Assembly (NCBI GenBank): GCA_005223045.1
Contig: NJBM01000003.1
Location: 62,001-126,000 of the forward strand
Origin: Planctomycetes bacterium B3_Pla
Lineage (GTDB): Bacteria > Planctomycetota > Phycisphaerae > Sedimentisphaerales > Anaerobacaceae
Reading direction: 5' to 3'
DNA length: 64,000 nt
Shown: positions 1-64,000 of the stretch, piece by piece
Layout: each line of letters begins with the position of its first letter
How positions within the stretch are numbered: position 1 is the stretch's first letter
Made by a program: the position numbers and the translations under genes
The notes under the pieces: model-generated
Seen by the model: only the letters and a program-made list of their open reading frames with translations
The model's database searches: none
What the model was told of the DNA's origin: nothing

Positions 1-1
1 T

Positions 2-3000
2 ATGATCGGCAGCGTCACTGCGGGGAGCCGAAAGTACATTGAGCCATCCAAGGATCTTCGCCTCGCCTCCTACGCCACGTCGCGACAGGTCGAGCAGCTT
101 GCCACCGACGAGGCCATGCGCGAGCGAGCCTTAAAGACTGTCGAGCGCATGGGTATCACGAAAATATACCTCGAAGTCTATCGCGGCGGCCACGTGGTCT
201 CGCCCGAACACCTCATCTTTGCACGAGACTGGCTCCGGGAAAAGGGCGTCGAGGTAGTCGGCGGCATCGCCACTGTGCCCGGCGGGGATTTCGGCGTGCG
301 GCAAAAAGGCCCGCTCGGCTGGTTCAACTGGCAAAACGAAAAGACCCAGCGCGATCTCGAAAAAGTGATCCGAACGGCCGCCGGCATATTCGATACGTTC
401 ATCGTCGATGACTTCTTCTGCACAGGCGACGTAAGCGCCGAATCGAGAGTCGCCAAAGGCGGCCGTTCCTGGGGCGAATACCGCCGCGATTTACTCAGCA
501 AGCTGGCCTCTTCCATTTTCGTCGGCCCCGCGAAAGAGGTCAATCCCGACATCACCATGATAGTCAAGTACCCCCAGTGGTACGACCGATTTCACCTTTT
601 CGGCTACGACACTGAAACGCTTCCCCGGATTTTCGACCAGGTCTGGGTCGGCACTGAGACCCGCGACCGCAACACCCAGCGGTTCGGCTTCGTCCAGCCC
701 TACGAGGGATTCGTCAACTACCGCTGGCTCGCGAGCATCGCCGGCGACAAGATCGGCGGCGCCTGGTTCGACCACGGCGATTGTGCAGAGCACGATTTCC
801 TCGATCAGGCCTACACGAGCATCCTGGCCGGGGCCTCGGAGCTGGTTTTCTTCAACTTCAACAACGTCATGTCAGGCCACCCCGATCACGAGAAGGTTGT
901 TGCCGAATCGGACCGGCTTGCCGAACTCGCCGCCTTTGTCCGAGAGCACCCTGTCATCGGTATCCCCGCCTACAAGCCGCCAAACAGCGACCCCGGCGGC
1001 GACATGTACATCATGGATTTTCTCGGCATGTTGGGAATACCCATCATACCGGTGCACGAATTTCCGCAAAGCGCCCCGGTCGTCTTTCTGCCCGCCCAGG
1101 CGGCAACCGATCCGGACCTGCTTGACCATATCAAAAAGGCCCGCGCGAGGGGCGCGCATCTCATACTCACCACAAGCCTGCTGATCACATCCGATCAAGG
1201 CGACGAGCTTGCCCGGATGGCTGGAGTCAATCCGGACCTGCGGTCAGAGCCGACTCATGCTAAACTGGCACACGAATCCGAAAGCAAGAATGTGACCGTT
1301 AGTATAGAATCGACTATTGAGTGCGCGCCCGAACCTGGCAACATAGTGTGTACTTCAGGCAATAAGCAATATGCCCTTCTAAAAGTAAGGAAATCGCCGC
1401 AAGGTCGCGTCGCCTTGCTCAACACGCACACCTACAACCAGGCCGACTTCGATGCCGTAGGCGAGGTTTTGCTCTGCCCCCGGCAGTTGGGTCTGCTTGA
1501 GATGCAAAAGCCGGCTCTTTCAGTCCTCCGCGATGCATTCGGCGGCGCAGTGTTTGACGGCCCCGCCTGCGTTACATATCACCCTTTCGGCTCTTTGGCA
1601 TCGGGCAATTGCGTCATCCAGAACTTCAACGACAAAGCTGTGAACGTCACCCTCACCCTTCCCGTCCAGGAAGGCAGGCCCAATAAATTCGCAGAGGCAT
1701 TTTCCGGAAAGCCCATTGCTGTTCGCACCGCCGACTCTAAAGGCCACATCGCACTGGATTTGCCCATTCCCGCCAGAGACCGCGTCTGGATTCGGCGCGA
1801 ACGAGGCGTTCGTTATACGGTTGAGGTTGAAGAGGTTGTTACGAAATATGCGCCAGCCAATAACGGCGCCGGGCCTATGTGGTGCTATGGCTCTACGGTT
1901 ATTGCAAGGCAGGGAAAGGATGTTTACCTTTCAAACATCGAGACGGGCAAGGATGTTCCGCCGCTATGCAATACGCGTTGGCAGTTGTGGCATCGCTCGC
2001 CGGACGGCTGGAGCCTTGAACAAAGTGAGAAGGACTATCGACAACGCGAGCCCTGCCCGATAGCGATTCTCCATGCAGGGCCCGTCTTTCTATCGGTTAA
2101 TCCGTCTATTAAGCCTGTCGGCACAAAGTACGGGCCGTGTGCCCCGTCGGTCCTTGAATTCGACCCGGCACATCCCGCCGGACCGGCCAAAACGCATGCG
2201 CCCGCATGGACCGACGGCACCTACTTTACCGACCATTCGTACCGGGGCTTTGCCGCCGACGGGGCAAGCGGCGAGCTTTTGCTCTTGAATATCAATGCCG
2301 AAACCGGCGACCAATTCGTTTCTTACCGTGACAGCAAGGGCGCATGGCATCAAAAAGGTAAAATCACGTTTCCCATCAGGTCTTGCTATCCCCAGGTGGC
2401 ACTGCGGGACGGCTCGGCCCACGTGATGGCAATCGGCGATATCGTCGAGCCGGTGGAAGAATGGCGGAAGCTGAAATTCGAGAAATTGAAACGCAACTGG
2501 GACTATGTATTCCGGCGACTGTTCTACACCTACACCGGCAACATCAACACAACCGGTTTTTGCCCCCCTATCGAAATCGACACCGTTGAACAGACATGCG
2601 GACACATTAGCAATCTTGATCTGTACGTTGACAAAACGGGCGCAGCCCATCTGCTTTACTTAAGGCGGCCTCATCAATACGATTTTATTCGCGACAAGTA
2701 CTTCCCAGGCCAGGCAATGGTCGCCCAGCTCGAATACGTCGTTGTCAAAGACGGCACAGTCGTATCGAGAAGGACGCTGGCCGAGACACCGCAGGGACCG
2801 TCTTTCGCTCGCTTTCACGTTGACGACGCCGGGAGGCTCTACCTCGTTGCAGCAGGTACGGGCCTCGAAAAGGGACAACGCACATTCGGCAATTATCTGG
2901 CTCGAATAGGAGCAGGCAAAGGCAAGCCGAGTTTCAGGCGTCTCGCTCTTGAGCATCCGTTCCACAGCTTCTTCACAAACACTCCTCGCGGCGGATCGAA

Positions 3001-3091
3001 ACCATCCGATGTCATCGACCTGTTCGGCATCGCCGACGACAATCCGAATCTTCGGTACGCTCGAATTCGTATCGGCCCCGGCGACAACTAA
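2..3091 (+). CDS. Secreted glycoside-hydrolase-like protein, 5'-partial
   Basis: The frame is open from the window edge, so the true start and any signal peptide probably lie upstream; the ATG at base 2 may be internal. The first ~310 residues read like a (beta/alpha)8 barrel, with alternating strands such as ITKIYLEVYRGG and DTFIVDDFF. Residues ~330-390 resemble the Rossmann-like trimerisation domain of GH42-type enzymes (MLGIPIIPV, then VVFLPAQAA and GAHLILTTSLL). The last ~400 residues look beta-rich, possibly a propeller. A carbohydrate-active function is inferred from this three-part layout and from the neighbouring secreted carbohydrate proteins; I cannot name a family or point to catalytic acids with confidence. 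The stop codon abuts the stop of the convergent PQQ gene with no spacer. Confidence 0.6.
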   Translation: MIGSVTAGSRKYIEPSKDLRLASYATSRQVEQLATDEAMRERALKTVERMGITKIYLEVYRGGHVVSPEHLIFARDWLREKGVEVVGGIATVPGGDFGVRQKGPLGWFNWQNEKTQRDLEKVIRTAAGIFDTFIVDDFFCTGDVSAESRVAKGGRSWGEYRRDLLSKLASSIFVGPAKEVNPDITMIVKYPQWYDRFHLFGYDTETLPRIFDQVWVGTETRDRNTQRFGFVQPYEGFVNYRWLASIAGDKIGGAWFDHGDCAEHDFLDQAYTSILAGASELVFFNFNNVMSGHPDHEKVVAESDRLAELAAFVREHPVIGIPAYKPPNSDPGGDMYIMDFLGMLGIPIIPVHEFPQSAPVVFLPAQAATDPDLLDHIKKARARGAHLILTTSLLITSDQGDELARMAGVNPDLRSEPTHAKLAHESESKNVTVSIESTIECAPEPGNIVCTSGNKQYALLKVRKSPQGRVALLNTHTYNQADFDAVGEVLLCPRQLGLLEMQKPALSVLRDAFGGAVFDGPACVTYHPFGSLASGNCVIQNFNDKAVNVTLTLPVQEGRPNKFAEAFSGKPIAVRTADSKGHIALDLPIPARDRVWIRRERGVRYTVEVEEVVTKYAPANNGAGPMWCYGSTVIARQGKDVYLSNIETGKDVPPLCNTRWQLWHRSPDGWSLEQSEKDYRQREPCPIAILHAGPVFLSVNPSIKPVGTKYGPCAPSVLEFDPAHPAGPAKTHAPAWTDGTYFTDHSYRGFAADGASGELLLLNINAETGDQFVSYRDSKGAWHQKGKITFPIRSCYPQVALRDGSAHVMAIGDIVEPVEEWRKLKFEKLKRNWDYVFRRLFYTYTGNINTTGFCPPIEIDTVEQTCGHISNLDLYVDKTGAAHLLYLRRPHQYDFIRDKYFPGQAMVAQLEYVVVKDGTVVSRRTLAETPQGPSFARFHVDDAGRLYLVAAGTGLEKGQRTFGNYLARIGAGKGKPSFRRLALEHPFHSFFTNTPRGGSKPSDVIDLFGIADDNPNLRYARIRIGPGDN

Positions 3092-6000
3092 TTACCATCG
3101 CGCGCTCTTGACGGGCATTGCGGCAATCTGGCCCGCACCTTCTCTGACAACCTCGATGAAGTTGATAATAGGGGCCTGACTCACCTGAGGATCGGCCGAT
3201 TTGGGAAGCAATTCAAGAGTAAGAGCACTTCCCGCCCTGATGCCTTTGAATTCCTTTACGACCGCCCTGTTGGCCTGCCCTGCTGTTGCCATGATGTCAA
3301 AACTCGCCAGCACGACTTTGTCCTGGAGTTTGATGCCAAATACACGCCGGCCCACACGGTCTGTCGGCAGCGCATTGAAGCCGAGGCGGACAGTGTACGA
3401 GGCGGCGGTCCGCCCGGAATCACCATCGTTCAGCGGTATTTCGCAACGCAGCATCCCTCGGCAGCCGGAGGTGAACAGCCAGGGCTTATCCGTGCCGGTA
3501 ATGCGGACGTTTTTGAAGTCGCGGCAGAAATACCCCATCCCAGGCAAAATCCTTGCACGCAGATCGAACTTCACGCCGTAATTGGGGAAATGCGTATGCG
3601 AACTCGTTTTCGGATTGGGATAACCGAACCATACCGTCCCTTCGTCATCCTTTCTGTCCGCAGGAGCACCCAAATTGATGGTGAAACGCTTGACGGGATT
3701 CAACCCGCCCGGGGTGACATAAACGGTCCAGGGTTGAGGCCTGTTCGGCTTGCGCACCATCGCCAGCGAGCAACGTACCGGGTACGAGCACGTGCAGCCG
3801 GCCGCCGCCTCCTGTGAGAGCAATACGCCGCCTGCCGGTATTACGCTTATGGCACAGCCCGGACGGTAAGCTCCGAAGATGGTGACTCCGTTGTCCTGCT
3901 CGAGGTCATAAAATGCCGTGCAGGCCGAGCGATAGAAAAGGCCCTTGGCCGAAGCGGCGGTGGTGCCGCAGGTGTGGCCGGGACGCAAGAATTCCCAGGG
4001 AACTTTCTCGCCCGTAATCGGATGATAGCGCATGACAGTCTCGCCCGTGCGAAGATCGCAGGCTCGCGGCTCTAAAATGATCTTGTCTCCGACGATTACC
4101 GGTCGCGTGCGGTAGTTCAGGGGGCGGGACCAAACCATATCGCCGTTCTCGGCCGATAGCGCCGTGATGCGTCGCCATTTCATGCCGCCCTCTCTGAATC
4201 TCCACGCGTCGTGGTTGCCGTGGTTGCCGAAGAACAGGAGCAATCCGCCACTGTAGGCGGCTCCCATCTTGTCGCCGCAGCATCCGGTCAAATCCGTGGG
4301 CTGTTTCCAGATTTCATCCCCGGTAGCAGCATCAACCGCGAAAACCATTCTCACGTCGGCATCGTCGTACGTCAGGCTCCCTTCGGGCTGTTCCTCCTTA
4401 AACAGCTCAGCTTCGAGAGAAGCGATCAGATATTCGACAGTCCGTTTTTGTCCATAAGAGGGGTCCTCCTTCAGCTTCCGGGCCAGAAATTCTTTCTTTT
4501 CCCTTAACTCTTCAAGGATTCCTTCCCGTTCTTTATACACGCCCTTCTGCGTGAGTTTTTTCCTTCTCTTGAGAGATCGGCTTTTCACCTTTTCAGAGAC
4601 CGCACTGTCGGCGTAGAACAGCTTGCCGTCTCCCAGCACAATTGTTATGTTGGCGATTTTCTCGCCCTCGCGTTTCCAGAGCAATTCGCCTGTTTCCGTA
4701 TCAATCGCGAATATTGTGTCGCAGGTCATCAGGCTGTCGGTCACAGCGTTTTTCTGGAGGAATTCACCGCCTCGGCCAAAAGATGTCATGTACCGATACA
4801 TGGTCCCTCCCCGTTGAGCGGCCATCTGCAAATCCTTCGGATTTGGGTATAGCTTTTTCGAGTACTCATACCGGTCTCTGTACTCTTCGGGCACATCCTC
4901 GATATTCTTCCATTTTCCATTTTCCACGAAACGCTTCAAAACGCCGCCGTAATCTTCTTTCATGGCTTTAGCAGTCGAGCCATAGAGAATGTTGCCGACA
5001 ACCGATACGTATCCCCACCTCCGCGCACTTCCGTCCGGCGAGCTGGGGATCTTGTACTCACATATCGTTTCGCCCGTCTCCGGGTCCAGGCGGTAACACT
5101 TGTCGTGAGCAGCCACATAGAGACCGGTCTTCGTTACAGTAAGATTTCCAGAGTCGGCTTTGATCTTCACTCGCACCGCTCCCGGGATCTCTCTTTTCCA
5201 AAGCGGGGTCCCATTGAACGCATCCACGGCCATTATCAAGTCTTCACCCTCCATGAACATGCGGCCGTCCATCGCCACGGGGCTTTGAGCGCGCGCGTGC
5301 CGTTCCGTCATTCCCCTGGGGCCTGGCTCCCCGAACCAGAGAATCCCCAGCGGGCCATAGACCAGTTCGTCGCCGGAACAGGCTGTATTTTGAGGATCGC
5401 CGTACTGCTGCGTCCAGGCGCCCGCGCCTTCCAGCGGGCCTTGTACGAAATTCCTCCATTCGACTTGCCCTTCACGATGAAAACTCAGGTAAGCCGTGCC
5501 TCCCCAGGGACGAAGAATCCGCTGCCCCTCTTCGGTCGTCCCGATTGTTCTGCCGGTGAGCAGCATTCCGTCGGAGACGATCAAATTGGCGAAATATTGG
5601 GGCAACGATTCTGTATCCCAAGGCTCAACTACAACCCGCTTACCCAACAAGCCGGCGGCTTCGAGGTTCCTGCGGGCTACTGCTAATTTCGCCGGATCCT
5701 TTTCCAAACCTACTATCTTTAGCTCCGTTCTCTTAGCTAATTCATAAGCAAGCCGCCCCTCGCCGCAGTCCAGGACCAGGGCGTATCCTTTCTTTGCGCC
5801 GGTTTCAGCCAGAATCTTTTCCACAGCTTCCTTATACGTTTCAGTATGCGAGTCGTTTGGATACGGATCATTGTTTGTTTCCGGCTTGATTACTTTCGCG
5901 GCGGCAACTTTTGTTTCGCCAAAGCAGTACACGGGACCTTTGTCGCTACTGACTACGAGATGACCATTGGAGGCCGCCAAGGCAACGGCTGCACCATCCA

Positions 6001-7375
6001 CATCGCTCCTCCACACTTGCTCACCGGTCGTTGCGTCAATGCCGACGACGATTTCGTCTCCACCCGCGAAGACAACGTCCCCTGCCAGGAGTATGGAACG
6101 AAGCCCTTTCTTCGAGTATCGCCACTTGAAGCTCGTGCTTTTGAGCCTTTTCAATTCTGCATCGGCGTTACTTATCTTCTCTGACAATTCAGCAATTAGT
6201 CCGCTTAGCTTCTCGCGGGCAGTCTCATCGGCTGAAGCAAGTTTCTTTTTCGATTCATCCACCTGAGTTTGCCATTTTCGCCGGTCGCCTGTGAGCTTGT
6301 TAGCTTTTCGTACGGCTTCGGAATGGACTCCTCGGTCAATCGCGTAAACGCCATCCTGGGTCAGGATGTATGAGGCATTGCGAGTGACGGCCATATCAAT
6401 TCCCGGGAACCAGGCGAAGGCATCTCCCTGCCGTTTGCCCGTCTTGGCGTCGTAAGCTACCTTGTGAGGCTTGCCCGAGTAATCGACGCCGGAGATCAGC
6501 CTGTCATCGTCCAGCAGGGACCACGTGCCGCCGCGCTTTCCGCCCGGAGAGGCACAGTAGAGAAACTTGCCGGTTTTGCGATCAAAAGCTGCCGGCATGG
6601 ACCGTCCCGAGGGAACATAAACGATGTCTCTCGACGCAATCAGGTACCCGTGCGGCGATATCCCGCCGTACTCCATCTCATGCGCGCGATCGCCGATGGT
6701 GTCGTTCTTCCAGGCCACCGAGCCGTCGTCTGCCTTGAGGGCACAAACATACAGCCCTTCGTACGGAAAAATCCCCGCCGCGAAATAGACAGTCCCGCCG
6801 TCAACCAGCACGCCTGTTCTAACAGGCCACAGCGATATCATTCTGCCGTTGCCGATGACCTTTTCATCGCTGGGACCGGCCCGGTATTTCCATACGAGTG
6901 AACCATCCTCGGCATTAACACAATACACGCAGCCATCGTCGGAGCCGACGTAAACCTTGCCGCGATAAACGGCGGGAGCAAAACGAACCGGCCCCTGCGT
7001 AAAGAATTGCCAACGTATCACGCCTTTAGCCACATCGACAGAATAAACCTTGTTTGTCACGCCAGAGCCAAAATAGGCGTTGCCGCCTGCTATGACCACA
7101 TGATACGCATTATCGTTGTGCATTCTCGGCAGCTCTTCCGAAGGCATGGGCCAGGCTGGTTTGGGCGGATGCGCGGGAACATATTTCCAGTGCAGAGAAA
7201 GCCCCGCGCCAACGGTCTCGGAGGTTACGCCGCTTCGCGTTATGTCGGAGCGGTAAGTCGGCCAATCCTCCGCAACGCCGACGCTGCACACTGCCAACAA
7301 CGTCAGAAGAGCAGGGCCAATGCGAAAACGCGCCCATACGTGTCTGTCATTCGTAATTGCGATTTGCCGCTTCAT
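3092..7375 (-). CDS. Giant PQQ-type beta-propeller protein with embedded methyltransferase-like domain
   Basis: Start chosen at 7375 because GGAGGT lies 7 nt upstream and the product (~1,427 aa) then begins MKRQIAIT followed by a hydrophobic signal peptide ending near VGVAEDWPTYR. An upstream in-frame ATG at 7414 lacks these signs. Many blade motifs of the PQQ/BamB type are visible, such as VYCVNAEDGSLVWKY and MAVDAFNGTPLWKRE. Around residues 525-620 a class I methyltransferase-like Rossmann segment is embedded (ALVLDCGEGRLAYELA, then IVGLEKDP). Two charged coiled-coil stretches sit near residues 360-415 and 930-995. The protein is probably secreted or periplasmic. Whether it binds PQQ or methylates anything is unknown; propellers of this type often act in binding or assembly. 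Confidence 0.8.
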   Translation of the reverse strand: MKRQIAITNDRHVWARFRIGPALLTLLAVCSVGVAEDWPTYRSDITRSGVTSETVGAGLSLHWKYVPAHPPKPAWPMPSEELPRMHNDNAYHVVIAGGNAYFGSGVTNKVYSVDVAKGVIRWQFFTQGPVRFAPAVYRGKVYVGSDDGCVYCVNAEDGSLVWKYRAGPSDEKVIGNGRMISLWPVRTGVLVDGGTVYFAAGIFPYEGLYVCALKADDGSVAWKNDTIGDRAHEMEYGGISPHGYLIASRDIVYVPSGRSMPAAFDRKTGKFLYCASPGGKRGGTWSLLDDDRLISGVDYSGKPHKVAYDAKTGKRQGDAFAWFPGIDMAVTRNASYILTQDGVYAIDRGVHSEAVRKANKLTGDRRKWQTQVDESKKKLASADETAREKLSGLIAELSEKISNADAELKRLKSTSFKWRYSKKGLRSILLAGDVVFAGGDEIVVGIDATTGEQVWRSDVDGAAVALAASNGHLVVSSDKGPVYCFGETKVAAAKVIKPETNNDPYPNDSHTETYKEAVEKILAETGAKKGYALVLDCGEGRLAYELAKRTELKIVGLEKDPAKLAVARRNLEAAGLLGKRVVVEPWDTESLPQYFANLIVSDGMLLTGRTIGTTEEGQRILRPWGGTAYLSFHREGQVEWRNFVQGPLEGAGAWTQQYGDPQNTACSGDELVYGPLGILWFGEPGPRGMTERHARAQSPVAMDGRMFMEGEDLIMAVDAFNGTPLWKREIPGAVRVKIKADSGNLTVTKTGLYVAAHDKCYRLDPETGETICEYKIPSSPDGSARRWGYVSVVGNILYGSTAKAMKEDYGGVLKRFVENGKWKNIEDVPEEYRDRYEYSKKLYPNPKDLQMAAQRGGTMYRYMTSFGRGGEFLQKNAVTDSLMTCDTIFAIDTETGELLWKREGEKIANITIVLGDGKLFYADSAVSEKVKSRSLKRRKKLTQKGVYKEREGILEELREKKEFLARKLKEDPSYGQKRTVEYLIASLEAELFKEEQPEGSLTYDDADVRMVFAVDAATGDEIWKQPTDLTGCCGDKMGAAYSGGLLLFFGNHGNHDAWRFREGGMKWRRITALSAENGDMVWSRPLNYRTRPVIVGDKIILEPRACDLRTGETVMRYHPITGEKVPWEFLRPGHTCGTTAASAKGLFYRSACTAFYDLEQDNGVTIFGAYRPGCAISVIPAGGVLLSQEAAAGCTCSYPVRCSLAMVRKPNRPQPWTVYVTPGGLNPVKRFTINLGAPADRKDDEGTVWFGYPNPKTSSHTHFPNYGVKFDLRARILPGMGYFCRDFKNVRITGTDKPWLFTSGCRGMLRCEIPLNDGDSGRTAASYTVRLGFNALPTDRVGRRVFGIKLQDKVVLASFDIMATAGQANRAVVKEFKGIRAGSALTLELLPKSADPQVSQAPIINFIEVVREGAGQIAAMPVKSARW

Positions 7376-7572
7376 TTGAATACCTCCAAAAAAACTATGA
7401 AACATACTTGCCACTCCAACTGGAGCAAACTTGCCGCCAGCCTGTCCGTATTGATTATAATCGCATTCGATGCAACAGAACAGAGTTTTTCCGGCTTATT
7501 ATGTCCGCTCACCAATGGCAACGAGTCGGATATCCCTGTTCCCCGACGATCACAATTGGTATAATCCGTATC

Positions 7573-8742
7573 ATGCAATATATGAGAAAAAAGTGCCGGA
7601 TAATTCGACAGCTAATATTCCTGGTCCTGGCGATCAGTATCAGGGCCGATGGTTCTCAGTCGTCTCAAAGCACGTATTATGTGACAAGAAAACTACCTTC
7701 TGAAAGAACGAGTTATACCGATCCAACTACAGGCATGGAAATTACCATGCTGACGACCTCGGCGGCAAAAGATAATAAAATCTACCAGACGCACCCCAAC
7801 TGGACGGCGGACGGCCGGCACATTGTCTTTATGTCCGACCGGAGCGGGACAAATCAGTATTTCGCAGTTTCGGTCAAGACCGGAACAATCGTGCAGCTCA
7901 CCGACGACAAGCAGCCCGGCAATGCTTTTGTGAGCCGGACCAGGAATCGTATGTACTACGTATCCGGCCGCACAATATGGGATGCCGACATAGATTCGAT
8001 CCTGCGCTCGCATGAGCCGAGGGACGCCGATACGTTTCGCCGCAAAGTGGCTGATCTACCAGACGGCGCAGCGCTCAGCGGAAGCACTTCAGTGGATAGC
8101 AACGGAAAAGACATATACATGGGAGTACAGTATGACGAGGATTCGTGGGGTCTGCTGGCTCTGGATGCAGACACGGGAAAGTTCCGAAAGATAATCGACA
8201 GCGACTTTCGCGTAGGCCATTGCCAGGCCCACCCATCAATCAGCGGGCTGATAATGTACTGCTGGGAGACCGGCGGCGATTCTCCGCAGCGAATGTGGAT
8301 TGTCAACGCAGACGGACGTGATAACGGGCCGTTCTACAAAGAGACGTACGATGAGTGGGTAACGCATGAAGTATGGTGGGGGCCGAACAAGGCAATCTTT
8401 ACTATCTGGCCCAGGAACGAGGAGATGCTGAAGAAGCCCCACGGCATCGCTTATATCAGCCTCCAGGACAGAACGCTGCACATTCTCAGCCAAAAGAAAT
8501 ACTGGCACGTGGGGGCAAGCCCCGATGGGAAATGGGCGGCAGGCGACACATTTGACGGTGAAATCTTTTTGATAAACGGCGATACCGGCCGGGCCAGGCT
8601 ATTTACGCAGGGACATAGGCCGCAAGGAGCCACAGTGCATCCGCACCCGTCTTTTTCGCCTGACGGCTCCTCAGTGCTCTTTTGCTCGGAAAGAAACGGT
8701 AACTGGGATTTGTTCCTGGTCCGGTTGAAACAAGACAAGTGA
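7573..8742 (+). CDS. Secreted oligogalacturonate-lyase-like / TolB-like beta-propeller
   Basis: The product has PD40-type blades (HPNWTADGRHIVFMSD, HPSFSPDGSSVLFCSE) and motifs such as GHCQAHPS, EWVTHEVWW and HVGASPDGKWAAGD that resemble the PL22 oligogalacturonate lyase family, whose metal site is built from His and Gln residues. Start chosen at 7573 (MQYMRKKC), just before a signal-like hydrophobic segment (LIFLVLAISIRA); ATG 7582 is also possible, and the longer frame from 7357 lacks a plausible start. A perfect TATAAT lies 7 nt before 7573 and no Shine-Dalgarno is visible, so the message could be leaderless. Role inferred: breakdown of unsaturated pectin oligomers, or simply a TolB-like propeller. 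It is divergent from the PQQ gene. Confidence 0.6.
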   Translation: MQYMRKKCRIIRQLIFLVLAISIRADGSQSSQSTYYVTRKLPSERTSYTDPTTGMEITMLTTSAAKDNKIYQTHPNWTADGRHIVFMSDRSGTNQYFAVSVKTGTIVQLTDDKQPGNAFVSRTRNRMYYVSGRTIWDADIDSILRSHEPRDADTFRRKVADLPDGAALSGSTSVDSNGKDIYMGVQYDEDSWGLLALDADTGKFRKIIDSDFRVGHCQAHPSISGLIMYCWETGGDSPQRMWIVNADGRDNGPFYKETYDEWVTHEVWWGPNKAIFTIWPRNEEMLKKPHGIAYISLQDRTLHILSQKKYWHVGASPDGKWAAGDTFDGEIFLINGDTGRARLFTQGHRPQGATVHPHPSFSPDGSSVLFCSERNGNWDLFLVRLKQDK

Positions 8743-8756
8743 CGAAACAGTCGTTC

Positions 8757-9752
8757 TTATGCCTTCTTAGCTCGGACCAGGGAATTCATAAACTCGTCCC
8801 GATACACAAGCGTCACCTCATCGAAGCCTGCCTCGCGAAGATCCTCGCTGTATTCATCGAACGTGAAAGTCCCGCCGCCTTCGGTTGCAACCAACATGTT
8901 GACGGCAAACAATGCACCTCCCCCGGGGCTTGTGTGGGATGGGTCCATGACCACATCCCGGATGACAACCGCGCCGCCCTCGTTCAGGGCTTTGTGAATC
9001 TTAGCGAAGAGCGCACGGTTCTGCTCCCTGGAGTTCTGATGGCAAATCGCTCCGAGCCAGGCCAGATCGACGCCTCCGGGCAGGTCGTCCACATAGAAAT
9101 CGCCCGGCACAAGCCTCACCCTGTCGGCCATTCCCGCCTCGCCGATGCGCTGCTCAGCCATAGGTATAACATCAGGCAGATCGAACAGCGTCGCCTCGGC
9201 ATCGGGCATCGCGGCAAGAAACGCCATCGTCCATGTGCCCGAGGCGCCTCCGATATCGAGCAGGTGACTAAACTCCAGCGGCTTGAGCCTGCCGACAACC
9301 TCTGCGGCTGCGGGCGCTGAGAAATTGTGCATTGCGCCTATAAAGGCGGTCTGGTCGGCAGCTTCGCCGCGGATGCTCGGTATTCGCTCGGCAGGTTTTC
9401 CGGTTTGTGTCACGCGGGCCAACTGTGCCCAGCGACTGAGGCAATTAGCCAGGTGGCGAACCATAGGCAGGACGTTCTGAGGTGAGCTTTCGGTCAACAG
9501 TTGCGCAACTTCATCGGGGACGCTGTAATCACCGCCCTGTTTGGTCAGGAATCCCAACGCCGTAAGCGCATCGAGTAATATCGTTGTCGCCCGCAGGTCG
9601 GCGCCGAGCCTGGAGGCCAAAGCCTGGGCGGTCATTGCTTTTTCGTGCAGCGGACTAAACACATCCAACTCCGCCGCCGCATTCAGCACGCAGGCCCGCT
9701 GAAATGACCATGCGACACTCAGAACCTCTTCGGCAGTCCATTGCTTTGCCAT
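8757..9752 (-). CDS. SAM-dependent O-methyltransferase, winged-helix dimerisation type
   Basis: The ~100-residue N-terminal region reads as the winged-helix dimerisation domain of the hydroxyneurosporene/acetylserotonin O-methyltransferase class (AAELDVFSPL, MTAQALASRLG, ALGFLTKQGG). It is followed by a class I methyltransferase fold with the SAM-binding glycine loop LLDIGGASGTWT (near residue 165), an acidic strand end ATLFDLPDV and motif VRLVPGDFY. Length (331 aa) fits the family. The substrate is unknown; related enzymes methylate small aromatic or polyketide hydroxyls. The gene is convergent with the propeller gene (14-bp gap) and lies just downstream of the DUF5060 gene on the same strand, with which it may be co-transcribed. 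Confidence 0.75.
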   Translation of the reverse strand: MAKQWTAEEVLSVAWSFQRACVLNAAAELDVFSPLHEKAMTAQALASRLGADLRATTILLDALTALGFLTKQGGDYSVPDEVAQLLTESSPQNVLPMVRHLANCLSRWAQLARVTQTGKPAERIPSIRGEAADQTAFIGAMHNFSAPAAAEVVGRLKPLEFSHLLDIGGASGTWTMAFLAAMPDAEATLFDLPDVIPMAEQRIGEAGMADRVRLVPGDFYVDDLPGGVDLAWLGAICHQNSREQNRALFAKIHKALNEGGAVVIRDVVMDPSHTSPGGGALFAVNMLVATEGGGTFTFDEYSEDLREAGFDEVTLVYRDEFMNSLVRAKKA

Positions 9753-9782
9753 CGCGGTGCTCCTTTTAGTGATATTTCCATC

Positions 9783-11537
9783 TCAAAACGCCCTCGGCAC
9801 AATCTTAAAGGCGACATCGTTGCCGATGTGCAGAGCATGGCCCCTTGTTGTTCTTAGCTCCGGTATCATGCAGGTTAGCTTGCCGCTCTTGCATTCGACG
9901 GTCTGCGGCTCCAAATATCTGCCGCGCCAGGTCCGGTACAGGCGGAGCTCATACTCACCGTCCGGCAGCCCTGAGATCGTAAACCGCTCGTTGGCGACAC
10001 TTGTGCGAGGATGAACCACCCAGCCGACAACGAACTTGCCTGCCCGCATCGCCCACGCATCGCAACCGGGCGCTGCGATATCGGCCGGCTCAAAATCCTT
10101 GCTTGCAAAGTCGATTTTCGAGACGAATTGCGAGAAATAGAGCATCTGGTTCGTGACAACGCTGTCGTTGATCCAGTCCGAATACGACCACCAAAACGGA
10201 GTTGCGCACGCTCCGTTGACTAAGCTGACCCATATCGCATTGTGGTACATCGCAAGATACCCCGGCATGCCCGGCTCGTGATACGTATGGTCCCAGCCGC
10301 ACTCGCCGATCATCGCCGGCTTGTCGAAGCCATCCCAGAGCTTCTGCATCTGCGTGGCGTAGTTGCGGTAGCTCGACTGGATCGGGCTATCGTCGTCCGG
10401 GCCGAGCTTGCCGCTTTTCGGCATCGGATGGCCCTGGGCCTCGTAAATCTCCCTCGCGGCTATATCGAATATCCTATAGCCGCCGGGCCACCACTGGCCG
10501 ATGCCGCCGCTCTGTGTGCCCGTCGTCGGCCGGCCGTACGGATCGTGCCTGTTGAAGTATTCGTCCATCTTCGCCGACCACTGCTCGGCGATCTCCGGCC
10601 CGCCTTTGGTCCAGCCCTCTGTGCCGTTAATTTCATCGACGACGAACCACAGAAACAGCGCCCGGCTATATCCCCAGCGGGCGATGATGTAGCGGTAGAG
10701 CTTCTGTTGATATTTCCAGCCCTCGGCGCTGGCGAAGAAATCCTCGGCGCTGCTGACGAGCTTGTAGGGATTGTTCCTGTAGCGTGCGTTTCCGCCGCCC
10801 CAGACGGCCATCGAGATATACGAATGGAACCATATATTCCAGCTAATGTAGATGTCGCGCTGCTCACACCATTCGAAGAGTTGGTCCATCCGGCCGCAGC
10901 GGCTCTGGTCGTATCGCCCTAAGCCGGTGCCCATCGTCTCTAACGTCGTCGGGAAAAAGCTGATGAAATTCGCCCCGCGTTTTTTCAGATTGTCGAGCCC
11001 TTCTTCGGTTATCCTGCCCTCGCCGAACGATTCATAACTGTCATTATACCAAAGCCCGACGCCGTAAAACGAGGCCCCGTCGTCATGCCTGAGATACCGC
11101 CCGTTCGGCGCGATTGTAATGAATCCATGATGCGGCGAGTCCACGGCCGTAAAACCGCCTGCCCGGCTACTGGCCGTACCTTCCGAATCTTTCACGGTAA
11201 CCACGTACCGCCAGTTGCCTTTCTCGGTCGGAGAAAAACGCACCATCCAGAGGCTGGTCCAATTAGATGGATTATAGAACCCCCAGATGACCCATTTCCT
11301 GCCGGAAGGCGCAGTAAATTCCGCCCGAACGTCAATCTCGTCCGGATCGAAAGGATTGGTGAAGGTGGCATCAAGATCGATCCGAAGCTCAAACTTCTCA
11401 TAGAGCGCCACCCGCCCCGAATCCGCCCGAACCGAAAGAACCGACGGCGCCTTACCCGCCGCAACCGCCCCCATCCCAAGACAAATCACCCCCACCCCCA
11501 CCAAAAACAAACCTCTGAACTTCTCAACCATTACCAT
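9783..11537 (-). CDS. Secreted DUF5060 / glycoside-hydrolase-like protein
   Basis: AAGGAG lies 7 nt before the ATG at 11537. A signal peptide (LFLVGVGVICLGMGAVAAG) is followed by a DUF5060 beta-sandwich at about residues 35-130 (YEKFELRIDLDATFTNPFDP, FSPTEKGNWRYVVTV). A TIM-barrel resembling the DUF4038/apiosidase-like group follows, with candidate catalytic acids in FVVDEINGTEGW and IGECGWDHTY. The C-terminal ~90 residues look like the small beta domain seen in these proteins (GLPDGEYELRLYRTWRGRY). Together this suggests a periplasmic or secreted glycosidase acting on plant or algal polysaccharide; the exact bond is not predictable. Confidence 0.75.
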   Translation of the reverse strand: MVMVEKFRGLFLVGVGVICLGMGAVAAGKAPSVLSVRADSGRVALYEKFELRIDLDATFTNPFDPDEIDVRAEFTAPSGRKWVIWGFYNPSNWTSLWMVRFSPTEKGNWRYVVTVKDSEGTASSRAGGFTAVDSPHHGFITIAPNGRYLRHDDGASFYGVGLWYNDSYESFGEGRITEEGLDNLKKRGANFISFFPTTLETMGTGLGRYDQSRCGRMDQLFEWCEQRDIYISWNIWFHSYISMAVWGGGNARYRNNPYKLVSSAEDFFASAEGWKYQQKLYRYIIARWGYSRALFLWFVVDEINGTEGWTKGGPEIAEQWSAKMDEYFNRHDPYGRPTTGTQSGGIGQWWPGGYRIFDIAAREIYEAQGHPMPKSGKLGPDDDSPIQSSYRNYATQMQKLWDGFDKPAMIGECGWDHTYHEPGMPGYLAMYHNAIWVSLVNGACATPFWWSYSDWINDSVVTNQMLYFSQFVSKIDFASKDFEPADIAAPGCDAWAMRAGKFVVGWVVHPRTSVANERFTISGLPDGEYELRLYRTWRGRYLEPQTVECKSGKLTCMIPELRTTRGHALHIGNDVAFKIVPRAF

Positions 11538-11883
11538 TCAAATCTCCTTCCCGGACTTTATCATGTTATGAAAAAGTAGGGTGGGGCTAGCCCCACCATT
11601 TCTAATCGGTGGGCCAATGCCGTAAGGCATCCCCCAGGGAGGCCCACTTTACAAAACTCTTATTTTCGTAGATAATAACCTGCAAAGCCTATGCCGGCAA
11701 GATACAAGGAATGAAAGTAGCGTGGGATCTGTCCTGAGTGCAGTTAAAGGGTCGCCCCGCCATTCTTTAAGCGGTGAGCCAAGGCCCGCCCGGAGGCTAT
11801 CCGGTATATGTCCTGAGCAGAGTCGAAGGAAACGCCACCAACGCATCAAGAAGGCCTGAAATGGGAAACGGCCCTAATGATTC
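11538..11883. other. Gene-free spacer with palindromic repeat copies
   Basis: No credible ORF. It holds the GTAGGGTGGGGC palindromic repeat (11576-11652), a more decayed relative around 11720-11800 (CGCCCCGCCATT, GGTGAGCCAAGGCCCGCCC), and at 11809-11829 the short motif GTCCTGAGCAGAGTCGAAGG, which is nearly the same as a stretch inside the second murD insertion (19631-19650). Confidence 0.6.
11576..11652. repeat. Dispersed palindromic repeat, copy 1
   Basis: It begins GTAGGGTGGGGCTAGCCCCA, continues through TAATCGGTGGGCCAATGCC and ends GGCCCACTTTAC. It shares its left half and TCGGTGGGCC centre with 13879-13932 but carries an extra ~23 nt before the right end. The inner parts GGGGCTAGCCCC and GGTGGGCC/GGCCCAC can form hairpins. 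Confidence 0.75.
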
Positions 11884-12837
11884 CTAATGTCTTACTAAAG
11901 TTGGAACTTCAAGTATTGCTATTCCTGCTGCGTCTTTTCCGTTGGGCAATCGAGCTGGGAAGGCGATGTATTTGCCGTCCGGCGACCAGCTCGGGTGATG
12001 TGCACCCAGTTCATAGGAAGTTAGCTGTCTGGCGGTTCCTCCACGAGGTGAGGCAACAAAAATGGCGGAGAGACCTTTATCGCTGCCTCTATTCGACCTG
12101 AAAGCGATCCAGTCCCCGCGCGGCGACCAGGATGGGTTTCTGCCTGATTCCGGGTCAAGCTCCCGAGTGGCGCCGTGGTGGTCTAACAAGAAAATTCGAT
12201 TCCTTGACTGATCATAGCGCTTGCCTTGCTTCCGCTGCCCCGCGAAGGCGATCGACATCCCATCCGGCGAGACGCTCGGCTGCCCCGCGAAAAACTCGTT
12301 CGGGTCAGTCAATGCACGGGCGGTGTGCTTTTCGATATCTATCTGTTTGATCACGCTGTGACCATAGTCGACTATGGCTAACTTCCGCCCGTCTGGGTAC
12401 CACGATGGATAGAACGCGCGATTCGACAGGCCGTCTATAGCAAGCGCACGCGGCGCCGAGCCATCAGACTCAATGAGCCACACGCCAGCCTTGACACGAT
12501 CAGCTCCTGTAAACGCTACCAACCCAGTTCGCGACGACCAACTCGGTCGGCTCGGGAGAACCGGGAGCGACATGCGCACAAAGCGGCTGGCTTTGCCGCC
12601 GGTGATAGGGACTATGTAGAGTTCCCAAGCACGCTTCTTAACTACAGAGCGACAGAAGAGCAGAGTCTTTCCATCTGGAGAGAAACGGGGGTAATTGTCA
12701 ACAAAACAGGGATCCGACGTCACGAATCGATAGGGGGGGAGTTGGTTGGGATCGTCAGCCTTTGTCGAGCCTCGGCAAAGTCCGGCGAGCAGGAACGTAA
12801 CGACCAGAACAGCGAAGTACAAATAGTTCTTTTTCAT
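11884..12837 (-). CDS. Secreted TolB-like (PD40) beta-propeller protein
   Basis: Start chosen at 12837 (MKKNYLYF), where GGGGAG lies 8 nt upstream and a signal peptide follows (FAVLVVTFLLAGLCRGS, possible lipobox-like Cys); the longer frame to 12912 has no such support. At least four to five WD40-like PD40 blades are clear: NYPRFSPDGKTLLFCRS, FYPSWYPDGRKLAIVDY, GQPSVSPDGMSIAFAGQ, RNPSWSPRGDWIAFRS and HHPSWSPDGKYIAFPAR. At ~318 aa it contains essentially only the propeller, without the TolB N-terminal domain. It is probably a periplasmic binding or scaffold protein; no enzymatic residues are recognised. Confidence 0.75.
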   Translation of the reverse strand: MKKNYLYFAVLVVTFLLAGLCRGSTKADDPNQLPPYRFVTSDPCFVDNYPRFSPDGKTLLFCRSVVKKRAWELYIVPITGGKASRFVRMSLPVLPSRPSWSSRTGLVAFTGADRVKAGVWLIESDGSAPRALAIDGLSNRAFYPSWYPDGRKLAIVDYGHSVIKQIDIEKHTARALTDPNEFFAGQPSVSPDGMSIAFAGQRKQGKRYDQSRNRIFLLDHHGATRELDPESGRNPSWSPRGDWIAFRSNRGSDKGLSAIFVASPRGGTARQLTSYELGAHHPSWSPDGKYIAFPARLPNGKDAAGIAILEVPTLVRH

Positions 12838-12926
12838 GACTAATCTCCCCTTTCGTTTTTGCAGTCTTTCACAATCACGGACAAACCAGGACTGTTTGCC
12901 TTTCTCAGTCACCTTATTCAGTTCTT

Positions 12927-13379
12927 CTACTCTTGTTTATCTGCAGCTTCGTCCTTCTTTTTCTCCGCCGAAGTAATTTCAAATAGTCTATCCATGATGT
13001 CGTCGTAGCTAATTTTTGTCTTAGGATAAAGCTCTTTCCTCAGCAAGTAGTAAATTCTGTTTCTGGCTTTCTTATCCAATCCTTTTCTTGAAAATGCCTT
13101 TTCTATTTCGTTGAAAATACTATCCGGGAGTGTAACTAACGCCTTCGACCACGCTTTGTTGAGCGATAATTCAAGATCAACTTTTAGACGTCTCTTGTCC
13201 ACTTCTTCTAAATCTTCTGATCTTAATAATTTGCCGGTTACCAAGGCCTTGTCAAGTTCATCCACGAAAAACAAATATTGATTAGCAATCAGCTGTCTTT
13301 TATAGATTCTATAGGTGACTATACTGGATATAATCGATCCGATTATCGCCCCTATCAGGCCAATCAATACAGCTTCCAT
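12927..13379 (-). CDS. Small membrane-anchored hypothetical protein
   Basis: The 150-aa product starts with one transmembrane segment (LIGLIGAIIGSIISSIVTYRIY) followed by a charged, helical cytoplasmic-type domain ending in a Lys/Glu-rich tail. GAGGAG lies 6 nt before the ATG at 13379, which supports translation. The gene follows the TolB-like gene in the same direction with a ~90-bp upstream gap. No family is recognised; the layout of one anchor plus an alpha-helical domain is common among small phage-resistance or stress proteins but proves nothing here. Confidence 0.6.
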   Translation of the reverse strand: MEAVLIGLIGAIIGSIISSIVTYRIYKRQLIANQYLFFVDELDKALVTGKLLRSEDLEEVDKRRLKVDLELSLNKAWSKALVTLPDSIFNEIEKAFSRKGLDKKARNRIYYLLRKELYPKTKISYDDIMDRLFEITSAEKKKDEAADKQE

Positions 13380-14021
13380 TTTTTCTCCTCATCAACTTGG
13401 CACTTGACCGCCAAAACTGGGGACAGCCAGTCTGCATTGGACATCTTAACTATTTTGCCTGTTTTTCTTATTGGTTTTTGATCTGCCGATTGGCAGTGAC
13501 CGCTCCCGGCCGCACTTGCGCATCTACTTACACACTCCTTACATAATAACAGGCGTTTGCGGCGGGTCAAATGTTGATGGTTTTTTCTGAATTTTTTGAA
13601 AAATGTAAAAAAATCTTTTTGGACAAGATTTACGGGATTTTCAGGGATTATTTGAAAAAAGTAAAAAGGCAAAAGGAAAAAGGGAAAATCTGTCCTGGGC
13701 GACGCCGAAGGAGGCAAAGGACGATGGAATATCCAATATTGAACAAGGAATGTCGAATGTTGAGGTGGGGATTTGTGACTTTGGGTGTCGAAAGGTTGAT
13801 TTTCGGGAGACCGCAAACGCGATATTGCTTCGCTGGGCAGTTTAGATTATTGTCTATGCCAAATCACAGATTGAAATCGTAGGGTGGGGCTGGCCCCACC
13901 ACTTTTGATCGGTGGGCCGAGGCCCACCCTACGAAGCCGGGCAACCACATAGGGTTGCCCCCTACAAATATGAAAGAAATTCCGCGGGGGGCGGTTGATT
14001 GTTGTTTTGGGAGTGAATTCG
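13380..14021. other. Repeat-rich spacer of ~640 bp
   Basis: No supported gene. From left to right it holds an A/T-rich stretch at 13580-13680 containing ACAAGATTTACGGGATTTTC, a heptamer-like tract at 13725-13766 (GGAATATCCAATATTGAAC, AAGGAATGTCGAATGTTG), and the palindromic GTAGGGTGGGGC repeat at 13879-13932. These look like decayed dispersed repeats rather than regulatory sites. The Shine-Dalgarno of the threonine dehydratase gene lies at its right edge. Confidence 0.55.
13879..13932. repeat. Dispersed palindromic repeat, copy 2
   Basis: The sequence runs from GTAGGGTGGGGCTGGCCCCA to GGTGGGCCGAGG and CCCACCCTAC. The outer ten bases (GTAGGGTGGG / CCCACCCTAC) are perfect inverted repeats, and an inner stem TGGCCCCACC / GGTGGGCCGA is nearly perfect, so the whole 54 bp can form a cruciform or RNA hairpin. 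It is related to 11576-11652. Confidence 0.8.
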
Positions 14022-14987
14022 ATGGCAGGGCCGCCGGGATTGGATGAGATACGACAGGCAGCCGAGCGCATTCGGCCTTATATTCACCGAACGCCGGTGC
14101 TGACGTGCATGACCATCGACAAGATGCTCGGCGGCAAGATTTACTTCAAATGCGAGAATTTTCAAAAGGCCGGGGCGTTCAAATTCCGCGGCGCGACCAA
14201 CGCGGTCTTCTCGCTTAGCGAAAAAGAGGCCTCTGCCGGCGTGGGGACGCATTCATCGGGTAATCACGCCGCCGCTCTGGCGCTGGCCGCCCGGACGCGG
14301 GGCGTTAAGGCTTATGTGGTCATGCCGCAGAACGCTCCGGCGGTAAAAAGGAATGCGGTCGCAGGCTACGGGGCCGAGATAACGTTCTGCCGGCCAACGC
14401 TGCAAGCGCGGGAAGAGATGCTTGCGAAAGTAGTAGAGCAGACGGGCGCTGCGACTGTTCATCCTTATAACGATTACCGGGTAATCGCCGGGCAGGCTAC
14501 GGCGGCGCTTGAGCTGATAGAAGACGTTTCGGACCTGGATATTATCATGGCTCCCATCGGCGGGGGCGGATTAGCCTGCGGGACCGCCCTCTCGGCCAGG
14601 TATCTCTCGCCGCGAACCAGGGTGATCGCCGCCGAGCCTATGGGGGCGGACGATGCGTATCGGTCGTTTCGTTTGGGTGAACTCGTGCCGTCAGAGAATC
14701 CCAAGACGATTGCGGACGGGCTTCTTACTTCCTTAGGGGACAAGACCTTCCCAATCGTAACCGAATATCTGGACGATATCGTCACCGTGAGCGAAGAAGA
14801 CATAATCGAGGCGATGCGCTGCGTATGGGAGCGGATGAAGATCATCGTCGAGCCGTCGGCGGCTGTGCCGTTAGGGGCGCTGCTGAGACGCCGGCTCGAC
14901 GTTTCGGGTAAGCGCGTGGGAATCATTCTTTCCGGCGGAAACGTCGATCTGGACAAACTGCCCTGGTTAGCCGGAAAATCGAGCTAA
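14022..14987 (+). CDS. PLP-dependent threonine/serine dehydratase (threonine ammonia-lyase type)
   Basis: The ATG at 14022 is preferred over a TTG at 13995 because GGGAG lies 8 nt before it. The product (~321 aa) has the fold-type II PLP signature: lysine motif AGAFKFRGA near residue 50, asparagine loop SSGNHAAALA, and the phosphate-binding glycine loop GGGGLACG. Length matches single-domain catabolic threonine dehydratase or serine racemase; no C-terminal ACT-type regulatory domain is present, so isoleucine feedback control is not expected. The reaction would be threonine to 2-oxobutyrate plus ammonia (or serine to pyruvate). The final ~20 residues carry SGGNVDLDKL, typical of the family. 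Confidence 0.88.
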   Translation: MAGPPGLDEIRQAAERIRPYIHRTPVLTCMTIDKMLGGKIYFKCENFQKAGAFKFRGATNAVFSLSEKEASAGVGTHSSGNHAAALALAARTRGVKAYVVMPQNAPAVKRNAVAGYGAEITFCRPTLQAREEMLAKVVEQTGAATVHPYNDYRVIAGQATAALELIEDVSDLDIIMAPIGGGGLACGTALSARYLSPRTRVIAAEPMGADDAYRSFRLGELVPSENPKTIADGLLTSLGDKTFPIVTEYLDDIVTVSEEDIIEAMRCVWERMKIIVEPSAAVPLGALLRRRLDVSGKRVGIILSGGNVDLDKLPWLAGKSS

Positions 14988-15163
14988 ATTATGGCCGCAA
15001 GGCACCGAAAAATAGTTTTGCTTTTGACCTTTTTATTGTTATACTATAGATAACAGGGTACAGAATTATTGTAATCCTGGTAACATGCTGGACCATGCGT
15101 CGTTTTCGCCGCGTCGGTTCTGGCGTCCTATAAGAACCGAGCGAAATCGAGTGGAGGGGGCAA

Positions 15164-15571
15164 ATGCAACGCTTTACGTGCAAATTTCTTGGCGACCTGC
15201 GTGAGCCAATTTTCGTTAAACGGGATACTGAGATTTACGACGCTATACAATTGCTCGTGGATCACAATATTACCGGTCTGCCCGTTGTCAATGACGATAT
15301 GACCCTTGAAGGTATTATTACAGAAAAAGACGTGCTGCAGTTGTTATACGATATCGAGGCCAGACCCGGCAAAGTCGAAGACTTCATGACCAAAGAAGTG
15401 GTCTTTTTCGATCAGGAAGACAGCTTGATTGATATTACGGACTGCCTTATGACCAAACACTTCCGAAGAGTTCCGATAACCTCAGGAGGCAAGCTCATAG
15501 GCGTTGTCAGTAGAAAGGACATCATCGCGAGCATCCTGAAGCTCAGACACACAGGTGCAATGACGAGCTAA
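15164..15571 (+). CDS. CBS-domain pair protein
   Basis: GGAGGGGG lies 5 nt before the ATG. The 135-aa product consists of two CBS motifs and little else: DAIQLLVDHNITGLPVVNDD followed by GIITEKDVLQLL (residues ~22-70), and DITDCLMTKHFRRVPI followed by GVVSRKDIIASI (~85-132). Such pairs form a Bateman module that usually senses adenine nucleotides. As a stand-alone module its partner is unknown. A 176-bp spacer separates it from the dehydratase gene, so it probably has its own promoter. Confidence 0.88.
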   Translation: MQRFTCKFLGDLREPIFVKRDTEIYDAIQLLVDHNITGLPVVNDDMTLEGIITEKDVLQLLYDIEARPGKVEDFMTKEVVFFDQEDSLIDITDCLMTKHFRRVPITSGGKLIGVVSRKDIIASILKLRHTGAMTS

Positions 15572-15698
15572 GAGCACTCGCTTGCGATACCGACTAAGAC
15601 CAGTCACACACTCAAAAGACAAAACGCTGCGCAAATTAAATCAGGTAGCAACGGATCTGTTGCGTTCACTCCGAAAAGACAGCATTGGCCTGCCGCAC

Positions 15699-16088
15699 TT
15701 ATACCTCTGCGGATTCAAGCTCTTGCTGCATTTCTACATCGTCCTCGATCTGCTCGCCGGGCTTGAAGGGCAATGGCTCGGCGAACTGCACGGCGACCCG
15801 GCGGATGAAGCTGCTTACATGGTCAACGCGGCAGACATGGACTGAACGGGTGAAGCTTGCCATATCGAAAGAATCGTCCGAGCCGTAGCGGGGTACGCTG
15901 AAACGAGCGGTTATGTGCTGGCCTGGGTGTGGGCAGCCGTTCTCAGCATAGCAGGTGAATGCCGCGCCACTGCTGGAGATATCGACCATCTGCCCCTGTG
16001 AGAGTGCTCTGCCGAAATCCTCGGCGAACCAAACAGGCCAATAATAACGCAGTCTCTGCTCTCGTCTCCGCTCGTTGTCTTTGTCCAT
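15699..16088 (-). CDS. PilZ-domain protein (probable cyclic-di-GMP receptor)
   Basis: The 129-aa product carries both PilZ c-di-GMP-binding signatures: RREQR (RxxxR) near residue 8 and DISSSG (D/NxSxxG) near residue 37. The remaining beta-barrel strands (HITARFSVP, CRVDHVSSFIRRVAVQFAEP) and an acidic tail follow. AGGAG lies 7 nt before the ATG. No GGDEF or EAL gene occurs in the window, so the signal source is elsewhere. It is convergent with the CBS gene. Confidence 0.85.
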   Translation of the reverse strand: MDKDNERRREQRLRYYWPVWFAEDFGRALSQGQMVDISSSGAAFTCYAENGCPHPGQHITARFSVPRYGSDDSFDMASFTRSVHVCRVDHVSSFIRRVAVQFAEPLPFKPGEQIEDDVEMQQELESAEV

Positions 16089-16401
16089 TGTGATTTCTCC
16101 TAAATCTCTTACTCTTGTCCCCGAATCGGCAGATTTATGGGCCGACTTTACACAGCGCTACCGGGAAAATCGCAGCGCGTTAAACTGATAGTGACGCTTC
16201 CTGCGTTTTTCGTTCGCTACGGCGGAATGTGACTTGAAACTTTTTTTCGCTTTTCCTCTGTTTTCGGCAAGGATATTCCTATAATCACGCGATAGAGCAA
16301 AAACAGGAGATTTTTCGCGACACATTTCGTGGATCAGGCGCAAACTATATTATGATGGCCATTGAGCCTTCAGCAGGTTCGGCAACCGACCAAGGCTGTG
16401 C
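16089..16401. other. Divergent spacer between PilZ gene and ECF sigma operon
   Basis: 313 bp without a supported gene. An AT box (TATATTATG, 16346-16354) about 50 nt before the sigma-factor ATG could be a -10 region, but I see no convincing -35. The rest shows nothing I can interpret. Confidence 0.35.
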
Positions 16402-17016
16402 ATGGATAAGAATACAGAGCAAGAGATAGTGAAAGGCTTGCAGCAGGGCAAGCGCCAAGCCTGGCTGCAACTGTACGAAGCATACGCCGAGCAAGTGTGG
16501 CGGAATATCGCTCGCCTTGTGGGATACGATTCGGCGGTCGTAGCCGACATAATGCAGGAGACTTTTCTCGCCGCCGCTCACTCGGCACGGGATTTCAAGC
16601 CTCATCGCGGCTCGCTCCGGGGCTGGCTTTGGACGATCGCTCAGCGGCAGGTAGCTCTTTACTATCGCAAACAGAAACCGAATATCTCGCTGAACCAGGC
16701 TCGGACCTGGTGGGCTGCCCTCGATGGTGAAACGTCTGATTGGATTGATGCCAAAGCGGATATGCCGCCGGACGTGCTCCAGTCGAAGGAATTGGCTGCT
16801 TTAGTGCGGGGGGCCTTGAGTGAGCTGACACCTGAGTATCAGATACTTCTGTTAGCCAAATACGTTGATGGCCAACCCGCTGATCGGATAGCCGGGCAGA
16901 TGGATTGCTCGGAAGTAGCAGTCCGGTCGAAGCTGGCTCGGGCCAGAAAAGCCTTCCGGAAGGCTTTAAAGAAAACAATCCGTTCAGCGCCAGGTGCGCG
17001 GGAGGTCTCGCTATGA
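16402..17016 (+). CDS. ECF-type RNA polymerase sigma factor
   Basis: The 204-aa product shows sigma-70 region 2 (ADIMQETFLAAAHSARDFKP, then GSLRGWLWTIAQRQVALYYR) and region 4 (LSELTPEYQILLLAKYVDG, then RIAGQMDCSEVAVRSKLARA). Length is typical for ECF factors of planctomycetes. A possible Shine-Dalgarno AAGG lies 7 nt upstream of the ATG. Its stop overlaps the start of the next gene (ATGA), the usual arrangement for a sigma factor and its membrane-bound regulator. The regulon cannot be inferred from this window. Confidence 0.92.
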   Translation: MDKNTEQEIVKGLQQGKRQAWLQLYEAYAEQVWRNIARLVGYDSAVVADIMQETFLAAAHSARDFKPHRGSLRGWLWTIAQRQVALYYRKQKPNISLNQARTWWAALDGETSDWIDAKADMPPDVLQSKELAALVRGALSELTPEYQILLLAKYVDGQPADRIAGQMDCSEVAVRSKLARARKAFRKALKKTIRSAPGAREVSL

Positions 17017-18527
17017 AGACGCCAAATGAGAAAGAAACAGACAAACGAATATCGTCCTTGCTATCCGCAGCCGACCGCCAAGCTAATGAGCCAGACAAGC
17101 AATTCATTGACAAGCTGCAAGCCAAATCAACGGCCGAATTCTTAGCCTTTTCCACGGACGGCAATAGACATTCAAAAAGAACAATCCCCATTTCTATGTG
17201 GAGAATAATCATGAAAAGTAGAATAACAAAACCAGCAGCCGCAGCGATGATAGTTGTCGCAGTTCTGATCGGCGTACACTGGTTTGGTGCTGGTGCTCCT
17301 GCTTATGGAATTACTGAAGCTCTGGAGTTGTGGAACAATGCTGAGACAGTTCACATCAAAGGCTGGAAGTTTCTTCACACAGGCGACGATACGCAACTGG
17401 AGAAGTTCCCATTTGACATATGGTTTGACAAAAGAAACGGTCGCTTCAAACATTGGGGTCCTCTGTTCACGGCCTACAAGACCGAAACGCCAAGATATGG
17501 TCTGACTGTTTCAGATGGCCAATACATAATGGATAGTTTCGCCTATATAAATATGGATACTTCCGGCTATATAAATTCTGATGACAACTCAGTCCCTCCG
17601 TCGGTTAGGTTCACAAAACTCAGCCCTTTTCAGCAACGTCTTCGGATTCGCACAATGAATCCCTTTCCGGCGTATTTTGCCAATCTCAATCAAGTGAAAG
17701 GATTTACTAAAGTAGGACGAGAACAGATTAAGAATAAAACGGTCGATATATGGGAGGGCGTAAATATTACTGCAAGCCACTTGTTTTCTTCAAAGAAGAA
17801 GATATGGTTGTCACCGGAGACGGGCGAAATAGTCCGTATATTCACCTGGAGAAACGCTGGAAAGAATTCTGTACGATGGGTGGCCCTCAGCGATGCTGAC
17901 ACGATTGAGTACGATGTAGTGCCGCCTGCGAACTGCTTCAACACATATCCTCCGGCAGGCCATAAACAGACTAACACAAAAGAAACGGTCGTCGAACGAG
18001 AACTTGGACTTTTCCGCGGTGCCGACCCCAGGTTCCATAGTTGCGTTGGTTTTACGCTCAAAGACGGCAGTGTTATCTACGGCTGGCACGCCAACAACGA
18101 ACCAAATGAATCGCAAGCTCATCTTTTCACAGATCTGGAACCCGGAGGGCCGTTACCCAATCTGCCCGCAACGGTTGATGGGTTAAAACCATGGCCGGCG
18201 GAAGAAGGCATAACCCTCGCAGGCCGACACTTAACTTTCACCCGGAAGAATGGAAGATTCTACGAGTGGGGCATTTACGTGTCTGACGAAAAGGTGCCGG
18301 AACGTAATACGTTTGGGACTTACAGAATAATCTCAAAATGCAATTTTGCCAACATTGGTATTGGTAATGTTGGGCAAGAGTTGACTATCAATTCTGAGCA
18401 GGAATTTGATATCTGGGTTCGTGGCGCGATGGCTGAACTTAGCGACGACGGGAAAGCTCCGGAATCCGTAACCCACAAGAATGTTCTGCAATTAGCCGAG
18501 AAGCTTCGCAATTCGCTCAGCAAATAG
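17013..18527 (+). CDS. Membrane-anchored anti-sigma-like protein with large outer domain
   Basis: Start at 17013: the ATG overlaps the sigma-factor stop as ATGA and GGAGG lies 7 nt upstream. An ~70-residue charged, helical N-terminal segment (KETDKRISSLLSAADRQANE) would face the cytoplasm and hold the sigma factor; one transmembrane helix follows (AAAAMIVVAVLIGVHWFGAG). The ~415-residue outer part is beta-rich, with a LolA-like opening (ALELWNNAETVHIKGWKF, ETGEIVRIFTW). I infer release of the sigma factor in response to an envelope signal. No ZAS zinc motif is visible, so it is not a standard ZAS anti-sigma factor. Confidence 0.7.
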   Translation: MKTPNEKETDKRISSLLSAADRQANEPDKQFIDKLQAKSTAEFLAFSTDGNRHSKRTIPISMWRIIMKSRITKPAAAAMIVVAVLIGVHWFGAGAPAYGITEALELWNNAETVHIKGWKFLHTGDDTQLEKFPFDIWFDKRNGRFKHWGPLFTAYKTETPRYGLTVSDGQYIMDSFAYINMDTSGYINSDDNSVPPSVRFTKLSPFQQRLRIRTMNPFPAYFANLNQVKGFTKVGREQIKNKTVDIWEGVNITASHLFSSKKKIWLSPETGEIVRIFTWRNAGKNSVRWVALSDADTIEYDVVPPANCFNTYPPAGHKQTNTKETVVERELGLFRGADPRFHSCVGFTLKDGSVIYGWHANNEPNESQAHLFTDLEPGGPLPNLPATVDGLKPWPAEEGITLAGRHLTFTRKNGRFYEWGIYVSDEKVPERNTFGTYRIISKCNFANIGIGNVGQELTINSEQEFDIWVRGAMAELSDDGKAPESVTHKNVLQLAEKLRNSLSK

Positions 18528-18548
18528 CAAACTGCGAATGAGACCAAC

Positions 18549-18581
18549 AGGCCGGGCCTTATTTTGCTCGGCCTTATTATT
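18549..18581 (+). terminator. Intrinsic terminator after the anti-sigma-like gene
   Basis: Stem AGGCCGGGC (18549-18557) pairs with GCTCGGCCT (18566-18574), 9 bp with one G-U, followed by TATTATT. It lies in the gap to the convergent murD and slightly overlaps the murD stop. Confidence 0.75.
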
Positions 18582-20112
18582 GGCTGCTTGAACTGCTGAT
18601 GTCTCGCACGAGTTTCATAAACTCTTGGCCGCGTTGCTGGAAGTTGTCGAACATGTCGTAGCTTGCACAGGCGGGGCTTAGGAGAACGACATCGCCGCTT
18701 TCTGCGGTTGTGTAAGCCAACTGGACTGCTTCTGCCAGAGAATTGGCACGCTCTACTCTCGTATTGCGTATTGCGTGTTGCGTATTGCGAAGTTTGAGAT
18801 TGCTTCGCTTCGCTCGCAATGACATATCAGGATTAAGTATTGCATCGGCGATTTTTTCGGCCGTCTGGCCGATAAGGACGGCGGCTTTCGCCCTTTCAGC
18901 AATCCTTTTTCCGAGTTCGTCGAAGGGCAGCTTCTTGTCGTAGCCGCCGGCGATGATTATGACAGGTTCGTCAAAAGCATCCAATGCGGCGATTGCACTC
19001 TGCGGCGTGGTGGCTATCGAATCGTTGTACCAGCGGACGTCGTTTATCTCTTCAACGAATTCCAACCGATGCGGCAACGCTTTAAAACTCGGCAGGCAAG
19101 TTCTGATTCGGTCGTCATCAATGCCAAAACGGCAGGCGACGGCAATCGCCCCGGCAAGGTTTGAGAGATTTGCCCGGCCGGGCAAAGGGAAAGTCGTACG
19201 AACATCTTCACTTACATCGTCGGCTGAAAATTTGATACAAACTCTGCCTGCGTCTCCACTGTATTTCTCAAACCATTCGGCGCCAATTTCGTCTTCGGCA
19301 TTGAAAATGGAAACGGCGGGCGATTCTTCGTTCAGGTCCTGGAACTTGAAGATGCTTTCCTTTGCGACACAGTAATTGGCGAATGTCCCGTGGCGGTCGA
19401 GATGGTTGGGCGTGAGATTAGTCAGGAGAGCCACTTTGGGCGCTTTTTGGATTTGCGATAATTGCTCCAACTGGAAACTCGAAAGCTCCAGCACCACTAA
19501 ATCGTCAGGGCCGATTCGGTCTATCGCGGTCAATAACGGCTGATTGCCAATGTTACCGCTGAGCCAAACTTTTTCGTACTGCGTATCGCGTATTGCGTAT
19601 TGCGTGGTTTGAGATTGCTTCGCGGAGTTTATCCTGAGCGTAGTCGAAGGGCTCGCAATGACATTTTCGTATGTCGTATGTCGTATGTCGGATGTCGTGT
19701 TATTCAGCAGATGAGCGGTCAGGGCGGTGGTTGTGCTTTTGCCGTTGGCGCCCGTTACTCCGATTATCGTTGCCGGGCATAACTCGAAGAATATGTTCAT
19801 CTGAGACGTGACAATTCTGCCGGCGCGGCGGGCGATTTCGAGAAACTCGTTATCGCCGGGCACGGCGGGGTTGGCGACTACAATGTTGGCCTGCTCAAAA
19901 TCCGCCGGGTCGTGCCCGCCGAGATGAAACTCGATGCCATCAAATTCTTTGAGCTTTTCTACAGAGTCGGTCAGTTGTTGTGCGGGGGCAAGGTCTGTCA
20001 CTATCACTTTGGCCCCTGCTCTTGAGGCAAATTCGGCAACGTCAACTCCCCCGCCAAAACGCCCCAATCCCATAACCAAGACTTTTTTTCCGCTGAAATT
20101 TTCTCTCTTCAC
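18577..20112 (-). CDS. murD: UDP-N-acetylmuramoyl-L-alanine:D-glutamate ligase, with two in-frame repeat insertions
   Basis: MurD joins D-glutamate to UDP-MurNAc-L-Ala in the cytoplasm during peptidoglycan synthesis. Family signatures are clear: ATP loop GVTGANGKSTTT (residues 118-129), ELSSFQLEQL (209-218), LTNLTPNHLDRHG (230-242) and YNDSIATTP (362-370). The protein is 511 aa against the usual ~440-450 because of two low-complexity insertions, residues ~138-181 (containing SDIRHTTYENV and TTQYAIRDTQYEK) and ~429-454 (SLRAKRSNLKLRNTQHAIRN). Both are encoded by copies of a dispersed repeat and keep the frame open; the catalytic motifs are intact. The GTG start (20112) overlaps the hepT stop as GTGA, so its translation is probably coupled to hepT. 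Confidence 0.92.
   Translation of the reverse strand: MKRENFSGKKVLVMGLGRFGGGVDVAEFASRAGAKVIVTDLAPAQQLTDSVEKLKEFDGIEFHLGGHDPADFEQANIVVANPAVPGDNEFLEIARRAGRIVTSQMNIFFELCPATIIGVTGANGKSTTTALTAHLLNNTTSDIRHTTYENVIASPSTTLRINSAKQSQTTQYAIRDTQYEKVWLSGNIGNQPLLTAIDRIGPDDLVVLELSSFQLEQLSQIQKAPKVALLTNLTPNHLDRHGTFANYCVAKESIFKFQDLNEESPAVSIFNAEDEIGAEWFEKYSGDAGRVCIKFSADDVSEDVRTTFPLPGRANLSNLAGAIAVACRFGIDDDRIRTCLPSFKALPHRLEFVEEINDVRWYNDSIATTPQSAIAALDAFDEPVIIIAGGYDKKLPFDELGKRIAERAKAAVLIGQTAEKIADAILNPDMSLRAKRSNLKLRNTQHAIRNTRVERANSLAEAVQLAYTTAESGDVVLLSPACASYDMFDNFQQRGQEFMKLVRDISSSSSQ
18757..18832. repeat. In-frame repeat insertion near the murD 3' end
   Basis: On the plus strand this is a tandem tract of the heptamer GTATTGC (18761-18790) followed by GAGATTGCTTCGCTTCGCTC and GCAATGAC (core 18796-18823). 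It encodes about 25 residues of MurD not expected from the family. The core matches 19611-19662 and the two arms of the 44.0-kb element. Confidence 0.8.
19571..19702. repeat. In-frame repeat insertion in the murD 5' half
   Basis: This larger composite copy has GTATTGC-type heptamers (19576-19606), then GAGATTGCTTC (19611-19621), the segment TATCCTGAGCGTAGTCGAAG and GCAATGAC (ending 19662), then a second tandem heptamer tract GTATGTC (19669-19700). It encodes about 44 extra MurD residues between the ATP loop helix and the strand leading to SGNIGNQPL. Confidence 0.8.
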
Positions 20113-20456
20113 GATTCATCTTTGCCGAGCAGAGTCCGGACTTGTTCATATAATGAAGGCAGATCGTTAGTAACCACATCCCAAACTACGGGATGTTCGA
20201 CGATATCATATCCGTGAATCAAAATGTTGCGGAACGAGATAACACGTTTGTAATGACTGATTTGATTTGCCACGTCAGGTTCAGCCCTGGCTAACCGGTT
20301 CACGGCCTCACCTATAATCTCAAATTGACGTTCAATGCCGCTGCGCAGCAAGGCATCGCTTTTATAATCACTCAGTTCCTTGTCTTTGGAAAAATCGAGG
20401 ACGTGTTCAGAAGCTTGCCGGATGTCTTCCATGAGTTTCCTGGTTTCAAGCCGCAT
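20109..20456 (-). CDS. hepT: HepT-like HEPN ribonuclease toxin (DUF86)
   Basis: The product begins MRLETRKLMEDIRQASEHVL and carries the HEPN active-site motif RNILIHGY (Rx4H, near residue 85 of 115). Proteins of this family cut tRNA or mRNA as toxins and are neutralised by a partner MntA nucleotidyltransferase that adds AMP to a tyrosine; the Tyr directly after the RNILIHG motif fits that role. Start chosen at 20456 (GAGAGG 6 nt upstream) rather than 20489, giving an 11-nt overlap with mntA. Its stop overlaps the murD start. Together the pair forms a type VII toxin-antitoxin module. Confidence 0.85.
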   Translation of the reverse strand: MRLETRKLMEDIRQASEHVLDFSKDKELSDYKSDALLRSGIERQFEIIGEAVNRLARAEPDVANQISHYKRVISFRNILIHGYDIVEHPVVWDVVTNDLPSLYEQVRTLLGKDES

Positions 20457-20757
20457 ATAGCACCTCTCGGCTCTTATTGATGGATTCAAGAAAATAGGGA
20501 TTGTTTATAGCTCCCGGCATTACCAGATCAACATGCCTGTCAAAAAGTCTCTCGAAAGCTTCAAGCAGGCCAAAATAAGTATCGGCATATTCGCCCGGTT
20601 TTAGCGGCAGAAACTCAACCAGAAAATCTAAATCGCTCTGTTCGGCATGAAAATTCTTGTCGGTTAAGGCTGAACCAAAAAGTTCAAGTTGCCGCACTCG
20701 AAACTTTGCACATAGGTCCTTAATCGCTTCGCCGTTATCTTCGATTAGACTTATCAT
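20446..20757 (-). CDS. mntA: MntA-like minimal nucleotidyltransferase antitoxin
   Basis: The 103-aa protein has the minimal nucleotidyltransferase signature: GS followed by SDLDFLVEF, and a later acidic strand HVDLVMP supplying the third carboxylate. The gap between GS and DxD is two residues longer than the usual ten. ATG 20757 is preferred over a TTG at 20772. MntA proteins AMPylate HepT to silence it. The gene is the first of a minus-strand run mntA-hepT-murD with overlapping frames; pyrF lies 66 bp upstream in the same direction. Confidence 0.82.
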   Translation of the reverse strand: MISLIEDNGEAIKDLCAKFRVRQLELFGSALTDKNFHAEQSDLDFLVEFLPLKPGEYADTYFGLLEAFERLFDRHVDLVMPGAINNPYFLESINKSREVLYAA

Positions 20758-20838
20758 GGTGTTTCCCACCAAACGAGTGCTCTGAAAACAACACTATAGA
20801 AATCCTATTGGAAAACATCAAGAGAAATACGTCTTAAT

Positions 20839-21789
20839 CTATAGCAACGTATGCATTGCGTTTGCCAGATCGACCTTTGCGTCGATTACGGCCTGCTCGA
20901 TACATCTCTTCCAGTCGTCGCCGAACTGCTCTTTGTATTGCGGCTTTTCATACGCGTAGATTATTGAGCGAGAAGCGTTGATCAGGGCCCCGGTGCCGTC
21001 GGGTTTGCAGAATCGCACACAGTCGGCGCCTGATGCGCCCTGCGAGCCGTAGCCGGGCACGAGGAACCACACCTTGTCGTACTTGTGGCGCAGAGCAGTT
21101 GCCACATCCGGTGCGGTTCCGCCGACCACCATTCCGATGTTGCTGTAGCCGCTCTGGCCGATTCGTTCGTTCTTGTTGGCGACCTCACCGACTACTTCGG
21201 CGAGCTTCTCGTACATTCGTTGGCCATCAGCATTGGCAAAATCCTGGATCGCTCCGGCGGAAGGATTGCTGGTCCGGACAATAACAAAAACACCTTTGCC
21301 TTGCTTGTCGGCCATATCCGCGAAAGGTTCGATTCCATCGGTTCCCGTGTAGCAGTTGATGGTGATGGCATCGGGGGCGAGAGTATCTTCGAGTCCGGCC
21401 ATTTCCGGATTCTCCAGGTGGCCCGCGGCATAGAGTTCGGCCGTGTGGCCTATGTCGCCGCGCTTGACGTCGCCAATTATCTCCAGCCCCAAATCGTCAG
21501 CCTCGGTAATCAAGTTGTAATACGTCTCTACGCCTTCCCAGAGATATTTCTCGAAAAAAGCAATGTTTATTTTGACCGCTGGCACCATCGGCGCGACAAT
21601 TCGCATTGTCTGCGTGCAAAAATCAAAGATTGCATCGACGGCGGCTGCGGCGTCAAACTCGTCGTTCATCTCGCGATGATCTCTTATCGCCGCCGGCAGC
21701 CTCGTATAAACAGGGTCCAGCCCGACAGTTAGAGATGTTTTCTTGGTCGTTACTGCCTCGCAGAGGCGGTCAGCAAAATGATTTGACAT
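20839..21789 (-). CDS. pyrF: Orotidine 5'-phosphate decarboxylase, type 2
   Basis: PyrF converts OMP to UMP in pyrimidine synthesis. At 316 aa the product is longer than type 1 PyrF and matches the type 2 group. It shows LTVGLDPVYTRLP at the N-terminus, KINIAFFEKY, the catalytic GDVKRGDIGHTA (near residue 107), and GMVVGGTAPD and FLVPGYGSQG in the phosphate-binding half. GAGGG lies ~9 nt before the ATG. It precedes the mntA-hepT-murD genes on the minus strand. Confidence 0.93.
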   Translation of the reverse strand: MSNHFADRLCEAVTTKKTSLTVGLDPVYTRLPAAIRDHREMNDEFDAAAAVDAIFDFCTQTMRIVAPMVPAVKINIAFFEKYLWEGVETYYNLITEADDLGLEIIGDVKRGDIGHTAELYAAGHLENPEMAGLEDTLAPDAITINCYTGTDGIEPFADMADKQGKGVFVIVRTSNPSAGAIQDFANADGQRMYEKLAEVVGEVANKNERIGQSGYSNIGMVVGGTAPDVATALRHKYDKVWFLVPGYGSQGASGADCVRFCKPDGTGALINASRSIIYAYEKPQYKEQFGDDWKRCIEQAVIDAKVDLANAMHTLL

Positions 21790-21842
21790 TTTTTTTGGCC
21801 CTCGTATTCTGAAAAACCTTTTTACCTAAACATCTGAGTAAC

Positions 21843-21848
21843 TATAAT
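21843..21848 (+). promoter_or_regulatory. Candidate promoter -10 box with possible leaderless start
   Basis: TATAAT lies 7 nt before the ATG at 21856, with TTTACC (21821-21826) as a -35 at 16-bp spacing. Transcription would start at or next to the ATG, and no Shine-Dalgarno is visible in the intervening bases. Confidence 0.4.
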
Positions 21849-21855
21849 CACACAG

Positions 21856-22590
21856 ATGGATTCGAGCAAGAAAGAAATACGATATACTGAAACATATCCA
21901 AAAAAACGCAGGAAAACGAGATTCAGGAAATTGGCCTTCTGGCTTTTGGTTGACGCAACCGTGGCGGCCGTCGTGTTCGCCCTGCTGCTCCACAAGCCCG
22001 GCAGCTACGATCCGGCTAAGTTTGGCTCCTTCGGCAATGAACAGGGGCAGGTCAGTCCATATCTGACGCACGAATTGCTGCCGAAGATTCACAACGACGC
22101 CCAGTTTGAAAAGCCATTTGACGTGGTCGTTACGCAAGATGGGATAAGCGAAATAGTGGCCGAGTTGGGCTGGCCGAAAATGTCGGGGGGGGTCATGCTA
22201 TCCGCGCCGGCCGTACTTTTCGCCCCCGGGTCAGTGGTGTTGATGGGAACAGCTTCTCTAAAAGGGGCGAAATTTGTCGTTACCATTGTGATTCGGCCGG
22301 AGATCGATGAGCAGGGCCGATTGAATCTGCTGGTGGCAAAGGTGAAGATCGGAGCTATGAACATCACGCCGCTTGCCAAAATGACAGCAAAGAAGATGTA
22401 CGCGCAGAAGCTGGCGGCGTTGCCCGATGGTATGATAGACTCAGATGCCTGGGAGACAAAGATTGCCGGGTCATTATTGAGCGGCGAGCCATTTGAGCCT
22501 GTTTTTAAGATTGACGGCAGAAAACTGCGAATCGAGCAGATAACCGTGCAGAACCAGAAGTTGACAGCTCGCTTGATTCCGGCCCCGTAG
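21856..22590 (+). CDS. Membrane-anchored hypothetical protein
   Basis: The 244-aa product has a basic N-terminal stretch (KKRRKTRFRK), one transmembrane helix (LAFWLLVDATVAAVVFALLL) and a ~190-residue outer domain. That domain contains a hydrophobic repeat pattern (GVMLSAPAVLFAPGSVVLMG, then GAKFVVTIVIRP) reminiscent of lipid-binding or AsmA-like folds, though I do not recognise a family. Similar type II anchored proteins of this size are common in planctomycetes. It stands alone between the divergent pyrF and the structured RNA region. Confidence 0.6.
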   Translation: MDSSKKEIRYTETYPKKRRKTRFRKLAFWLLVDATVAAVVFALLLHKPGSYDPAKFGSFGNEQGQVSPYLTHELLPKIHNDAQFEKPFDVVVTQDGISEIVAELGWPKMSGGVMLSAPAVLFAPGSVVLMGTASLKGAKFVVTIVIRPEIDEQGRLNLLVAKVKIGAMNITPLAKMTAKKMYAQKLAALPDGMIDSDAWETKIAGSLLSGEPFEPVFKIDGRKLRIEQITVQNQKLTARLIPAP

Positions 22591-22964
22591 CGTCGGTACT
22601 GGTCAACATCCCGCAAAAACGGCGTCTTAGAAGCGTGAAGATCGAATCACAAGCGCAAAATCCAATAATTTACAGTTCGTTGCAGAGATCGCTGTCTTGC
22701 ACGCCATTTGGCAGAAAAGACTGCTATTGAGCTCAGGAAGGCTGTTTTATTCGGACGATAACGTTCTTCTGCCGTCCGGCAGCCTCCAAGAGTCCCGACA
22801 AGCCCAAAAATTATGCAAATTTCATAAAAAAATTATTGCTCGTACCGGATTTGACGATTATTATAAGAAGTTTACTTGTAAGGGTTAACAGTTACCAATG
22901 CTAAGCTTTGAATCGAAGAGGTACTTGAAATGCTTTTGACAGGATTGGCGAACAGTGCTGATTA
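22591..22964. other. Gene-free spacer before the structured RNA segment
   Basis: 374 bp with no convincing ORF. A small perfect hairpin CTGCCG/CGGCAG occurs near 22770-22785 without a T-run. A TTGACA hexamer at 22936-22941 could be a -35 box for the RNA that follows, but the best -10 at 18-bp spacing (GATTAG) is poor. Confidence 0.4.
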
Positions 22965-23228
22965 GACGAACACACGGATGTGCACGGCTGCGCTTAGGCG
23001 CGTATGGTAGCTTGGCAATCGCTGTTTCTGCTTCATTATCGGGAAACGAAAGAGGTTTTGTTACTGGGTTCCCGCCTGCGAGAGAAATCGCAGAATCGGG
23101 CGCCCTACCGGAGGCAGATGATGTAGTAGGCAGGTAAAGCATAACCTCTGTTCGTTTTGCCCTGTAAGGGAGTCTGTTTTTCAACGGCTTCCTATGGAAG
23201 TGGAAACCTGGATGGTTTCCATTTTTTG
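22965..23228 (+). ncRNA. Candidate structured non-coding RNA upstream of nusA
   Basis: No protein is supported here. Several long-range pairings can be read directly: 23041-23057 pairs with 23143-23162 (AGAGGTT with AACCTCT, ACGAA with TTCGT, GGG with CCC); inside it CTGCGA (23076-23081) pairs with TCGCAG (23088-23093), CCCG (23071-23074) with CGGG (23097-23100), GGG (23066-23068) with CCC (23103-23105), and TACC (23106-23109) with GGTA (23133-23136). A 3' hairpin CTTCC/GGAAG (23188-23200) and a terminator (23201-23227) follow. It does not show the hallmark sequences of tmRNA, RNase P, SRP or 6S RNA. It could be a free small RNA or a leader controlling nusA. The 5' boundary is a guess. Confidence 0.5.
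23201..23227 (+). terminator. Intrinsic terminator before nusA
   Basis: TGGAAACC (23201-23208) pairs perfectly with GGTTTCCA (23214-23221), followed by six T. It ends the candidate RNA 56 nt before the nusA start, or acts as an attenuator for the operon. Confidence 0.8.
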
Positions 23229-23283
23229 TTGGGCGCCTATTTCGGTGCCGGGTTGAAGGACGTTAGTCAGGAAGAAGAAAACG

Positions 23284-24504
23284 ATGAATCAGGAATTACT
23301 AAGAATCGTTGAGAATATTGCCCGCGATAAAAATATCGATAAGGAATCGATATTCGTGGACCTGGAAGAAGCTATGATTTCTGCGGCAAGAAAGCATTTT
23401 GCCGATCCGGACAGCAACATCGTCGTCAACATAGATCGCAGCACCGGCGAGATTACCGCCTCCAGGGACGAGGCGCCTATCGACATAAAGCAGCTCGGTC
23501 GAATCCCGGCCCAGACTGCCAAGCAGGTCATAATCCAGAAAATACGAGCCGACGAGAGAGACAGCATTTACGCCGAGTTCGTCCAGCGAAAGGGAGAAAT
23601 CATAAGCGGCACGGTCGTGCGATATGAAAGTGGAACGCTGATTGTCAACCTGGACCGCTGGACCGAAGGCTTCATGCCAAAGGGCGAGCAGCTAATGGGC
23701 CAGACACACCGGGTGAGCGAGAGAGTCAGATGCTTGATTCTTGACGTGAAAGAGACCTCCAGTCAGGTCAGAATTATCCTCTCGCGAACGCACCCTGATT
23801 TTATCCGCCGACTGTTCGCCCTGGAGGTGCCTGAGATTAGCGAGAAAATCATCGAGATACGGGCGCTTGCCCGCGAGGCCGGTTACCGGACCAAGGTCGC
23901 GGTAACGTCATTCGACGAGAAGGTTGACCCTGTCGGGGCGTGCGTGGGCGTGCGCGGCAGCCGGATAAAGAACATAGTGGACGAGCTTGGCGGGGAGAAA
24001 ATAGATATTGTCCGCTGGAATGAGTCGTCCCAGGTGCTTGTCTCAAATGCGTTGATGCCGGCGAAGGTCAGTGAAATCGCTCTGTGTTTTGAGTTGGGCC
24101 GAGCGACAGTCGTTGTGGATGAAGAGCAGCTCAGTCTGGCTATCGGCAAGCATGGGCAGAACGTTCGGCTGGCTGCCAGATTGACCGGCTGGGACATCGA
24201 TATACTAACGCCGGAAGAATACAATCAAGGTATCGAGCTACTGGCGAATTGCGTCAAAACAGTGGAAGGCGCAGATGAAACGGTGGTTGACAAGCTGATA
24301 GCGCTTGGCGCTATATCCGTAGCGGACCTGGACGATATAGGAGCCGAGCCGTTGGTAAAAGAGCTGGGAATTGACTCCGGTATCGCCGAGAAGCTGGTGG
24401 CTGCGGCAACTAAGGAAGTTGAACGTTTGGCCGAAGAGTCGCAACGACGAGACGAGACGGAGAAACAACTTGCCCAGCAGACTAAAACCGGGGATGGCGA
24501 GTAA
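23284..24504 (+). CDS. nusA: Transcription termination/antitermination factor NusA
   Basis: NusA binds RNA polymerase and nascent RNA. The 406-aa product has the N-terminal RNAP-binding domain (DKESIFVDLEEAMISAARKH), the S1 domain (GEIISGTVVRYESGTLIVNL), and two KH domains (VGACVGVRGSRIKNIVDELG; LSLAIGKHGQNVRLAARLTG). A short C-terminal helix-hairpin-helix-like repeat (LIALGAISVADLDDIG) and an acidic tail follow. AGGAAGAAG lies upstream of the ATG. It heads the classical nusA-infB-rbfA set; the usual rimP is not in front, its place being taken by the candidate structured RNA. Confidence 0.96.
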   Translation: MNQELLRIVENIARDKNIDKESIFVDLEEAMISAARKHFADPDSNIVVNIDRSTGEITASRDEAPIDIKQLGRIPAQTAKQVIIQKIRADERDSIYAEFVQRKGEIISGTVVRYESGTLIVNLDRWTEGFMPKGEQLMGQTHRVSERVRCLILDVKETSSQVRIILSRTHPDFIRRLFALEVPEISEKIIEIRALAREAGYRTKVAVTSFDEKVDPVGACVGVRGSRIKNIVDELGGEKIDIVRWNESSQVLVSNALMPAKVSEIALCFELGRATVVVDEEQLSLAIGKHGQNVRLAARLTGWDIDILTPEEYNQGIELLANCVKTVEGADETVVDKLIALGAISVADLDDIGAEPLVKELGIDSGIAEKLVAAATKEVERLAEESQRRDETEKQLAQQTKTGDGE

Positions 24505-24563
24505 CGACAGTAGCCCGCAAGAGACGTGGCGTACTGAACGGCAATGAAATTGGAGATTTGTTT

Positions 24564-27212
24564 TTGGCCAGTACAAGAGTTTACATTTTAGCCAAGGAGC
24601 TCGGTGTAAAGAGTTCTGCGATTGTTAAGAAGTGTCAGGATGAGGGTCTTGACATAAAGAACCACATGTCGGTTATAAAGGCCGGACTGGCGGCGACTAT
24701 TCACGAATGGTTCAGTGAGGGCGAGAACATCACTACCATCGAGACCACCACGAAGGTTGATTTGAAAAAAGTCCGAATCAAAAAGAAGAAGAAAGCCAAA
24801 CCGAAAGCCCCGGAGGTGGTGGAAGTAGTTGCCGAAATCGCTATTGAAACAGAACCGCAGCAGAGCGAAGAGGTAGCAACTGCCGAGATCGGGGTCGATT
24901 CGGGCACTGCGGTAATTATTGAAGAACCACCGCCCCTGGAAGAAAAGATAAGCGAATCGCCGGAAGAGCCGAAACCCGAGCTTGAACCGGAGCCGGTGCC
25001 GGTGCCGGAGCCAATCGTCCCGGCCGGTCCGATTTTAGAGAAGCCTGAGCCGGCTCGATTGAGCGGACCGCAGGTTGTTCGAGTCGAGGAACCGGAGCCG
25101 TTGCGACGACCGAGACCGAGAACCAAGCCGAGAGCCAGGTACGATCAACCTGTTACCGAGCCTTTAATGTACAGTCAGCAAGGAAAGTCGACTTCAGATG
25201 CGACAACGGAAAAGAAGTCTTCGCCCAAGCGATCTAAAGAAAGAACACATGGGCGAAGGCGCGACGAGCGAGATACGGAGACGGCGAAGAAACCCAGGTC
25301 CGGCGGCAGGTTGCGGCAGCGAGATATTGAAGAAAGACGTGCTCGCCTGGATGCCGCAGGCGGCGAAGGCCTGCGATCAAGGCCGATGCGCAGAATTGCC
25401 AGCAAGTCCAGGCAAAGAGTCGCTGCGCCCGTCAGGCCCAAAAAGGCCGTGGTAAATGAGCCGATTACAGTAAAGGATCTGTCGGCCACCCTTGCGATTA
25501 AATCAACGGATATTATTCTCAAGCTGATGCAACAGGGAGTAATGGCCACGGCCAACCAGGTCATACAAAGCGATATGGCTGAGATGATCGCCCTGGAGTT
25601 CGACACCGAGCTGGTTGTGGAACATAAGATCACCGTGGAAGAGCAAATACGGACCGAATTTGAGCAGCGAGAGAAAAAGAATCTCCAGAAACGAGCCGTT
25701 GTTGCTGCAATGCTCGGGCACGTTGACCACGGCAAAACAAGCCTGCTGGACAAAATCCGGTCAACTCACATAGCTGCCGGCGAGGCGGGCGGCATCACAC
25801 AGCACATCGGAGCATCCGAAGTTACCTGGGATGACAAGAAAGTGGCTTTTCTCGATACGCCGGGCCATGAGGCATTTACCGCCATGCGCGCCAGAGGCGC
25901 CAATATGACCGATGTTGTAGTGCTGGTGCTTGCCGCCGACGATGGGGTAATGCCCCAGACGATTGAGGCGATAGCCCACAGCAAAGCGGCCGGCGTGCCG
26001 ATTATTGTGGCATTGAACAAGATAGACTTGCCCGGCTACGACATCAATCGTGTTTACTCTCAATTATCCGAGCAGGAGCTGACGCCCACCGAATGGGGAG
26101 GCGAGACCGAAGTGGTCAAAACCAGCGCAAACACAGGCGAAGGCGTGGACGATTTGCTCGAATCTCTGGATTACGTGGCCGAACTGCTCGAACTCAAGGC
26201 CGACGATACAATTCCTGCAACAGGATGGGTTATCGAGGCGAGGATGTCGGCACAGCGCGGCCCGGTGGCGACGGTGCTGGTCAAGGAAGGACGACTCAAG
26301 AAGGGCGACGTCGTGCTGGCCGGCAGTGCCTACGGCAGAGTGAAGATGTTGAAGAACAGCTACGGCAAGAGCATAAAGACGGCTGCCAGCTCCATGCCGG
26401 TGGAGATCACGGGCCTGAGCGACGTTCCCCAGGCGGGCGACAGATTTTACTGCCTGGATGATATCAACCGGGCCAAGGCCGCCGCCGAGGAGAGCCAGAT
26501 ATACAACAGAGAGCGTTCGCTGGCCGAGCGAACACAGGTTACACTGGACAATCTGTTCAGCCAAATAGAGGCGGGCAAGACTCAATCGCTCAACCTTATC
26601 GTTAGGGCCGACGTTCAAGGCTCGGTCGATGTTCTCAAGAAGTATTTGTCCGAACTAAGCACCGAAGAAGTGAAGATTAATATTCTGCACGCGGCCCCCG
26701 GCGGAATTACAGAAGGCGACGTCGTGCTTGCCGAGGCATCGAACGCCATAATCATTGGCTTCAACGTCGTCAGCGAGGAGCACGCGGCGAAGATTGCCGA
26801 TGCCAGGGGCGTTGAGATAAGACTCTATAATGTTATCTACCGCATAACTGAAGAGTTGCAACAATCAATGGTCGGATTGCTCGAGCCCGAGGAAACCGAA
26901 AACTCGCTTGGCAGAGCCGTGGTAAGAACTACGTTCAAGATTTCGCGGATCGGCACAATAGCAGGCTGCTATGTCAGTACCGGCCATGCGACTAAGAAAG
27001 CCAGGATGCGGCTTATCCGCGACAATATTGTACTCAAAGACAACCTGAGCATAGATTCGTTGAAGCATTTCAAGGACGACGCTCGCGAGGTCAAGGCAGG
27101 ATTCGAGTGCGGAATCAAAATCGCAGGATTCGACGATATTAAGGTCGATGACGTGCTTGAGTTCTACGAGATAGTGAAAGTAGCCAGAACGATCGAGGAG
27201 ATACGCAGGTAA
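24564..27212 (+). CDS. infB: Translation initiation factor IF-2
   Basis: IF-2 is the GTPase that places fMet-tRNA on the ribosome. Start set at the TTG 24564: GGAG lies 8 nt upstream and the product then begins [14 protein letters not shown], as in the family; a TTG at 24558 is too close to that site. Residues ~70-190 are a Pro/Glu-rich linker and ~200-290 a basic Arg/Lys-rich region. The G domain begins near residue 380 with [12 protein letters not shown], then DTPGHEAF and NKIDLPG. Domains II-IV follow ([18 protein letters not shown]). Length ~883 aa is normal. A TTG start may lower initiation efficiency. Confidence 0.95.
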
Positions 27213-27388
27213 ATGTGCGAGTGGAAACGCACACATGATTTGTATCTCGTCAAACATCCACATGCAAAAACCGGCGCCCAGGAAAAACCCATAAGAAGAT
27301 TGAGAAAGTCAAGTTCCAGGTGTTCGCAATACTCTACTTTTGAATTTCTTTCAAATTCAGGATTTTGATATTTGAGCTTTATAGTATA

Positions 27389-27772
27389 ATGGTGACTCGA
27401 AGGCAGGAAAAAGTGGCTCGTGTGGTGAAGGAGGCGGTCAGCGACGCTATCGCCCACCATCTCAGCGATCCACGTATAGACGGCTTCGTGAGTGTGACGA
27501 GAGTCGATATGGCTCCTGACCTGCGCAACGCAGACGTATATGTCAGCATTTTTGGCAAGAACCAGGCGGCACAGAACAAGACTTTTACGGCAATAACGCA
27601 CGCCAAGAGCCGGATACAGTCTCTGCTTGCCGGCAAAGTGCAGAGCAAGTTCTGCCCTGTTCTGCATTTTTATAGAGATGAGAAGTTCAAGCAGACGCTT
27701 GAGACTATGGAGCTGATAGATCGGGCAGCCAGGGAATTCGAGGAAAGAGATTCAGACAATAAGGATGAGTAA
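27389..27772 (+). CDS. rbfA: Ribosome-binding factor A
   Basis: RbfA is a KH-like 30S maturation factor. The product begins MVTRRQEKVARVVKEAVSDA, then ISDPRI-type segment SDPRIDGFVSVTRVDMAPDL, ADVYVSIFG, and ends with the family's VLHFYRDEKFKQ-like strand and an acidic tail. Start chosen at the ATG 27389; a TTG at 27365 is in frame but unlikely. No good Shine-Dalgarno is present, and TATAAT overlaps the ATG. The 176-bp gap from infB contains a small hairpin (GTGCG/CGCAC near 27217-27234) but no T-run. Confidence 0.93.
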   Translation: MVTRRQEKVARVVKEAVSDAIAHHLSDPRIDGFVSVTRVDMAPDLRNADVYVSIFGKNQAAQNKTFTAITHAKSRIQSLLAGKVQSKFCPVLHFYRDEKFKQTLETMELIDRAAREFEERDSDNKDE

Positions 27773-27854
27773 ATGAATCGAAGTGTGGATGAGTCGGCAT
27801 ATATGCGTTTTTACACAGATGTGCACTCTCGTAGTCGTCCGTGCAGGGGCTGAT

Positions 27855-28598
27855 ATGAAGAACAGCAAAGATTATTCGGGAAAAATAAAAAAGTTATATC
27901 GCACGCTAAGACGTAAGCATCCGAAAGTTCTGCAAGTTACCTATGAGGAAATCGCCGACGCAATCGTTTACGCCGTCATTAGCGCCGAATTGAGCAAAAA
28001 GGCGGCGGACGCCGCTATGAAAAGATCCCGTGAGTATTTCGTTGACTGGAACGACTTGCGCGTCTCCCGGCCGGAAGAGATAGTCGAAGCGATGGGCAAG
28101 GACACGCGTACTGTAAGGAACATAGCTTCGACGCTTGTCCAGGTTCTGAATGGCGTGTTCAACCAATATCATAAACTCAGCCTGGAAGCATTGAAGAAGA
28201 TAGGCAAGCGCCCGGCCAAGCAAGCTCTTGAGAAGATTGACGGCGCGGGCCGCTTCGTTGTCGACTATTGTATGCTCACGTCTCTGCGGGGGCACGCCGT
28301 GCCGCTCACAGAAAAAATGCTCAACTATCTTAGAAGTAACGGCCTGGTCAATCCGGAAGCTGGTGAGCAGCAGATCGCAGGGTTTTTGGCCAAGCAAATT
28401 CCCGCTAAGAATGGATACAATTTCTACGCCCTGCTGCGGCGTGAGAGCGAAGCACGCGGAAGCGTGAAGAAAACGAAGAAGACCAAAACCGAAAGCAAAA
28501 AGAAAAAGAGCAAGACAACAACCAAGGCTAAGAAAAAAACAAAGAAAAAGAAGAAGAAAGAAGTGAAAAAGAAAGCATTAAGGAGAAAGAAGGCTTGA
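27855..28598 (+). CDS. EndoIII-like helix-hairpin-helix protein with lysine-rich tail
   Basis: Start taken at 27855 (MKNSKDYSG); the frame from 27783 adds an unlikely hydrophobic leader. Residues ~15-190 follow the layout of endonuclease III/HhH-GPD proteins: a six-helix part (VTYEEIADAIVYAVISAELS), then the HhH segment LEKIDGAGRFVVDYCML. At the HhH lysine position of Nth the residue is Phe (GRF), and the catalytic Asp segment is replaced by VPLTEKM, so the usual glycosylase/lyase chemistry looks lost. No 4Fe-4S cysteine cluster is present. The C-terminal ~50 residues are almost all Lys with Thr, Ser and Ala, suggesting nucleic-acid binding. It lies in the nusA operon, so a role in RNA or ribosome biology is possible. 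Confidence 0.6.
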   Translation: MKNSKDYSGKIKKLYRTLRRKHPKVLQVTYEEIADAIVYAVISAELSKKAADAAMKRSREYFVDWNDLRVSRPEEIVEAMGKDTRTVRNIASTLVQVLNGVFNQYHKLSLEALKKIGKRPAKQALEKIDGAGRFVVDYCMLTSLRGHAVPLTEKMLNYLRSNGLVNPEAGEQQIAGFLAKQIPAKNGYNFYALLRRESEARGSVKKTKKTKTESKKKKSKTTTKAKKKTKKKKKKEVKKKALRRKKA

Positions 28599-28635
28599 GG
28601 CGGATCATGAGATACGCCTCAAGAGAGACGAAACG

Positions 28636-29511
28636 ATGTCAGAACAAATACTAAAATTAGGCATTCCCGCAGGCAGTCTGCAAAAAGCGACTATCGAGCT
28701 TTTCGACAAAGCCGGTTTCCACATTCTCGATTCCAAAAGAAGCTACTTGCCCCACGTAAATGACGAGCAAATCCAGCTTATCATGTTGCGGGCACAGGAG
28801 ATGAGCAGATATGTCGAGGACGGGGTAATAGACGCCGGCATCACCGGCTACGACTGGATAATGGAAAACGGCTCGGATGTCGTCGAAGTCTGTGAACTTG
28901 CATACAGCAAGGCCACAAGCAATCCCGCGCGATGGGTGTTGGCCGTACCGAATGAATCGGCGGTCAGGAGCGCTGCGGATCTGGCTGACGGCATAATTGC
29001 GACTGAACTTGTTAATGTTACCATGAAGTACTTCGAAGAGAAGGGTATTGCCGTAAAGGTCGAGTTTAGCTGGGGCGCTACAGAGGTCAAGGCCCGGCTG
29101 GTGGATGCGATAGTGGAGCTTACCGAGACCGGCACATCGCTCAAGGCAAACAATCTGCGGATTATGGATACCTTAATAACCTCGACAACGAGGCTTATTG
29201 TCAATAAGCAGGCCTGGGACGACACATTCAAGCGAGAGAAAGTGGAAAATATCTCCATATTGCTCAAGGCTGCAATCGAGGCTCGCAGCAAAGTCGGCTT
29301 GAAGATGAACATAAAAAGGGGCGATTTGGAATCGATCCTGAAAATACTGCCGGCCGAAAAAAGTCCGACTGTCTCCTCACTGGCTGACCCTGATTTTGTG
29401 GCGATAGAGGTGATAATAGACGACAAAATCGAAAGGTCTCTCGTCCCGGCCCTGAAACGAGCCGGCGCATCCGGCGTGATTACGTATCCTCTAAATAAGG
29501 TCATTCACTGA
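28636..29511 (+). CDS. hisG: ATP phosphoribosyltransferase, long (HisG_L) form
   Basis: HisG makes the first committed intermediate of histidine synthesis from ATP and PRPP. The product has LGIPAGSLQKATIELFDKAG at the N-terminus, the GVIDAGITGYDWI motif, and VELTETGTSLKANNLRIMDT in the PRPP-binding part. At 291 aa it carries the C-terminal ACT-like regulatory domain (SPTVSSLADPDFVAIEVII, then GASGVITYPLNKVI), so it should be feedback-inhibited by histidine and not need HisZ. It follows the HhH gene by 37 bp. No other his genes are nearby. Confidence 0.95.
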   Translation: MSEQILKLGIPAGSLQKATIELFDKAGFHILDSKRSYLPHVNDEQIQLIMLRAQEMSRYVEDGVIDAGITGYDWIMENGSDVVEVCELAYSKATSNPARWVLAVPNESAVRSAADLADGIIATELVNVTMKYFEEKGIAVKVEFSWGATEVKARLVDAIVELTETGTSLKANNLRIMDTLITSTTRLIVNKQAWDDTFKREKVENISILLKAAIEARSKVGLKMNIKRGDLESILKILPAEKSPTVSSLADPDFVAIEVIIDDKIERSLVPALKRAGASGVITYPLNKVIH

Positions 29512-29625
29512 TAATTAGCGGGCTGCGAAGTACAGCCCTCTTGCCAAGTGGATCAAATCCGATACACTTGCACACGACAGCCGCCGAGGTGCTGTGGTGC
29601 AGTTAGGTCAATGGAATAATTTTCT

Positions 29626-30783
29626 GTGGTAAAGCAAATTGCCATTTTGGGTTCGACCGGATCGATAGGCAGAAATGCGCTTCAGGTAATCGACGCGCTC
29701 GGGCCGGGCTACCAGGTTGTTGCATTGAGCGCTCATACAAATGTGCAACTACTGGCCGAGCAGGCCAGGCGGTATCGACCCGCGTTCGTTGCTGTGACCG
29801 ACACGGACTGTGCACCGCAGCTTGGCAAATTGATCGCGGACCCGGATGTTGAGATTCTTGCCGGACCCGACAGCCTGGCCGACATTGCCCAGCTCGAAGA
29901 GGTGGATATCGTTCTTGCCGCAGTTGTCGGCGCCGCAGGTCTACCGGCGATTCTTGCCGCCGGGCGCAAAGGCAAGAGACTCGCAATCGCCAACAAAGAG
30001 CCGCTCGTCATCGCCGGAGAGCTGCTCAGAAAAGAAACTGAGAAAAACGGCGGCGTCATCCTGCCTGTGGACAGCGAACATTCAGCCGTCTTCCAGGCGA
30101 TGCAGTCGGGCAGCCCCGAAGAGGTCAAGAGAATCATCCTTACCGGTTCCGGCGGACCCTTCAGGGAGGCTACCGCCCGGGACATTCAAAATGCAACGTT
30201 GGAGGAAGCCCTTTCCCATCCTGTTTGGAGCATGGGGCCCAAAATCACCATTGACTCGGCTACCATGATGAACAAGGCATTTGAGATCATCGAGGCCCGC
30301 TGGCTTTTTGATATGCCGGTCGAAAAGATAGAGGTTTTGATTCATCCTGAGTCAATAGTCCATTCACTCGTCGAGTTTGTGGACGGCTCGACGATAGCCC
30401 AGCTTGGGGAGCCGGACATGTGTCTTCCCATTCAATATGCTCTGACTTATCCGGCGCGGGTAGCCGGGATTGCCAGGGAGCTTCGGCTCGAGGAAATAGG
30501 TCAACTGACGTTCGCAAAACCGAATCTGGATACGTTTCGTGCGCTGTCGCTGGCTTATGAGGTCGCCCGAGCCGGAGGCACGGCGCCGGTGGTCTTCAAC
30601 GCCGCAAACGAAGCCGCCGTCGAAGAGTTCTTGGCGGGCAGAATCAAATTTGTTAGTATAGTCGAGTTTATCGAACATTGCCTGAACAAGCATAGTATTA
30701 AAGCAACGGTGTCCCTCGAAGAGCTGCTTGAGGCGGATGCCTGGGCCAGAAGAGAAGTGACGGAGCTGGCATGTAGCGTGTAG
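29626..30783 (+). CDS. dxr: 1-deoxy-D-xylulose 5-phosphate reductoisomerase
   Basis: Dxr (IspC) makes MEP in isoprenoid synthesis. The start is a GTG at 29626; the ATG shortly before it is followed by a stop. Signatures: NADPH loop ILGSTGSIGRNAL, NKEPLVIAGE, LPVDSEHSAVFQ (metal/substrate), and HPESIVHSLVEFVDGS. The length of 385 aa is standard. The dxr-rseP order is the common bacterial arrangement. The weak start site and 114-bp gap from hisG allow a separate promoter, but none is clear. Confidence 0.95.
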   Translation: MVKQIAILGSTGSIGRNALQVIDALGPGYQVVALSAHTNVQLLAEQARRYRPAFVAVTDTDCAPQLGKLIADPDVEILAGPDSLADIAQLEEVDIVLAAVVGAAGLPAILAAGRKGKRLAIANKEPLVIAGELLRKETEKNGGVILPVDSEHSAVFQAMQSGSPEEVKRIILTGSGGPFREATARDIQNATLEEALSHPVWSMGPKITIDSATMMNKAFEIIEARWLFDMPVEKIEVLIHPESIVHSLVEFVDGSTIAQLGEPDMCLPIQYALTYPARVAGIARELRLEEIGQLTFAKPNLDTFRALSLAYEVARAGGTAPVVFNAANEAAVEEFLAGRIKFVSIVEFIEHCLNKHSIKATVSLEELLEADAWARREVTELACSV

Positions 30784-30818
30784 AGTCTCGTCCGTTAGCT
30801 GATTATGGAGGCGTTGTA

Positions 30819-32948
30819 ATGTCTAAGACAAAGGAATTGTACGGCAAGTATTCCAAGGCTTTTTTGATATCCGTCATTCTTGTTGTAATTCTCTATTTCA
30901 TTGTTCGAAACGTCGGTGCATTCGGTAACGTGCTGCTGGTCCTGCTCGGATTTGGAGCGGTGGTCATGGTCCACGAGTTCGGCCATTTCGTTGCCGCCAA
31001 GCTGGGCGGCATAAAGGTCGAAGCATTTTCTATTTTCATGCCCCCGATTCTATTAGGTATGCAAAGAACGGAAGATGGCCTTAGATTCAGGGTATTGCCG
31101 GAGATTTTTCCCAACGAAGACGAAGAGTCCGATGAAGGCGCGTTGAATTTCACTGTCGGCCGCAAGGGCAGCCCCAGCGAAACGGAATATCGTATCGGTC
31201 TTATCCCGTTTGGCGGTTTTGTAAAGATGCTTGGCCAGGAGGACACGGGGTCGGCCGAAGGCAGTGATGACCCCCGTTCGTTCGCCAACAAACCGACTCA
31301 TATACGTGCGGCTGTCCTGGCGGCGGGAGTCACTTTCAATGTGATCAGCGCGGTTATAATCTTCATGATAGCCTTCCTTGTCGGTATAAAGCTGCCGCCC
31401 GCCTTGGTTGGCGACGTAATTCCGGATTCGGCGGCGGCGCGCGCAGGTCTCAAGCCGGGTGATGAAATAATTGAGATTGAAGGCAAAGACGACGACCTTG
31501 ACTTCAGTAACATCGCCATAGCGGCAGCATTGTCCGGCAGGGATGAAAAGGTCCCGATGAGAGTCAGGCACGCCGACGGTTCCGAGGAAGACCTGGAGCT
31601 TATCGCCGAACAACTGCCGGGCGAGTCAATGAGGGGCTTCGGCATTCTGGCGCCGGGGGCTCTGACCATTGCAAGACTGCCGGAAGATGACGCCGAGTAC
31701 TTGCGTTTGAAAACAGGGCTGCTTCCGGGCGACAACGTCGAGTCTGTTGACGGCAAACATGTGGCCGTAAGCTGGGAGTTCCGTCGGGCGGTTCAGCATA
31801 CCCTGGCGCCGGAAGTGACGCTTTTGGTCGAACGCGCCGCAGACGACGGCCGGATCGAGGTGGTCGAAACACAAGTTCGATTGAATGTGCGGGCCACCAA
31901 CAGTTATGACGTTGAGTCTGAAGGCCAGTTGAGCCATATCTGTTCGATGGTTCCGCGTTTACGGGTGACCAGTGTTGCAGACGAACAGGATGCAGCGGGT
32001 GGGGAAACTGAGCCGGGCCTGCGAAGCAGCGACATTGTTCTTGCCGTTGGCAATGCAGAGAATCCCACTTATAAGCAAATGCGCGACATTACTACCGGGC
32101 ACAAAGACAAAGAGTTATCTGTAAAAGTGCTCCGCCGTGATGACGCAGGCGGTGAAAAGATTCGTACGGTCACCGTTCTTCCCAAACGTCGGAGCGACGA
32201 CGGCAGGGTAATAATTGGAATCGGCCTTGGGCTCGATTTCGAGCATGCGGTCGTGGCCAGGACTATCGCTGCCGCGGGCGGACCGGAGAAGCTTGAAATA
32301 CCGCAGGGAGCGGTGATAACAGCCGTAGATGGGGCGCCGGTTTCAAGTTTCTATGATGTGGTCCGTGAAATCAGGCGGTACCCGGGCGAGCGAATCACGA
32401 TCGATTGGCGTCTCGATGCCGAAACGGCCGGTAATATTGCCCTGGATGTTGGCACAACCGAAGGGTTTATCTCTGTTAAGTCTGAATTCGCCGAATTTAT
32501 TCCACTCGATAATCTGGAAAAAATATACAAAGCCGACGGCCCCATTGACGCTGTAGTGATGGGGTATAGAAAGACGCTTATGTTCATCGCCCAGACGTAC
32601 GTGACATTGAAACGTCTGGTTGGCGGGCTTGTCAGCCCGAAGAATCTTATGGGACCTGTCGGCATTATATCTATCAGCTACAAAATTGTCGCTCAACGGC
32701 CGTTTGTTTACTACGTCTATTTTCTCGGCCTGATCAGCGCCGTGATTGCCGTGTTCAACTTCCTGCCTCTGCCCCCTCTTGATGGGGGACTTGTCGTGCT
32801 TCTGTTTGTTGAGAAAGTCAAGGGGTCGGCGTTCAGCGAGCGCATACAAACGGTAATAGCCTACACGGGCTGGGTACTGATACTGGCGCTCTTTCTCTAC
32901 GTTACATTTAACGATATTCTCAGGACATTTTTCGGCTATGGGTTATGA
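30819..32948 (+). CDS. rseP: Enlarged site-2 protease RseP with multiple PDZ-like domains
   Basis: RseP-type intramembrane zinc proteases cut anti-sigma factors and signal peptide remnants. GGAGG lies 7 nt before the ATG. The metal site is VHEFGHF (residues 51-57), and the distal membrane motif NFLPLPPLDGG lies near residue 640. Between them are about four PDZ-like segments: GDVIPDSAAARAGLKPGDEI (~200-270), GLLPGDNVESVDGKHV (~295-345), EPGLRSSDIVLAVG (~390-460) and IPQGAVITAVDGAPV (~490-545). At 709 aa it is much longer than E. coli RseP (~450 aa, two PDZ). It follows dxr by 35 bp. Confidence 0.9.
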   Translation: MSKTKELYGKYSKAFLISVILVVILYFIVRNVGAFGNVLLVLLGFGAVVMVHEFGHFVAAKLGGIKVEAFSIFMPPILLGMQRTEDGLRFRVLPEIFPNEDEESDEGALNFTVGRKGSPSETEYRIGLIPFGGFVKMLGQEDTGSAEGSDDPRSFANKPTHIRAAVLAAGVTFNVISAVIIFMIAFLVGIKLPPALVGDVIPDSAAARAGLKPGDEIIEIEGKDDDLDFSNIAIAAALSGRDEKVPMRVRHADGSEEDLELIAEQLPGESMRGFGILAPGALTIARLPEDDAEYLRLKTGLLPGDNVESVDGKHVAVSWEFRRAVQHTLAPEVTLLVERAADDGRIEVVETQVRLNVRATNSYDVESEGQLSHICSMVPRLRVTSVADEQDAAGGETEPGLRSSDIVLAVGNAENPTYKQMRDITTGHKDKELSVKVLRRDDAGGEKIRTVTVLPKRRSDDGRVIIGIGLGLDFEHAVVARTIAAAGGPEKLEIPQGAVITAVDGAPVSSFYDVVREIRRYPGERITIDWRLDAETAGNIALDVGTTEGFISVKSEFAEFIPLDNLEKIYKADGPIDAVVMGYRKTLMFIAQTYVTLKRLVGGLVSPKNLMGPVGIISISYKIVAQRPFVYYVYFLGLISAVIAVFNFLPLPPLDGGLVVLLFVEKVKGSAFSERIQTVIAYTGWVLILALFLYVTFNDILRTFFGYGL

Positions 32949-32996
32949 GCCCCGGGCTGTGCATTGAATTTTCGCTCCCGGAGAGAGGATTCGATA

Positions 32997-34349
32997 GTGT
33001 CGGATTTGCCGGAGAAAATATCTTCGCACAAGTATCACGACGGCATTTTCGGCGCTCTGCACGAGCAGGATGAAGAAGTTTATCAGCTTATAACCAGAGA
33101 ATACGAAAGGCTGTGCAGCAGCATACAGCTTATCGCCGCCGAGAATCAGTGTTCGAGAGCGGTCCTGGCGGCCCTTGGCTCAATCGTCCAGAACAAGACA
33201 ACTGAAGGCTTCCCCGGAGCAAGATACCACGGCGGCTGTGAAATCGTCGACGACGTGGAGAGGCTGGCCGTGAGCAGGGCCAAAGAGGCCTTCGGCGCTC
33301 AATACGCAAATGTGCAGCCGCATTCCGGCACCTGCGCCAACCACATTGTCCTTACCGCACTGCTCGAGAGCGGTGACAAAGTGCTGAGTCTCGGGTTGGA
33401 TCAGGGAGGACATCTGTCACACGGGGCAAAGGTTTCCTTTAGCGGCAAATTCTTCAACGTGCAAAACTATTACGTTGATGAGGAAACTTTTCTGCTCGAC
33501 TACAGTGCCGTCCGGGACAAGGCTATTGCGTTCAGACCCAAACTGATTATATGCGGCGCCAGCGCATATTCACGCGTGATAGATTTTCAAAAGTTCCGTC
33601 AAATAGCGGATGAAGCTCGAGCGTATCTCTTAGCGGACATCTCACATATTGCAGGGCTGGTTATTGCCGGAGCGCATCCGTCGCCGATAGATCACGCCCA
33701 TTTTACGACAACGAGCACGTACAAGCCGGGAGGCCCCAGAGGCGGTCTGATATTGATGGGTCGAGACCGTGATACAAGAATAGCCGTCTCAGGCAACAAG
33801 ATAGCCTTGTCGCAACTTATCCAAAAGACAACGTTTCCGGGAATGCAGGGGACGCCCTATTTGAATAATGTGGCTGCCAAGGCGGTCTTCTTCCGAGAGA
33901 CGCTTTCCGATAAGTACAAAACCAGACAATTCAAGATCATAGAAAACGCCAAGAGATTGGCAAACGCCATGCTTACTTTGGGATATGACGTTGTGACCGG
34001 CGGAACGGACAACCACATGGCCCTGATAAACGTCGCGAATCTGCAAGACGGCATGACTGGCATCACAGCACAAAAGTGCCTTGAAGACTGTGGTATAATC
34101 GTGAACAAGAACAGACTACCCTACGACAAGAAAGGCGCTGCGCTTGCCAGCGGCATCAGATTGGGCACGCCTATCGTTACCAGGAACCAAATGGGAACAG
34201 AGCAAATGGACACTGTCGCGGCGTTAATCGACACTGTTTTGAGGAACGCCAAGGTAACTGCGAACACGGAATACGAAATCGATGCGTCCATCAGAGACGG
34301 GATCCGAGACAAAGTAAGGCAACTTTGCGAGAAATTCCCTTCTCACTGA
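32997..34349 (+). CDS. Divergent serine hydroxymethyltransferase-like PLP enzyme
   Basis: GTG 32997 is preferred over a TTG at 32964 because GAGAGG lies 8 nt upstream; product ~450 aa. The whole SHMT fold is recognisable: IQLIAAENQCSRAVLAALGS, EGFPGARYHGGCEIVDDVE, ANVQPHSGTCANHIV, ADISHIAGLVIAGAHPSP and SGIRLGTPIVTR. Differences from standard GlyA: the lysine motif reads TTTSTYKPGGPRGG, where GlyA has HKTLxGPRGG (His to Tyr before the PLP lysine, and one residue fewer between lysine and GPRGG), and RYYGG is RYHGG. It may be a true SHMT with a drifted active site or a related aldolase/transferase with another substrate. It ends the nusA-rseP gene run 15-50 bp after rseP. Confidence 0.75.
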   Translation: MSDLPEKISSHKYHDGIFGALHEQDEEVYQLITREYERLCSSIQLIAAENQCSRAVLAALGSIVQNKTTEGFPGARYHGGCEIVDDVERLAVSRAKEAFGAQYANVQPHSGTCANHIVLTALLESGDKVLSLGLDQGGHLSHGAKVSFSGKFFNVQNYYVDEETFLLDYSAVRDKAIAFRPKLIICGASAYSRVIDFQKFRQIADEARAYLLADISHIAGLVIAGAHPSPIDHAHFTTTSTYKPGGPRGGLILMGRDRDTRIAVSGNKIALSQLIQKTTFPGMQGTPYLNNVAAKAVFFRETLSDKYKTRQFKIIENAKRLANAMLTLGYDVVTGGTDNHMALINVANLQDGMTGITAQKCLEDCGIIVNKNRLPYDKKGAALASGIRLGTPIVTRNQMGTEQMDTVAALIDTVLRNAKVTANTEYEIDASIRDGIRDKVRQLCEKFPSH

Positions 34350-34371
34350 GAACGGGGCCGGTTCCCTGTTC
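34350..34371. terminator. Possible bidirectional hairpin between convergent genes
   Basis: GAACGGGG and CCCTGTTC can pair around a short loop in the 20-bp gap between the SHMT-like and FkbM genes. There is no T-run on either side, so its role as a terminator is uncertain. Confidence 0.3.
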
Positions 34372-35131
34372 AACCGCCAAATCTGACGTATATGTCACCA
34401 ACTGTACCCGTATTTCGCAGCGACTCCAGACTCTCGCGTATTTGTAGATATGGGCACCATTCCGGCAGGACGAAAGTCATTGGCTGGTCCTCAAGGCAGT
34501 AGTTGAATTCAGCGGGACCAATTCCGAAAAGGTAATCTATGCAACTCAGGGTCGAATCCATCAATTCAGGGGTGAACTCGAAGCAGGCCGCGCTGACCGG
34601 CTGTGACAGACCTTTGAGAGCTTCGTATTCGAATCCCTCAACGTCTATTTTCATAAACGCCGGTTTTCCATGTTGTGAAATTAAATCGTCCAGAGTCACT
34701 ACGGGCACTGTTACAGTTCTATTCCAGGTGCAGCTCGAGTATCTGCCGCTGGCTTTGACGCTTTCTATCCACTTCGTTGAGAGCGACGAGAGCGAGTGTG
34801 AGTCGCAAATCATCATCTCCGCCTGGCCCTGTTTGTCCCCGACCGCCTTTTGGACCAGGACCACCTTGTTGTTGTTGCCGTATTTCTTTCTGAGCAGAGC
34901 CATACAGTGATCTTGCGGCTCAACCGTAATTACAGTAGCGCCCAATTTCAGAAAAACTCCGGTTCTGCGCCCCACATTCGCGCCGATATCGAAACAGATG
35001 TCGCCGCTGCTTACAAACTGAGAATAGAACTTCACATACTCCGCTTCCGTCCCTGCGAGCCATTTCTTCAGGTCCACAACCGCATCGTAAAGACGACAGG
35101 CCCGCAGAATTTTTCGTATTACTCTATTCAC
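34370..35131 (-). CDS. FkbM-family methyltransferase
   Basis: The 253-aa product has the FkbM class I methyltransferase core: ICFDIGANVGRRTGVFLKLG (residues ~45-64) and VITVEPQ, followed by VTLDDLISQHGKPAFMKIDV and EGFEYEALKGL. The start is a GTG with AAGGA 9 nt upstream. Family members put methyl groups on sugars or small molecules, often in polysaccharide clusters. It is the last gene of a nine-gene minus-strand glycan cluster. Confidence 0.85.
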   Translation of the reverse strand: MNRVIRKILRACRLYDAVVDLKKWLAGTEAEYVKFYSQFVSSGDICFDIGANVGRRTGVFLKLGATVITVEPQDHCMALLRKKYGNNNKVVLVQKAVGDKQGQAEMMICDSHSLSSLSTKWIESVKASGRYSSCTWNRTVTVPVVTLDDLISQHGKPAFMKIDVEGFEYEALKGLSQPVSAACFEFTPELMDSTLSCIDYLFGIGPAEFNYCLEDQPMTFVLPEWCPYLQIRESLESLRNTGTVGDIYVRFGG

Positions 35132-35143
35132 TAAAGTATCCTT

Positions 35144-36202
35144 TCAGAATTCGCGTTGAAGATCATGCCCGGGAATCTCCTTGCTCTTGTCCTGCTGCCT
35201 CACACTATTGGACGTAGCGGCGGCAGACGCCCAGCGCAGTTGGAATATCGCTCCGATACCAGCCATAAAGATTAACGCTGAGAACAATACCATCGACATC
35301 AGCAGCGCCGCCGGTTTGCCCACGCCGTATATCGACAAAAGCGATATGAGCATGGACTCCCTTATTCCGAGGTTGGCCACTGATATCGGTAGTCTGCCTA
35401 AAGCGTATATGACAACACATAGCCACAAGAGTACAAATGCCGACACGGTTATATTTGCACTTTTGGCAGCCAGTACATACGTAGCAACACCGCCAATTAG
35501 AGTGCCGATCATAGTGATCAGTGCAACAGTCAGGTGAAATCGCCAGCCGACAGTCTGAAAGACGGCGATTTGCTCGAGTATTTCCCGGCTTTTTTGGCGT
35601 ACCCTCGATGGCAAAGGTCTTAACAAAAACCCGATGATTTCAAGCATTTTCCCGCCGGTGCTCTTGCTCAATATCAGCAAAGCGAACAGTAAGACCGATG
35701 TCAGCGAGACACCGCAAACCACAGGCAATACCCACTGGTTCCCTGTATCGGCGATTAGCAGCGACGTCGGATTGGTAGCTATCAACGCGGCAAATCCTAA
35801 CACCATCATCAGAGACACGGTTAAGAATTGATTGTACAGCATGCTGCTAAAAACATTACTGCCTTTTCCCGTACTTCTTTTCAGGATATACCATTTGACG
35901 CCTGTGCTGAGCATTCCGGGTATGACCATGCTGTAGAGGCACGTTACCGTAGTGGCGCCGAATATCGTGGCACAGCCGACGTTGCAGCCTTGTCTTTTCA
36001 AGATGAGCTGCATTTTGTAGGAGCGAATCCAGAAAAGTACTATGGTCAGCCCCCAGATGGCTATCAGGAACTCCCATCTGGCCATCTTTACAGTCTGCCG
36101 GAATTCCCCGAGATCAACCTGCATAAAGACCCAGACCAATAAGGCGGTCGTAACCAGAATCCTGGCAAAAAGTTTGACTAATTGTCTGCCGCGAGTAGTC
36201 AT
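35144..36202 (-). CDS. UPF0104 / lysylphosphatidylglycerol-synthase-type integral membrane protein
   Basis: The 352-aa protein has about eight hydrophobic helices (ILVTTALLVWVFMQV, FLTVSLMMVLGFAALI, AALLMSMVLFSALIFMAGIG). It shows the family pattern IPISVANLGIRESMLISLLSIYG-like near the C-terminus (PISVANLGIRE) and VIPGMLSTGVKWYILKR in the middle. Such proteins resemble the flippase part of MprF and are common in polysaccharide clusters, where they may move lipid-linked intermediates. Spaced 12-13 bp from its neighbours, consistent with one operon. Confidence 0.82.
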   Translation of the reverse strand: MTTRGRQLVKLFARILVTTALLVWVFMQVDLGEFRQTVKMARWEFLIAIWGLTIVLFWIRSYKMQLILKRQGCNVGCATIFGATTVTCLYSMVIPGMLSTGVKWYILKRSTGKGSNVFSSMLYNQFLTVSLMMVLGFAALIATNPTSLLIADTGNQWVLPVVCGVSLTSVLLFALLILSKSTGGKMLEIIGFLLRPLPSRVRQKSREILEQIAVFQTVGWRFHLTVALITMIGTLIGGVATYVLAAKSANITVSAFVLLWLCVVIYALGRLPISVANLGIRESMLISLLSIYGVGKPAALLMSMVLFSALIFMAGIGAIFQLRWASAAATSNSVRQQDKSKEIPGHDLQREF

Positions 36203-36215
36203 ATTCTGTTCTGGA

Positions 36216-36944
36216 TCAACTGGGCTTTTCCCCGAGAATGAGCACCTTCCTCAAAAATGTCAGTTGTATCTTGCACAGTTTGTACAGAATCCTGCTGTCA
36301 GGAAAAAATGCGTTGAGCAGCCCGAAAGGCAAACGAGAGACCACCGCCGTCAAGAGCAAAGGCATGAGCCCTTTCATGGGACCGCAAAGATAACAACTCC
36401 TGATGTTGCCAAAACCGCCATTTATTAAAAGCTGATCAAGTCTGCGTCTGGTCGTCACGTAGTTGTGGGAGAAATCACAGTTGAAAAAATTAAGACGCCA
36501 GTTCAAATAATCGGGCGAGCATATTACAAATTTGCCTCCCGCCTTGAGCACATGTCGTACCTGCCGGGTGATCTGCAACGCATCCTGCATGTTGTTCATG
36601 TGTTCCATCACGTTGATCATGACAACCACGTCGAATTCTTTTTCCAGAGGCGGCAACGGCGGAACCATCGCCGAGACAACACTTGCTCCTCTTTCTTTTA
36701 GTGACTCAGCCATCTGCCGATTGGCTTCGACAGCAGAATAATCCATTCCCTCTTTGAGGCAAATATCGGCAAAGATACCTCGACCCGGCCCTATTTCCAG
36801 GATGCTGCTGCCCGGATCGGCTTGTATGTAACCGAAGATTCTCTGCGCCAGAGCCTTGACCAGCCACATCCCCATCCCCGTGGGCTTGTCCTCCTGGCTG
36901 AAATGATCAAAAAAAGCATCCGATTCTTTGCTTTCTTCCATCAT
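36216..36944 (-). CDS. Class I SAM-dependent methyltransferase
   Basis: SAM-binding loop SILEIGPGRGIFADI at residues ~47-61, acidic YSAVEANRQMAE, and FDVVVMINVMEHMNN as motif II; the C-terminal ~70 residues are partly hydrophobic (LMPLLLTAVVSRLPFGLL), seen in methyltransferases of O-antigen clusters. AAGGAA lies 8 nt before the ATG. Substrate unknown, probably a sugar or lipid-linked glycan. Confidence 0.82.
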   Translation of the reverse strand: MMEESKESDAFFDHFSQEDKPTGMGMWLVKALAQRIFGYIQADPGSSILEIGPGRGIFADICLKEGMDYSAVEANRQMAESLKERGASVVSAMVPPLPPLEKEFDVVVMINVMEHMNNMQDALQITRQVRHVLKAGGKFVICSPDYLNWRLNFFNCDFSHNYVTTRRRLDQLLINGGFGNIRSCYLCGPMKGLMPLLLTAVVSRLPFGLLNAFFPDSRILYKLCKIQLTFLRKVLILGEKPS

Positions 36945-36956
36945 GACACAATTCCT

Positions 36957-37829
36957 TTATATCTGCTTTCTTGCCACAAGCAATCTTTCATCGACACATT
37001 TATTCTTGTATTCGTTGTACACATCGACGTCATAAATGCTATTGTACAACAGATAATCCTCTTTCGAAACTATTTCGAAACTTTCTGAAATCAAGAGTTG
37101 TTCGATCTTGTCCCATTCTATATGATCATCGGGCCATACGTGAATGTCACCCTCTCGCTTATATCGGGGATTCATCAGCCGCCTGATTATGTGTTTGTAG
37201 CCCCTGACATCCAGAAGCAGTCTGAGGTAGCGTCTGAGATTGACTCTCGGTCTGGCTCTGCTCAAGAATTCCACATACTCCTTCGTTCTGTCGAAATACG
37301 ACTCATGGACTTCATGATCGATATAGATTACCCCCCCCGGTTTGAGAACTCTGCACATCTCGCCGACTATGCCGAGATAGTCAGGTACGTGGTGCAGCAC
37401 CGAATAGGTCGCCACCAGGTCGAATCGGGCATCCTCAACACCGGACAGGTCCTTTCCATTAATCGCCAGGACCTCGGAAAGGCCCGTCTGGGAGAAATTG
37501 CGTTCAATCAAATCCAGAAAGCCTTCAGAAATATCCGCCGAGACCGTGTTGGCCCCCAGCCCTATCAAGTGCCCGGTCAGATTGCCCGAGCCGCATCCAT
37601 AATCGAGGGCATAAATAGGCTCGGCGCCGGTCCTTACGGCCTCTGCGGCTGCTTTCAACGCCTTACGCAGCCGCTCCTGCTCGATGTTGTTGAATATGTC
37701 GCCGTGCAGGCGCTCATATTTTCTGCTCAGGCGGTCATTGACTACCTTGTTGAATCGTATTTGGTCTTCGTCTTGCATAAATATTCTCAAGTCAACAGCG
37801 CCCATATTCTGTTCGGATTTTATGAGCAC
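36957..37829 (-). CDS. Class I SAM-dependent methyltransferase
   Basis: SAM motif ALDYGCGSGNLTGHLIGLGA (residues ~74-93), acidic loop VSADISEGFLDLI, then FDLVATYSVLHHVPDYLGI and GGVIYIDHE. The assigned GTG start (37829) overlaps the upstream GT4 gene by 10 nt; ATG codons at 37805 and 37778 are alternatives and none has a strong ribosome-binding site. A ubiquinone/menaquinone-type (Methyltransf_11) fold in a glycan cluster points to sugar methylation, but this is inference. Confidence 0.8.
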   Translation of the reverse strand: MLIKSEQNMGAVDLRIFMQDEDQIRFNKVVNDRLSRKYERLHGDIFNNIEQERLRKALKAAAEAVRTGAEPIYALDYGCGSGNLTGHLIGLGANTVSADISEGFLDLIERNFSQTGLSEVLAINGKDLSGVEDARFDLVATYSVLHHVPDYLGIVGEMCRVLKPGGVIYIDHEVHESYFDRTKEYVEFLSRARPRVNLRRYLRLLLDVRGYKHIIRRLMNPRYKREGDIHVWPDDHIEWDKIEQLLISESFEIVSKEDYLLYNSIYDVDVYNEYKNKCVDERLLVARKQI

Positions 37830-38914
37830 AACTTTTCGTATATAGCGGTTATCTGTGCCAGTTGTTCTCGTCCGTCGAACCGACCGGAAAACACTTCAGC
37901 GTCAGTGATCAAACTCTCCCGCAAAGAGCTTTCCTGCACGACCCGCCTGACAGCCTCGGCGATACTGCCCGCGCTCAACTCGTCCAGCAGGATTCCCGTT
38001 TTTTCGTGCCGGACGACCTCGATCAGTCCCCCTACCGCCGAGGCAATCACCGGCACTTTCATTCGCATAAATTCGACAGAGGCGATGCCAAACGCCTCAC
38101 GCCTGCTCGGAACAACGGCGACATCGAATGCTCTCATAATCTCCGCCGGATTTTCACACAAGCCGGTGAAGATTACTCTTTCGCCAAGTGCCAAACGATT
38201 GACCATCGCCTCGAGAGACTGTCTTTGCGCCCCTTCGCCAACGATAACAAAATGGTATCGCTCATCTTCCCGACATAGAATCTCAGCGGCGTCGATCAAC
38301 AAGTCCACCCCTTTGCAGCTATCGAGCCTGCCGACGAATCCCACGAGTATTCGATCGGCCCCCATCCCAAGTGTCTCCCTCGCCTTATCGCGATCGTAAA
38401 GCGCGCAGTCGAATCGTGTGACGTCAATAAAATTGGCCACTATGAAAATGGTCGCATCGTCGAGGCTTGTCGTTCGGCTCAACACAGCTTTTGTTGCATT
38501 CGAATTCGCCATCGCTGCCGCCGCTCTGGAACTCAACGCCTTCAGAAGCAACCGATAGATAACACCCGTGCCACCCTTAAAGATCGGGCCATGCTCGTGA
38601 ATAATGATTTTGGCATCACAGAAGTAACCGGCAAGCAGACAGCTCACCACCGATTTCTGCAAGTGGGCGTGGATGATGTCGATCTTGTGCTCTTTGCAGA
38701 GTCTCGCAATCGCCAGAAAGGTAAACGGATTGTACTTGTGGTGTCCCAGGTTGATGAGCTTTGCTGCGATAGGTAAAGCTCGGGGGTTTGTCCGCAAGGC
38801 GCAAACAATAGCCTCGACGCGATTGCGATCAAGATTCTCCACGATATTCTTGACGGCGATCGGCGCCCCCCCATACCCCAGGTGGTCTATTATATGCAAA
38901 ACCCTGATGCTCAT
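37820..38914 (-). CDS. GT4-family glycosyltransferase
   Basis: GT-B fold with an N-terminal DHLGYGGAPIAVKNIVENL glycine motif, a central HEHGPIF strand, and the C-terminal nucleotide-sugar site ILVGFVGRLDSCKGVDLLID and PSRREAFGIASVEFMRM (ExFGxxxxE). Length 364 aa is normal. Its start overlaps the next gene's stop as ATGA (38911-38914). Retaining transfer of a sugar onto a glycan or lipid carrier is expected; donor unknown. Confidence 0.88.
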   Translation of the reverse strand: MSIRVLHIIDHLGYGGAPIAVKNIVENLDRNRVEAIVCALRTNPRALPIAAKLINLGHHKYNPFTFLAIARLCKEHKIDIIHAHLQKSVVSCLLAGYFCDAKIIIHEHGPIFKGGTGVIYRLLLKALSSRAAAAMANSNATKAVLSRTTSLDDATIFIVANFIDVTRFDCALYDRDKARETLGMGADRILVGFVGRLDSCKGVDLLIDAAEILCREDERYHFVIVGEGAQRQSLEAMVNRLALGERVIFTGLCENPAEIMRAFDVAVVPSRREAFGIASVEFMRMKVPVIASAVGGLIEVVRHEKTGILLDELSAGSIAEAVRRVVQESSLRESLITDAEVFSGRFDGREQLAQITAIYEKLCS

Positions 38915-40038
38915 TTCAGTCTTTCATAGAGAGCCAGATATTCTTCGGCGGTCCGGCTCCATGTGTACTGCTCTGCGCGGCTTCTCGCAGCGACAGTCAT
39001 TTCTCTTCGCGCCTGCGGATTGTCGGCTAGACTTCTTATCGCTCTGACAATTTCTTCGGCATTTGCGCGTTCGACAATTACCCCGTTGTCGGTAATTAAT
39101 TCCTGCACACCTTCACAACGAGTCGTAACTATCGGCAGTCCCGACGCCATCGCCTCGAGCATCGCGTTGCTCATTCCCTCCTGCATGGTGGCGCTGATGA
39201 AAATATCATTCTCGCGGTACACTCGCGGCATATTTTCCGCCTCGATTCTGCCGGCTATATCAATAACGCCACCGAGGCCTTTGCTCGACACAACGTCTTT
39301 TAGCTGCTGCTCCATCTGTCCGCCGCCCACAACAGTAAAATGGAGCTTGCAATCCTCATTGTGCAAAATCTCCACGGCGTCTATAAGCATCGCGACGCGT
39401 TTAGTCACGGACAATCTGCCCACGGTCAGGAGCCTAAGTTTATCGGGCCTTTCACTAGTTTGAGCGGGACAGAATCTCTCCAGCTCAACGCCGTTCGGTA
39501 TGACATCAATCGAGACCGAAGGCAAGAATCGCAGCGCACGATTCCTCAATCCCTCGCTGCACGCCACCAGAGCAGCAGCCTTTTTCCAAATGGCGCCGAA
39601 CACTGGGCCAAGGATCTTATACTCAAGCTGCAACCTTGCGTGCTTTCCCGGCACGTCCGAGCCTCGCAACGAAATAATGTACGGCAATTTCCCTGCGGTC
39701 CGGTAGCACAGCCATCCCGTTGGAAAGCCAAAAAATGCGTGAACTAAATCATAGTTGTTCTCCCGCAACAGCCTGCGGTAATGAGATTTGGCCCTGATGA
39801 GCCACTCGATCACCTCGACCTTTCGCCAGAAGTGGAGGTGCTTCTTATGAATGCCAACTTTATAAATGGTAATGTTGCCGGCGAGCTTTTCGGTAACAAA
39901 GCCCGGCTTCGACGCCGATGTCAATACGTCCACTCGCAGATCATCGTTGCCGGCGTATTGCCTCAGCAGACAAAGATGCGCATTAGCCGCCCCACCTCCG
40001 ATCGGTGGAAATTCATAATTTAGCATCAAAATATTCAT
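38911..40038 (-). CDS. GT4-family glycosyltransferase
   Basis: Begins MNILMLNYEFPPIGGGAANA, typical of GT4 enzymes, with SLRGSDVPG in the acceptor domain, LRLLTVGRLSVTKRVAMLID and ISATMQEGMSNAMLEAMASG (EGMSNxxLEAMA) in the donor domain. 375 aa. Overlaps the following gene by 4 nt, so translation is coupled. Donor and acceptor sugars unknown. Confidence 0.9.
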   Translation of the reverse strand: MNILMLNYEFPPIGGGAANAHLCLLRQYAGNDDLRVDVLTSASKPGFVTEKLAGNITIYKVGIHKKHLHFWRKVEVIEWLIRAKSHYRRLLRENNYDLVHAFFGFPTGWLCYRTAGKLPYIISLRGSDVPGKHARLQLEYKILGPVFGAIWKKAAALVACSEGLRNRALRFLPSVSIDVIPNGVELERFCPAQTSERPDKLRLLTVGRLSVTKRVAMLIDAVEILHNEDCKLHFTVVGGGQMEQQLKDVVSSKGLGGVIDIAGRIEAENMPRVYRENDIFISATMQEGMSNAMLEAMASGLPIVTTRCEGVQELITDNGVIVERANAEEIVRAIRSLADNPQARREMTVAARSRAEQYTWSRTAEEYLALYERLK

Positions 40039-40079
40039 TGCCAGACCGCAAAAACGACACGGTTGCGTTCAGCACCATT

Positions 40080-40793
40080 TTAGTCTCTTATCTTATGAGC
40101 GATAACATAAAGGTTTGTTTGCAATACAAGCGGCGCCCTGCGAAAATTAACCCGTCGAAACAGATTACGTATCGGTCCGAGCTTCTGCAATTTCTTGAGG
40201 GTAAACTCATTGATTGGATTCATTTTGATAAATCGCGTCTCGAATCCGTGTTTGGCCAATCGCCGTCCCAACTGCCCCGGCGAATGAAGTGATGGGTGAT
40301 ATCGACGCCATTGCAGTGACTTTGTCCAGAGTGTCTCGTAGATCACGTTGCAGTACTTGTTCGGTGTCTGGAACAGATAATGACCTCCGGAGCGTAAAAC
40401 TCGCCTAACTTCGTTTAGGTGCTTGTCTGTCTCCGCGATATGCTCGAACAGATCGAAGCTCAAAACGACATTGAAGGACTGATCTTCGTACGGCAGGATT
40501 TCCGCAGCTTGTACTTCCAAACGAATGTTGCCGTATTTTTTTTGGCCGTACGCAATCGCTTCGCCTGATATATCGGTGCCGATAGCATCATGTCCCTGCT
40601 TAGTCAGCTCAAACACGACACTGCCGATACCGCATCCGATCTCCAGAATCCTGTCGTTCGGCCTGAACATATCAGCCTCGGCAAGAAATTCCAGATTGGT
40701 TTGAAGGTTGCCGCGTTCTTCCTTGCCGATCTGCAGTTCCCTGCGCCAGCCTTCGTCATAGAGTTGCTGCTGTTTTTTGAGATTCTCATCCAT
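40080..40793 (-). CDS. Class I SAM-dependent methyltransferase
   Basis: 237 aa with SAM loop RILEIGCGIGSVVFELTKQG (residues ~49-67), DAIGTDISGEAI, and FNVVLSFDLFEHIAETDKHL plus VLRSGGHYLFQTPNK. The N-terminus (MDENLKKQQQLYDEGWRREL) is charged and helical. It lies between a GT4 and a GT39-type gene; glycan modification is likely. Confidence 0.83.
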   Translation of the reverse strand: MDENLKKQQQLYDEGWRRELQIGKEERGNLQTNLEFLAEADMFRPNDRILEIGCGIGSVVFELTKQGHDAIGTDISGEAIAYGQKKYGNIRLEVQAAEILPYEDQSFNVVLSFDLFEHIAETDKHLNEVRRVLRSGGHYLFQTPNKYCNVIYETLWTKSLQWRRYHPSLHSPGQLGRRLAKHGFETRFIKMNPINEFTLKKLQKLGPIRNLFRRVNFRRAPLVLQTNLYVIAHKIRD

Positions 40794-40826
40794 CAGCCGT
40801 ATTGCTTTCTTGCCGCCAGACAGTGA

Positions 40827-42722
40827 TTACTTTTCTTTCAGCCTGAACAGGACTTCGGCCCCAAACATCCTGTGCACCAATCGCCCATCTGCGGTAAAGC
40901 CGTACTGCTTCATCTCTGCGATCTCGTAGTTCTCCCTGACGAACTTCCTGAAAGGTGCCAGGATATTGAACCTTTCGGCCTCTTCGTCCCCAAAACTTTT
41001 CCGCAACATTTCGGCCCAATTCGTTTCATAAGCCGCGATCGCGTTCTCATCCAACGCCAGGAATGCTTCTCTTTCCATGCCTTGATACCGTACTATCGGC
41101 CACAGCTCGTATGGTGGTCTGACAGCCGGTATGTGACGTTTTCGCGTGTCGACAATAAACTTTGGCATTTCTTCTTTAAGTTCAGTGAGGAGTTCGCTCA
41201 CGATTTCAGCCAGGACAGACGGCGCCGGGCGCGGCAGACAACCGGCTCTCGAGGCGGCACTGAATCTCTGGGCCTTGACGTAAATGCCGGGGATCCAACC
41301 CCAAACATAGATCTTGTCGGTCGGTTTGGAATGAGCGCGGATGTACTCGCCCACGGCCTCTCCACGATAAGGCGCCCCGCCCTTGCGGCGCAGGGAAGCG
41401 GTTCTGAGCATATAGGCATAGCTTTGCCTAACACTACCGGTGTCAAAAAATACATGCCATGACAAGACTATCATCAAAAAGAGTCCAACTATTCCTGCAA
41501 TCAGCCATCCGGGCTTGTGTACAGCGACCTTCGCCTTATCCCAATAGACGGCAACCAAGTATCCGCCGAGCATCGCAGCGGAGGCATTCAGCGGCAGGTA
41601 GTATTGCACGTATGACCGCGGACTGATCCAGACGAAGGCCATATCCAGGATCCACCAGACGGAGAAAAGGACGACGAAGCGGTCATAGCTTGTTTTGCGT
41701 GTTTCTTTCTTTGCCAACAGCGCCAAAATCCATCGCACAATCCCTGCTGCAATTGCCGAGGCCGCAAGCAAGATAGGCATCATCAACTGCCTGTAATGGT
41801 GCAGCACTTTGCGCCATTGCTCTGAGAAAGGTACTAATTTGCGGCTTCTGGAGATGTAGTCCATGGCGACTTTAGCCTCCTCGGTCTCCGCGCCCGCCGG
41901 TAGAAACTTAACGAGTGCATGCCATACAAACTCGTAAGGCAGAGCCATCTGTACGTTCCACGCGAGCATCCAAAAGTACAACGGGCCAATCCCGACTGCC
42001 GCACCCGCAAGGAGCAACAGAATGTCTTTGCCCGTTTGCTTCCATGTCTCGTTCTTCAAAAAAGGCTGAAGAATAACGAACAAACCGATCGCACCCATCG
42101 CCGAGACGCCAGTTTGTTTGAACAGCGGTGCCCAAATGACGGCGGCTCCTGCCAACATAGCCTGCCACCATCTGCCACTTAACCTGTACAGGACGAAACA
42201 GCTCATTCCGATCACCATGCAGGCAATCATGTACTGTTCTTTGACGTTGCCCGTCTTGCTAATGAAGCCCCAGGAGAGGAACACCGATGCCATAATGACT
42301 CCGACGGAAGCGGGCAGAGTCCCGAATAACTTTCGCATCGCCACAAACATCAGCACCAATGCGGCTGCCTGAAGAAACATCTGAATCAGTTTCGGACCGG
42401 TTTCGTTGAATCCGAACAGCCAGACCCCCAACAAATTCACAAGCAGTGTTCCTAATTGGGCACTGGGCTTTTCGTCAACTCCGATCTCGGCCCCTGAGAG
42501 TATATGTGCAGCCGAATGCACATACGCCCCACTGTCGAACGGATCAATAGAAGCGAACTCGAAATACTTGCCCATCGTAAACGGAATCGCCGCGAGAATC
42601 GCCACGGCAAGAGGAATGACCAGACGTTTCATCTTCTCAAGCGTTTCAGGCGAGATTGACTGCTCCTGCGGTGCTATTACGTGTTTTCTCGCCGGCCTTC
42701 TCTTTCGAGCGGGCTTGCTCAT
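40827..42722 (-). CDS. GT39-type (PMT/ArnT-like) membrane glycosyltransferase
   Basis: 631 aa with a basic N-terminus (KPARKRRPARK) and about ten transmembrane segments (LVIPLAVAILAAIPFTMG, MLGGYLVAVYW, WLIAGIVGLFLMIVLSWHVF). The first outer loop has an acidic motif (SIDPFDSGAYVHSA), the place of the catalytic Asp in GT-C enzymes, followed by KTGNVKEQY. The soluble C-terminal ~200 residues include YVWGWIPGIYVKAQRF. It probably moves a sugar from a polyprenyl-phosphate donor in the outer membrane-facing compartment. Its start overlaps the GT2 stop (ATGA), and that GT2 probably makes its donor. Confidence 0.78.
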   Translation of the reverse strand: MSKPARKRRPARKHVIAPQEQSISPETLEKMKRLVIPLAVAILAAIPFTMGKYFEFASIDPFDSGAYVHSAAHILSGAEIGVDEKPSAQLGTLLVNLLGVWLFGFNETGPKLIQMFLQAAALVLMFVAMRKLFGTLPASVGVIMASVFLSWGFISKTGNVKEQYMIACMVIGMSCFVLYRLSGRWWQAMLAGAAVIWAPLFKQTGVSAMGAIGLFVILQPFLKNETWKQTGKDILLLLAGAAVGIGPLYFWMLAWNVQMALPYEFVWHALVKFLPAGAETEEAKVAMDYISRSRKLVPFSEQWRKVLHHYRQLMMPILLAASAIAAGIVRWILALLAKKETRKTSYDRFVVLFSVWWILDMAFVWISPRSYVQYYLPLNASAAMLGGYLVAVYWDKAKVAVHKPGWLIAGIVGLFLMIVLSWHVFFDTGSVRQSYAYMLRTASLRRKGGAPYRGEAVGEYIRAHSKPTDKIYVWGWIPGIYVKAQRFSAASRAGCLPRPAPSVLAEIVSELLTELKEEMPKFIVDTRKRHIPAVRPPYELWPIVRYQGMEREAFLALDENAIAAYETNWAEMLRKSFGDEEAERFNILAPFRKFVRENYEIAEMKQYGFTADGRLVHRMFGAEVLFRLKEK

Positions 42723-43696
42723 TTCTGGCCTTTCTTCCTGGCAGGAGCTTCGAGGATTTCTTTTACGACGTATGTCGGGCGGCTTTGCGATTCGTGATAT
42801 GTTCGGACTAAAAGCTCGGCGAGCAGGCCCATCAGGATGAACTGAATCGTGGCAATCATCAGCACGGCCGTCAGAATCAGCAGTGGATTGCCGCTCATAT
42901 CGGTATCGTAATTGACCTTCTGGTAAATCACCGTCAGGGCGAGAATGACCGCACCGGCCGCACTGAGCAGCCCAAGCCCGCCAAAGACATATATAGGCTT
43001 TGTCGAGAACGAACCCAGGAAATTGACCGTCATAAGATCGAGCAGGACTTTCCAGGTCCGTCCCAGCCCGTACTTTGCGACGCCGGCCGTTCGCGGTCTG
43101 TGATTGACGACCATTTCGTCGATCTTAGCCCCGCTCCAGCTTGCCAGGGCCGGGATGAACCGGTGCATTTCGCCGTATAGTTTCGTCTCGGCCAGGACCT
43201 CTTTGCGATACGCCTTGAGTGTGCAGCCGTAATCGTGCAATTTGACGCCTGTAATCCTCGAAATCAGCCAATTGGCAACCTTGGAAGGTAGCAGCCTCGT
43301 CACGGCGTTATCGTGCCTTTTTTTCCGCCAGCCGCTGACGACGTCGAATCCCTCTTCGAGCTTCGCGACCATTTTGGGAATGTCGGCCGGATCGTTCTGC
43401 AGGTCGCCGTCGATTGCAACGATTATCTCCCCCCGGGCGTGGGCAAACCCGGCACTAAGCGCTGCGGTCTGTCCGAAGTTCTTGCGAAAGCGAATCACCC
43501 GGACTCTGGCATCGGCTTGCTGAAGCCCTGCCAGCACGTCGAAGCTGTTATCAGTGCTGCCGTCGTCGATAAATACTATCTCGTAGCTGTGTTCGGCGGC
43601 TAAGGTCTGCGAGATTTGCTCGTAAAGCGGGCTGATATTGTCCTGCTCATTCAATAACGGCACAACGACCGACACTTCGGGGCTATCTTTGGCCAT
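42719..43696 (-). CDS. GT2-family polyprenyl-phosphate glycosyltransferase (DPM1/ArnC-like)
   Basis: 325 aa: N-terminal GT2 domain with VSVVVPLLNEQDNISPLYEQ, EIVFIDDGSTDNSF, IVAIDGDLQNDPADIPKM (DxD-type) and SGWRKKRHD, followed by two transmembrane helices (FGGLGLLSAAGAVILALTV; LILTAVLMIATIQFILMGL) and the EWxGR-like tail. GGAG lies ~10 nt before the ATG. Such enzymes charge undecaprenyl phosphate with a sugar. First gene of the glycan cluster; a promoter should lie in the upstream spacer. Confidence 0.9.
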   Translation of the reverse strand: MAKDSPEVSVVVPLLNEQDNISPLYEQISQTLAAEHSYEIVFIDDGSTDNSFDVLAGLQQADARVRVIRFRKNFGQTAALSAGFAHARGEIIVAIDGDLQNDPADIPKMVAKLEEGFDVVSGWRKKRHDNAVTRLLPSKVANWLISRITGVKLHDYGCTLKAYRKEVLAETKLYGEMHRFIPALASWSGAKIDEMVVNHRPRTAGVAKYGLGRTWKVLLDLMTVNFLGSFSTKPIYVFGGLGLLSAAGAVILALTVIYQKVNYDTDMSGNPLLILTAVLMIATIQFILMGLLAELLVRTYHESQSRPTYVVKEILEAPARKKGQK

Positions 43697-44404
43697 ACAT
43701 TATTTCTCCACAGGACACCTTACGGTCCTGCATAAATGGCTACTATAATAATACTTATGATATCGGCTGTAAAGACGAACGCCAGTAATTAAAATCCCCC
43801 GCCAATCACCTCCGAAAACAGGAAATCCCAGTCTCTAAAGCTCTGTAGGGCGGGGCTTAGGCCGGCTTTCGCAGATTATTCATGATAAACAGACGCACGT
43901 TTGTTAATATATGTATTATGGATGCAGAACGAGACAGTTTTGACGCATCGGTTTGGAGAAGCTGTGTGAGATGATAGACACGAAAGCGTGACAGGTAGGG
44001 AGATATATAAGATACAGTGGGGCTGTTGAAAAAGATGAGATTGCTTCGTCGCTACGCTCCTCGCAATGACAAAAGCTCCATTTTTACGTCATTGCGAGCT
44101 AGGCCCCAAGGAGCCGATTCAAAGAATCACGCGGTAATCTCAGGCGTCACGGTGGGACTTTTTCAACAGCCCCACTGCCCCCGATTTGCCACGTCGATAT
44201 AGAACTCGAGATAGTCGTCGTTCTCATCGGACGAGACCTTCCACCGGATACCTTTAATTCTTTTACCGAACACCTTTAAAATCCCGGCGGGTCAGGCTTT
44301 CGTTTATTCCTGGAATCTGTTTTTGTGCGGCGCAGCGAAAGCTCACGGTTGAATTTGTTGATATTAGCAAGCAATGGGTTGATGCTGGCTGTGATTCCGC
44401 TGTT
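43697..44404. other. Spacer with a MITE-like inverted-repeat element
   Basis: 708 bp with no supported gene. The notable content is the 163-bp element at 44015-44177. A short partial copy of the GTAGGGCGGGGC-type repeat lies at 43845-43863. The remaining sequence (43700-43840 and 44180-44400) shows nothing I can interpret. Confidence 0.6.
44015..44177. mobile_element. Non-coding element with perfect 20-bp terminal inverted repeats (MITE-like)
   Basis: The ends CAGTGGGGCTGTTGAAAAAG (44015-44034) and CTTTTTCAACAGCCCCACTG (44158-44177) are exact reverse complements. Inside are two copies of the GTCATTGCGAG repeat core in opposite orientations: 44037-44070 (GAGATTGCTTC to GCAATGAC) and 44088-44143. 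No transposase and no clear target duplication are seen. Either a small transposable element or a large cruciform-forming repeat. Confidence 0.7.
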
Positions 44405-46909
44405 TTACCGCCTGAGTCGCTGTTCGAGTTCGATGCGTCTGGCAGTTTCCTGCCGCAGTTGCTTGCCGGTTGCGGTCAATTGTGTGACCTGCCTGGCGGT
44501 GAACTGCTCAAGCTGCACGTAATCTTCCCGCAGCCTGCTTGCCTCCCGCTTCTTCTGTGAGATTTCACTTTTGAACTGCTCGTTTGCCGCCGCCAGCTCG
44601 GCGATTTGTTGCTCGAGGAGCACTTCGGCCCGCTTATGCTCGCTTATCATCTGCTCGGCCCGGGTCCGGACCACAGATATCTCTTCGTCATGCCTGCTTT
44701 CATTCGCCTTTGAGTCGGCCTCGGCCTTCGCTATCATCTTCGCAGCCTTGGTCTCGGCTTTGGTTATTGACTTCTCAGCTCTGGCCTCGACCCTGGCTAT
44801 TGCCCGCTCAGCTTTAATCCTTACCGCTGTTAGCTCTTTGTCATACCTCTTTTCATTAGCCCTGGCCCGGGATTCGGCTTTCGATATCGCTGCGGCGGCA
44901 GCAGCCTCGGCACTTGCTATTGATTCGTCTGCTTCGGCTCTAATCGCGGCTAACGACTCGTTGTAACTTACCTGACTTGTCTCCAATTCGATCCTTACTG
45001 CGGCTATTGCCTCCTCAGCTTCAGCCCTTACCGCCGCCAACTCTTCACTATGATCCTCTTCCATCGCCTCGGCAGTCGCTATTGACTCGTCTGACCGGGC
45101 CTTGACGGCGGCAATCTTTTTATCGTACCTCTCTTTATTTGCCAAGGCGTCCGACCTGACCTTTGCTATTGCCCTATCAGCCTTGGCCTCGACCTTGCTC
45201 ATTGCCTTCTCAGCTTTGGCCTCAGCCCTGGCTATTGCCCGCTCGGCTTTGGCCCTTACTGCTGCTAACTCCTTGTCGTACCGTTTCTCCTTCGCCTCAA
45301 CATCGGATTTGGCTTTCGCTATCGCCTCGGCAGCCGCGGCCTCGGCTGTCGCTATTGACTCGTCTGCTTCGGCCCTCACCGCGGCTATCTCCTCTTCGTA
45401 ACTTGCCTCCGTTGCCTCCGATTCAGCCCTTACTGCCGCCAACTCGTCGCCGTGCCTCTCTTCCATCGCGTTGGCATCGGATTCGGCTTTCGATATCGCT
45501 GCTGCTATCGCAGCATCGGCTTTCGCTACCGACTCGTCCGCCTGGGCCTTGATTGCGGCAATCTCTTTCTCGTACTTCCCTTTCATTACCGAGGCGTCCG
45601 ACTCGGCTTTTGCTATTGCCTTGGCAGTCTTTGCCTCAGCCTTAGCCTCAGCCTTGCTGATTGCTTTCTTAGCTTTGGTCTCAGACCTGGTTATTGCCCG
45701 CTCGGCTTTGGCCCCCACTGCCGCCAACTCCTTGTCGTACCGTTTTTCCTTCGCCTCAACATCGGATTTGGCTTTCGATATCGCCTCGACTGCCGTGGCC
45801 TCGGCAGTAGCTATCGCTTCATCCGCTTCAGCCCTCACCGCGGCTATCGCCTCATCGTAATTTGCTTGCTTTGCTTCAAATTCGGCCCTGACCTCAGCTA
45901 TTGCCACCTCGTCTGTCTGGGCCTTGACGGCGGCAATCTCTTTATCGTACCACTCTTTCATTACCGAGACGTCTAACTCGGCCTTTGTTATTGCATCTTC
46001 AGCTTCAGCCCTTAGCGCAGCCAACTCTCCGCCGCACTTCATTTCCCTCGCCTCGGCATCGGATTCGGCCTTTGTTATCGCCTCGGCAGCAGCGGACTCA
46101 GCACTCGCTACCGCCTCGACTGCCTGGACCTTGAGGGCGGCAATCTCTTTATCATACTTCCTTTTCATTGCCGAAACGTCCGACTCGGCTTTTGCTATTG
46201 ACTTGTCTACCTGAACCCTCACGGCGGCTATCGTCTCTTTGTAACTTGCTTCCTTTGCCTCCGATTCAGCCCTGATCTCAGCCATTGCCGCCTCAGCTTC
46301 AGCCCTTACCGCCGCTAATTCTTCGTCGTATCTCTCCTCACTCGCCTCAGCCTGGGATTCAGCTTTCGCTATCGCCTCGGCAGCCGCAGCCCCGGTCTTC
46401 GCTGCTGCCTCGTCTGCCTGAGCCTTTTGCTCGGTGAGCGCCTTGTCGAATCCATCGGCGGCGGCTGCAAACTCATCCGCCTGCTGTTCGATGTACTGAT
46501 CGAGCTTACTGACGTGCTCTTGCAGCTTGTTTTCTGTCCGGGCTTGTGCAGCGACAACAACTACGAGCCCGACGATTTGTCCTTCTTTGTCCCTTGCCGC
46601 GGTCATTCTGGTCTGCGAGCAGAACACTGTTCCGTCACTTCGCACACGATCTACCGGACCGGCGAGCTGACCTCTTCGTATGGCTTCTTCGATGAAATCG
46701 CACACGAAAGTATTCATCTGTTCTTCGGTGTGAAACGCACTGACATGTTTGCCTATCAGCTCATCGGGGGTGTCGTACCCATGTGTCGCAGCCCACGCAA
46801 GATTAGCGAAGCGGAGGATTCCGCCTCCGTCAATCACGACAATTCCGTCAGCAGCCTGATTGGACGTCGCCGTTATCTGCTGTAGTATCTGCTCGATTTG
46901 CTTATTCAT
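44405..46909 (-). CDS. PAS-domain protein with very long repetitive coiled coil
   Basis: The start is uncertain: 46909 gives MNKQIEQILQQITATSNQAA, the natural beginning of a PAS region; in-frame ATGs at 46924 and 46975 would add residues that look like translated repeat. Residues ~15-125 form one PAS domain (DGIVVIDGGGILRFANLAWA, GKHVSAFHTEEQM, RSDGTVFCSQTRMTA). The remaining ~700 residues are Ala/Glu/Lys-rich coiled coil made of a degenerate super-repeat of ~145-153 residues, present nearly three times (marker KRYDKELAAV). No kinase, GGDEF or methyl-accepting output domain follows. It probably acts as a long structural or sensory rod; function unknown. Confidence 0.7.
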   Translation of the reverse strand: MNKQIEQILQQITATSNQAADGIVVIDGGGILRFANLAWAATHGYDTPDELIGKHVSAFHTEEQMNTFVCDFIEEAIRRGQLAGPVDRVRSDGTVFCSQTRMTAARDKEGQIVGLVVVVAAQARTENKLQEHVSKLDQYIEQQADEFAAAADGFDKALTEQKAQADEAAAKTGAAAAEAIAKAESQAEASEERYDEELAAVRAEAEAAMAEIRAESEAKEASYKETIAAVRVQVDKSIAKAESDVSAMKRKYDKEIAALKVQAVEAVASAESAAAEAITKAESDAEAREMKCGGELAALRAEAEDAITKAELDVSVMKEWYDKEIAAVKAQTDEVAIAEVRAEFEAKQANYDEAIAAVRAEADEAIATAEATAVEAISKAKSDVEAKEKRYDKELAAVGAKAERAITRSETKAKKAISKAEAKAEAKTAKAIAKAESDASVMKGKYEKEIAAIKAQADESVAKADAAIAAAISKAESDANAMEERHGDELAAVRAESEATEASYEEEIAAVRAEADESIATAEAAAAEAIAKAKSDVEAKEKRYDKELAAVRAKAERAIARAEAKAEKAMSKVEAKADRAIAKVRSDALANKERYDKKIAAVKARSDESIATAEAMEEDHSEELAAVRAEAEEAIAAVRIELETSQVSYNESLAAIRAEADESIASAEAAAAAAISKAESRARANEKRYDKELTAVRIKAERAIARVEARAEKSITKAETKAAKMIAKAEADSKANESRHDEEISVVRTRAEQMISEHKRAEVLLEQQIAELAAANEQFKSEISQKKREASRLREDYVQLEQFTARQVTQLTATGKQLRQETARRIELEQRLRR

Positions 46910-47464
46910 ACCCACCAATGTCATCCGTAGGGTCGCTTCAGAGAAAGCAAACGCTACCTTCACCACCTGGTCCATCCCGAAGGCTTCTCAGCGGAGATAT
47001 ATCCTCTAATGGCCTATTCGTGTGCAACGAAATTATTATAACAACCTGCAGGCCGGAGATCAAGATTCCAGTGGCTACTATACAGCGATTGAGCCTGGTG
47101 TGTAAAGAAGTCTTTGAAATGGGCACTGTAGGGCTGTTGAAAAAGTCCCCTTATTCTGTTATTTATATTATCCGTAGCGGGGGCCAACTTCATGCACGGC
47201 CAAATCGAGTGACGCCTTACTTATTTTCGGCGCGGTTGTATTGTGGAGATTAAGGATTTATAAACTCCCGGGTTAAAACTTTTCAGTCTTGAGTTCACAA
47301 ACAGATTGCTTTGAGCTAAAATTGCCGTGAGGTAGCGTGTCACGGGCGACTAGCACTACGGTATTATTAAGACTTGAAGCTTGCAAGAGTGTTTTAGTGA
47401 AGTGTATATTGGAAATCCCGGATGATATTACGTTTCTTATATAGTGATTAGAATGGAGGTAACA
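46910..47464. other. Spacer between divergent PAS gene and oxidoreductase operon
   Basis: No supported gene. It contains a lone end of the 44-kb element at 47124-47150. The remainder, 47150-47450, is A/T-richer and would hold the promoter of the oxidoreductase operon; I see no convincing -35/-10 pair. Confidence 0.45.
47124..47150. repeat. Solitary end of the inverted-repeat element
   Basis: AGGGCTGTTGAAAAAGTCCC (47129-47148) matches the reverse complement of the right end of the 44.0-kb element (GGGGCTGTTGAAAAAGTCCC) except for one base. No second end is found nearby. Confidence 0.65.
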
Positions 47465-48814
47465 ATGAAACGCCGTACATTCCTTAAACAAAGCACTGCA
47501 ATTGGAGCAGGGCTTATTGTCCTGAAATCAGGGACTCTCAGAGGTAAGTCATCGAACGACAAGCTCAACATTGCCGGTATAGGCGTCGGTGGTATGGGCA
47601 GAAACAACATCAGTCGTTGTGCCGACGAAAATATTGTCGCACTATGCGATGTGGACCAGGAATATGCAGCCAAGACGTACAAGAAATATCCCAAAGCCAA
47701 AATATATCTCGATTTTCGCATTATGCTCGACAAACAGAAAGACATCGATGCGGTCATAATCGCCACCCCCGACCATTCACACGCCGTTATCGCAATGGCA
47801 GCGATGAACCGGGGAAAACACGTTTATGTCCAGAAACCGCTTTCTCACTCAGTTTATGAAGCTCGCATTCTCACCGAGACGGCCCGTAAAAATAAAGTCG
47901 CTTCACAAATGGGCAACCAGGGCCACTCCGGTGACGGCGCCCGCTTGATATGCGAATGGATTTGGGACGGCGCCATCGGGCCGGTTCGAAAGGTCCATGC
48001 CTGGACTAACCGGCCTGTCTGGCCACAGGGAGTGGAGGTGGACAGGCCGAAGAATACCCCGCCGATTCCTTCCACTCTTGACTGGGACAAATGGCTGGGA
48101 CCTGCTCCGTACCGCCCTTACCACCCTACATATTTGCCTGACAGTTGGCGTGCCTGGTGGGATTTCGGAACCGGTTCTCTTGGCGATTTAGGATGTCATA
48201 TACTGGATCCGATATTCTGGGCGCTGAAAATGAAATATCCGGTTAGTGTTGAAGCCTGCATTTCCACCTACTGGCATGAATTTTGGACGAAGACAGAGCC
48301 TAAAAACGAAACTTACCCAAGGTCAACAATAGTTCGCTACAAGTTTCCCGCCCGCCAGGATATGCCTGAAGTTGATTTGACATGGTGGGACGGCGGGATG
48401 ACGCCCCCGATACCTGAAGAACTCGAAGAAGGGCGGCAGATGGGAGACAGTGATGGCGGCGTCCTTTTCATAGGGGACAAAGGAATATTGATGTGCGGCT
48501 GCTACGGCAAGAGCCCTCGCCTGATACCCGAGACGAAGATGAAGCAATATGAAAGACCGTCGCAGACAATCGACAGGATACCGAATGGAATCGACGGACA
48601 CGAAAAAGATTGGATCAGGGCATGCAAAGGCGGAAAACCTGCAAGCTCGAACTTCGACTATTCCGGACCGCTGTCAGAAATGGTTTTGATGGGCAATCTT
48701 GCGGTTCGTTTTCCAGGCCGGAAACTGCTATGGGACGGACCGAAAATGGAAGTTACTAACGATGCAGATGCAAATGCGTATGTCCGACGAAAATACCGGC
48801 CTGGTTGGAGCTAA
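47465..48814 (+). CDS. Tat-exported Gfo/Idh/MocA-family oxidoreductase
   Basis: Start at 47465, where GGAGGT lies 4-5 nt upstream and the product begins with a Tat signal (MKRRTFLKQSTAIGAGLIVL). The NAD(P) domain has NIAGIGVGGMGRNN, ALCDVDQEYA and VIIATPDHSHAVIAMAAM; the catalytic lysine motif is YVQKPLSHS (EKP in most members). The C-terminal domain has the planctomycete-type HDWDKWLGPAP-like segment (LDWDKWLGPAPYRPYHP) and DFGTGSLGDLGCHILDP. Length ~450 aa. These proteins oxidise or epimerise sugars and inositols, with cofactor loaded before export. Heads a four-gene plus-strand run. Confidence 0.88.
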   Translation: MKRRTFLKQSTAIGAGLIVLKSGTLRGKSSNDKLNIAGIGVGGMGRNNISRCADENIVALCDVDQEYAAKTYKKYPKAKIYLDFRIMLDKQKDIDAVIIATPDHSHAVIAMAAMNRGKHVYVQKPLSHSVYEARILTETARKNKVASQMGNQGHSGDGARLICEWIWDGAIGPVRKVHAWTNRPVWPQGVEVDRPKNTPPIPSTLDWDKWLGPAPYRPYHPTYLPDSWRAWWDFGTGSLGDLGCHILDPIFWALKMKYPVSVEACISTYWHEFWTKTEPKNETYPRSTIVRYKFPARQDMPEVDLTWWDGGMTPPIPEELEEGRQMGDSDGGVLFIGDKGILMCGCYGKSPRLIPETKMKQYERPSQTIDRIPNGIDGHEKDWIRACKGGKPASSNFDYSGPLSEMVLMGNLAVRFPGRKLLWDGPKMEVTNDADANAYVRRKYRPGWS

Positions 48815-48865
48815 AATGGCCCATCAGGTTGTGTCGCGGGCGCTAAAGTCCCTGGGAGACTGGTA

Positions 48866-50296
48866 TTGGATTCCGAAAGAAGAAACGAGCGTTTAAGTGC
48901 GAAAGACGATGACGATTTTCGCTCATTGCAGCAGAAATACCTGATGCAATGCTGGGCAGCGCAGCGCCATTACGATCCTGTTGCTGTTGAGAAGGCCGAC
49001 GGTTGCTGGATATACACGACTGACGGCAGAAAAATCTTCGACCTGCGAAGCGCCCATGAATGTATCAACCTGGGCTTTCGGCATCCGAAGATATTGCAGG
49101 CGATGCGGGACCAGATGGAAAGAGTGGTTTATGTCACCGATGATTTTGCCACCCGGCCGACGGCTCTGCTGGCAAGGACGTTGGCGGAGATAACGCCCGG
49201 CGATCCCAACAAACGCGTTTGGTTCGGCCAAAGCGGCGCCGGAGCCGTAGAGGCGGCCATAAAGGGCGCGAGGTTCTACAAGTACCACCAAATGATTAAG
49301 AAGGGGCCCGAAAACCTCTCGCCGGACATGCAGTATCCTTACCCGTACAAGATCATTTCCCGGTATCGGTCGTGGCATGGTTCAACCGCAGGGGCGGCTT
49401 CCGTCAGCGGGGACCCGCGACGCTGGTTCATCGAGCCGCTTACCATCCCCGGCGTCAAACACGCGCCCGATGCCTACTGTTACCGATGTCCCTTCGACAA
49501 AACCTATCCCGGCTGCGATATCGACTGCGTTGAGTACATCGACAAGATGATCGAATTGGAAGGCGGCTCCAACAAAGTGGCCGCCGTCATTATCGAGCCT
49601 ATTGTCGGTTCCAACGGTATCATTCCTCCCCCCGGCGAATACTATCCCAGACTCAGAGAAATCTGTGACAAATGGGACGTAGTCCTCATAGCCGATGAAA
49701 CGATGACCGGCCTCGGCAGAACCGGTGAGATGTTTGCGATTGAGCACTACGACATTGTTCCTGATATCATCGTGATGGGAAAGGCGCTCGGCGTTTATTG
49801 CCCGCTGAGCGCTACCGTTTTCAGCAGCAGGATTGCCGGAGTTTTCGATGATAATGTCTTCGGTCACGGCCAGAGCTTTTCCGGGCATGCGCTTGGCTGC
49901 GCGGCGGCACTTGCCGGCATCAATGTCCTAAACGAAGAGAAGATACTCGATCGGGTCAGAGAGATGGGGCAATACTTAGGCGATCGTCTCAAAACGCTCG
50001 AACAAAAGCATAGATCGGTTGGAGAAGTCCGGGGCATTGGCCTTTTCTGGACCCTCGAATTAGTGAGAAATAGAGAGACGAAAGAACCGTTCAGAAAACA
50101 AACGGACAAGTATGCCCGCAACGTTCTGACGGAAATCGCCGAATACCTGCTGCGGGAAAAGAATATCTACATACCGGCCGACAAATTTGGAATCTGGATT
50201 GTCCCTCCGTTGATTGTCAAGAAACAGGAGATCGACTTCATTGTGGATTCTATTGACGAGGCCCTGAAAATTGCAGACGATGAGGCGACAGAATAA
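48866..50296 (+). CDS. Class III PLP aminotransferase
   Basis: The start is a TTG at 48866 with GGGAG 8 nt upstream; the next Met lies too deep. The fold-type I class III pattern is clear: FGQSGAGAVEAAIKGARFY, YRSWHGSTAGAASVSGDPR, ADETMTGLGRTGEMFAIEHY, and the PLP lysine in IIVMGKALGVYCPL. A four-cysteine segment CYRCPFDKTYPGC, with a further Cys shortly after, sits where many omega-amino-acid:pyruvate/2-oxoglutarate aminotransferases have it. 476 aa. The substrate could be 4-aminobutyrate, taurine or an amino-sugar; context with sugar oxidoreductases suggests a keto-sugar or polyol derivative, but this is weak. Confidence 0.87.
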   Translation: MDSERRNERLSAKDDDDFRSLQQKYLMQCWAAQRHYDPVAVEKADGCWIYTTDGRKIFDLRSAHECINLGFRHPKILQAMRDQMERVVYVTDDFATRPTALLARTLAEITPGDPNKRVWFGQSGAGAVEAAIKGARFYKYHQMIKKGPENLSPDMQYPYPYKIISRYRSWHGSTAGAASVSGDPRRWFIEPLTIPGVKHAPDAYCYRCPFDKTYPGCDIDCVEYIDKMIELEGGSNKVAAVIIEPIVGSNGIIPPPGEYYPRLREICDKWDVVLIADETMTGLGRTGEMFAIEHYDIVPDIIVMGKALGVYCPLSATVFSSRIAGVFDDNVFGHGQSFSGHALGCAAALAGINVLNEEKILDRVREMGQYLGDRLKTLEQKHRSVGEVRGIGLFWTLELVRNRETKEPFRKQTDKYARNVLTEIAEYLLREKNIYIPADKFGIWIVPPLIVKKQEIDFIVDSIDEALKIADDEATE

Positions 50297-50391
50297 ATAC
50301 CCTTTACAGCATCCATGCCTAAGAGGTAAGCTATATGAAGCGTACATAGTAATCTGCGAAATTTAAATGCCGGTTCACGAGGTAAAACATA

Positions 50392-51363
50392 ATGAAGCGA
50401 AGATTATTTCTCAAAGCCGCATCGGCCTCAGCAGTAGGAACGGCAATAAGCACTCATTACTGGGATACAATTCAAGCCGCCCTCGCCAGGGACGCAGACA
50501 AATCTATCCCATACCGTCTCTATAAGGACAGCACCAAACTGTCTATTGTCGGTTTTGGCGGCATCGTTGTCGTTGGTCAGCCGCAAGCAGACGCCAACCG
50601 GGAAGTTGCACGCGCCATTGATCGCGGCGTCAACTATTTTGACGTCGCTCCAACGTACGGCAATGGAGAGGCGGAAGAAAAGCTTGGTATCGCACTAAAA
50701 CCATACCGCAAAAGTGCTTTTCTTGCCTGCAAAACTCAAAAACGCGATGCCGCAGGAGCTCGAACTGAGCTGGAAAACTCTCTGAGAGTTCTTAACACCG
50801 ATCATTTCGATCTCTATCAGCTACATGCCATGAGCAAGATGGAGGATGTAGATGTTGTGCTGGGACCGGGCGGAGCCTTAGAAACATTCTTGAAGGCCCG
50901 GAAAGAGGGGAAAGTTCGTTACATAGGCTTCTCCGCCCACAATGAAGATGTTGCTTTGCGGCTGTTAGACGAATTCCCGTTTGACTCAGTTCTCTTTCCT
51001 ATTAACTATGTCTGTTTTGCCCAGGGCAATTTTGGGCCGCGACTCCTTAAGAAAGTGAAAGAGAAAAATGTAGCCTGCCTGGCACTTAAGTCTCTTGCAT
51101 ATACGCGCTGGGCCGACAAGGAAAAAAGAAGAGCCAACCATCCAAAATGTTGGTATCAGCCTATAAGCGACCTGGAAAAAGCAAGTCTGGCCTTGCGTTT
51201 TACCCTTTCAGAGAATATCACAGCCGCGATTCCACCGGGAGATGAGAAAATATATCGTATTGCAGAAACATTAGCAGCGCAATTCACGCCTCTAAGCCCC
51301 GCTGAACGCAAATCGTTATTGGCCTCCAGCACGAATCTCGCCCCGATTTTCCGAAATGGTTAG
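50392..51363 (+). CDS. Tat-exported aldo/keto reductase
   Basis: Starts MKRRLFLKAASASAVGTAIS, a Tat signal, with GAGG upstream. The aldo-keto reductase tetrad can be placed: Asp and Tyr in YFDVAPTYGNGEAEEKLG, Lys in AFLACKTQKRD, His in DLYQLHAMSK. Later strands GKVRYIGFSAHN and the C-terminal helix follow. 323 aa. NADPH-dependent reduction of an aldehyde or ketone is expected, though a periplasmic location would need folding and cofactor loading before export. It sits 95 bp after the aminotransferase. Confidence 0.87.
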   Translation: MKRRLFLKAASASAVGTAISTHYWDTIQAALARDADKSIPYRLYKDSTKLSIVGFGGIVVVGQPQADANREVARAIDRGVNYFDVAPTYGNGEAEEKLGIALKPYRKSAFLACKTQKRDAAGARTELENSLRVLNTDHFDLYQLHAMSKMEDVDVVLGPGGALETFLKARKEGKVRYIGFSAHNEDVALRLLDEFPFDSVLFPINYVCFAQGNFGPRLLKKVKEKNVACLALKSLAYTRWADKEKRRANHPKCWYQPISDLEKASLALRFTLSENITAAIPPGDEKIYRIAETLAAQFTPLSPAERKSLLASSTNLAPIFRNG

Positions 51364-52570
51364 ACCGAAGAAAAACAAGACTACTACCTCGCCGAAGGGC
51401 TTTTTCGCCGCCGGTCTGCATTGCGGAATCAAAGAATCAGGCAAATACGATCTCGGATTGCTTGCCTGCCCCACGGGCGCGAAAGCAGCGGCGGTCTTTA
51501 CGACCAACAAGATCGTCTCGGCGGCGGTGACTATATGCAAAAAGCATTTCAAAAGCCCCGGCATATCGGCTGTGATTGTCAACTCCGGCAACGCCAATGC
51601 GTGTACGGGCCACAAGGGCATTGAAAATGCAGTGGCAATGTGCCGCAAGACAGCACAAGAGTTGAAAATCGAAAATCGAAATGTCCTCGTCGCATCTACC
51701 GGTATTATCGGAGAGCAATTGCCGATAAAGACCATTGCCGCGGGTATTTCAAAAGCGGCGGCGAAGATTTCAGCTTCATCGAAAGCAGGCCTGGATTTCG
51801 CCAAAGCGATAATGACGACCGACACGAAGCCGAAGCAGGCCGTCCGCCAAATGGAGATTTCCGGATCCAAGGTGACGATAGCCGGCACGGTCAAAGGGGC
51901 CGGCATGATCGCGCCGAACATGGCAACTACGCTCTGCTTTATTACCACCGATGCCGCCATAAGCAAGCCTCTGCTGGCGAGTGCGCTAAAGACCGCAATA
52001 GATGATTCATTAAACAGACTAACCGTTGACGGCCATCAGAGCACCAACGACACGGCAATTGTCCTCGCCTCGGGGCTGGCTGGAAACCGGCCTATAACGA
52101 GCCGATGTCCGCGGTATAGAAAATTCGCCAACGTCCTCGGTGAGTTGTGCGAAGATCTGGCCCGGCAGATGGCGCTCGATGCCGAGGGGGCGACGCGGAT
52201 GTTCAAGGTGGTGGTCGAAGGTGCGGCTACGAAGGCCGATGCGGCAAAGGCCAGCCGGGCGATAGCCGATTATCCGCTCGTGAAATGCGCCGTCCACGGC
52301 GGCGATCCCAACTGGGGCAGGATTATATGTGCGGCCGGCTCGGTAGGAGTGAAATTGAACGCGGAGAAGCTTTCCTGCAAGATTGGGCCAATGACCGTCT
52401 TTCAAAACGGCGTGCCAAAGAAGTTCGATGCGGCGAAGGCGAGCAAGATTATCTCACAGCGCGACCACACTATAGCCGTAAATTTGGGTGCGGGCAGTGC
52501 GAGCGATTTCTGCTACGGCTGCGACTTGAGCGCCGAATACGTCAGGATTAACGCCGACTATCACACTTGA
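51356..52570 (+). CDS. argJ: Glutamate N-acetyltransferase / ornithine acetyltransferase
   Basis: ArgJ recycles the acetyl group in arginine synthesis, moving it from N-acetylornithine to glutamate. The ATG overlaps the aldo-keto reductase stop by 8 nt. Signatures: KGFFAAGLHCGIKESGKYDL, AVFTTNKI, VIVNSGNANACTG, the self-cleavage region KGAGMIAPNMATTLCF (cut expected between Ala and Thr), and HGGDPNWGRIICAAG. 404 aa, normal. Whether it also uses acetyl-CoA (bifunctional form) cannot be told from sequence. Confidence 0.95.
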   Translation: MVRPKKNKTTTSPKGFFAAGLHCGIKESGKYDLGLLACPTGAKAAAVFTTNKIVSAAVTICKKHFKSPGISAVIVNSGNANACTGHKGIENAVAMCRKTAQELKIENRNVLVASTGIIGEQLPIKTIAAGISKAAAKISASSKAGLDFAKAIMTTDTKPKQAVRQMEISGSKVTIAGTVKGAGMIAPNMATTLCFITTDAAISKPLLASALKTAIDDSLNRLTVDGHQSTNDTAIVLASGLAGNRPITSRCPRYRKFANVLGELCEDLARQMALDAEGATRMFKVVVEGAATKADAAKASRAIADYPLVKCAVHGGDPNWGRIICAAGSVGVKLNAEKLSCKIGPMTVFQNGVPKKFDAAKASKIISQRDHTIAVNLGAGSASDFCYGCDLSAEYVRINADYHT

Positions 52571-52670
52571 TGGGAACCATAGTAATCTTCGCTATTGCAA
52601 TCGGGGCAGACGTCCTGTAGAATGCTTTCTTAGCTCGGCAATGATGACCCGGCAGCGACGCCGAGAGTTC

Positions 52671-52745
52671 CGGGGTGTAGCTCAGCTTGGCTAGAGCGCC
52701 TGCTTTGGGAGCAGGAGGCCGTAGGTTCGAATCCTATCACCCCGA
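52671..52745 (+). tRNA. tRNA-Pro (anticodon TGG)
   Basis: A full cloverleaf: acceptor CGGGGTG pairs with CACCCCG; D-arm TAGCTCAGCTTGG; anticodon arm CCTGC-TTTGGGA-GCAGG gives anticodon TGG; T-arm GTAGGTTCGAATCCTAT. The discriminator is A and CCA is not encoded. Confidence 0.96.
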
Positions 52746-52944
52746 TTACCATAAGTCCTTAATATATAAGCGATCCAGAACAAAACGTTGTGGAATTGCT
52801 GGGAAAATGGAAAAACACTGACAATAAAGTGCTACGGGCGGTATAATGGAGAAATGGCCTGTGTAGGCATGACGTGCTATTATATTTTGTGATGAAGTTC
52901 AGTCGTGGGGCGGGGCTAATACGGAGGCAGGGTTCCAGACGAGA

Positions 52945-53673
52945 ATGTCCAGTAGTGCAAATCCTGACAATGCGAGTGATGAAAGCTGTGTTCGTGATGA
53001 CATCGACGTCATGCCGATAACGAAGAGAAGCTACATCCTGAGCCATTATCCACGGATCATTTATCAGAAACACACGTTCTTCTCAGCCGTTGCGATGGTC
53101 CTTTGCGCCCTGGTGGCCGCGTTCATCGTTAGCTGCGCCGCGATGATCCTCTCCGGGCTGCATCTTGCCGGTGAAAGACCGGACACGTTCGCTGAACTGG
53201 CCGAGGAGGTGGTCCGCCGGCTGCCCGCGCTGTGCAAATCGCTGCCGCCGGCTCTGATGGTTGGGACGAATTATCCCCGCCAGCCGGACTATTGCTGCCA
53301 CCTTGAGGTTACCGCCGAAACAAAGCAGTCGGCCGACGGCGACGGGCGCCTCCTGACCACGGTCAAGGTCATCAACGATGGTACACAGGCCGTCTTGCTG
53401 CTTTCGCTGCGCATCGTTGTTCTCAACTCCGAGGGTGAGATTCTCGCCGAATCCAACAAATGGGCCGCCACCCCGGTCACCGCCCAACCTCACTGGCTCG
53501 GCCCTCTGATGCCAGGCTGCCAGCGCCATGTCGCTTTCGCAGCCAGCCGGCCATTTCCCGCTTCGTCGCTGAAGGGGCTCAGGACAGAGGTCGAAATCAC
53601 AGAGATCCGAATCCGCCCCGGCCAAAAACAAATTCGGGTCGCCGACAGTCAAGTATCGCCACGGCCAAAATAA
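52945..53673 (+). CDS. Membrane-anchored hypothetical protein
   Basis: The 242-aa protein has a ~45-residue cytoplasmic N-terminus, one long transmembrane helix (AVAMVLCALVAAFIVSCAAM) and an outer domain with a FxxAM-type beta-sandwich feel: YCCHLEVTAETKQ, LTTVKVINDGTQAVLLLSLR and VVLNSEGEILAESNK. This resembles small domains that follow uncharged interaction roles, but no family is recognised. It lies between tRNA-Pro and the exopolysaccharide locus, on the opposite strand from the latter. Confidence 0.55.
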   Translation: MSSSANPDNASDESCVRDDIDVMPITKRSYILSHYPRIIYQKHTFFSAVAMVLCALVAAFIVSCAAMILSGLHLAGERPDTFAELAEEVVRRLPALCKSLPPALMVGTNYPRQPDYCCHLEVTAETKQSADGDGRLLTTVKVINDGTQAVLLLSLRIVVLNSEGEILAESNKWAATPVTAQPHWLGPLMPGCQRHVAFAASRPFPASSLKGLRTEVEITEIRIRPGQKQIRVADSQVSPRPK

Positions 53674-53932
53674 CCTGGTTCAAATCCGACCGAACCTGCA
53701 AGAGACTCGGATCGGACAAAAGAATTATATGTTTGCGGGAAGCAAAGCCGGAGCCTGGAGAGCAGCGATAATTTACAGCCTCGCCACCTGATAGACCGAT
53801 TTGAGACAACGGCTATTTTCTCAGGCGGATGCACTTGCCCGGAACATTACGCAAAGATGAAGAAATTCGTGGAAATACTCTCACAAGGGTTGGGCCATAA
53901 AAAAGGGGCGGATGACTCCGGATCACATATCC

Positions 53933-55309
53933 TCACTTGACCAGCGAAATGACCGTCCTGATTTTCCCCGGCTTTCTCTTTATCTTCATTACTAACTCCA
54001 CGTTTACATCCACTGCCTCTCCCATGCAGCCTTGTCGGATTTGTTTCTTGATGGATTCAACCGCATCCTCCGTAAAATCCTGGCTCCTGACAACCTCTAC
54101 TTTTATCAAATCCTTCTTGAGTTGAATCGTCACGTATTCCTTGATGCCCTTGACAGAATCCAGGAGATTGATTTTTCTCGGAGAAACGGTCCTTCCGCTG
54201 GGGAGCTTGATATAGTCATCTTCTCGACCCTGAATTGAGTCAATCAGAGGCAACGATCTGCCGCAACTGCACATTCGGTCTTTCAATCTGGCAATTTCAC
54301 CGACTTTGTACCTGATAAGCGGAAAGACATAGTTGAACAATCCTGTAACGACAACGTGTCCATCGCCCTTGCTGACTGGATTATTCTCTTTGTCGAGGAA
54401 TTCAATCACGTGTGCGTCCGTGTCAAGGTGATAACCCTCATGTTTTTCGCATTCCCAGGCCAGCCGGTAGAATTCTGCGGAGCCATACATGTCCCTGACG
54501 TCACAGTCGAAGAATCGAACGATGTTCTTCCTCCAGGCGGGCAGCAACAACTCTGCTGTCGTAAATATGATTTTTGGTCGGAACTGGAGGTTCTCCTTCT
54601 TGCAGTCCCGGGCGATCAAATTCAGAACCGAAGGATAGCATTCAAGAACATCCGGCTTGATCCTGTTGATTTGCGCAAAAAGTTCAGTATGGTCGTCAAG
54701 GACTGAAAGCTTGTGTCTTCTAAAAAAGCCAAGCCGTTGCAACCAGTATTTATGACTATTCACATTCTCGGGCGAAGTCACTTCGGCAACAACATCTCTC
54801 AAGCCAAGCCCGTTTTCTACGTAGGCCCGATACTTCAGGGCCCTGTTGTAGGCTTCCGAACGAGAATCGCCAAAAATCTCCAGTGGTATCCCGGTTGAGC
54901 CGGATGTGTGATGTGTAATTAGTTTGTGATCAGAGGACTTCCTCGCAAGTATCGAGTCGCAGTTTTCCTTGATGTCGCTCTTGGTCAGGATGGGAAGTCG
55001 TCTCAAGTCATCGACAGCCTCGATGCGATTCGGCTCGAACTTGTGCTCATCAAACAATCTCCGGTAATAGTCTGTGTTGTCGTATGCATGGACAAGGAGT
55101 CTCTGAAGCTTCTTGAGCTGCATTGCCGCCAGCGCAGAGTCCGGCTTATACAGGTTGCTCTTCAATCCATAGAAGAAACAAAACGTTCTCAGCATTCCCC
55201 TACCCTTGAACCTCGACCGTTTTCTCGCGACGTTACGACAGATAGCAAGCCGCATGAACCTGATCTGCCCCAAAACATTTATTATACCACTTAAAATATC
55301 CAAAATCAA
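53933..55309 (-). CDS. CapK/PaaK-like AMP-forming ligase of the polysaccharide locus
   Basis: 458 aa related to phenylacetate-CoA ligases. It has the ATP loop THHTSGSTGIPLEIF (residues ~133-147), IFTTAELLLPAWR, DMYGSAEFYRL, GLFNYVFPLIRYKVGEIARL, and a CSCGRSLPLIDSIQGREDDY segment. Such proteins in capsule and exopolysaccharide clusters (CapK) probably activate an acyl group for attachment to sugar. The start is unclear: a TTG at 55309 or ATG at 55255 (MRLAICRN). A second member of the same family opens the locus at 63.0-64.0 kb. Confidence 0.82.
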   Translation of the reverse strand: MILDILSGIINVLGQIRFMRLAICRNVARKRSRFKGRGMLRTFCFFYGLKSNLYKPDSALAAMQLKKLQRLLVHAYDNTDYYRRLFDEHKFEPNRIEAVDDLRRLPILTKSDIKENCDSILARKSSDHKLITHHTSGSTGIPLEIFGDSRSEAYNRALKYRAYVENGLGLRDVVAEVTSPENVNSHKYWLQRLGFFRRHKLSVLDDHTELFAQINRIKPDVLECYPSVLNLIARDCKKENLQFRPKIIFTTAELLLPAWRKNIVRFFDCDVRDMYGSAEFYRLAWECEKHEGYHLDTDAHVIEFLDKENNPVSKGDGHVVVTGLFNYVFPLIRYKVGEIARLKDRMCSCGRSLPLIDSIQGREDDYIKLPSGRTVSPRKINLLDSVKGIKEYVTIQLKKDLIKVEVVRSQDFTEDAVESIKKQIRQGCMGEAVDVNVELVMKIKRKPGKIRTVISLVK

Positions 55310-55582
55310 GCATTTTCCGGATATGTCGAGCCATGAGCTATGATTTATGAAAGTTGACCGATAACAACCACTCGATTCCAGCGGGACATCTTAAAGAGAC
55401 TTGCAACCACGAGGTCGGCTCCATTTCCAGATTGCGGTGCGGCTTAATGTACGGCTCAAGAGCCTGTGGGGAGCAACAATTTTGCCTATTACAGAACTTT
55501 AGCTTAGCCTTCTCTGCACGGTCACGCCCTGAGGGTTCCCTCGCCCAACCTTCGACCTCTTCAATAGGCTGTCGGCTCTCCA

Positions 55583-55624
55583 TGAAAAGAAAACGGGGCT
55601 GCGAGCGGACTGCTCACAGCCCCA
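55583..55624 (-). terminator. Intrinsic terminator after the thioester-like protein gene
   Basis: On the minus strand GGGGCTGTGAGC pairs with GCTCGCAGCCCC (12-bp stem, one mismatch, 5-nt loop; 55596-55624), followed by GTTTTCTTTTC. Confidence 0.8.
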
Positions 55625-55681
55625 AAAGTTCAAGAACGTAATTCGTACTTTAACAACGTTTTAGATCGATCAATACTACTC

Positions 55682-56791
55682 TTACGGGGCGGATCCGCTC
55701 CCCACTACGTAGGGGAAATACATTGCCCAATTGCTGCCGGGGAAGTCTGTGCCCTCTCCCCAGGCCGTCTCGCAACACGGGACCGGTATCTCTATCAATA
55801 CAGTCTGTCTCAGCACTGTTGTTGAAATCTCCGGAGGAATAAAGACAACCGCCATAACCTCGCCGCATAGTGGCAGGAAGTCTTCGCCATTGGTCTCGGC
55901 GGCATCAATTAGGGCGAGAGCACGTGTAAGATCGTAATCGTAAACTTCATCGGGTGCCCACAAGACATTCGTCGAGATGCTGCTTAGGTTGCCCGGTACA
56001 TGGCCCGTAAGCAGAAACCAGATGGCATACTGTATATCCCCGGCAGTATAGCCATCTTTATTGTTGAGAATCCAGTTTACCAGATCAAGATTTTCCGGTT
56101 GATCGATCTGGTCTGCGGGTATGTCCCCCACATCCTCACAGAGCGAAGAAAAGAGTGCGCCGTCATACGACTCGCCGGGAAGAATAAAATCGTCCGAGTT
56201 CCCACACCAGCCCCTGTGCGTTCCATCCAGAATGCCTTCCTCATCGATCGTAACAGCGAAATAGCTTTCATCGCCAGGGTACTCGATCAAGGCATCCACT
56301 TCGTCCGGTAGTCCCGCTAACAGAGTTTCACAAAATGTCTCTTCATCGCAGATCCCAACTACTCCATGGGCTGCGATGTTGATCGTTTCCCCGTCTTCCC
56401 ACAAATAGTCTGCACCAGTTTTCTTTCCCTTACCGGGATAGGTACCATCAAGGGGTATCACGTACTCGACCCAAACAGTATCGCTGCTATCCGGCACTGC
56501 AAAGGCGAACTGTCCAGGATTTGGGCCACCACCTGTCACCTTTGGATCAGCATCAACTCCCGGTTCCCAAACGTGCAGGTGAGTTTCGTTCAGTTGCCAC
56601 CAAGGGCTGATAGTCTCGTACCTCACGTAGAGATCAGTACCGTCGTCCCAAACGCATACCTCTCCGACGTCCGTTGCCGTGCTCGGACTGCCTCCATCTG
56701 CAATCAGGTCTACGCAGACAGGCTGAGCCTTAACGGTCGGCAGCAGAGTCAAAAACGCCATCATAATGCCTATAGTCATTGTCTTTTTCAT
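55682..56791 (-). CDS. Secreted surface protein with thioester-domain-like signature
   Basis: AAGGAG lies 7 nt before the ATG. The 369-aa product has a signal peptide (MKKTMTIGIMMAFLTLLPTVKA) and an N-terminal beta domain (residues ~25-145) of a type seen in planctomycete surface proteins (NETHLHVWEPG, NPGQFAFAVPD, NIAAHGVV). A second domain has HRGWCGNSDDFI (Cys196) and ENLDLVNWILNN, then GDIQYAIWFLLTG (Gln254). This Cys plus QxAIW arrangement resembles thioester (TED) domains, in which the two residues crosslink. It ends CETAWGEGTDFPGSNWAMY, without an LPXTG, PEP-CTERM or dockerin anchor. It may be an adhesive protein exported with the exopolysaccharide. It has its own terminator. Confidence 0.6.
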   Translation of the reverse strand: MKKTMTIGIMMAFLTLLPTVKAQPVCVDLIADGGSPSTATDVGEVCVWDDGTDLYVRYETISPWWQLNETHLHVWEPGVDADPKVTGGGPNPGQFAFAVPDSSDTVWVEYVIPLDGTYPGKGKKTGADYLWEDGETINIAAHGVVGICDEETFCETLLAGLPDEVDALIEYPGDESYFAVTIDEEGILDGTHRGWCGNSDDFILPGESYDGALFSSLCEDVGDIPADQIDQPENLDLVNWILNNKDGYTAGDIQYAIWFLLTGHVPGNLSSISTNVLWAPDEVYDYDLTRALALIDAAETNGEDFLPLCGEVMAVVFIPPEISTTVLRQTVLIEIPVPCCETAWGEGTDFPGSNWAMYFPYVVGSGSAP

Positions 56792-57463
56792 TTTCTGTCT
56801 CCTTCTTCTTAGTAAATATCAGATTTCCCGCCGCACACAAAACGCAGCGTACAACACTTAGTTCATTCAATCTACTGATACAGGCGCAATCCCTCGGTTA
56901 CGCCGCCGTAATTCTCATAGGCCTTCCTCCCCACCGTACCATCCCTGAATACACAAAAACCCTGACAACACCGAAAAAGGCCAGAATACTTCAAAGAAGT
57001 CCTTTCCTCTTTACTAAACTGACACTTAACTCTACCACTTTACACATTTGAGGCAAGCTTGTCAACGGTAAATTTTTTAATATAGAGATTTTTTTTAACC
57101 CAAAACCGCCTTAACGCTTTGGAAACGGCCGTTTTGCCGACAAGCATTAGTATTGAGCCTGATTACGTTCTGTCAAAGAGCTGGGCAACGCTATTTTGTC
57201 CGTTGTTAGCCTAATTTCTCCATTTTTCTATGTACATTCTGATATTTGTTACATTTACTATCTATAGTCCCTATAGTAACAAAGGTTCAGGTTCCGTAGA
57301 TCGGAGCAGGGCCTGTTTTTGCTATCAGGTAAATCACTCCTGCTCCTATCGGGGAACTCCCCATAGAGTACTTAAAGGCGGGCTGAGAAATATCGCGGCT
57401 GGAACAGACTGCCGCCGCTCAAGAATAAAGTTGTGGGTGCTCGGTGCCCGATACAGATAAAAT

Positions 57464-57487
57464 GGGAGGGTCCATATAGACCCTCCC
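57464..57487 (-). terminator. Intrinsic terminator of the exopolysaccharide operon
   Basis: Perfect 9-bp hairpin GGGAGGGTC/GACCCTCCC with a 6-nt loop; on the minus strand it is followed by ATTTTATC. It lies about 110 bp after the FemAB-like gene. Confidence 0.7.
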
Positions 57488-57489
57488 AG

Positions 57490-57561
57490 ACCGGCATTGT
57501 TAAGGAAAGGGCGGCTTCGGCGGAACTTCGTGAAAGAGCCGGACCGCCGAACGATGCCGGT
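57490..57561. other. Nested inverted repeats, candidate structured RNA or site
   Basis: Outer arms ACCGGCAT (57490-57497) and ATGCCGGT (57554-57561) and inner arms TTCGGCGG (57516-57523) and CCGCCGAA (57544-57551) are perfect. It lies between the terminator and the FemAB-like gene, so on the minus strand it would be part of that 3' untranslated region. Confidence 0.5.
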
Positions 57562-57597
57562 TTGTCTTTGCAGGTTAAGCCACCTTGCTGTCGGCTA

Positions 57598-58869
57598 TCA
57601 GTTCATTTTTGGCCAGAATATGCTTTTTGCTGAGCAGACTGCTATGCAGTCCGAGAACTCTGGGGGTACGCGGCTACACGTTATGCCATTGGTTTGGTCA
57701 AATTGATAAATGACCAATTTGGACAGGCCTTGGTGATAGTGTTGTTTATGAATCCTTGCAAAATCGTCCGCAGAAAGGTGCCGATCCCCTGCCACAAATA
57801 TAGCACCATTTAGCCCTGTCTGGTCTTCGTAGATGAAAGGGTTGTTCAAGAAAAAACCTTTGGCGCCGTCTGTTTCTGATAGCACTCCGACAAAAAAGCC
57901 TATTTCCTTCTTATTGGATATCTTCTGATTCCATTTCCTTTTATATCTCAAGATGCCGTCCTTCAAAAAAGGCCTTGATCCGCCAAAATCAATCGCAGCA
58001 AAGCCCTTCTCTCGCGCCCACTGAAATGTGAAACAGAAGAGGGCCCCAATGGCACCATTTTTAACGTAGTCCAAATTACCATCTTTGACACCAAGAGTTG
58101 ACAGTTTTGCCTTGTCTTTCTTGTAGTGAAGCAGGACGCCTGCTACGTATTCATCCTGTTCTTTGATGAGAAGTAAATCATTGAACAAACCGCCTTTTCG
58201 AAATTGCCTCTTCACGAAATCATAGGTCATTATTTTAGACCTGTTTCTGTGGACTTTGGTGATATAGGGCACATACATGTTATGATAGAATTTGTAGAGT
58301 TCAGATGTGTCCGTCGTTACTTCAAATTGAAACTCGTTCTTTCTTATCTTGCTAAGGTCGGATTTAAGACTACTATTTCTGTTTTTGAAAAGTGAAGAAT
58401 TGTCGTCCGATATATCAGTCTGTCCATTGACCCAGCCGGGAACATAGAAACACTTTGTTCTCTCAGAGAGTATGCGAAGACAGTCAGGTACTTCAACGAC
58501 TGCCAAGGAGCAATTGTGGCTGTTTTGCTCGAGGGTTGCAGGGATCTTCCATAACCACTTCTTTCCAATATATTCGCCGCGACGAGAATCACCAAAAGCC
58601 AACTGAGAAATGAAATTCCTGTTCGTTTCATTGCCTGCATAGGTAATAGAGAGCTTCTGTCCGCTGGAAATCTCATCTCCCATGAGGATCCAAAGGTCCA
58701 GTCTGAGTACGCCGAAAAGTCTGAACAGCGATTTGCCGGGCCAAAGAATCCATCGAAGACAATTTGGAGTCTTCAGATATATTCTTCTGCCCACAGCCAG
58801 CAGGTTCCTGATAATAGATTGTTCACTATATTGTGAATTCACTACCTTTGCCTCAGCCCAAGTGGACAT
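57598..58869 (-). CDS. FemAB/BioF2-like GNAT acyltransferase
   Basis: 423 aa with a double-GNAT layout. The best conserved part is the C-terminal half: FNDLLLIKEQDEYVAGVLLH, YVKNGAIGALFCFTFQWARE and KGFAAIDFGGSRPFLKDGIL, followed by RYKRKWNQKI, as in the FemAB-like proteins of exosortase-associated polysaccharide loci. It probably transfers an acyl or aminoacyl group to a sugar or lipid-linked precursor. It is the last gene of the downstream part of the locus (20 bp after the deacetylase gene). Confidence 0.75.
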   Translation of the reverse strand: MSTWAEAKVVNSQYSEQSIIRNLLAVGRRIYLKTPNCLRWILWPGKSLFRLFGVLRLDLWILMGDEISSGQKLSITYAGNETNRNFISQLAFGDSRRGEYIGKKWLWKIPATLEQNSHNCSLAVVEVPDCLRILSERTKCFYVPGWVNGQTDISDDNSSLFKNRNSSLKSDLSKIRKNEFQFEVTTDTSELYKFYHNMYVPYITKVHRNRSKIMTYDFVKRQFRKGGLFNDLLLIKEQDEYVAGVLLHYKKDKAKLSTLGVKDGNLDYVKNGAIGALFCFTFQWAREKGFAAIDFGGSRPFLKDGILRYKRKWNQKISNKKEIGFFVGVLSETDGAKGFFLNNPFIYEDQTGLNGAIFVAGDRHLSADDFARIHKQHYHQGLSKLVIYQFDQTNGITCSRVPPEFSDCIAVCSAKSIFWPKMN

Positions 58870-58888
58870 AGTTTTCAGGTACAGGAAT

Positions 58889-59968
58889 TCAGCCCTGGGC
58901 TTTATACTGTGACGATCTGTGCGAGCGAAGAATACCAGGACTCAGGAAGTTTGCCACTGCCTTGTCCACTGCGAGGTGCCTACTCCGGGAAGCTTCGCTA
59001 CTTGCGACACTTGTCTGTTCTGATAGTGTAGGTGACGGTTCACTGGCAGCATGGCTACTTTGCAGGTGCACGATGGGGATAGTCTTTCTCTCAAGGTAGA
59101 ATGACCTTATGTAGTTCTCAATCATCCCCAGCATCGTGTAGAAGGAATAATGCTCACACAACCATTTCAACTTGGGCAACGTACTTTTCAAATTTACATA
59201 ACACTTGAATCGCCTCAACAGATTCAATGGCAAACGCGGGTGATCAGGATCAATCTCACGTGGATGGATATAAACAACGAGAGGCCGCCCTGATGCCTGT
59301 AATTTGTCAATACCCCACTTGATCATCAGCTTATTAGCAGCCCTCAAGTGCCCACCTCCAAAGAAACTCGTCCGCCAGCCAAAGATATCAATAGCTGATA
59401 GCGGAACCTCAAGCAAATAGCCGCTTTGAGTCTCTACAAAGAATGGCTTGAATGGCGAATTCAGAATCCCACCGTGTCCGTGTGAGGCCGGAAATATACT
59501 GGAGTCATATAGAAAGCCCGATTCCATAATTGCATTAAGTGCCCATGGAGTTTCTTGTGTTATGCCAAAGCCAGCTGACCGAAAACCTATGACTGCCTCG
59601 CCTATTATATCTTCTAATATAGCCTTACTTCGTATAATATCCTGCCGGAACAATTTTTCACCTACTTCATACACCAAGACATGAGAATAGCCGTGACTGG
59701 CTATTTCATGACCGGCTTTTTGGCACTTACGTACTAAATCCTTGTGCCGTTCTGCAAGCCACCCCAGCCAGAAAAACGTAGCTTTCACCGAAAGCGAGTC
59801 GAGCACCTCAAGCAACATTTCGAGATTTCTCTCGATTCGTGATTCGAGCGAAGACCAACGCTCGATGCTTGGCGCGGCGGGACTGTCCAATATGTGGAAC
59901 CAATCTTCAACGTCAATGGTCAAACAGGAAAACAACTTACTGTTTAACTGATTCTCAAACAGCGACAT
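58889..59968 (-). CDS. Polysaccharide deacetylase with C-terminal DUF3473 (exosortase-locus type)
   Basis: AAGGAG lies 8 nt before the ATG. The NodB-type domain has TIDVEDWFHI (metal Asp), ATFFWLGWLAE, HEIASHGYSH (metal His pair) and IGFRSAGFGIT. The C-terminal DUF3473 part is clear (VVYIHPREIDPDHPRLPL, then RFKCYVNLKSTLPKLKWL). This combination is typical of loci encoding the XrtA/PEP-CTERM exosortase system, where the enzyme trims acetyl groups from the exopolysaccharide. The last ~55 residues are Ser-rich and not part of the family. No signal peptide is seen, as is usual for this subfamily. Confidence 0.9.
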   Translation of the reverse strand: MSLFENQLNSKLFSCLTIDVEDWFHILDSPAAPSIERWSSLESRIERNLEMLLEVLDSLSVKATFFWLGWLAERHKDLVRKCQKAGHEIASHGYSHVLVYEVGEKLFRQDIIRSKAILEDIIGEAVIGFRSAGFGITQETPWALNAIMESGFLYDSSIFPASHGHGGILNSPFKPFFVETQSGYLLEVPLSAIDIFGWRTSFFGGGHLRAANKLMIKWGIDKLQASGRPLVVYIHPREIDPDHPRLPLNLLRRFKCYVNLKSTLPKLKWLCEHYSFYTMLGMIENYIRSFYLERKTIPIVHLQSSHAASEPSPTLSEQTSVASSEASRSRHLAVDKAVANFLSPGILRSHRSSQYKAQG

Positions 59969-60193
59969 AGTCGCACTCCTTCATTCAATAGAAAAACATG
60001 ATCACGCTTTGGAATTTACAGTATCCACGTCATTCGTTGAAGGCAGTGCCCTAATCACCACTTTGACACTCCCAGACGCAATGACGGTAGGTTCCGGCGA
60101 ACATAAGGACCTCACTTTGATTCCGGAAGCCCTTTTCCCTCGCTTAGCTTGCCCACCTGTATGATGACGGATATCAACATTACGATATGTCGC

Positions 60194-60976
60194 TCAGAAA
60201 AATCTTCTGCCGGCCTTTAGAAAAGCTCTGTGGTCTCTCGCTGTTGGAAAAGAAAAATAGGTCGCCTCGCTGTCTGGATTCGGCTTTCGTTTCACCGTTC
60301 CCTCCTTGATTTGTTGAACAGCATCTATCAAGGCTTGTGCACCTGCCTTCTTAGTCTTACAAACCAGGGAATCCCATGTGTCTTCCGGAAGTATCTTGAC
60401 CTCACGTTGCAAAATAATATCCCCATCATCTAATCTTGCCCCCAGGTCATGTACGCTGACAGCCGTCTTCGTTTCCCCGTTGCGCAAGGCCCAGAAAGCA
60501 GGCATGAGACCTCGGTACCTGGGCAAGGGAGCTCCATGGACATTAATACAGCCCAAGGGTATCCTGTCCCGGATTCTCTTGCCTATGATTTGCGGACAAC
60601 TCATAGAAACCAGAAGATCAGGTTTGTATTTGTCCAATAGATGGTGTAGTTGATCATTCTTCACCTTCCGAATCTTGTGGTATGGCACACTGAAGGTATT
60701 AGCAACTTGCTTGATAGAATAGAAGGAGCTGTCAGGGCCGGGATGATAGAATATACTTACGAACCTCGCGCGAATAACATGACTACCCATAGTCATGGTG
60801 CCTTTGAGCCCAAACAACCGAAGATGTTTAATAAATCCTTGCAGCGCCCCCCCATGCGTGCTCATCGCAGGAGAAGCCACTATACAAACTAGTTCAGAGT
60901 TGAGTGCTCTACAAACCGCGGCAAGTGATCTGGGTAAATAGAGATTCTCGTTCTGAGTCAAAATTATGATTCTCAT
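60194..60976 (-). CDS. Formyltransferase of the methionyl-tRNA formyltransferase type
   Basis: 260 aa with the catalytic set of formyl transferases: NVHGAPLPRYRGLMPAFWAL (Asn and His), then VSVHDLGARLDDGDIILQRE (Asp in LDDGD). The N-terminus (MRIIILTQNENLYLPR) replaces the usual Fmt opening, and the Fmt C-terminal RNA-binding domain is absent, so this is not a general Fmt. In polysaccharide loci such proteins N-formylate amino sugars using 10-formyl-tetrahydrofolate. AAGG lies before the ATG. Confidence 0.85.
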   Translation of the reverse strand: MRIIILTQNENLYLPRSLAAVCRALNSELVCIVASPAMSTHGGALQGFIKHLRLFGLKGTMTMGSHVIRARFVSIFYHPGPDSSFYSIKQVANTFSVPYHKIRKVKNDQLHHLLDKYKPDLLVSMSCPQIIGKRIRDRIPLGCINVHGAPLPRYRGLMPAFWALRNGETKTAVSVHDLGARLDDGDIILQREVKILPEDTWDSLVCKTKKAGAQALIDAVQQIKEGTVKRKPNPDSEATYFSFPTARDHRAFLKAGRRFF

Positions 60977-60986
60977 AAAACACCTT

Positions 60987-61820
60987 TTACCTTTTTCGGC
61001 GGGACAAGAGGTTAAGCAATGCCTGTTTAAAGATTATTAACGTAAATAGAGACTCGTATTTGGCGTTACGACAGAAAACTCTTCTTCCACCGGTAAACAT
61101 TCTATAAATCCACTCCCCTCCTGCTTTACGAATCCAATTGGGTGCCCATCTACGGTTACCGCTGTGAAAGTCAAACGCTGCTCCAACTCCGAGCATTAAG
61201 GGAACATTGATCTTGCCAACGTGCTCCGCCATCCATCGTTCCTGCTTTGGTGCGCCAAGGCCAACCCACAACACATCAGCTTTACTTTGCTCGATGTGAT
61301 TTTTGACCGTCCGCTCTTCTTCTTGCGTTAAAGATCTAAACGGAGGTGAAAAAGTGCCGACTATCCTGATGCCACGGACTCGTTGGCGCAGTTTTGTAGC
61401 GAGCTGCTCCACAACACCGTCAGAACCACCGTAAAAGAAATGCTTGAGATCTTTGTTAATCCCGTGCCGACAATACTCAAGCATAACCAAAGGTCCGGGC
61501 AAACGCTCAGGAAACTTCTTTCCGAGCAAACGAGCACCCAAGGTCATCGAAACCCCGTCAGGTAATACTAACGATGCTTCTTCCAGAACATACCTTATCT
61601 CTTTCTCAAACGTGGCGCGAACAGAAAGGTGAGCCTCACAGAAACACACATAATGTGGGTTTCCATCCTCCACTAACCCATCCAAGTAAGGCAAGAGGGA
61701 AGACAAAGATATTGAATCGACCGGCGCCCCTCCGATATGGATACGAGTGCCCGTGCCGTTGGAGTCTTGGCCTAACATTCTTGTTTTTTGAAAACTCTTT
61801 TTGGATCTATCAGGAAGCAT
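60987..61820 (-). CDS. WecG/TagA/CpsF-family glycosyltransferase
   Basis: 277 aa with SLVLPDGVSMTLGARLLGKK (PDG motif), FFYGGSDGVVEQLATKLRQR, and the signature VGLGAPKQERWMAEH followed by GVGAAFDFHSGNRRWAP. These inverting GT26 enzymes add N-acetylmannosaminuronate or N-acetylmannosamine to a lipid carrier, an early step of exopolysaccharide assembly. The C-terminal tail (FTLIIFKQALLNLLSRRKR) could bind the membrane. The start at 61820 or an in-frame ATG at 61778 are both possible; no clear ribosome-binding site. Confidence 0.9.
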   Translation of the reverse strand: MLPDRSKKSFQKTRMLGQDSNGTGTRIHIGGAPVDSISLSSLLPYLDGLVEDGNPHYVCFCEAHLSVRATFEKEIRYVLEEASLVLPDGVSMTLGARLLGKKFPERLPGPLVMLEYCRHGINKDLKHFFYGGSDGVVEQLATKLRQRVRGIRIVGTFSPPFRSLTQEEERTVKNHIEQSKADVLWVGLGAPKQERWMAEHVGKINVPLMLGVGAAFDFHSGNRRWAPNWIRKAGGEWIYRMFTGGRRVFCRNAKYESLFTLIIFKQALLNLLSRRKR

Positions 61821-61827
61821 AAAATAA

Positions 61828-62997
61828 TCAGTGACGTCTAAGGTTTATAGCCTTCTCATAGACGGCCATCAGACTGTCATAGAATTTCTCGGGTGAATAC
61901 TCTCGCAAAGCCTTCTCTCTTCCCGCCCGACCCATCTGGTGACAGAGTTTTGGCCGGTTCCAGAGGAACTGAATCTTGTCCGCAAGATCCGCAACGTTGC
62001 GAGTTGCGAAGAGTAAGCCCGTCTTGTTATGGTCAACAATAGACGTCATAGCTCCAATACGAGCAGCGACTATAGGCCGTGCATGAGCCATTGCCTGAGT
62101 AGCTACATTTGGAAATCCCTCAAACCAACGGCTTGGAACTACTATTACCCTTGATCTTATGTACAAGTCATTTAATTCATCTGCTCGCAAAAAGCCAAGC
62201 CACTCAACGTTCGATGGGCACTTATCCCGGATGTCAGACATGCCGTTATCGCCCCCCGCCACCGCAAACTGCACATTCGGCATGATACGAGCTGCATCCA
62301 GAAACTCGTCAATGCCTTTTTCCGGGCTTACTCTGCCGGCAAAACTCACCAGGTCGCCCAGGCCATCGTGTTTTGGAATTTGATTCACAGGAGCAAAACC
62401 GGGCACAATGCCAATCCGGTCGGCGGGAATTCCTCTTTCGGCAAATTTGCGTTTCTGGAATTCCGTCTGGACGATGAAGGCATTCACGCTGCCCAGTATT
62501 TGGTTTGTCATTCTGGCAAAGGCGTTTCTAAGGGCGTATCCGGTGCTCTTGAACAGGTTGCGCTCGCAGTTGTTGAGAACGCACCGGAATTCCTTTCCGA
62601 ACCCCAGGCATTTTTCACACACTTTCCCCTTGGTTAGATGCAAGCCATTCGGGCAGAACAGTCTGTAGTTGGGACAACGCATAACAACGGGAATACCGCG
62701 CTGCTTGATCGGTCTGAATATGGAAGCCGAGAGCAACGGATAGAGGTTCTGAACCTGTACGATGTCGGGCCTAAAATCATCGAGCGTTTTGGCCAACGCT
62801 TTGGCTGCAAAGGGGTTGTGAATGCCTGCAAAGAAGGCTTTGACAGAACCGGCGGCAGAACTCGATATCTTCGCGGAGCTGCGTTTGAACCAGAACACTT
62901 CATGGTCATGGGCTTTTAGCAACTCGGCTATAGCCTCAGCGGCGTGTTCTTCACCGCTGGGTTTGACGTATTCATTGTGTACCATCAGGATCCGCAA
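61828..62997 (-). CDS. GT4-family glycosyltransferase with cysteine-rich loop
   Basis: Starts at a TTG (62997) with AGAGGG ~10 nt upstream, giving MRILMVHNEYVKPSGEEHAA, typical of GT4. The acceptor domain has a cysteine cluster (CPNYRLFCPNG, then KVCEKCLGFGKEFRC, then CERNL) like a group of GT4 enzymes in exopolysaccharide loci. The donor domain has FAGRVSPEKGIDEFLDAAR and VPSRWFEGFPNVATQAMAHA. 389 aa. Donor sugar unknown. Confidence 0.88.
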   Translation of the reverse strand: MRILMVHNEYVKPSGEEHAAEAIAELLKAHDHEVFWFKRSSAKISSSAAGSVKAFFAGIHNPFAAKALAKTLDDFRPDIVQVQNLYPLLSASIFRPIKQRGIPVVMRCPNYRLFCPNGLHLTKGKVCEKCLGFGKEFRCVLNNCERNLFKSTGYALRNAFARMTNQILGSVNAFIVQTEFQKRKFAERGIPADRIGIVPGFAPVNQIPKHDGLGDLVSFAGRVSPEKGIDEFLDAARIMPNVQFAVAGGDNGMSDIRDKCPSNVEWLGFLRADELNDLYIRSRVIVVPSRWFEGFPNVATQAMAHARPIVAARIGAMTSIVDHNKTGLLFATRNVADLADKIQFLWNRPKLCHQMGRAGREKALREYSPEKFYDSLMAVYEKAINLRRH

Positions 62998-63030
62998 AAT
63001 ATTCTACCCTCTCTATCCCAGAAGACTGAT

Positions 63031-63999
63031 TCAGAGATCGCTTTTTACAAAACGTAGTTTACCGCTCTGATGCGGAATCTCGGCAACTTGTTTTATGCTT
63101 ACCGGGACAGCGTTCCTGAATTGAGTTGAAAGATTGGCTCTTATGTTCTCGAGAACCTTCTCGTAGTTGGCGTATGTGGTGTTCGGAACAACCACGATAT
63201 CAATAGAGTAGTCCTTGTGCTGGTGCACTTGAAACTGACATACGGCGTCGGGGACACTATCAAAGATTGTCGTAAGATAGTCGCCACCCACCACGGCACC
63301 ATTCGGCAACTTAATCGTATCAGAAATGCGGCCTCTGACTTTGTCCATCAACGGCAAATTCACGCCACAAGAACAGTTCTTCGGCAACGCCCTACCCTCG
63401 TCGCCGTTGAGATATCGAATTAAGGGGAAATACTTATTCTCAAGATCTGTAATGGCAATGCGTCCCAACTCACCAGCAGTAACCGGTGCATTGTCCTTGC
63501 TCAAGAATTCAATTCTTCTGACATCATGGAACATGTGAAGGCCCTCTTTCTTTGGGCACTGGGCCGCCAGCCAATAGACCTCACAGCCCCCATACTGGTC
63601 ATAAACCGGAGCGCCAAAGGCTTCATGTATTCTAACTTCCTGAGTTGCCGTCACGGGTGAGGATGTAACCCATATTGCCTTTGGACTGGGCAAAGCGATT
63701 TTCCTGTCAAGTATATACGTGGCTAAGTAATCCACGGCGCCTACATATCCGTGGACGAGTTCTGGCCTTATCAGACGAAACTTCCGAAGAAACTCCGCGA
63801 TGCTCTTGTCATCAACTGACGCTGCATCAAGGAGAATCCTCTTTGTCGGCCACCAGAAGAGGTTGTTCAGCAAATTTGATTTCCAGTCTTCATTGATGAT
63901 CCTGTAAACTGACGCGACGTTAACATCAGGAGCCAATCCCCACCAGTTAAGCATCCGCCAGGGCATTGCGGCCCTCACCACCTTTTTCTGATGATACAC
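63031..63999 (-). CDS. CapK/PaaK-like AMP-forming ligase, N-terminally cut by window edge
   Basis: The frame is open to the window end, so only the C-terminal ~320 residues are seen. They include AIWVTSSPVTATQEVRIHEA, YDQYGGCEVYWLA, NKYFPLIRYLNGDEGRALP, the CSCGVNLPLMDKVRGRISDT segment and GNLRFV-type tail (QSGKLRFVKSDL). The ATP loop lies beyond the window. Closely similar in layout to the ligase at 53.9 kb, suggesting duplicate acyl-activating enzymes in one locus. Confidence 0.82.
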   Translation of the reverse strand: MYHQKKVVRAAMPWRMLNWWGLAPDVNVASVYRIINEDWKSNLLNNLFWWPTKRILLDAASVDDKSIAEFLRKFRLIRPELVHGYVGAVDYLATYILDRKIALPSPKAIWVTSSPVTATQEVRIHEAFGAPVYDQYGGCEVYWLAAQCPKKEGLHMFHDVRRIEFLSKDNAPVTAGELGRIAITDLENKYFPLIRYLNGDEGRALPKNCSCGVNLPLMDKVRGRISDTIKLPNGAVVGGDYLTTIFDSVPDAVCQFQVHQHKDYSIDIVVVPNTTYANYEKVLENIRANLSTQFRNAVPVSIKQVAEIPHQSGKLRFVKSDL

Positions 64000-64000
64000 T

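Follow-up and report, generated by a model that had tools for sequence, protein, structure and literature searches.

The murD gene of Planctomycetes bacterium B3_Pla is longer than expected, and its surplus DNA consists of repeats, which raises the question of how repeat DNA came to lie, twice and in frame, within the gene of an essential cell-wall enzyme. We analysed this gene within its window (the whole stretch of 64,000 nt), across its own genome and in genomes of the same family.

MurD carries two in-frame repeat inserts in surface loops

The assignment of the gene is secure: the protein scores 354 bits against TIGR01087 (curated cut-off 211.95), and its AlphaFold2 model, with a mean pLDDT of 83, has a MurD fold that aligns with 7ti7 (Z 36.1, rmsd 2.6 over 411 residues). 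Within this model, pLDDT falls below 50 at residues 142-176 and 430-448, which are the two inserts, and the sole further low-pLDDT stretch is formed by residues 485-489. Mapped onto the predicted fold, the insert peptides thus lie in loops that are modelled with no confident structure. Site A falls between the post-P-loop helix and the strand of WLSGNIG, and site B between the helix at 418-426 and the strand at 452-455. All residues invariant across 25 MurD homologues are kept, and all lie outside both loops. In agreement with the earlier note, which had the inserts keep the frame and spare the catalytic motifs, MurD with its repeats is apparently a functional enzyme in which, judging from the sequence, the repeats are apparently translated. 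That note put the excess at about 70 residues; the excess is real but smaller, about 60 aa, because the shortest loops in the family have 8 and 10 residues and many relatives are 450-460 residues long.

Table 1 Layout of murD and of the repeats inside it. Positions are those of the window.
Feature	Position	Strand	Extent or reading	Basis or remark
murD, UDP-N-acetylmuramoyl-L-alanine--D-glutamate ligase	18577..20112	(-)	511 aa	TIGR01087, AlphaFold2 model
Site A insert	19567..19704	(-)	residues 137-182	alignment of 70 family MurDs and pLDDT
GTATGTC heptamers of site A (coding strand GACATAC)	19669..19696	(-)	DIRHTTY	5' of palindrome on coding strand
REP-like palindrome of site A	19611..19662	(-)	VIASPSTTLRINSAKQS	inner module 24 nt longer, contains CCCTTCGACTACGCTCAGGATAAACTC
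GTATTGC-type heptamers of site A (coding strand GCAATAC)	19576..19603	(-)		3' of palindrome on coding strand
Site B insert	18742..18840	(-)	residues 425-457, C-terminal domain	alignment and pLDDT
REP-like palindrome of site B	18796..18823	(-)	MSLRAKRSNL	
GTATTGC heptamers of site B	18761..18788	(-)	LRNTQHAIRNTR	coding strand read

The extra residues coincide with the repeats (Table 1), and the DNA at both sites is as first described: GTATTGC heptamers together with a core GAGATTGCTTCGC...GCTCGCAATGAC, which on the coding strand is GTCATTGCGA..GCAATCTC. Over their initial 50 nt the two copies share 90% identity, and GTATTGCGTATTGCG, allowing up to 2 mismatches, occurs 6 times within the window against 0.19 expected. 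What had been taken for one composite element is, at each site, two repeat classes joined, a REP-like palindrome and an array of tandem heptamers. Site A additionally holds a GTATGTC array and an extra inner palindrome module, both previously overlooked. The sequence of this module, CCTTCGACTACGCTCAGGATAAAC, had no second copy in the own-genome stretches examined, and we therefore rejected it as a dispersed genomic repeat.

Next to murD, a HepT-like RNase and nucleotidyltransferase pair (PF01934, PF01909; window 20112-20772) lies between murD and a pyrF-like gene and is, by its domains, a candidate HepT/MntA-type toxin-antitoxin system.

REP-like palindromes are dispersed, and almost all other copies are intergenic

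The core is not private to murD, as an insertion of a dispersed repeat requires. In the 5.98 Mb of its own genome the pattern GTCATTGCGA..GCAATC has 105 copies and the 13-mer GAGATTGCTTCGC has 18, the reversed-pattern control giving 0 in each case, and the REP pattern is present in 80 of 89 family genomes. Genome counts come from pattern searches and retrieved stretches. Among the roughly 104 own-genome units classified as coding or intergenic, by simple ORF rules and not a gene finder, nearly all are intergenic, and only the two in murD lie well within a gene recognised by Pfam; the other long ORF with internal REP units (L004) has no Pfam family. The copies share a limited set of inner sequences. 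Of 103 copies, most begin with the tag TGTC and some with CGTC, and ATTGC comes next. Neighbouring units form 37 inverted pairs, 22 with tags facing and 15 with tails facing; the murD units are singletons.

The 28-nt murD unit has a predicted fold of -2.7 kcal/mol with an outer stem of 5 bp, a value that shuffled sequences reach as well, and a stable hairpin was rejected for the murD units; among the four sequences folded, a good fold was obtained for only two, an intergenic dimer and the GCGATTCGCAGAATCGC variant. Rfam covariance models gave no match up to E 1 in window 18000-20800, by which a structured RNA at the locus was rejected as well. A RAYT was considered as mobiliser and dismissed: the genome has four matches to the Y1 transposase family (PF01797), none with REP units on both flanks. 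No transposase or other machinery linked to either REP units or heptamers was found.

Other repeats were seen in the window. A 20-nt inverted repeat (CAGTGGGGCTGTTGAAAAAG / CTTTTTCAACAGCCCCACTG) surrounds two REP-like units in the intergenic stretch 44014-44182, a nested, mobile-looking arrangement. A palindromic repeat TAGGGTGGGGC..GCCCCACC occurs in two copies, 85% identical, at 11569-11621 and 13872-13924, and the DNA of an 856-aa ORF with an N-terminal PAS domain (44408-46975) repeats itself internally in long stretches of 118-300 nt that are 60-79% identical.

Heptamer arrays in coding sequence are biased to one strand

The 14-mer GTATTGCGTATTGC (two GTATTGC units) has 65 copies genome-wide, again with 0 for the reversed pattern. 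The 21-mer of three units, marking (GCAATAC)n arrays, was found in 25 of the 89 family genomes, and among 392 sampled Planctomycetota in the own genome only. In MurD loci, which were not selected for repeats, TRF reported 64 period-7 arrays against 3.4 per shuffle, an over-representation; 40 of the 64 contain ACG or CGT, compared with an expected 19%. Family heptamers are mostly ACGNNNN, chiefly ACGCAAT.

Judged from its sequence, the heptamer array yields one set of seven codons whichever frame is used, and neither strand contains a stop. One strand gives the hydrophilic RNTQYAI, the opposite one the hydrophobic VLRIAYC. Relatives have 36 perfect arrays deep within long ORFs, and in 35 of these the coding strand carries GCAATAC (P = 1e-9); the sole exception is in a protein that weakly matches a family of membrane mannosyltransferases. 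Among intergenic arrays of the own genome the split is 28 vs 31. Because both strands are stop-free in every frame, this bias points to the peptide.

Hosts of translated heptamers recognised by Pfam include MurE, MurF, ArgG, HypF, DnaE, DXS, LpxK and glycosyltransferases, and the own-genome hosts outside murD include MurF, TruA and UvrC (MurE and MurF were named from Mur ligase domains and motifs read by eye). About 13 of 37 deep-coding arrays lie in Mur ligases, which make up an estimated 0.2% or so of coding DNA; even though sites shared between genera are not independent, the five distinct Mur sites still exceed expectation. MurE arrays were found in 7 genomes of 5 genera, and those at the MurE C-terminus share their last 29 nt exactly across 4 genera, with flanks at 67-82%.

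Further arrangements of heptamers were noted. Many arrays of the own genome abut ATTGGCTTTGTTTTTTCAA, another dispersed repeat (L054, L058, L063, L064, L065, L068, L141, L151, L157, L159), and inverted, hairpin-capable heptamer pairs occur there too (L051, L076, L154). In a glycosyltransferase of two genera (L198, L218) the insert sits at an identical site (AGxLGRFAAHS..RIVHTIHGLAFH). At four loci (L194, L206, L150, L152) the heptamer-coded peptide directly precedes a prepilin cleavage motif, e.g. GFTLTEL, so placed that repeats may be a source of leader peptides there.

Both murD loops vary widely among relatives

We aligned 70 family MurDs; most of the genomes are MAGs, those of one genus are not independent, and the relatives identified by name are MAGs with the labels Phycisphaerae, Sedimentisphaerales or Planctomycetota. 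Both loops proved hypervariable. Relatives do not carry unrelated sequence of one length here, which would have spoken against insertion: site A measures 8-64 aa, with modes at 8 and 14-15, and site B 10-42 aa. Going from 8 to 15 residues at site A adds 7, the coding length of three heptamers. Some of the minimal sites have ACGNNNNACG, and several genomes have other heptamers at the same position of site A (ACGACAT, ACGAGTC, ACGAGCG).

REP units occupy site A in 6 of the 70 relatives and site B in about 14, one of which (G063) is probably labelled for a chance 8-mer. Their strand is constant in carriers and so, at each site, is their frame, which gives VIA..AKQSQ at site A and SLR..SNL at site B. 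On a quick tree built without the loop columns, in which many forks are weak, parsimony for REP presence gave 6 changes at A and about 12 at B; the whole insert is missing in close relatives (e.g. G001, G028, G014), and G098 has a third composite at the MurD N-terminus. With 12 strict REP units, every one of them on the coding strand, murD exceeds the 0.75 that REP counts in these genomes would predict, an enrichment in which related, non-independent genomes are counted. Searching the 89 genomes for the REP-heptamer junction, GAAGCAATCTCAAANNACGCAATACG with at most 2 mismatches, gave 13 matches. Eleven of these fall in the murD genes of 9 genomes, one of them at the N-terminus and the others at sites A and B. 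In the own genome, no heptamer array inspected beyond murD lies next to a REP unit.

Insert DNA is more alike between several genera than the genes around it

REP-unit DNA in murD has an identity of 92-100% between several genera, against 49-57% at third codon positions. Insert A of the own genome (G000) and that of G085 match at 97 of 103 positions, with the gene body at 74% and third positions at 52%; at site B, G000 and G005 match in 69 of 75, with flanks at 66%. Several other genome pairs show a similar contrast, and G095 and G098 have diverged inserts (63/77 and 45/55). Near-identical insert DNA in genes whose third positions match about half the time is not explained by neutral vertical descent. 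Nor is recent transfer of murD the reason, since the flanks of the inserts are not clearly raised in identity (A, 0.79 vs a gene-body value of 0.74 for G000/G085; B, 0.66 vs 0.73 for G000/G005), and horizontal transfer of the entire gene was rejected on this ground. Together with the 29-nt identity in MurE, this conservation of insert DNA beyond that of the gene implies that the repeats are younger than their sites, or were renewed.

Origin of the inserts

We consider it probable that selfish repeats have inserted repeatedly, and been renewed, at tolerant loops of Mur ligases, filtered by selection on the protein. Family genomes would carry two selfish short repeats, the REP-like palindromes (TGTCATTGCGA...GCAATCTC) and the tandem heptamers, and both would have entered two length-tolerant surface loops of murD in frame, to be translated as disordered loops. 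Inserts would have been gained, renewed and lost many times at the same two sites in many genera, in place of one old event. Native ACGNNNNACG sequences may have seeded the heptamer arrays, which slippage would lengthen three units (21 bp) at a time so that the frame is kept; the REP unit may have been copied in from repeats elsewhere, or passed by short-tract conversion from one murD loop or murD gene to another. Purifying selection on the protein would then remove insertions whose strand, frame or position is unsuitable, and the enzyme need not gain anything from those that stay. Random insertion followed by selection does not account for one observation, the near-confinement of the REP-heptamer junction to murD.

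Three further proposals we each rate below even chances. Mur ligase genes could be specific recurrent targets, with the REP-heptamer cassette circulating nearly only among murD loops of the family through a loop-recognising copying that also puts heptamers into the corresponding MurE loop; we put this forward tentatively. Short-tract gene conversion would carry the composite from one loop to the other, and from the murD of one species to that of another, by recombination anchored in the heptamers. The murD-bound junction speaks for it, but insert flanks are not clearly raised in identity, and we hold it to be rather unlikely. A mobile palindrome of Rickettsia, REP or MITE type, moved by a transposase in trans and preferring a target beside heptamers or a CGTC-like sequence in murD, would fit the more than 100 dispersed copies with their inverted dimers, the enrichment of REP units in murD and in-frame intragenic copies like those of Rickettsia RPE-4 and RPE-6 (PMC3733652). 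It seems to us unlikely, given that no associated transposase was found, that the own-genome heptamer arrays inspected outside murD never adjoin a REP unit and that no clear target-site duplication was established.

That all carriers have the same strand and frame at a given site is also what a single ancestral insertion per murD loop would give, if it was inherited vertically, lost many times and kept for a function such as tuning activity or binding a partner. The identical junction at the two sites agrees with this, and NeuO offers a precedent in which a translated heptanucleotide region is reported to raise activity (PMC13001214). Yet insert DNA that is nearly letter-perfect across genes with half-matching third positions, the absence of the whole insert from close relatives and the lack of confident structure in the insert peptides all weigh against it, and we regard it as distinctly improbable. 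An assembly artefact or a pseudogene is scarcely credible: most of the genomes are metagenome assembled, and the own genome is listed at 5.8% contamination, but both sites also carry inserts in assemblies made independently by different projects, the aligned relatives have frames that run open through the two sites, and the residues invariant in 25 homologues are kept.

Relation to known repeats

Several species are known to have intragenic REPs, even two insertions in one gene, and RPE-4 and RPE-6 themselves belong to the CGTC REPs (PMC3733652); gmk is a reviewed precedent for a palindromic element within a Rickettsia gene (PMC2229807). The comparison with Rickettsia palindromic elements made in the earlier note holds in part. 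As there, dispersed palindromes lie in frame in tolerated loops of a conserved gene, are predicted to be translated and presumably leave the enzyme active. Unlike those elements, which enter many genes, the other REP copies here are nearly all intergenic, the inserts concern one gene at two fixed sites in many genera, and the units are shorter (28-52 nt) with heptamer arrays attached.

With the CGTC-tagged REP superfamily (Di Nocera 2013, PMC3733652), marked by an unpaired CGTC, TGTC or CCTC tag at one end, the palindromes share a TGTC/CGTC start with AT first in the stem, inverted dimers (the murD units being singletons) and the want of a dedicated transposase. They differ from it in their tail, CTC in place of CCA, and the murD units have a 5-bp outer stem and no stable fold where the superfamily has a stem of 8-9 bp and a loop of 4-5 nt. 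Unlike RAYT-mobilised REPs, they flank no Y1 transposase gene on both sides.

Heptamer repeats of Beggiatoaceae (TAACTGA), Xanthomonas and Nostoc are likewise tandem 7-mers dispersed over the genome, of different units, and are mostly intergenic (PMC4679880, PMC4692102). TAACTGA repeats within ORFs are mostly peripheral, whereas the perfect arrays of this family sit far inside the genes of conserved enzymes and strongly favour one strand. The neuO array (AAGACTC) is a translated heptanucleotide that is functional when its unit number is a multiple of three (PMC13001214). The murD arrays resemble it in being in frame and predicted to be translated; neuO has its array in the 5' region of an accessory phase-variable gene, whereas those of murD are short and occupy internal loops of an essential one. 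Searches found nothing relevant on the core sequence or on Sedimentisphaerales repeats, and in the literature, covered in part, we found no report of recurrence at fixed Mur-ligase loops or of a REP-heptamer composite.

Implications

In this family MurD, an essential enzyme of the cell wall, and other Mur ligases apparently have repeat DNA as part of their coding sequence. This would extend translated repeats in essential genes from Rickettsia palindromic elements and intragenic REPs to an uncultured lineage of Planctomycetota. As the inserts recur at the same loops in many genera, the gain, renewal and loss of repeat-coded protein segments become measurable, and since the heptamer is stop-free on both strands, with identical codons in every frame, the choice of strand cleanly tests selection at the protein level. 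Odd residues in MAG proteins, such as RNTQYAIR, SLRAKRSN and VIASEAKQS, are accordingly to be read as translated repeats and not as domains.
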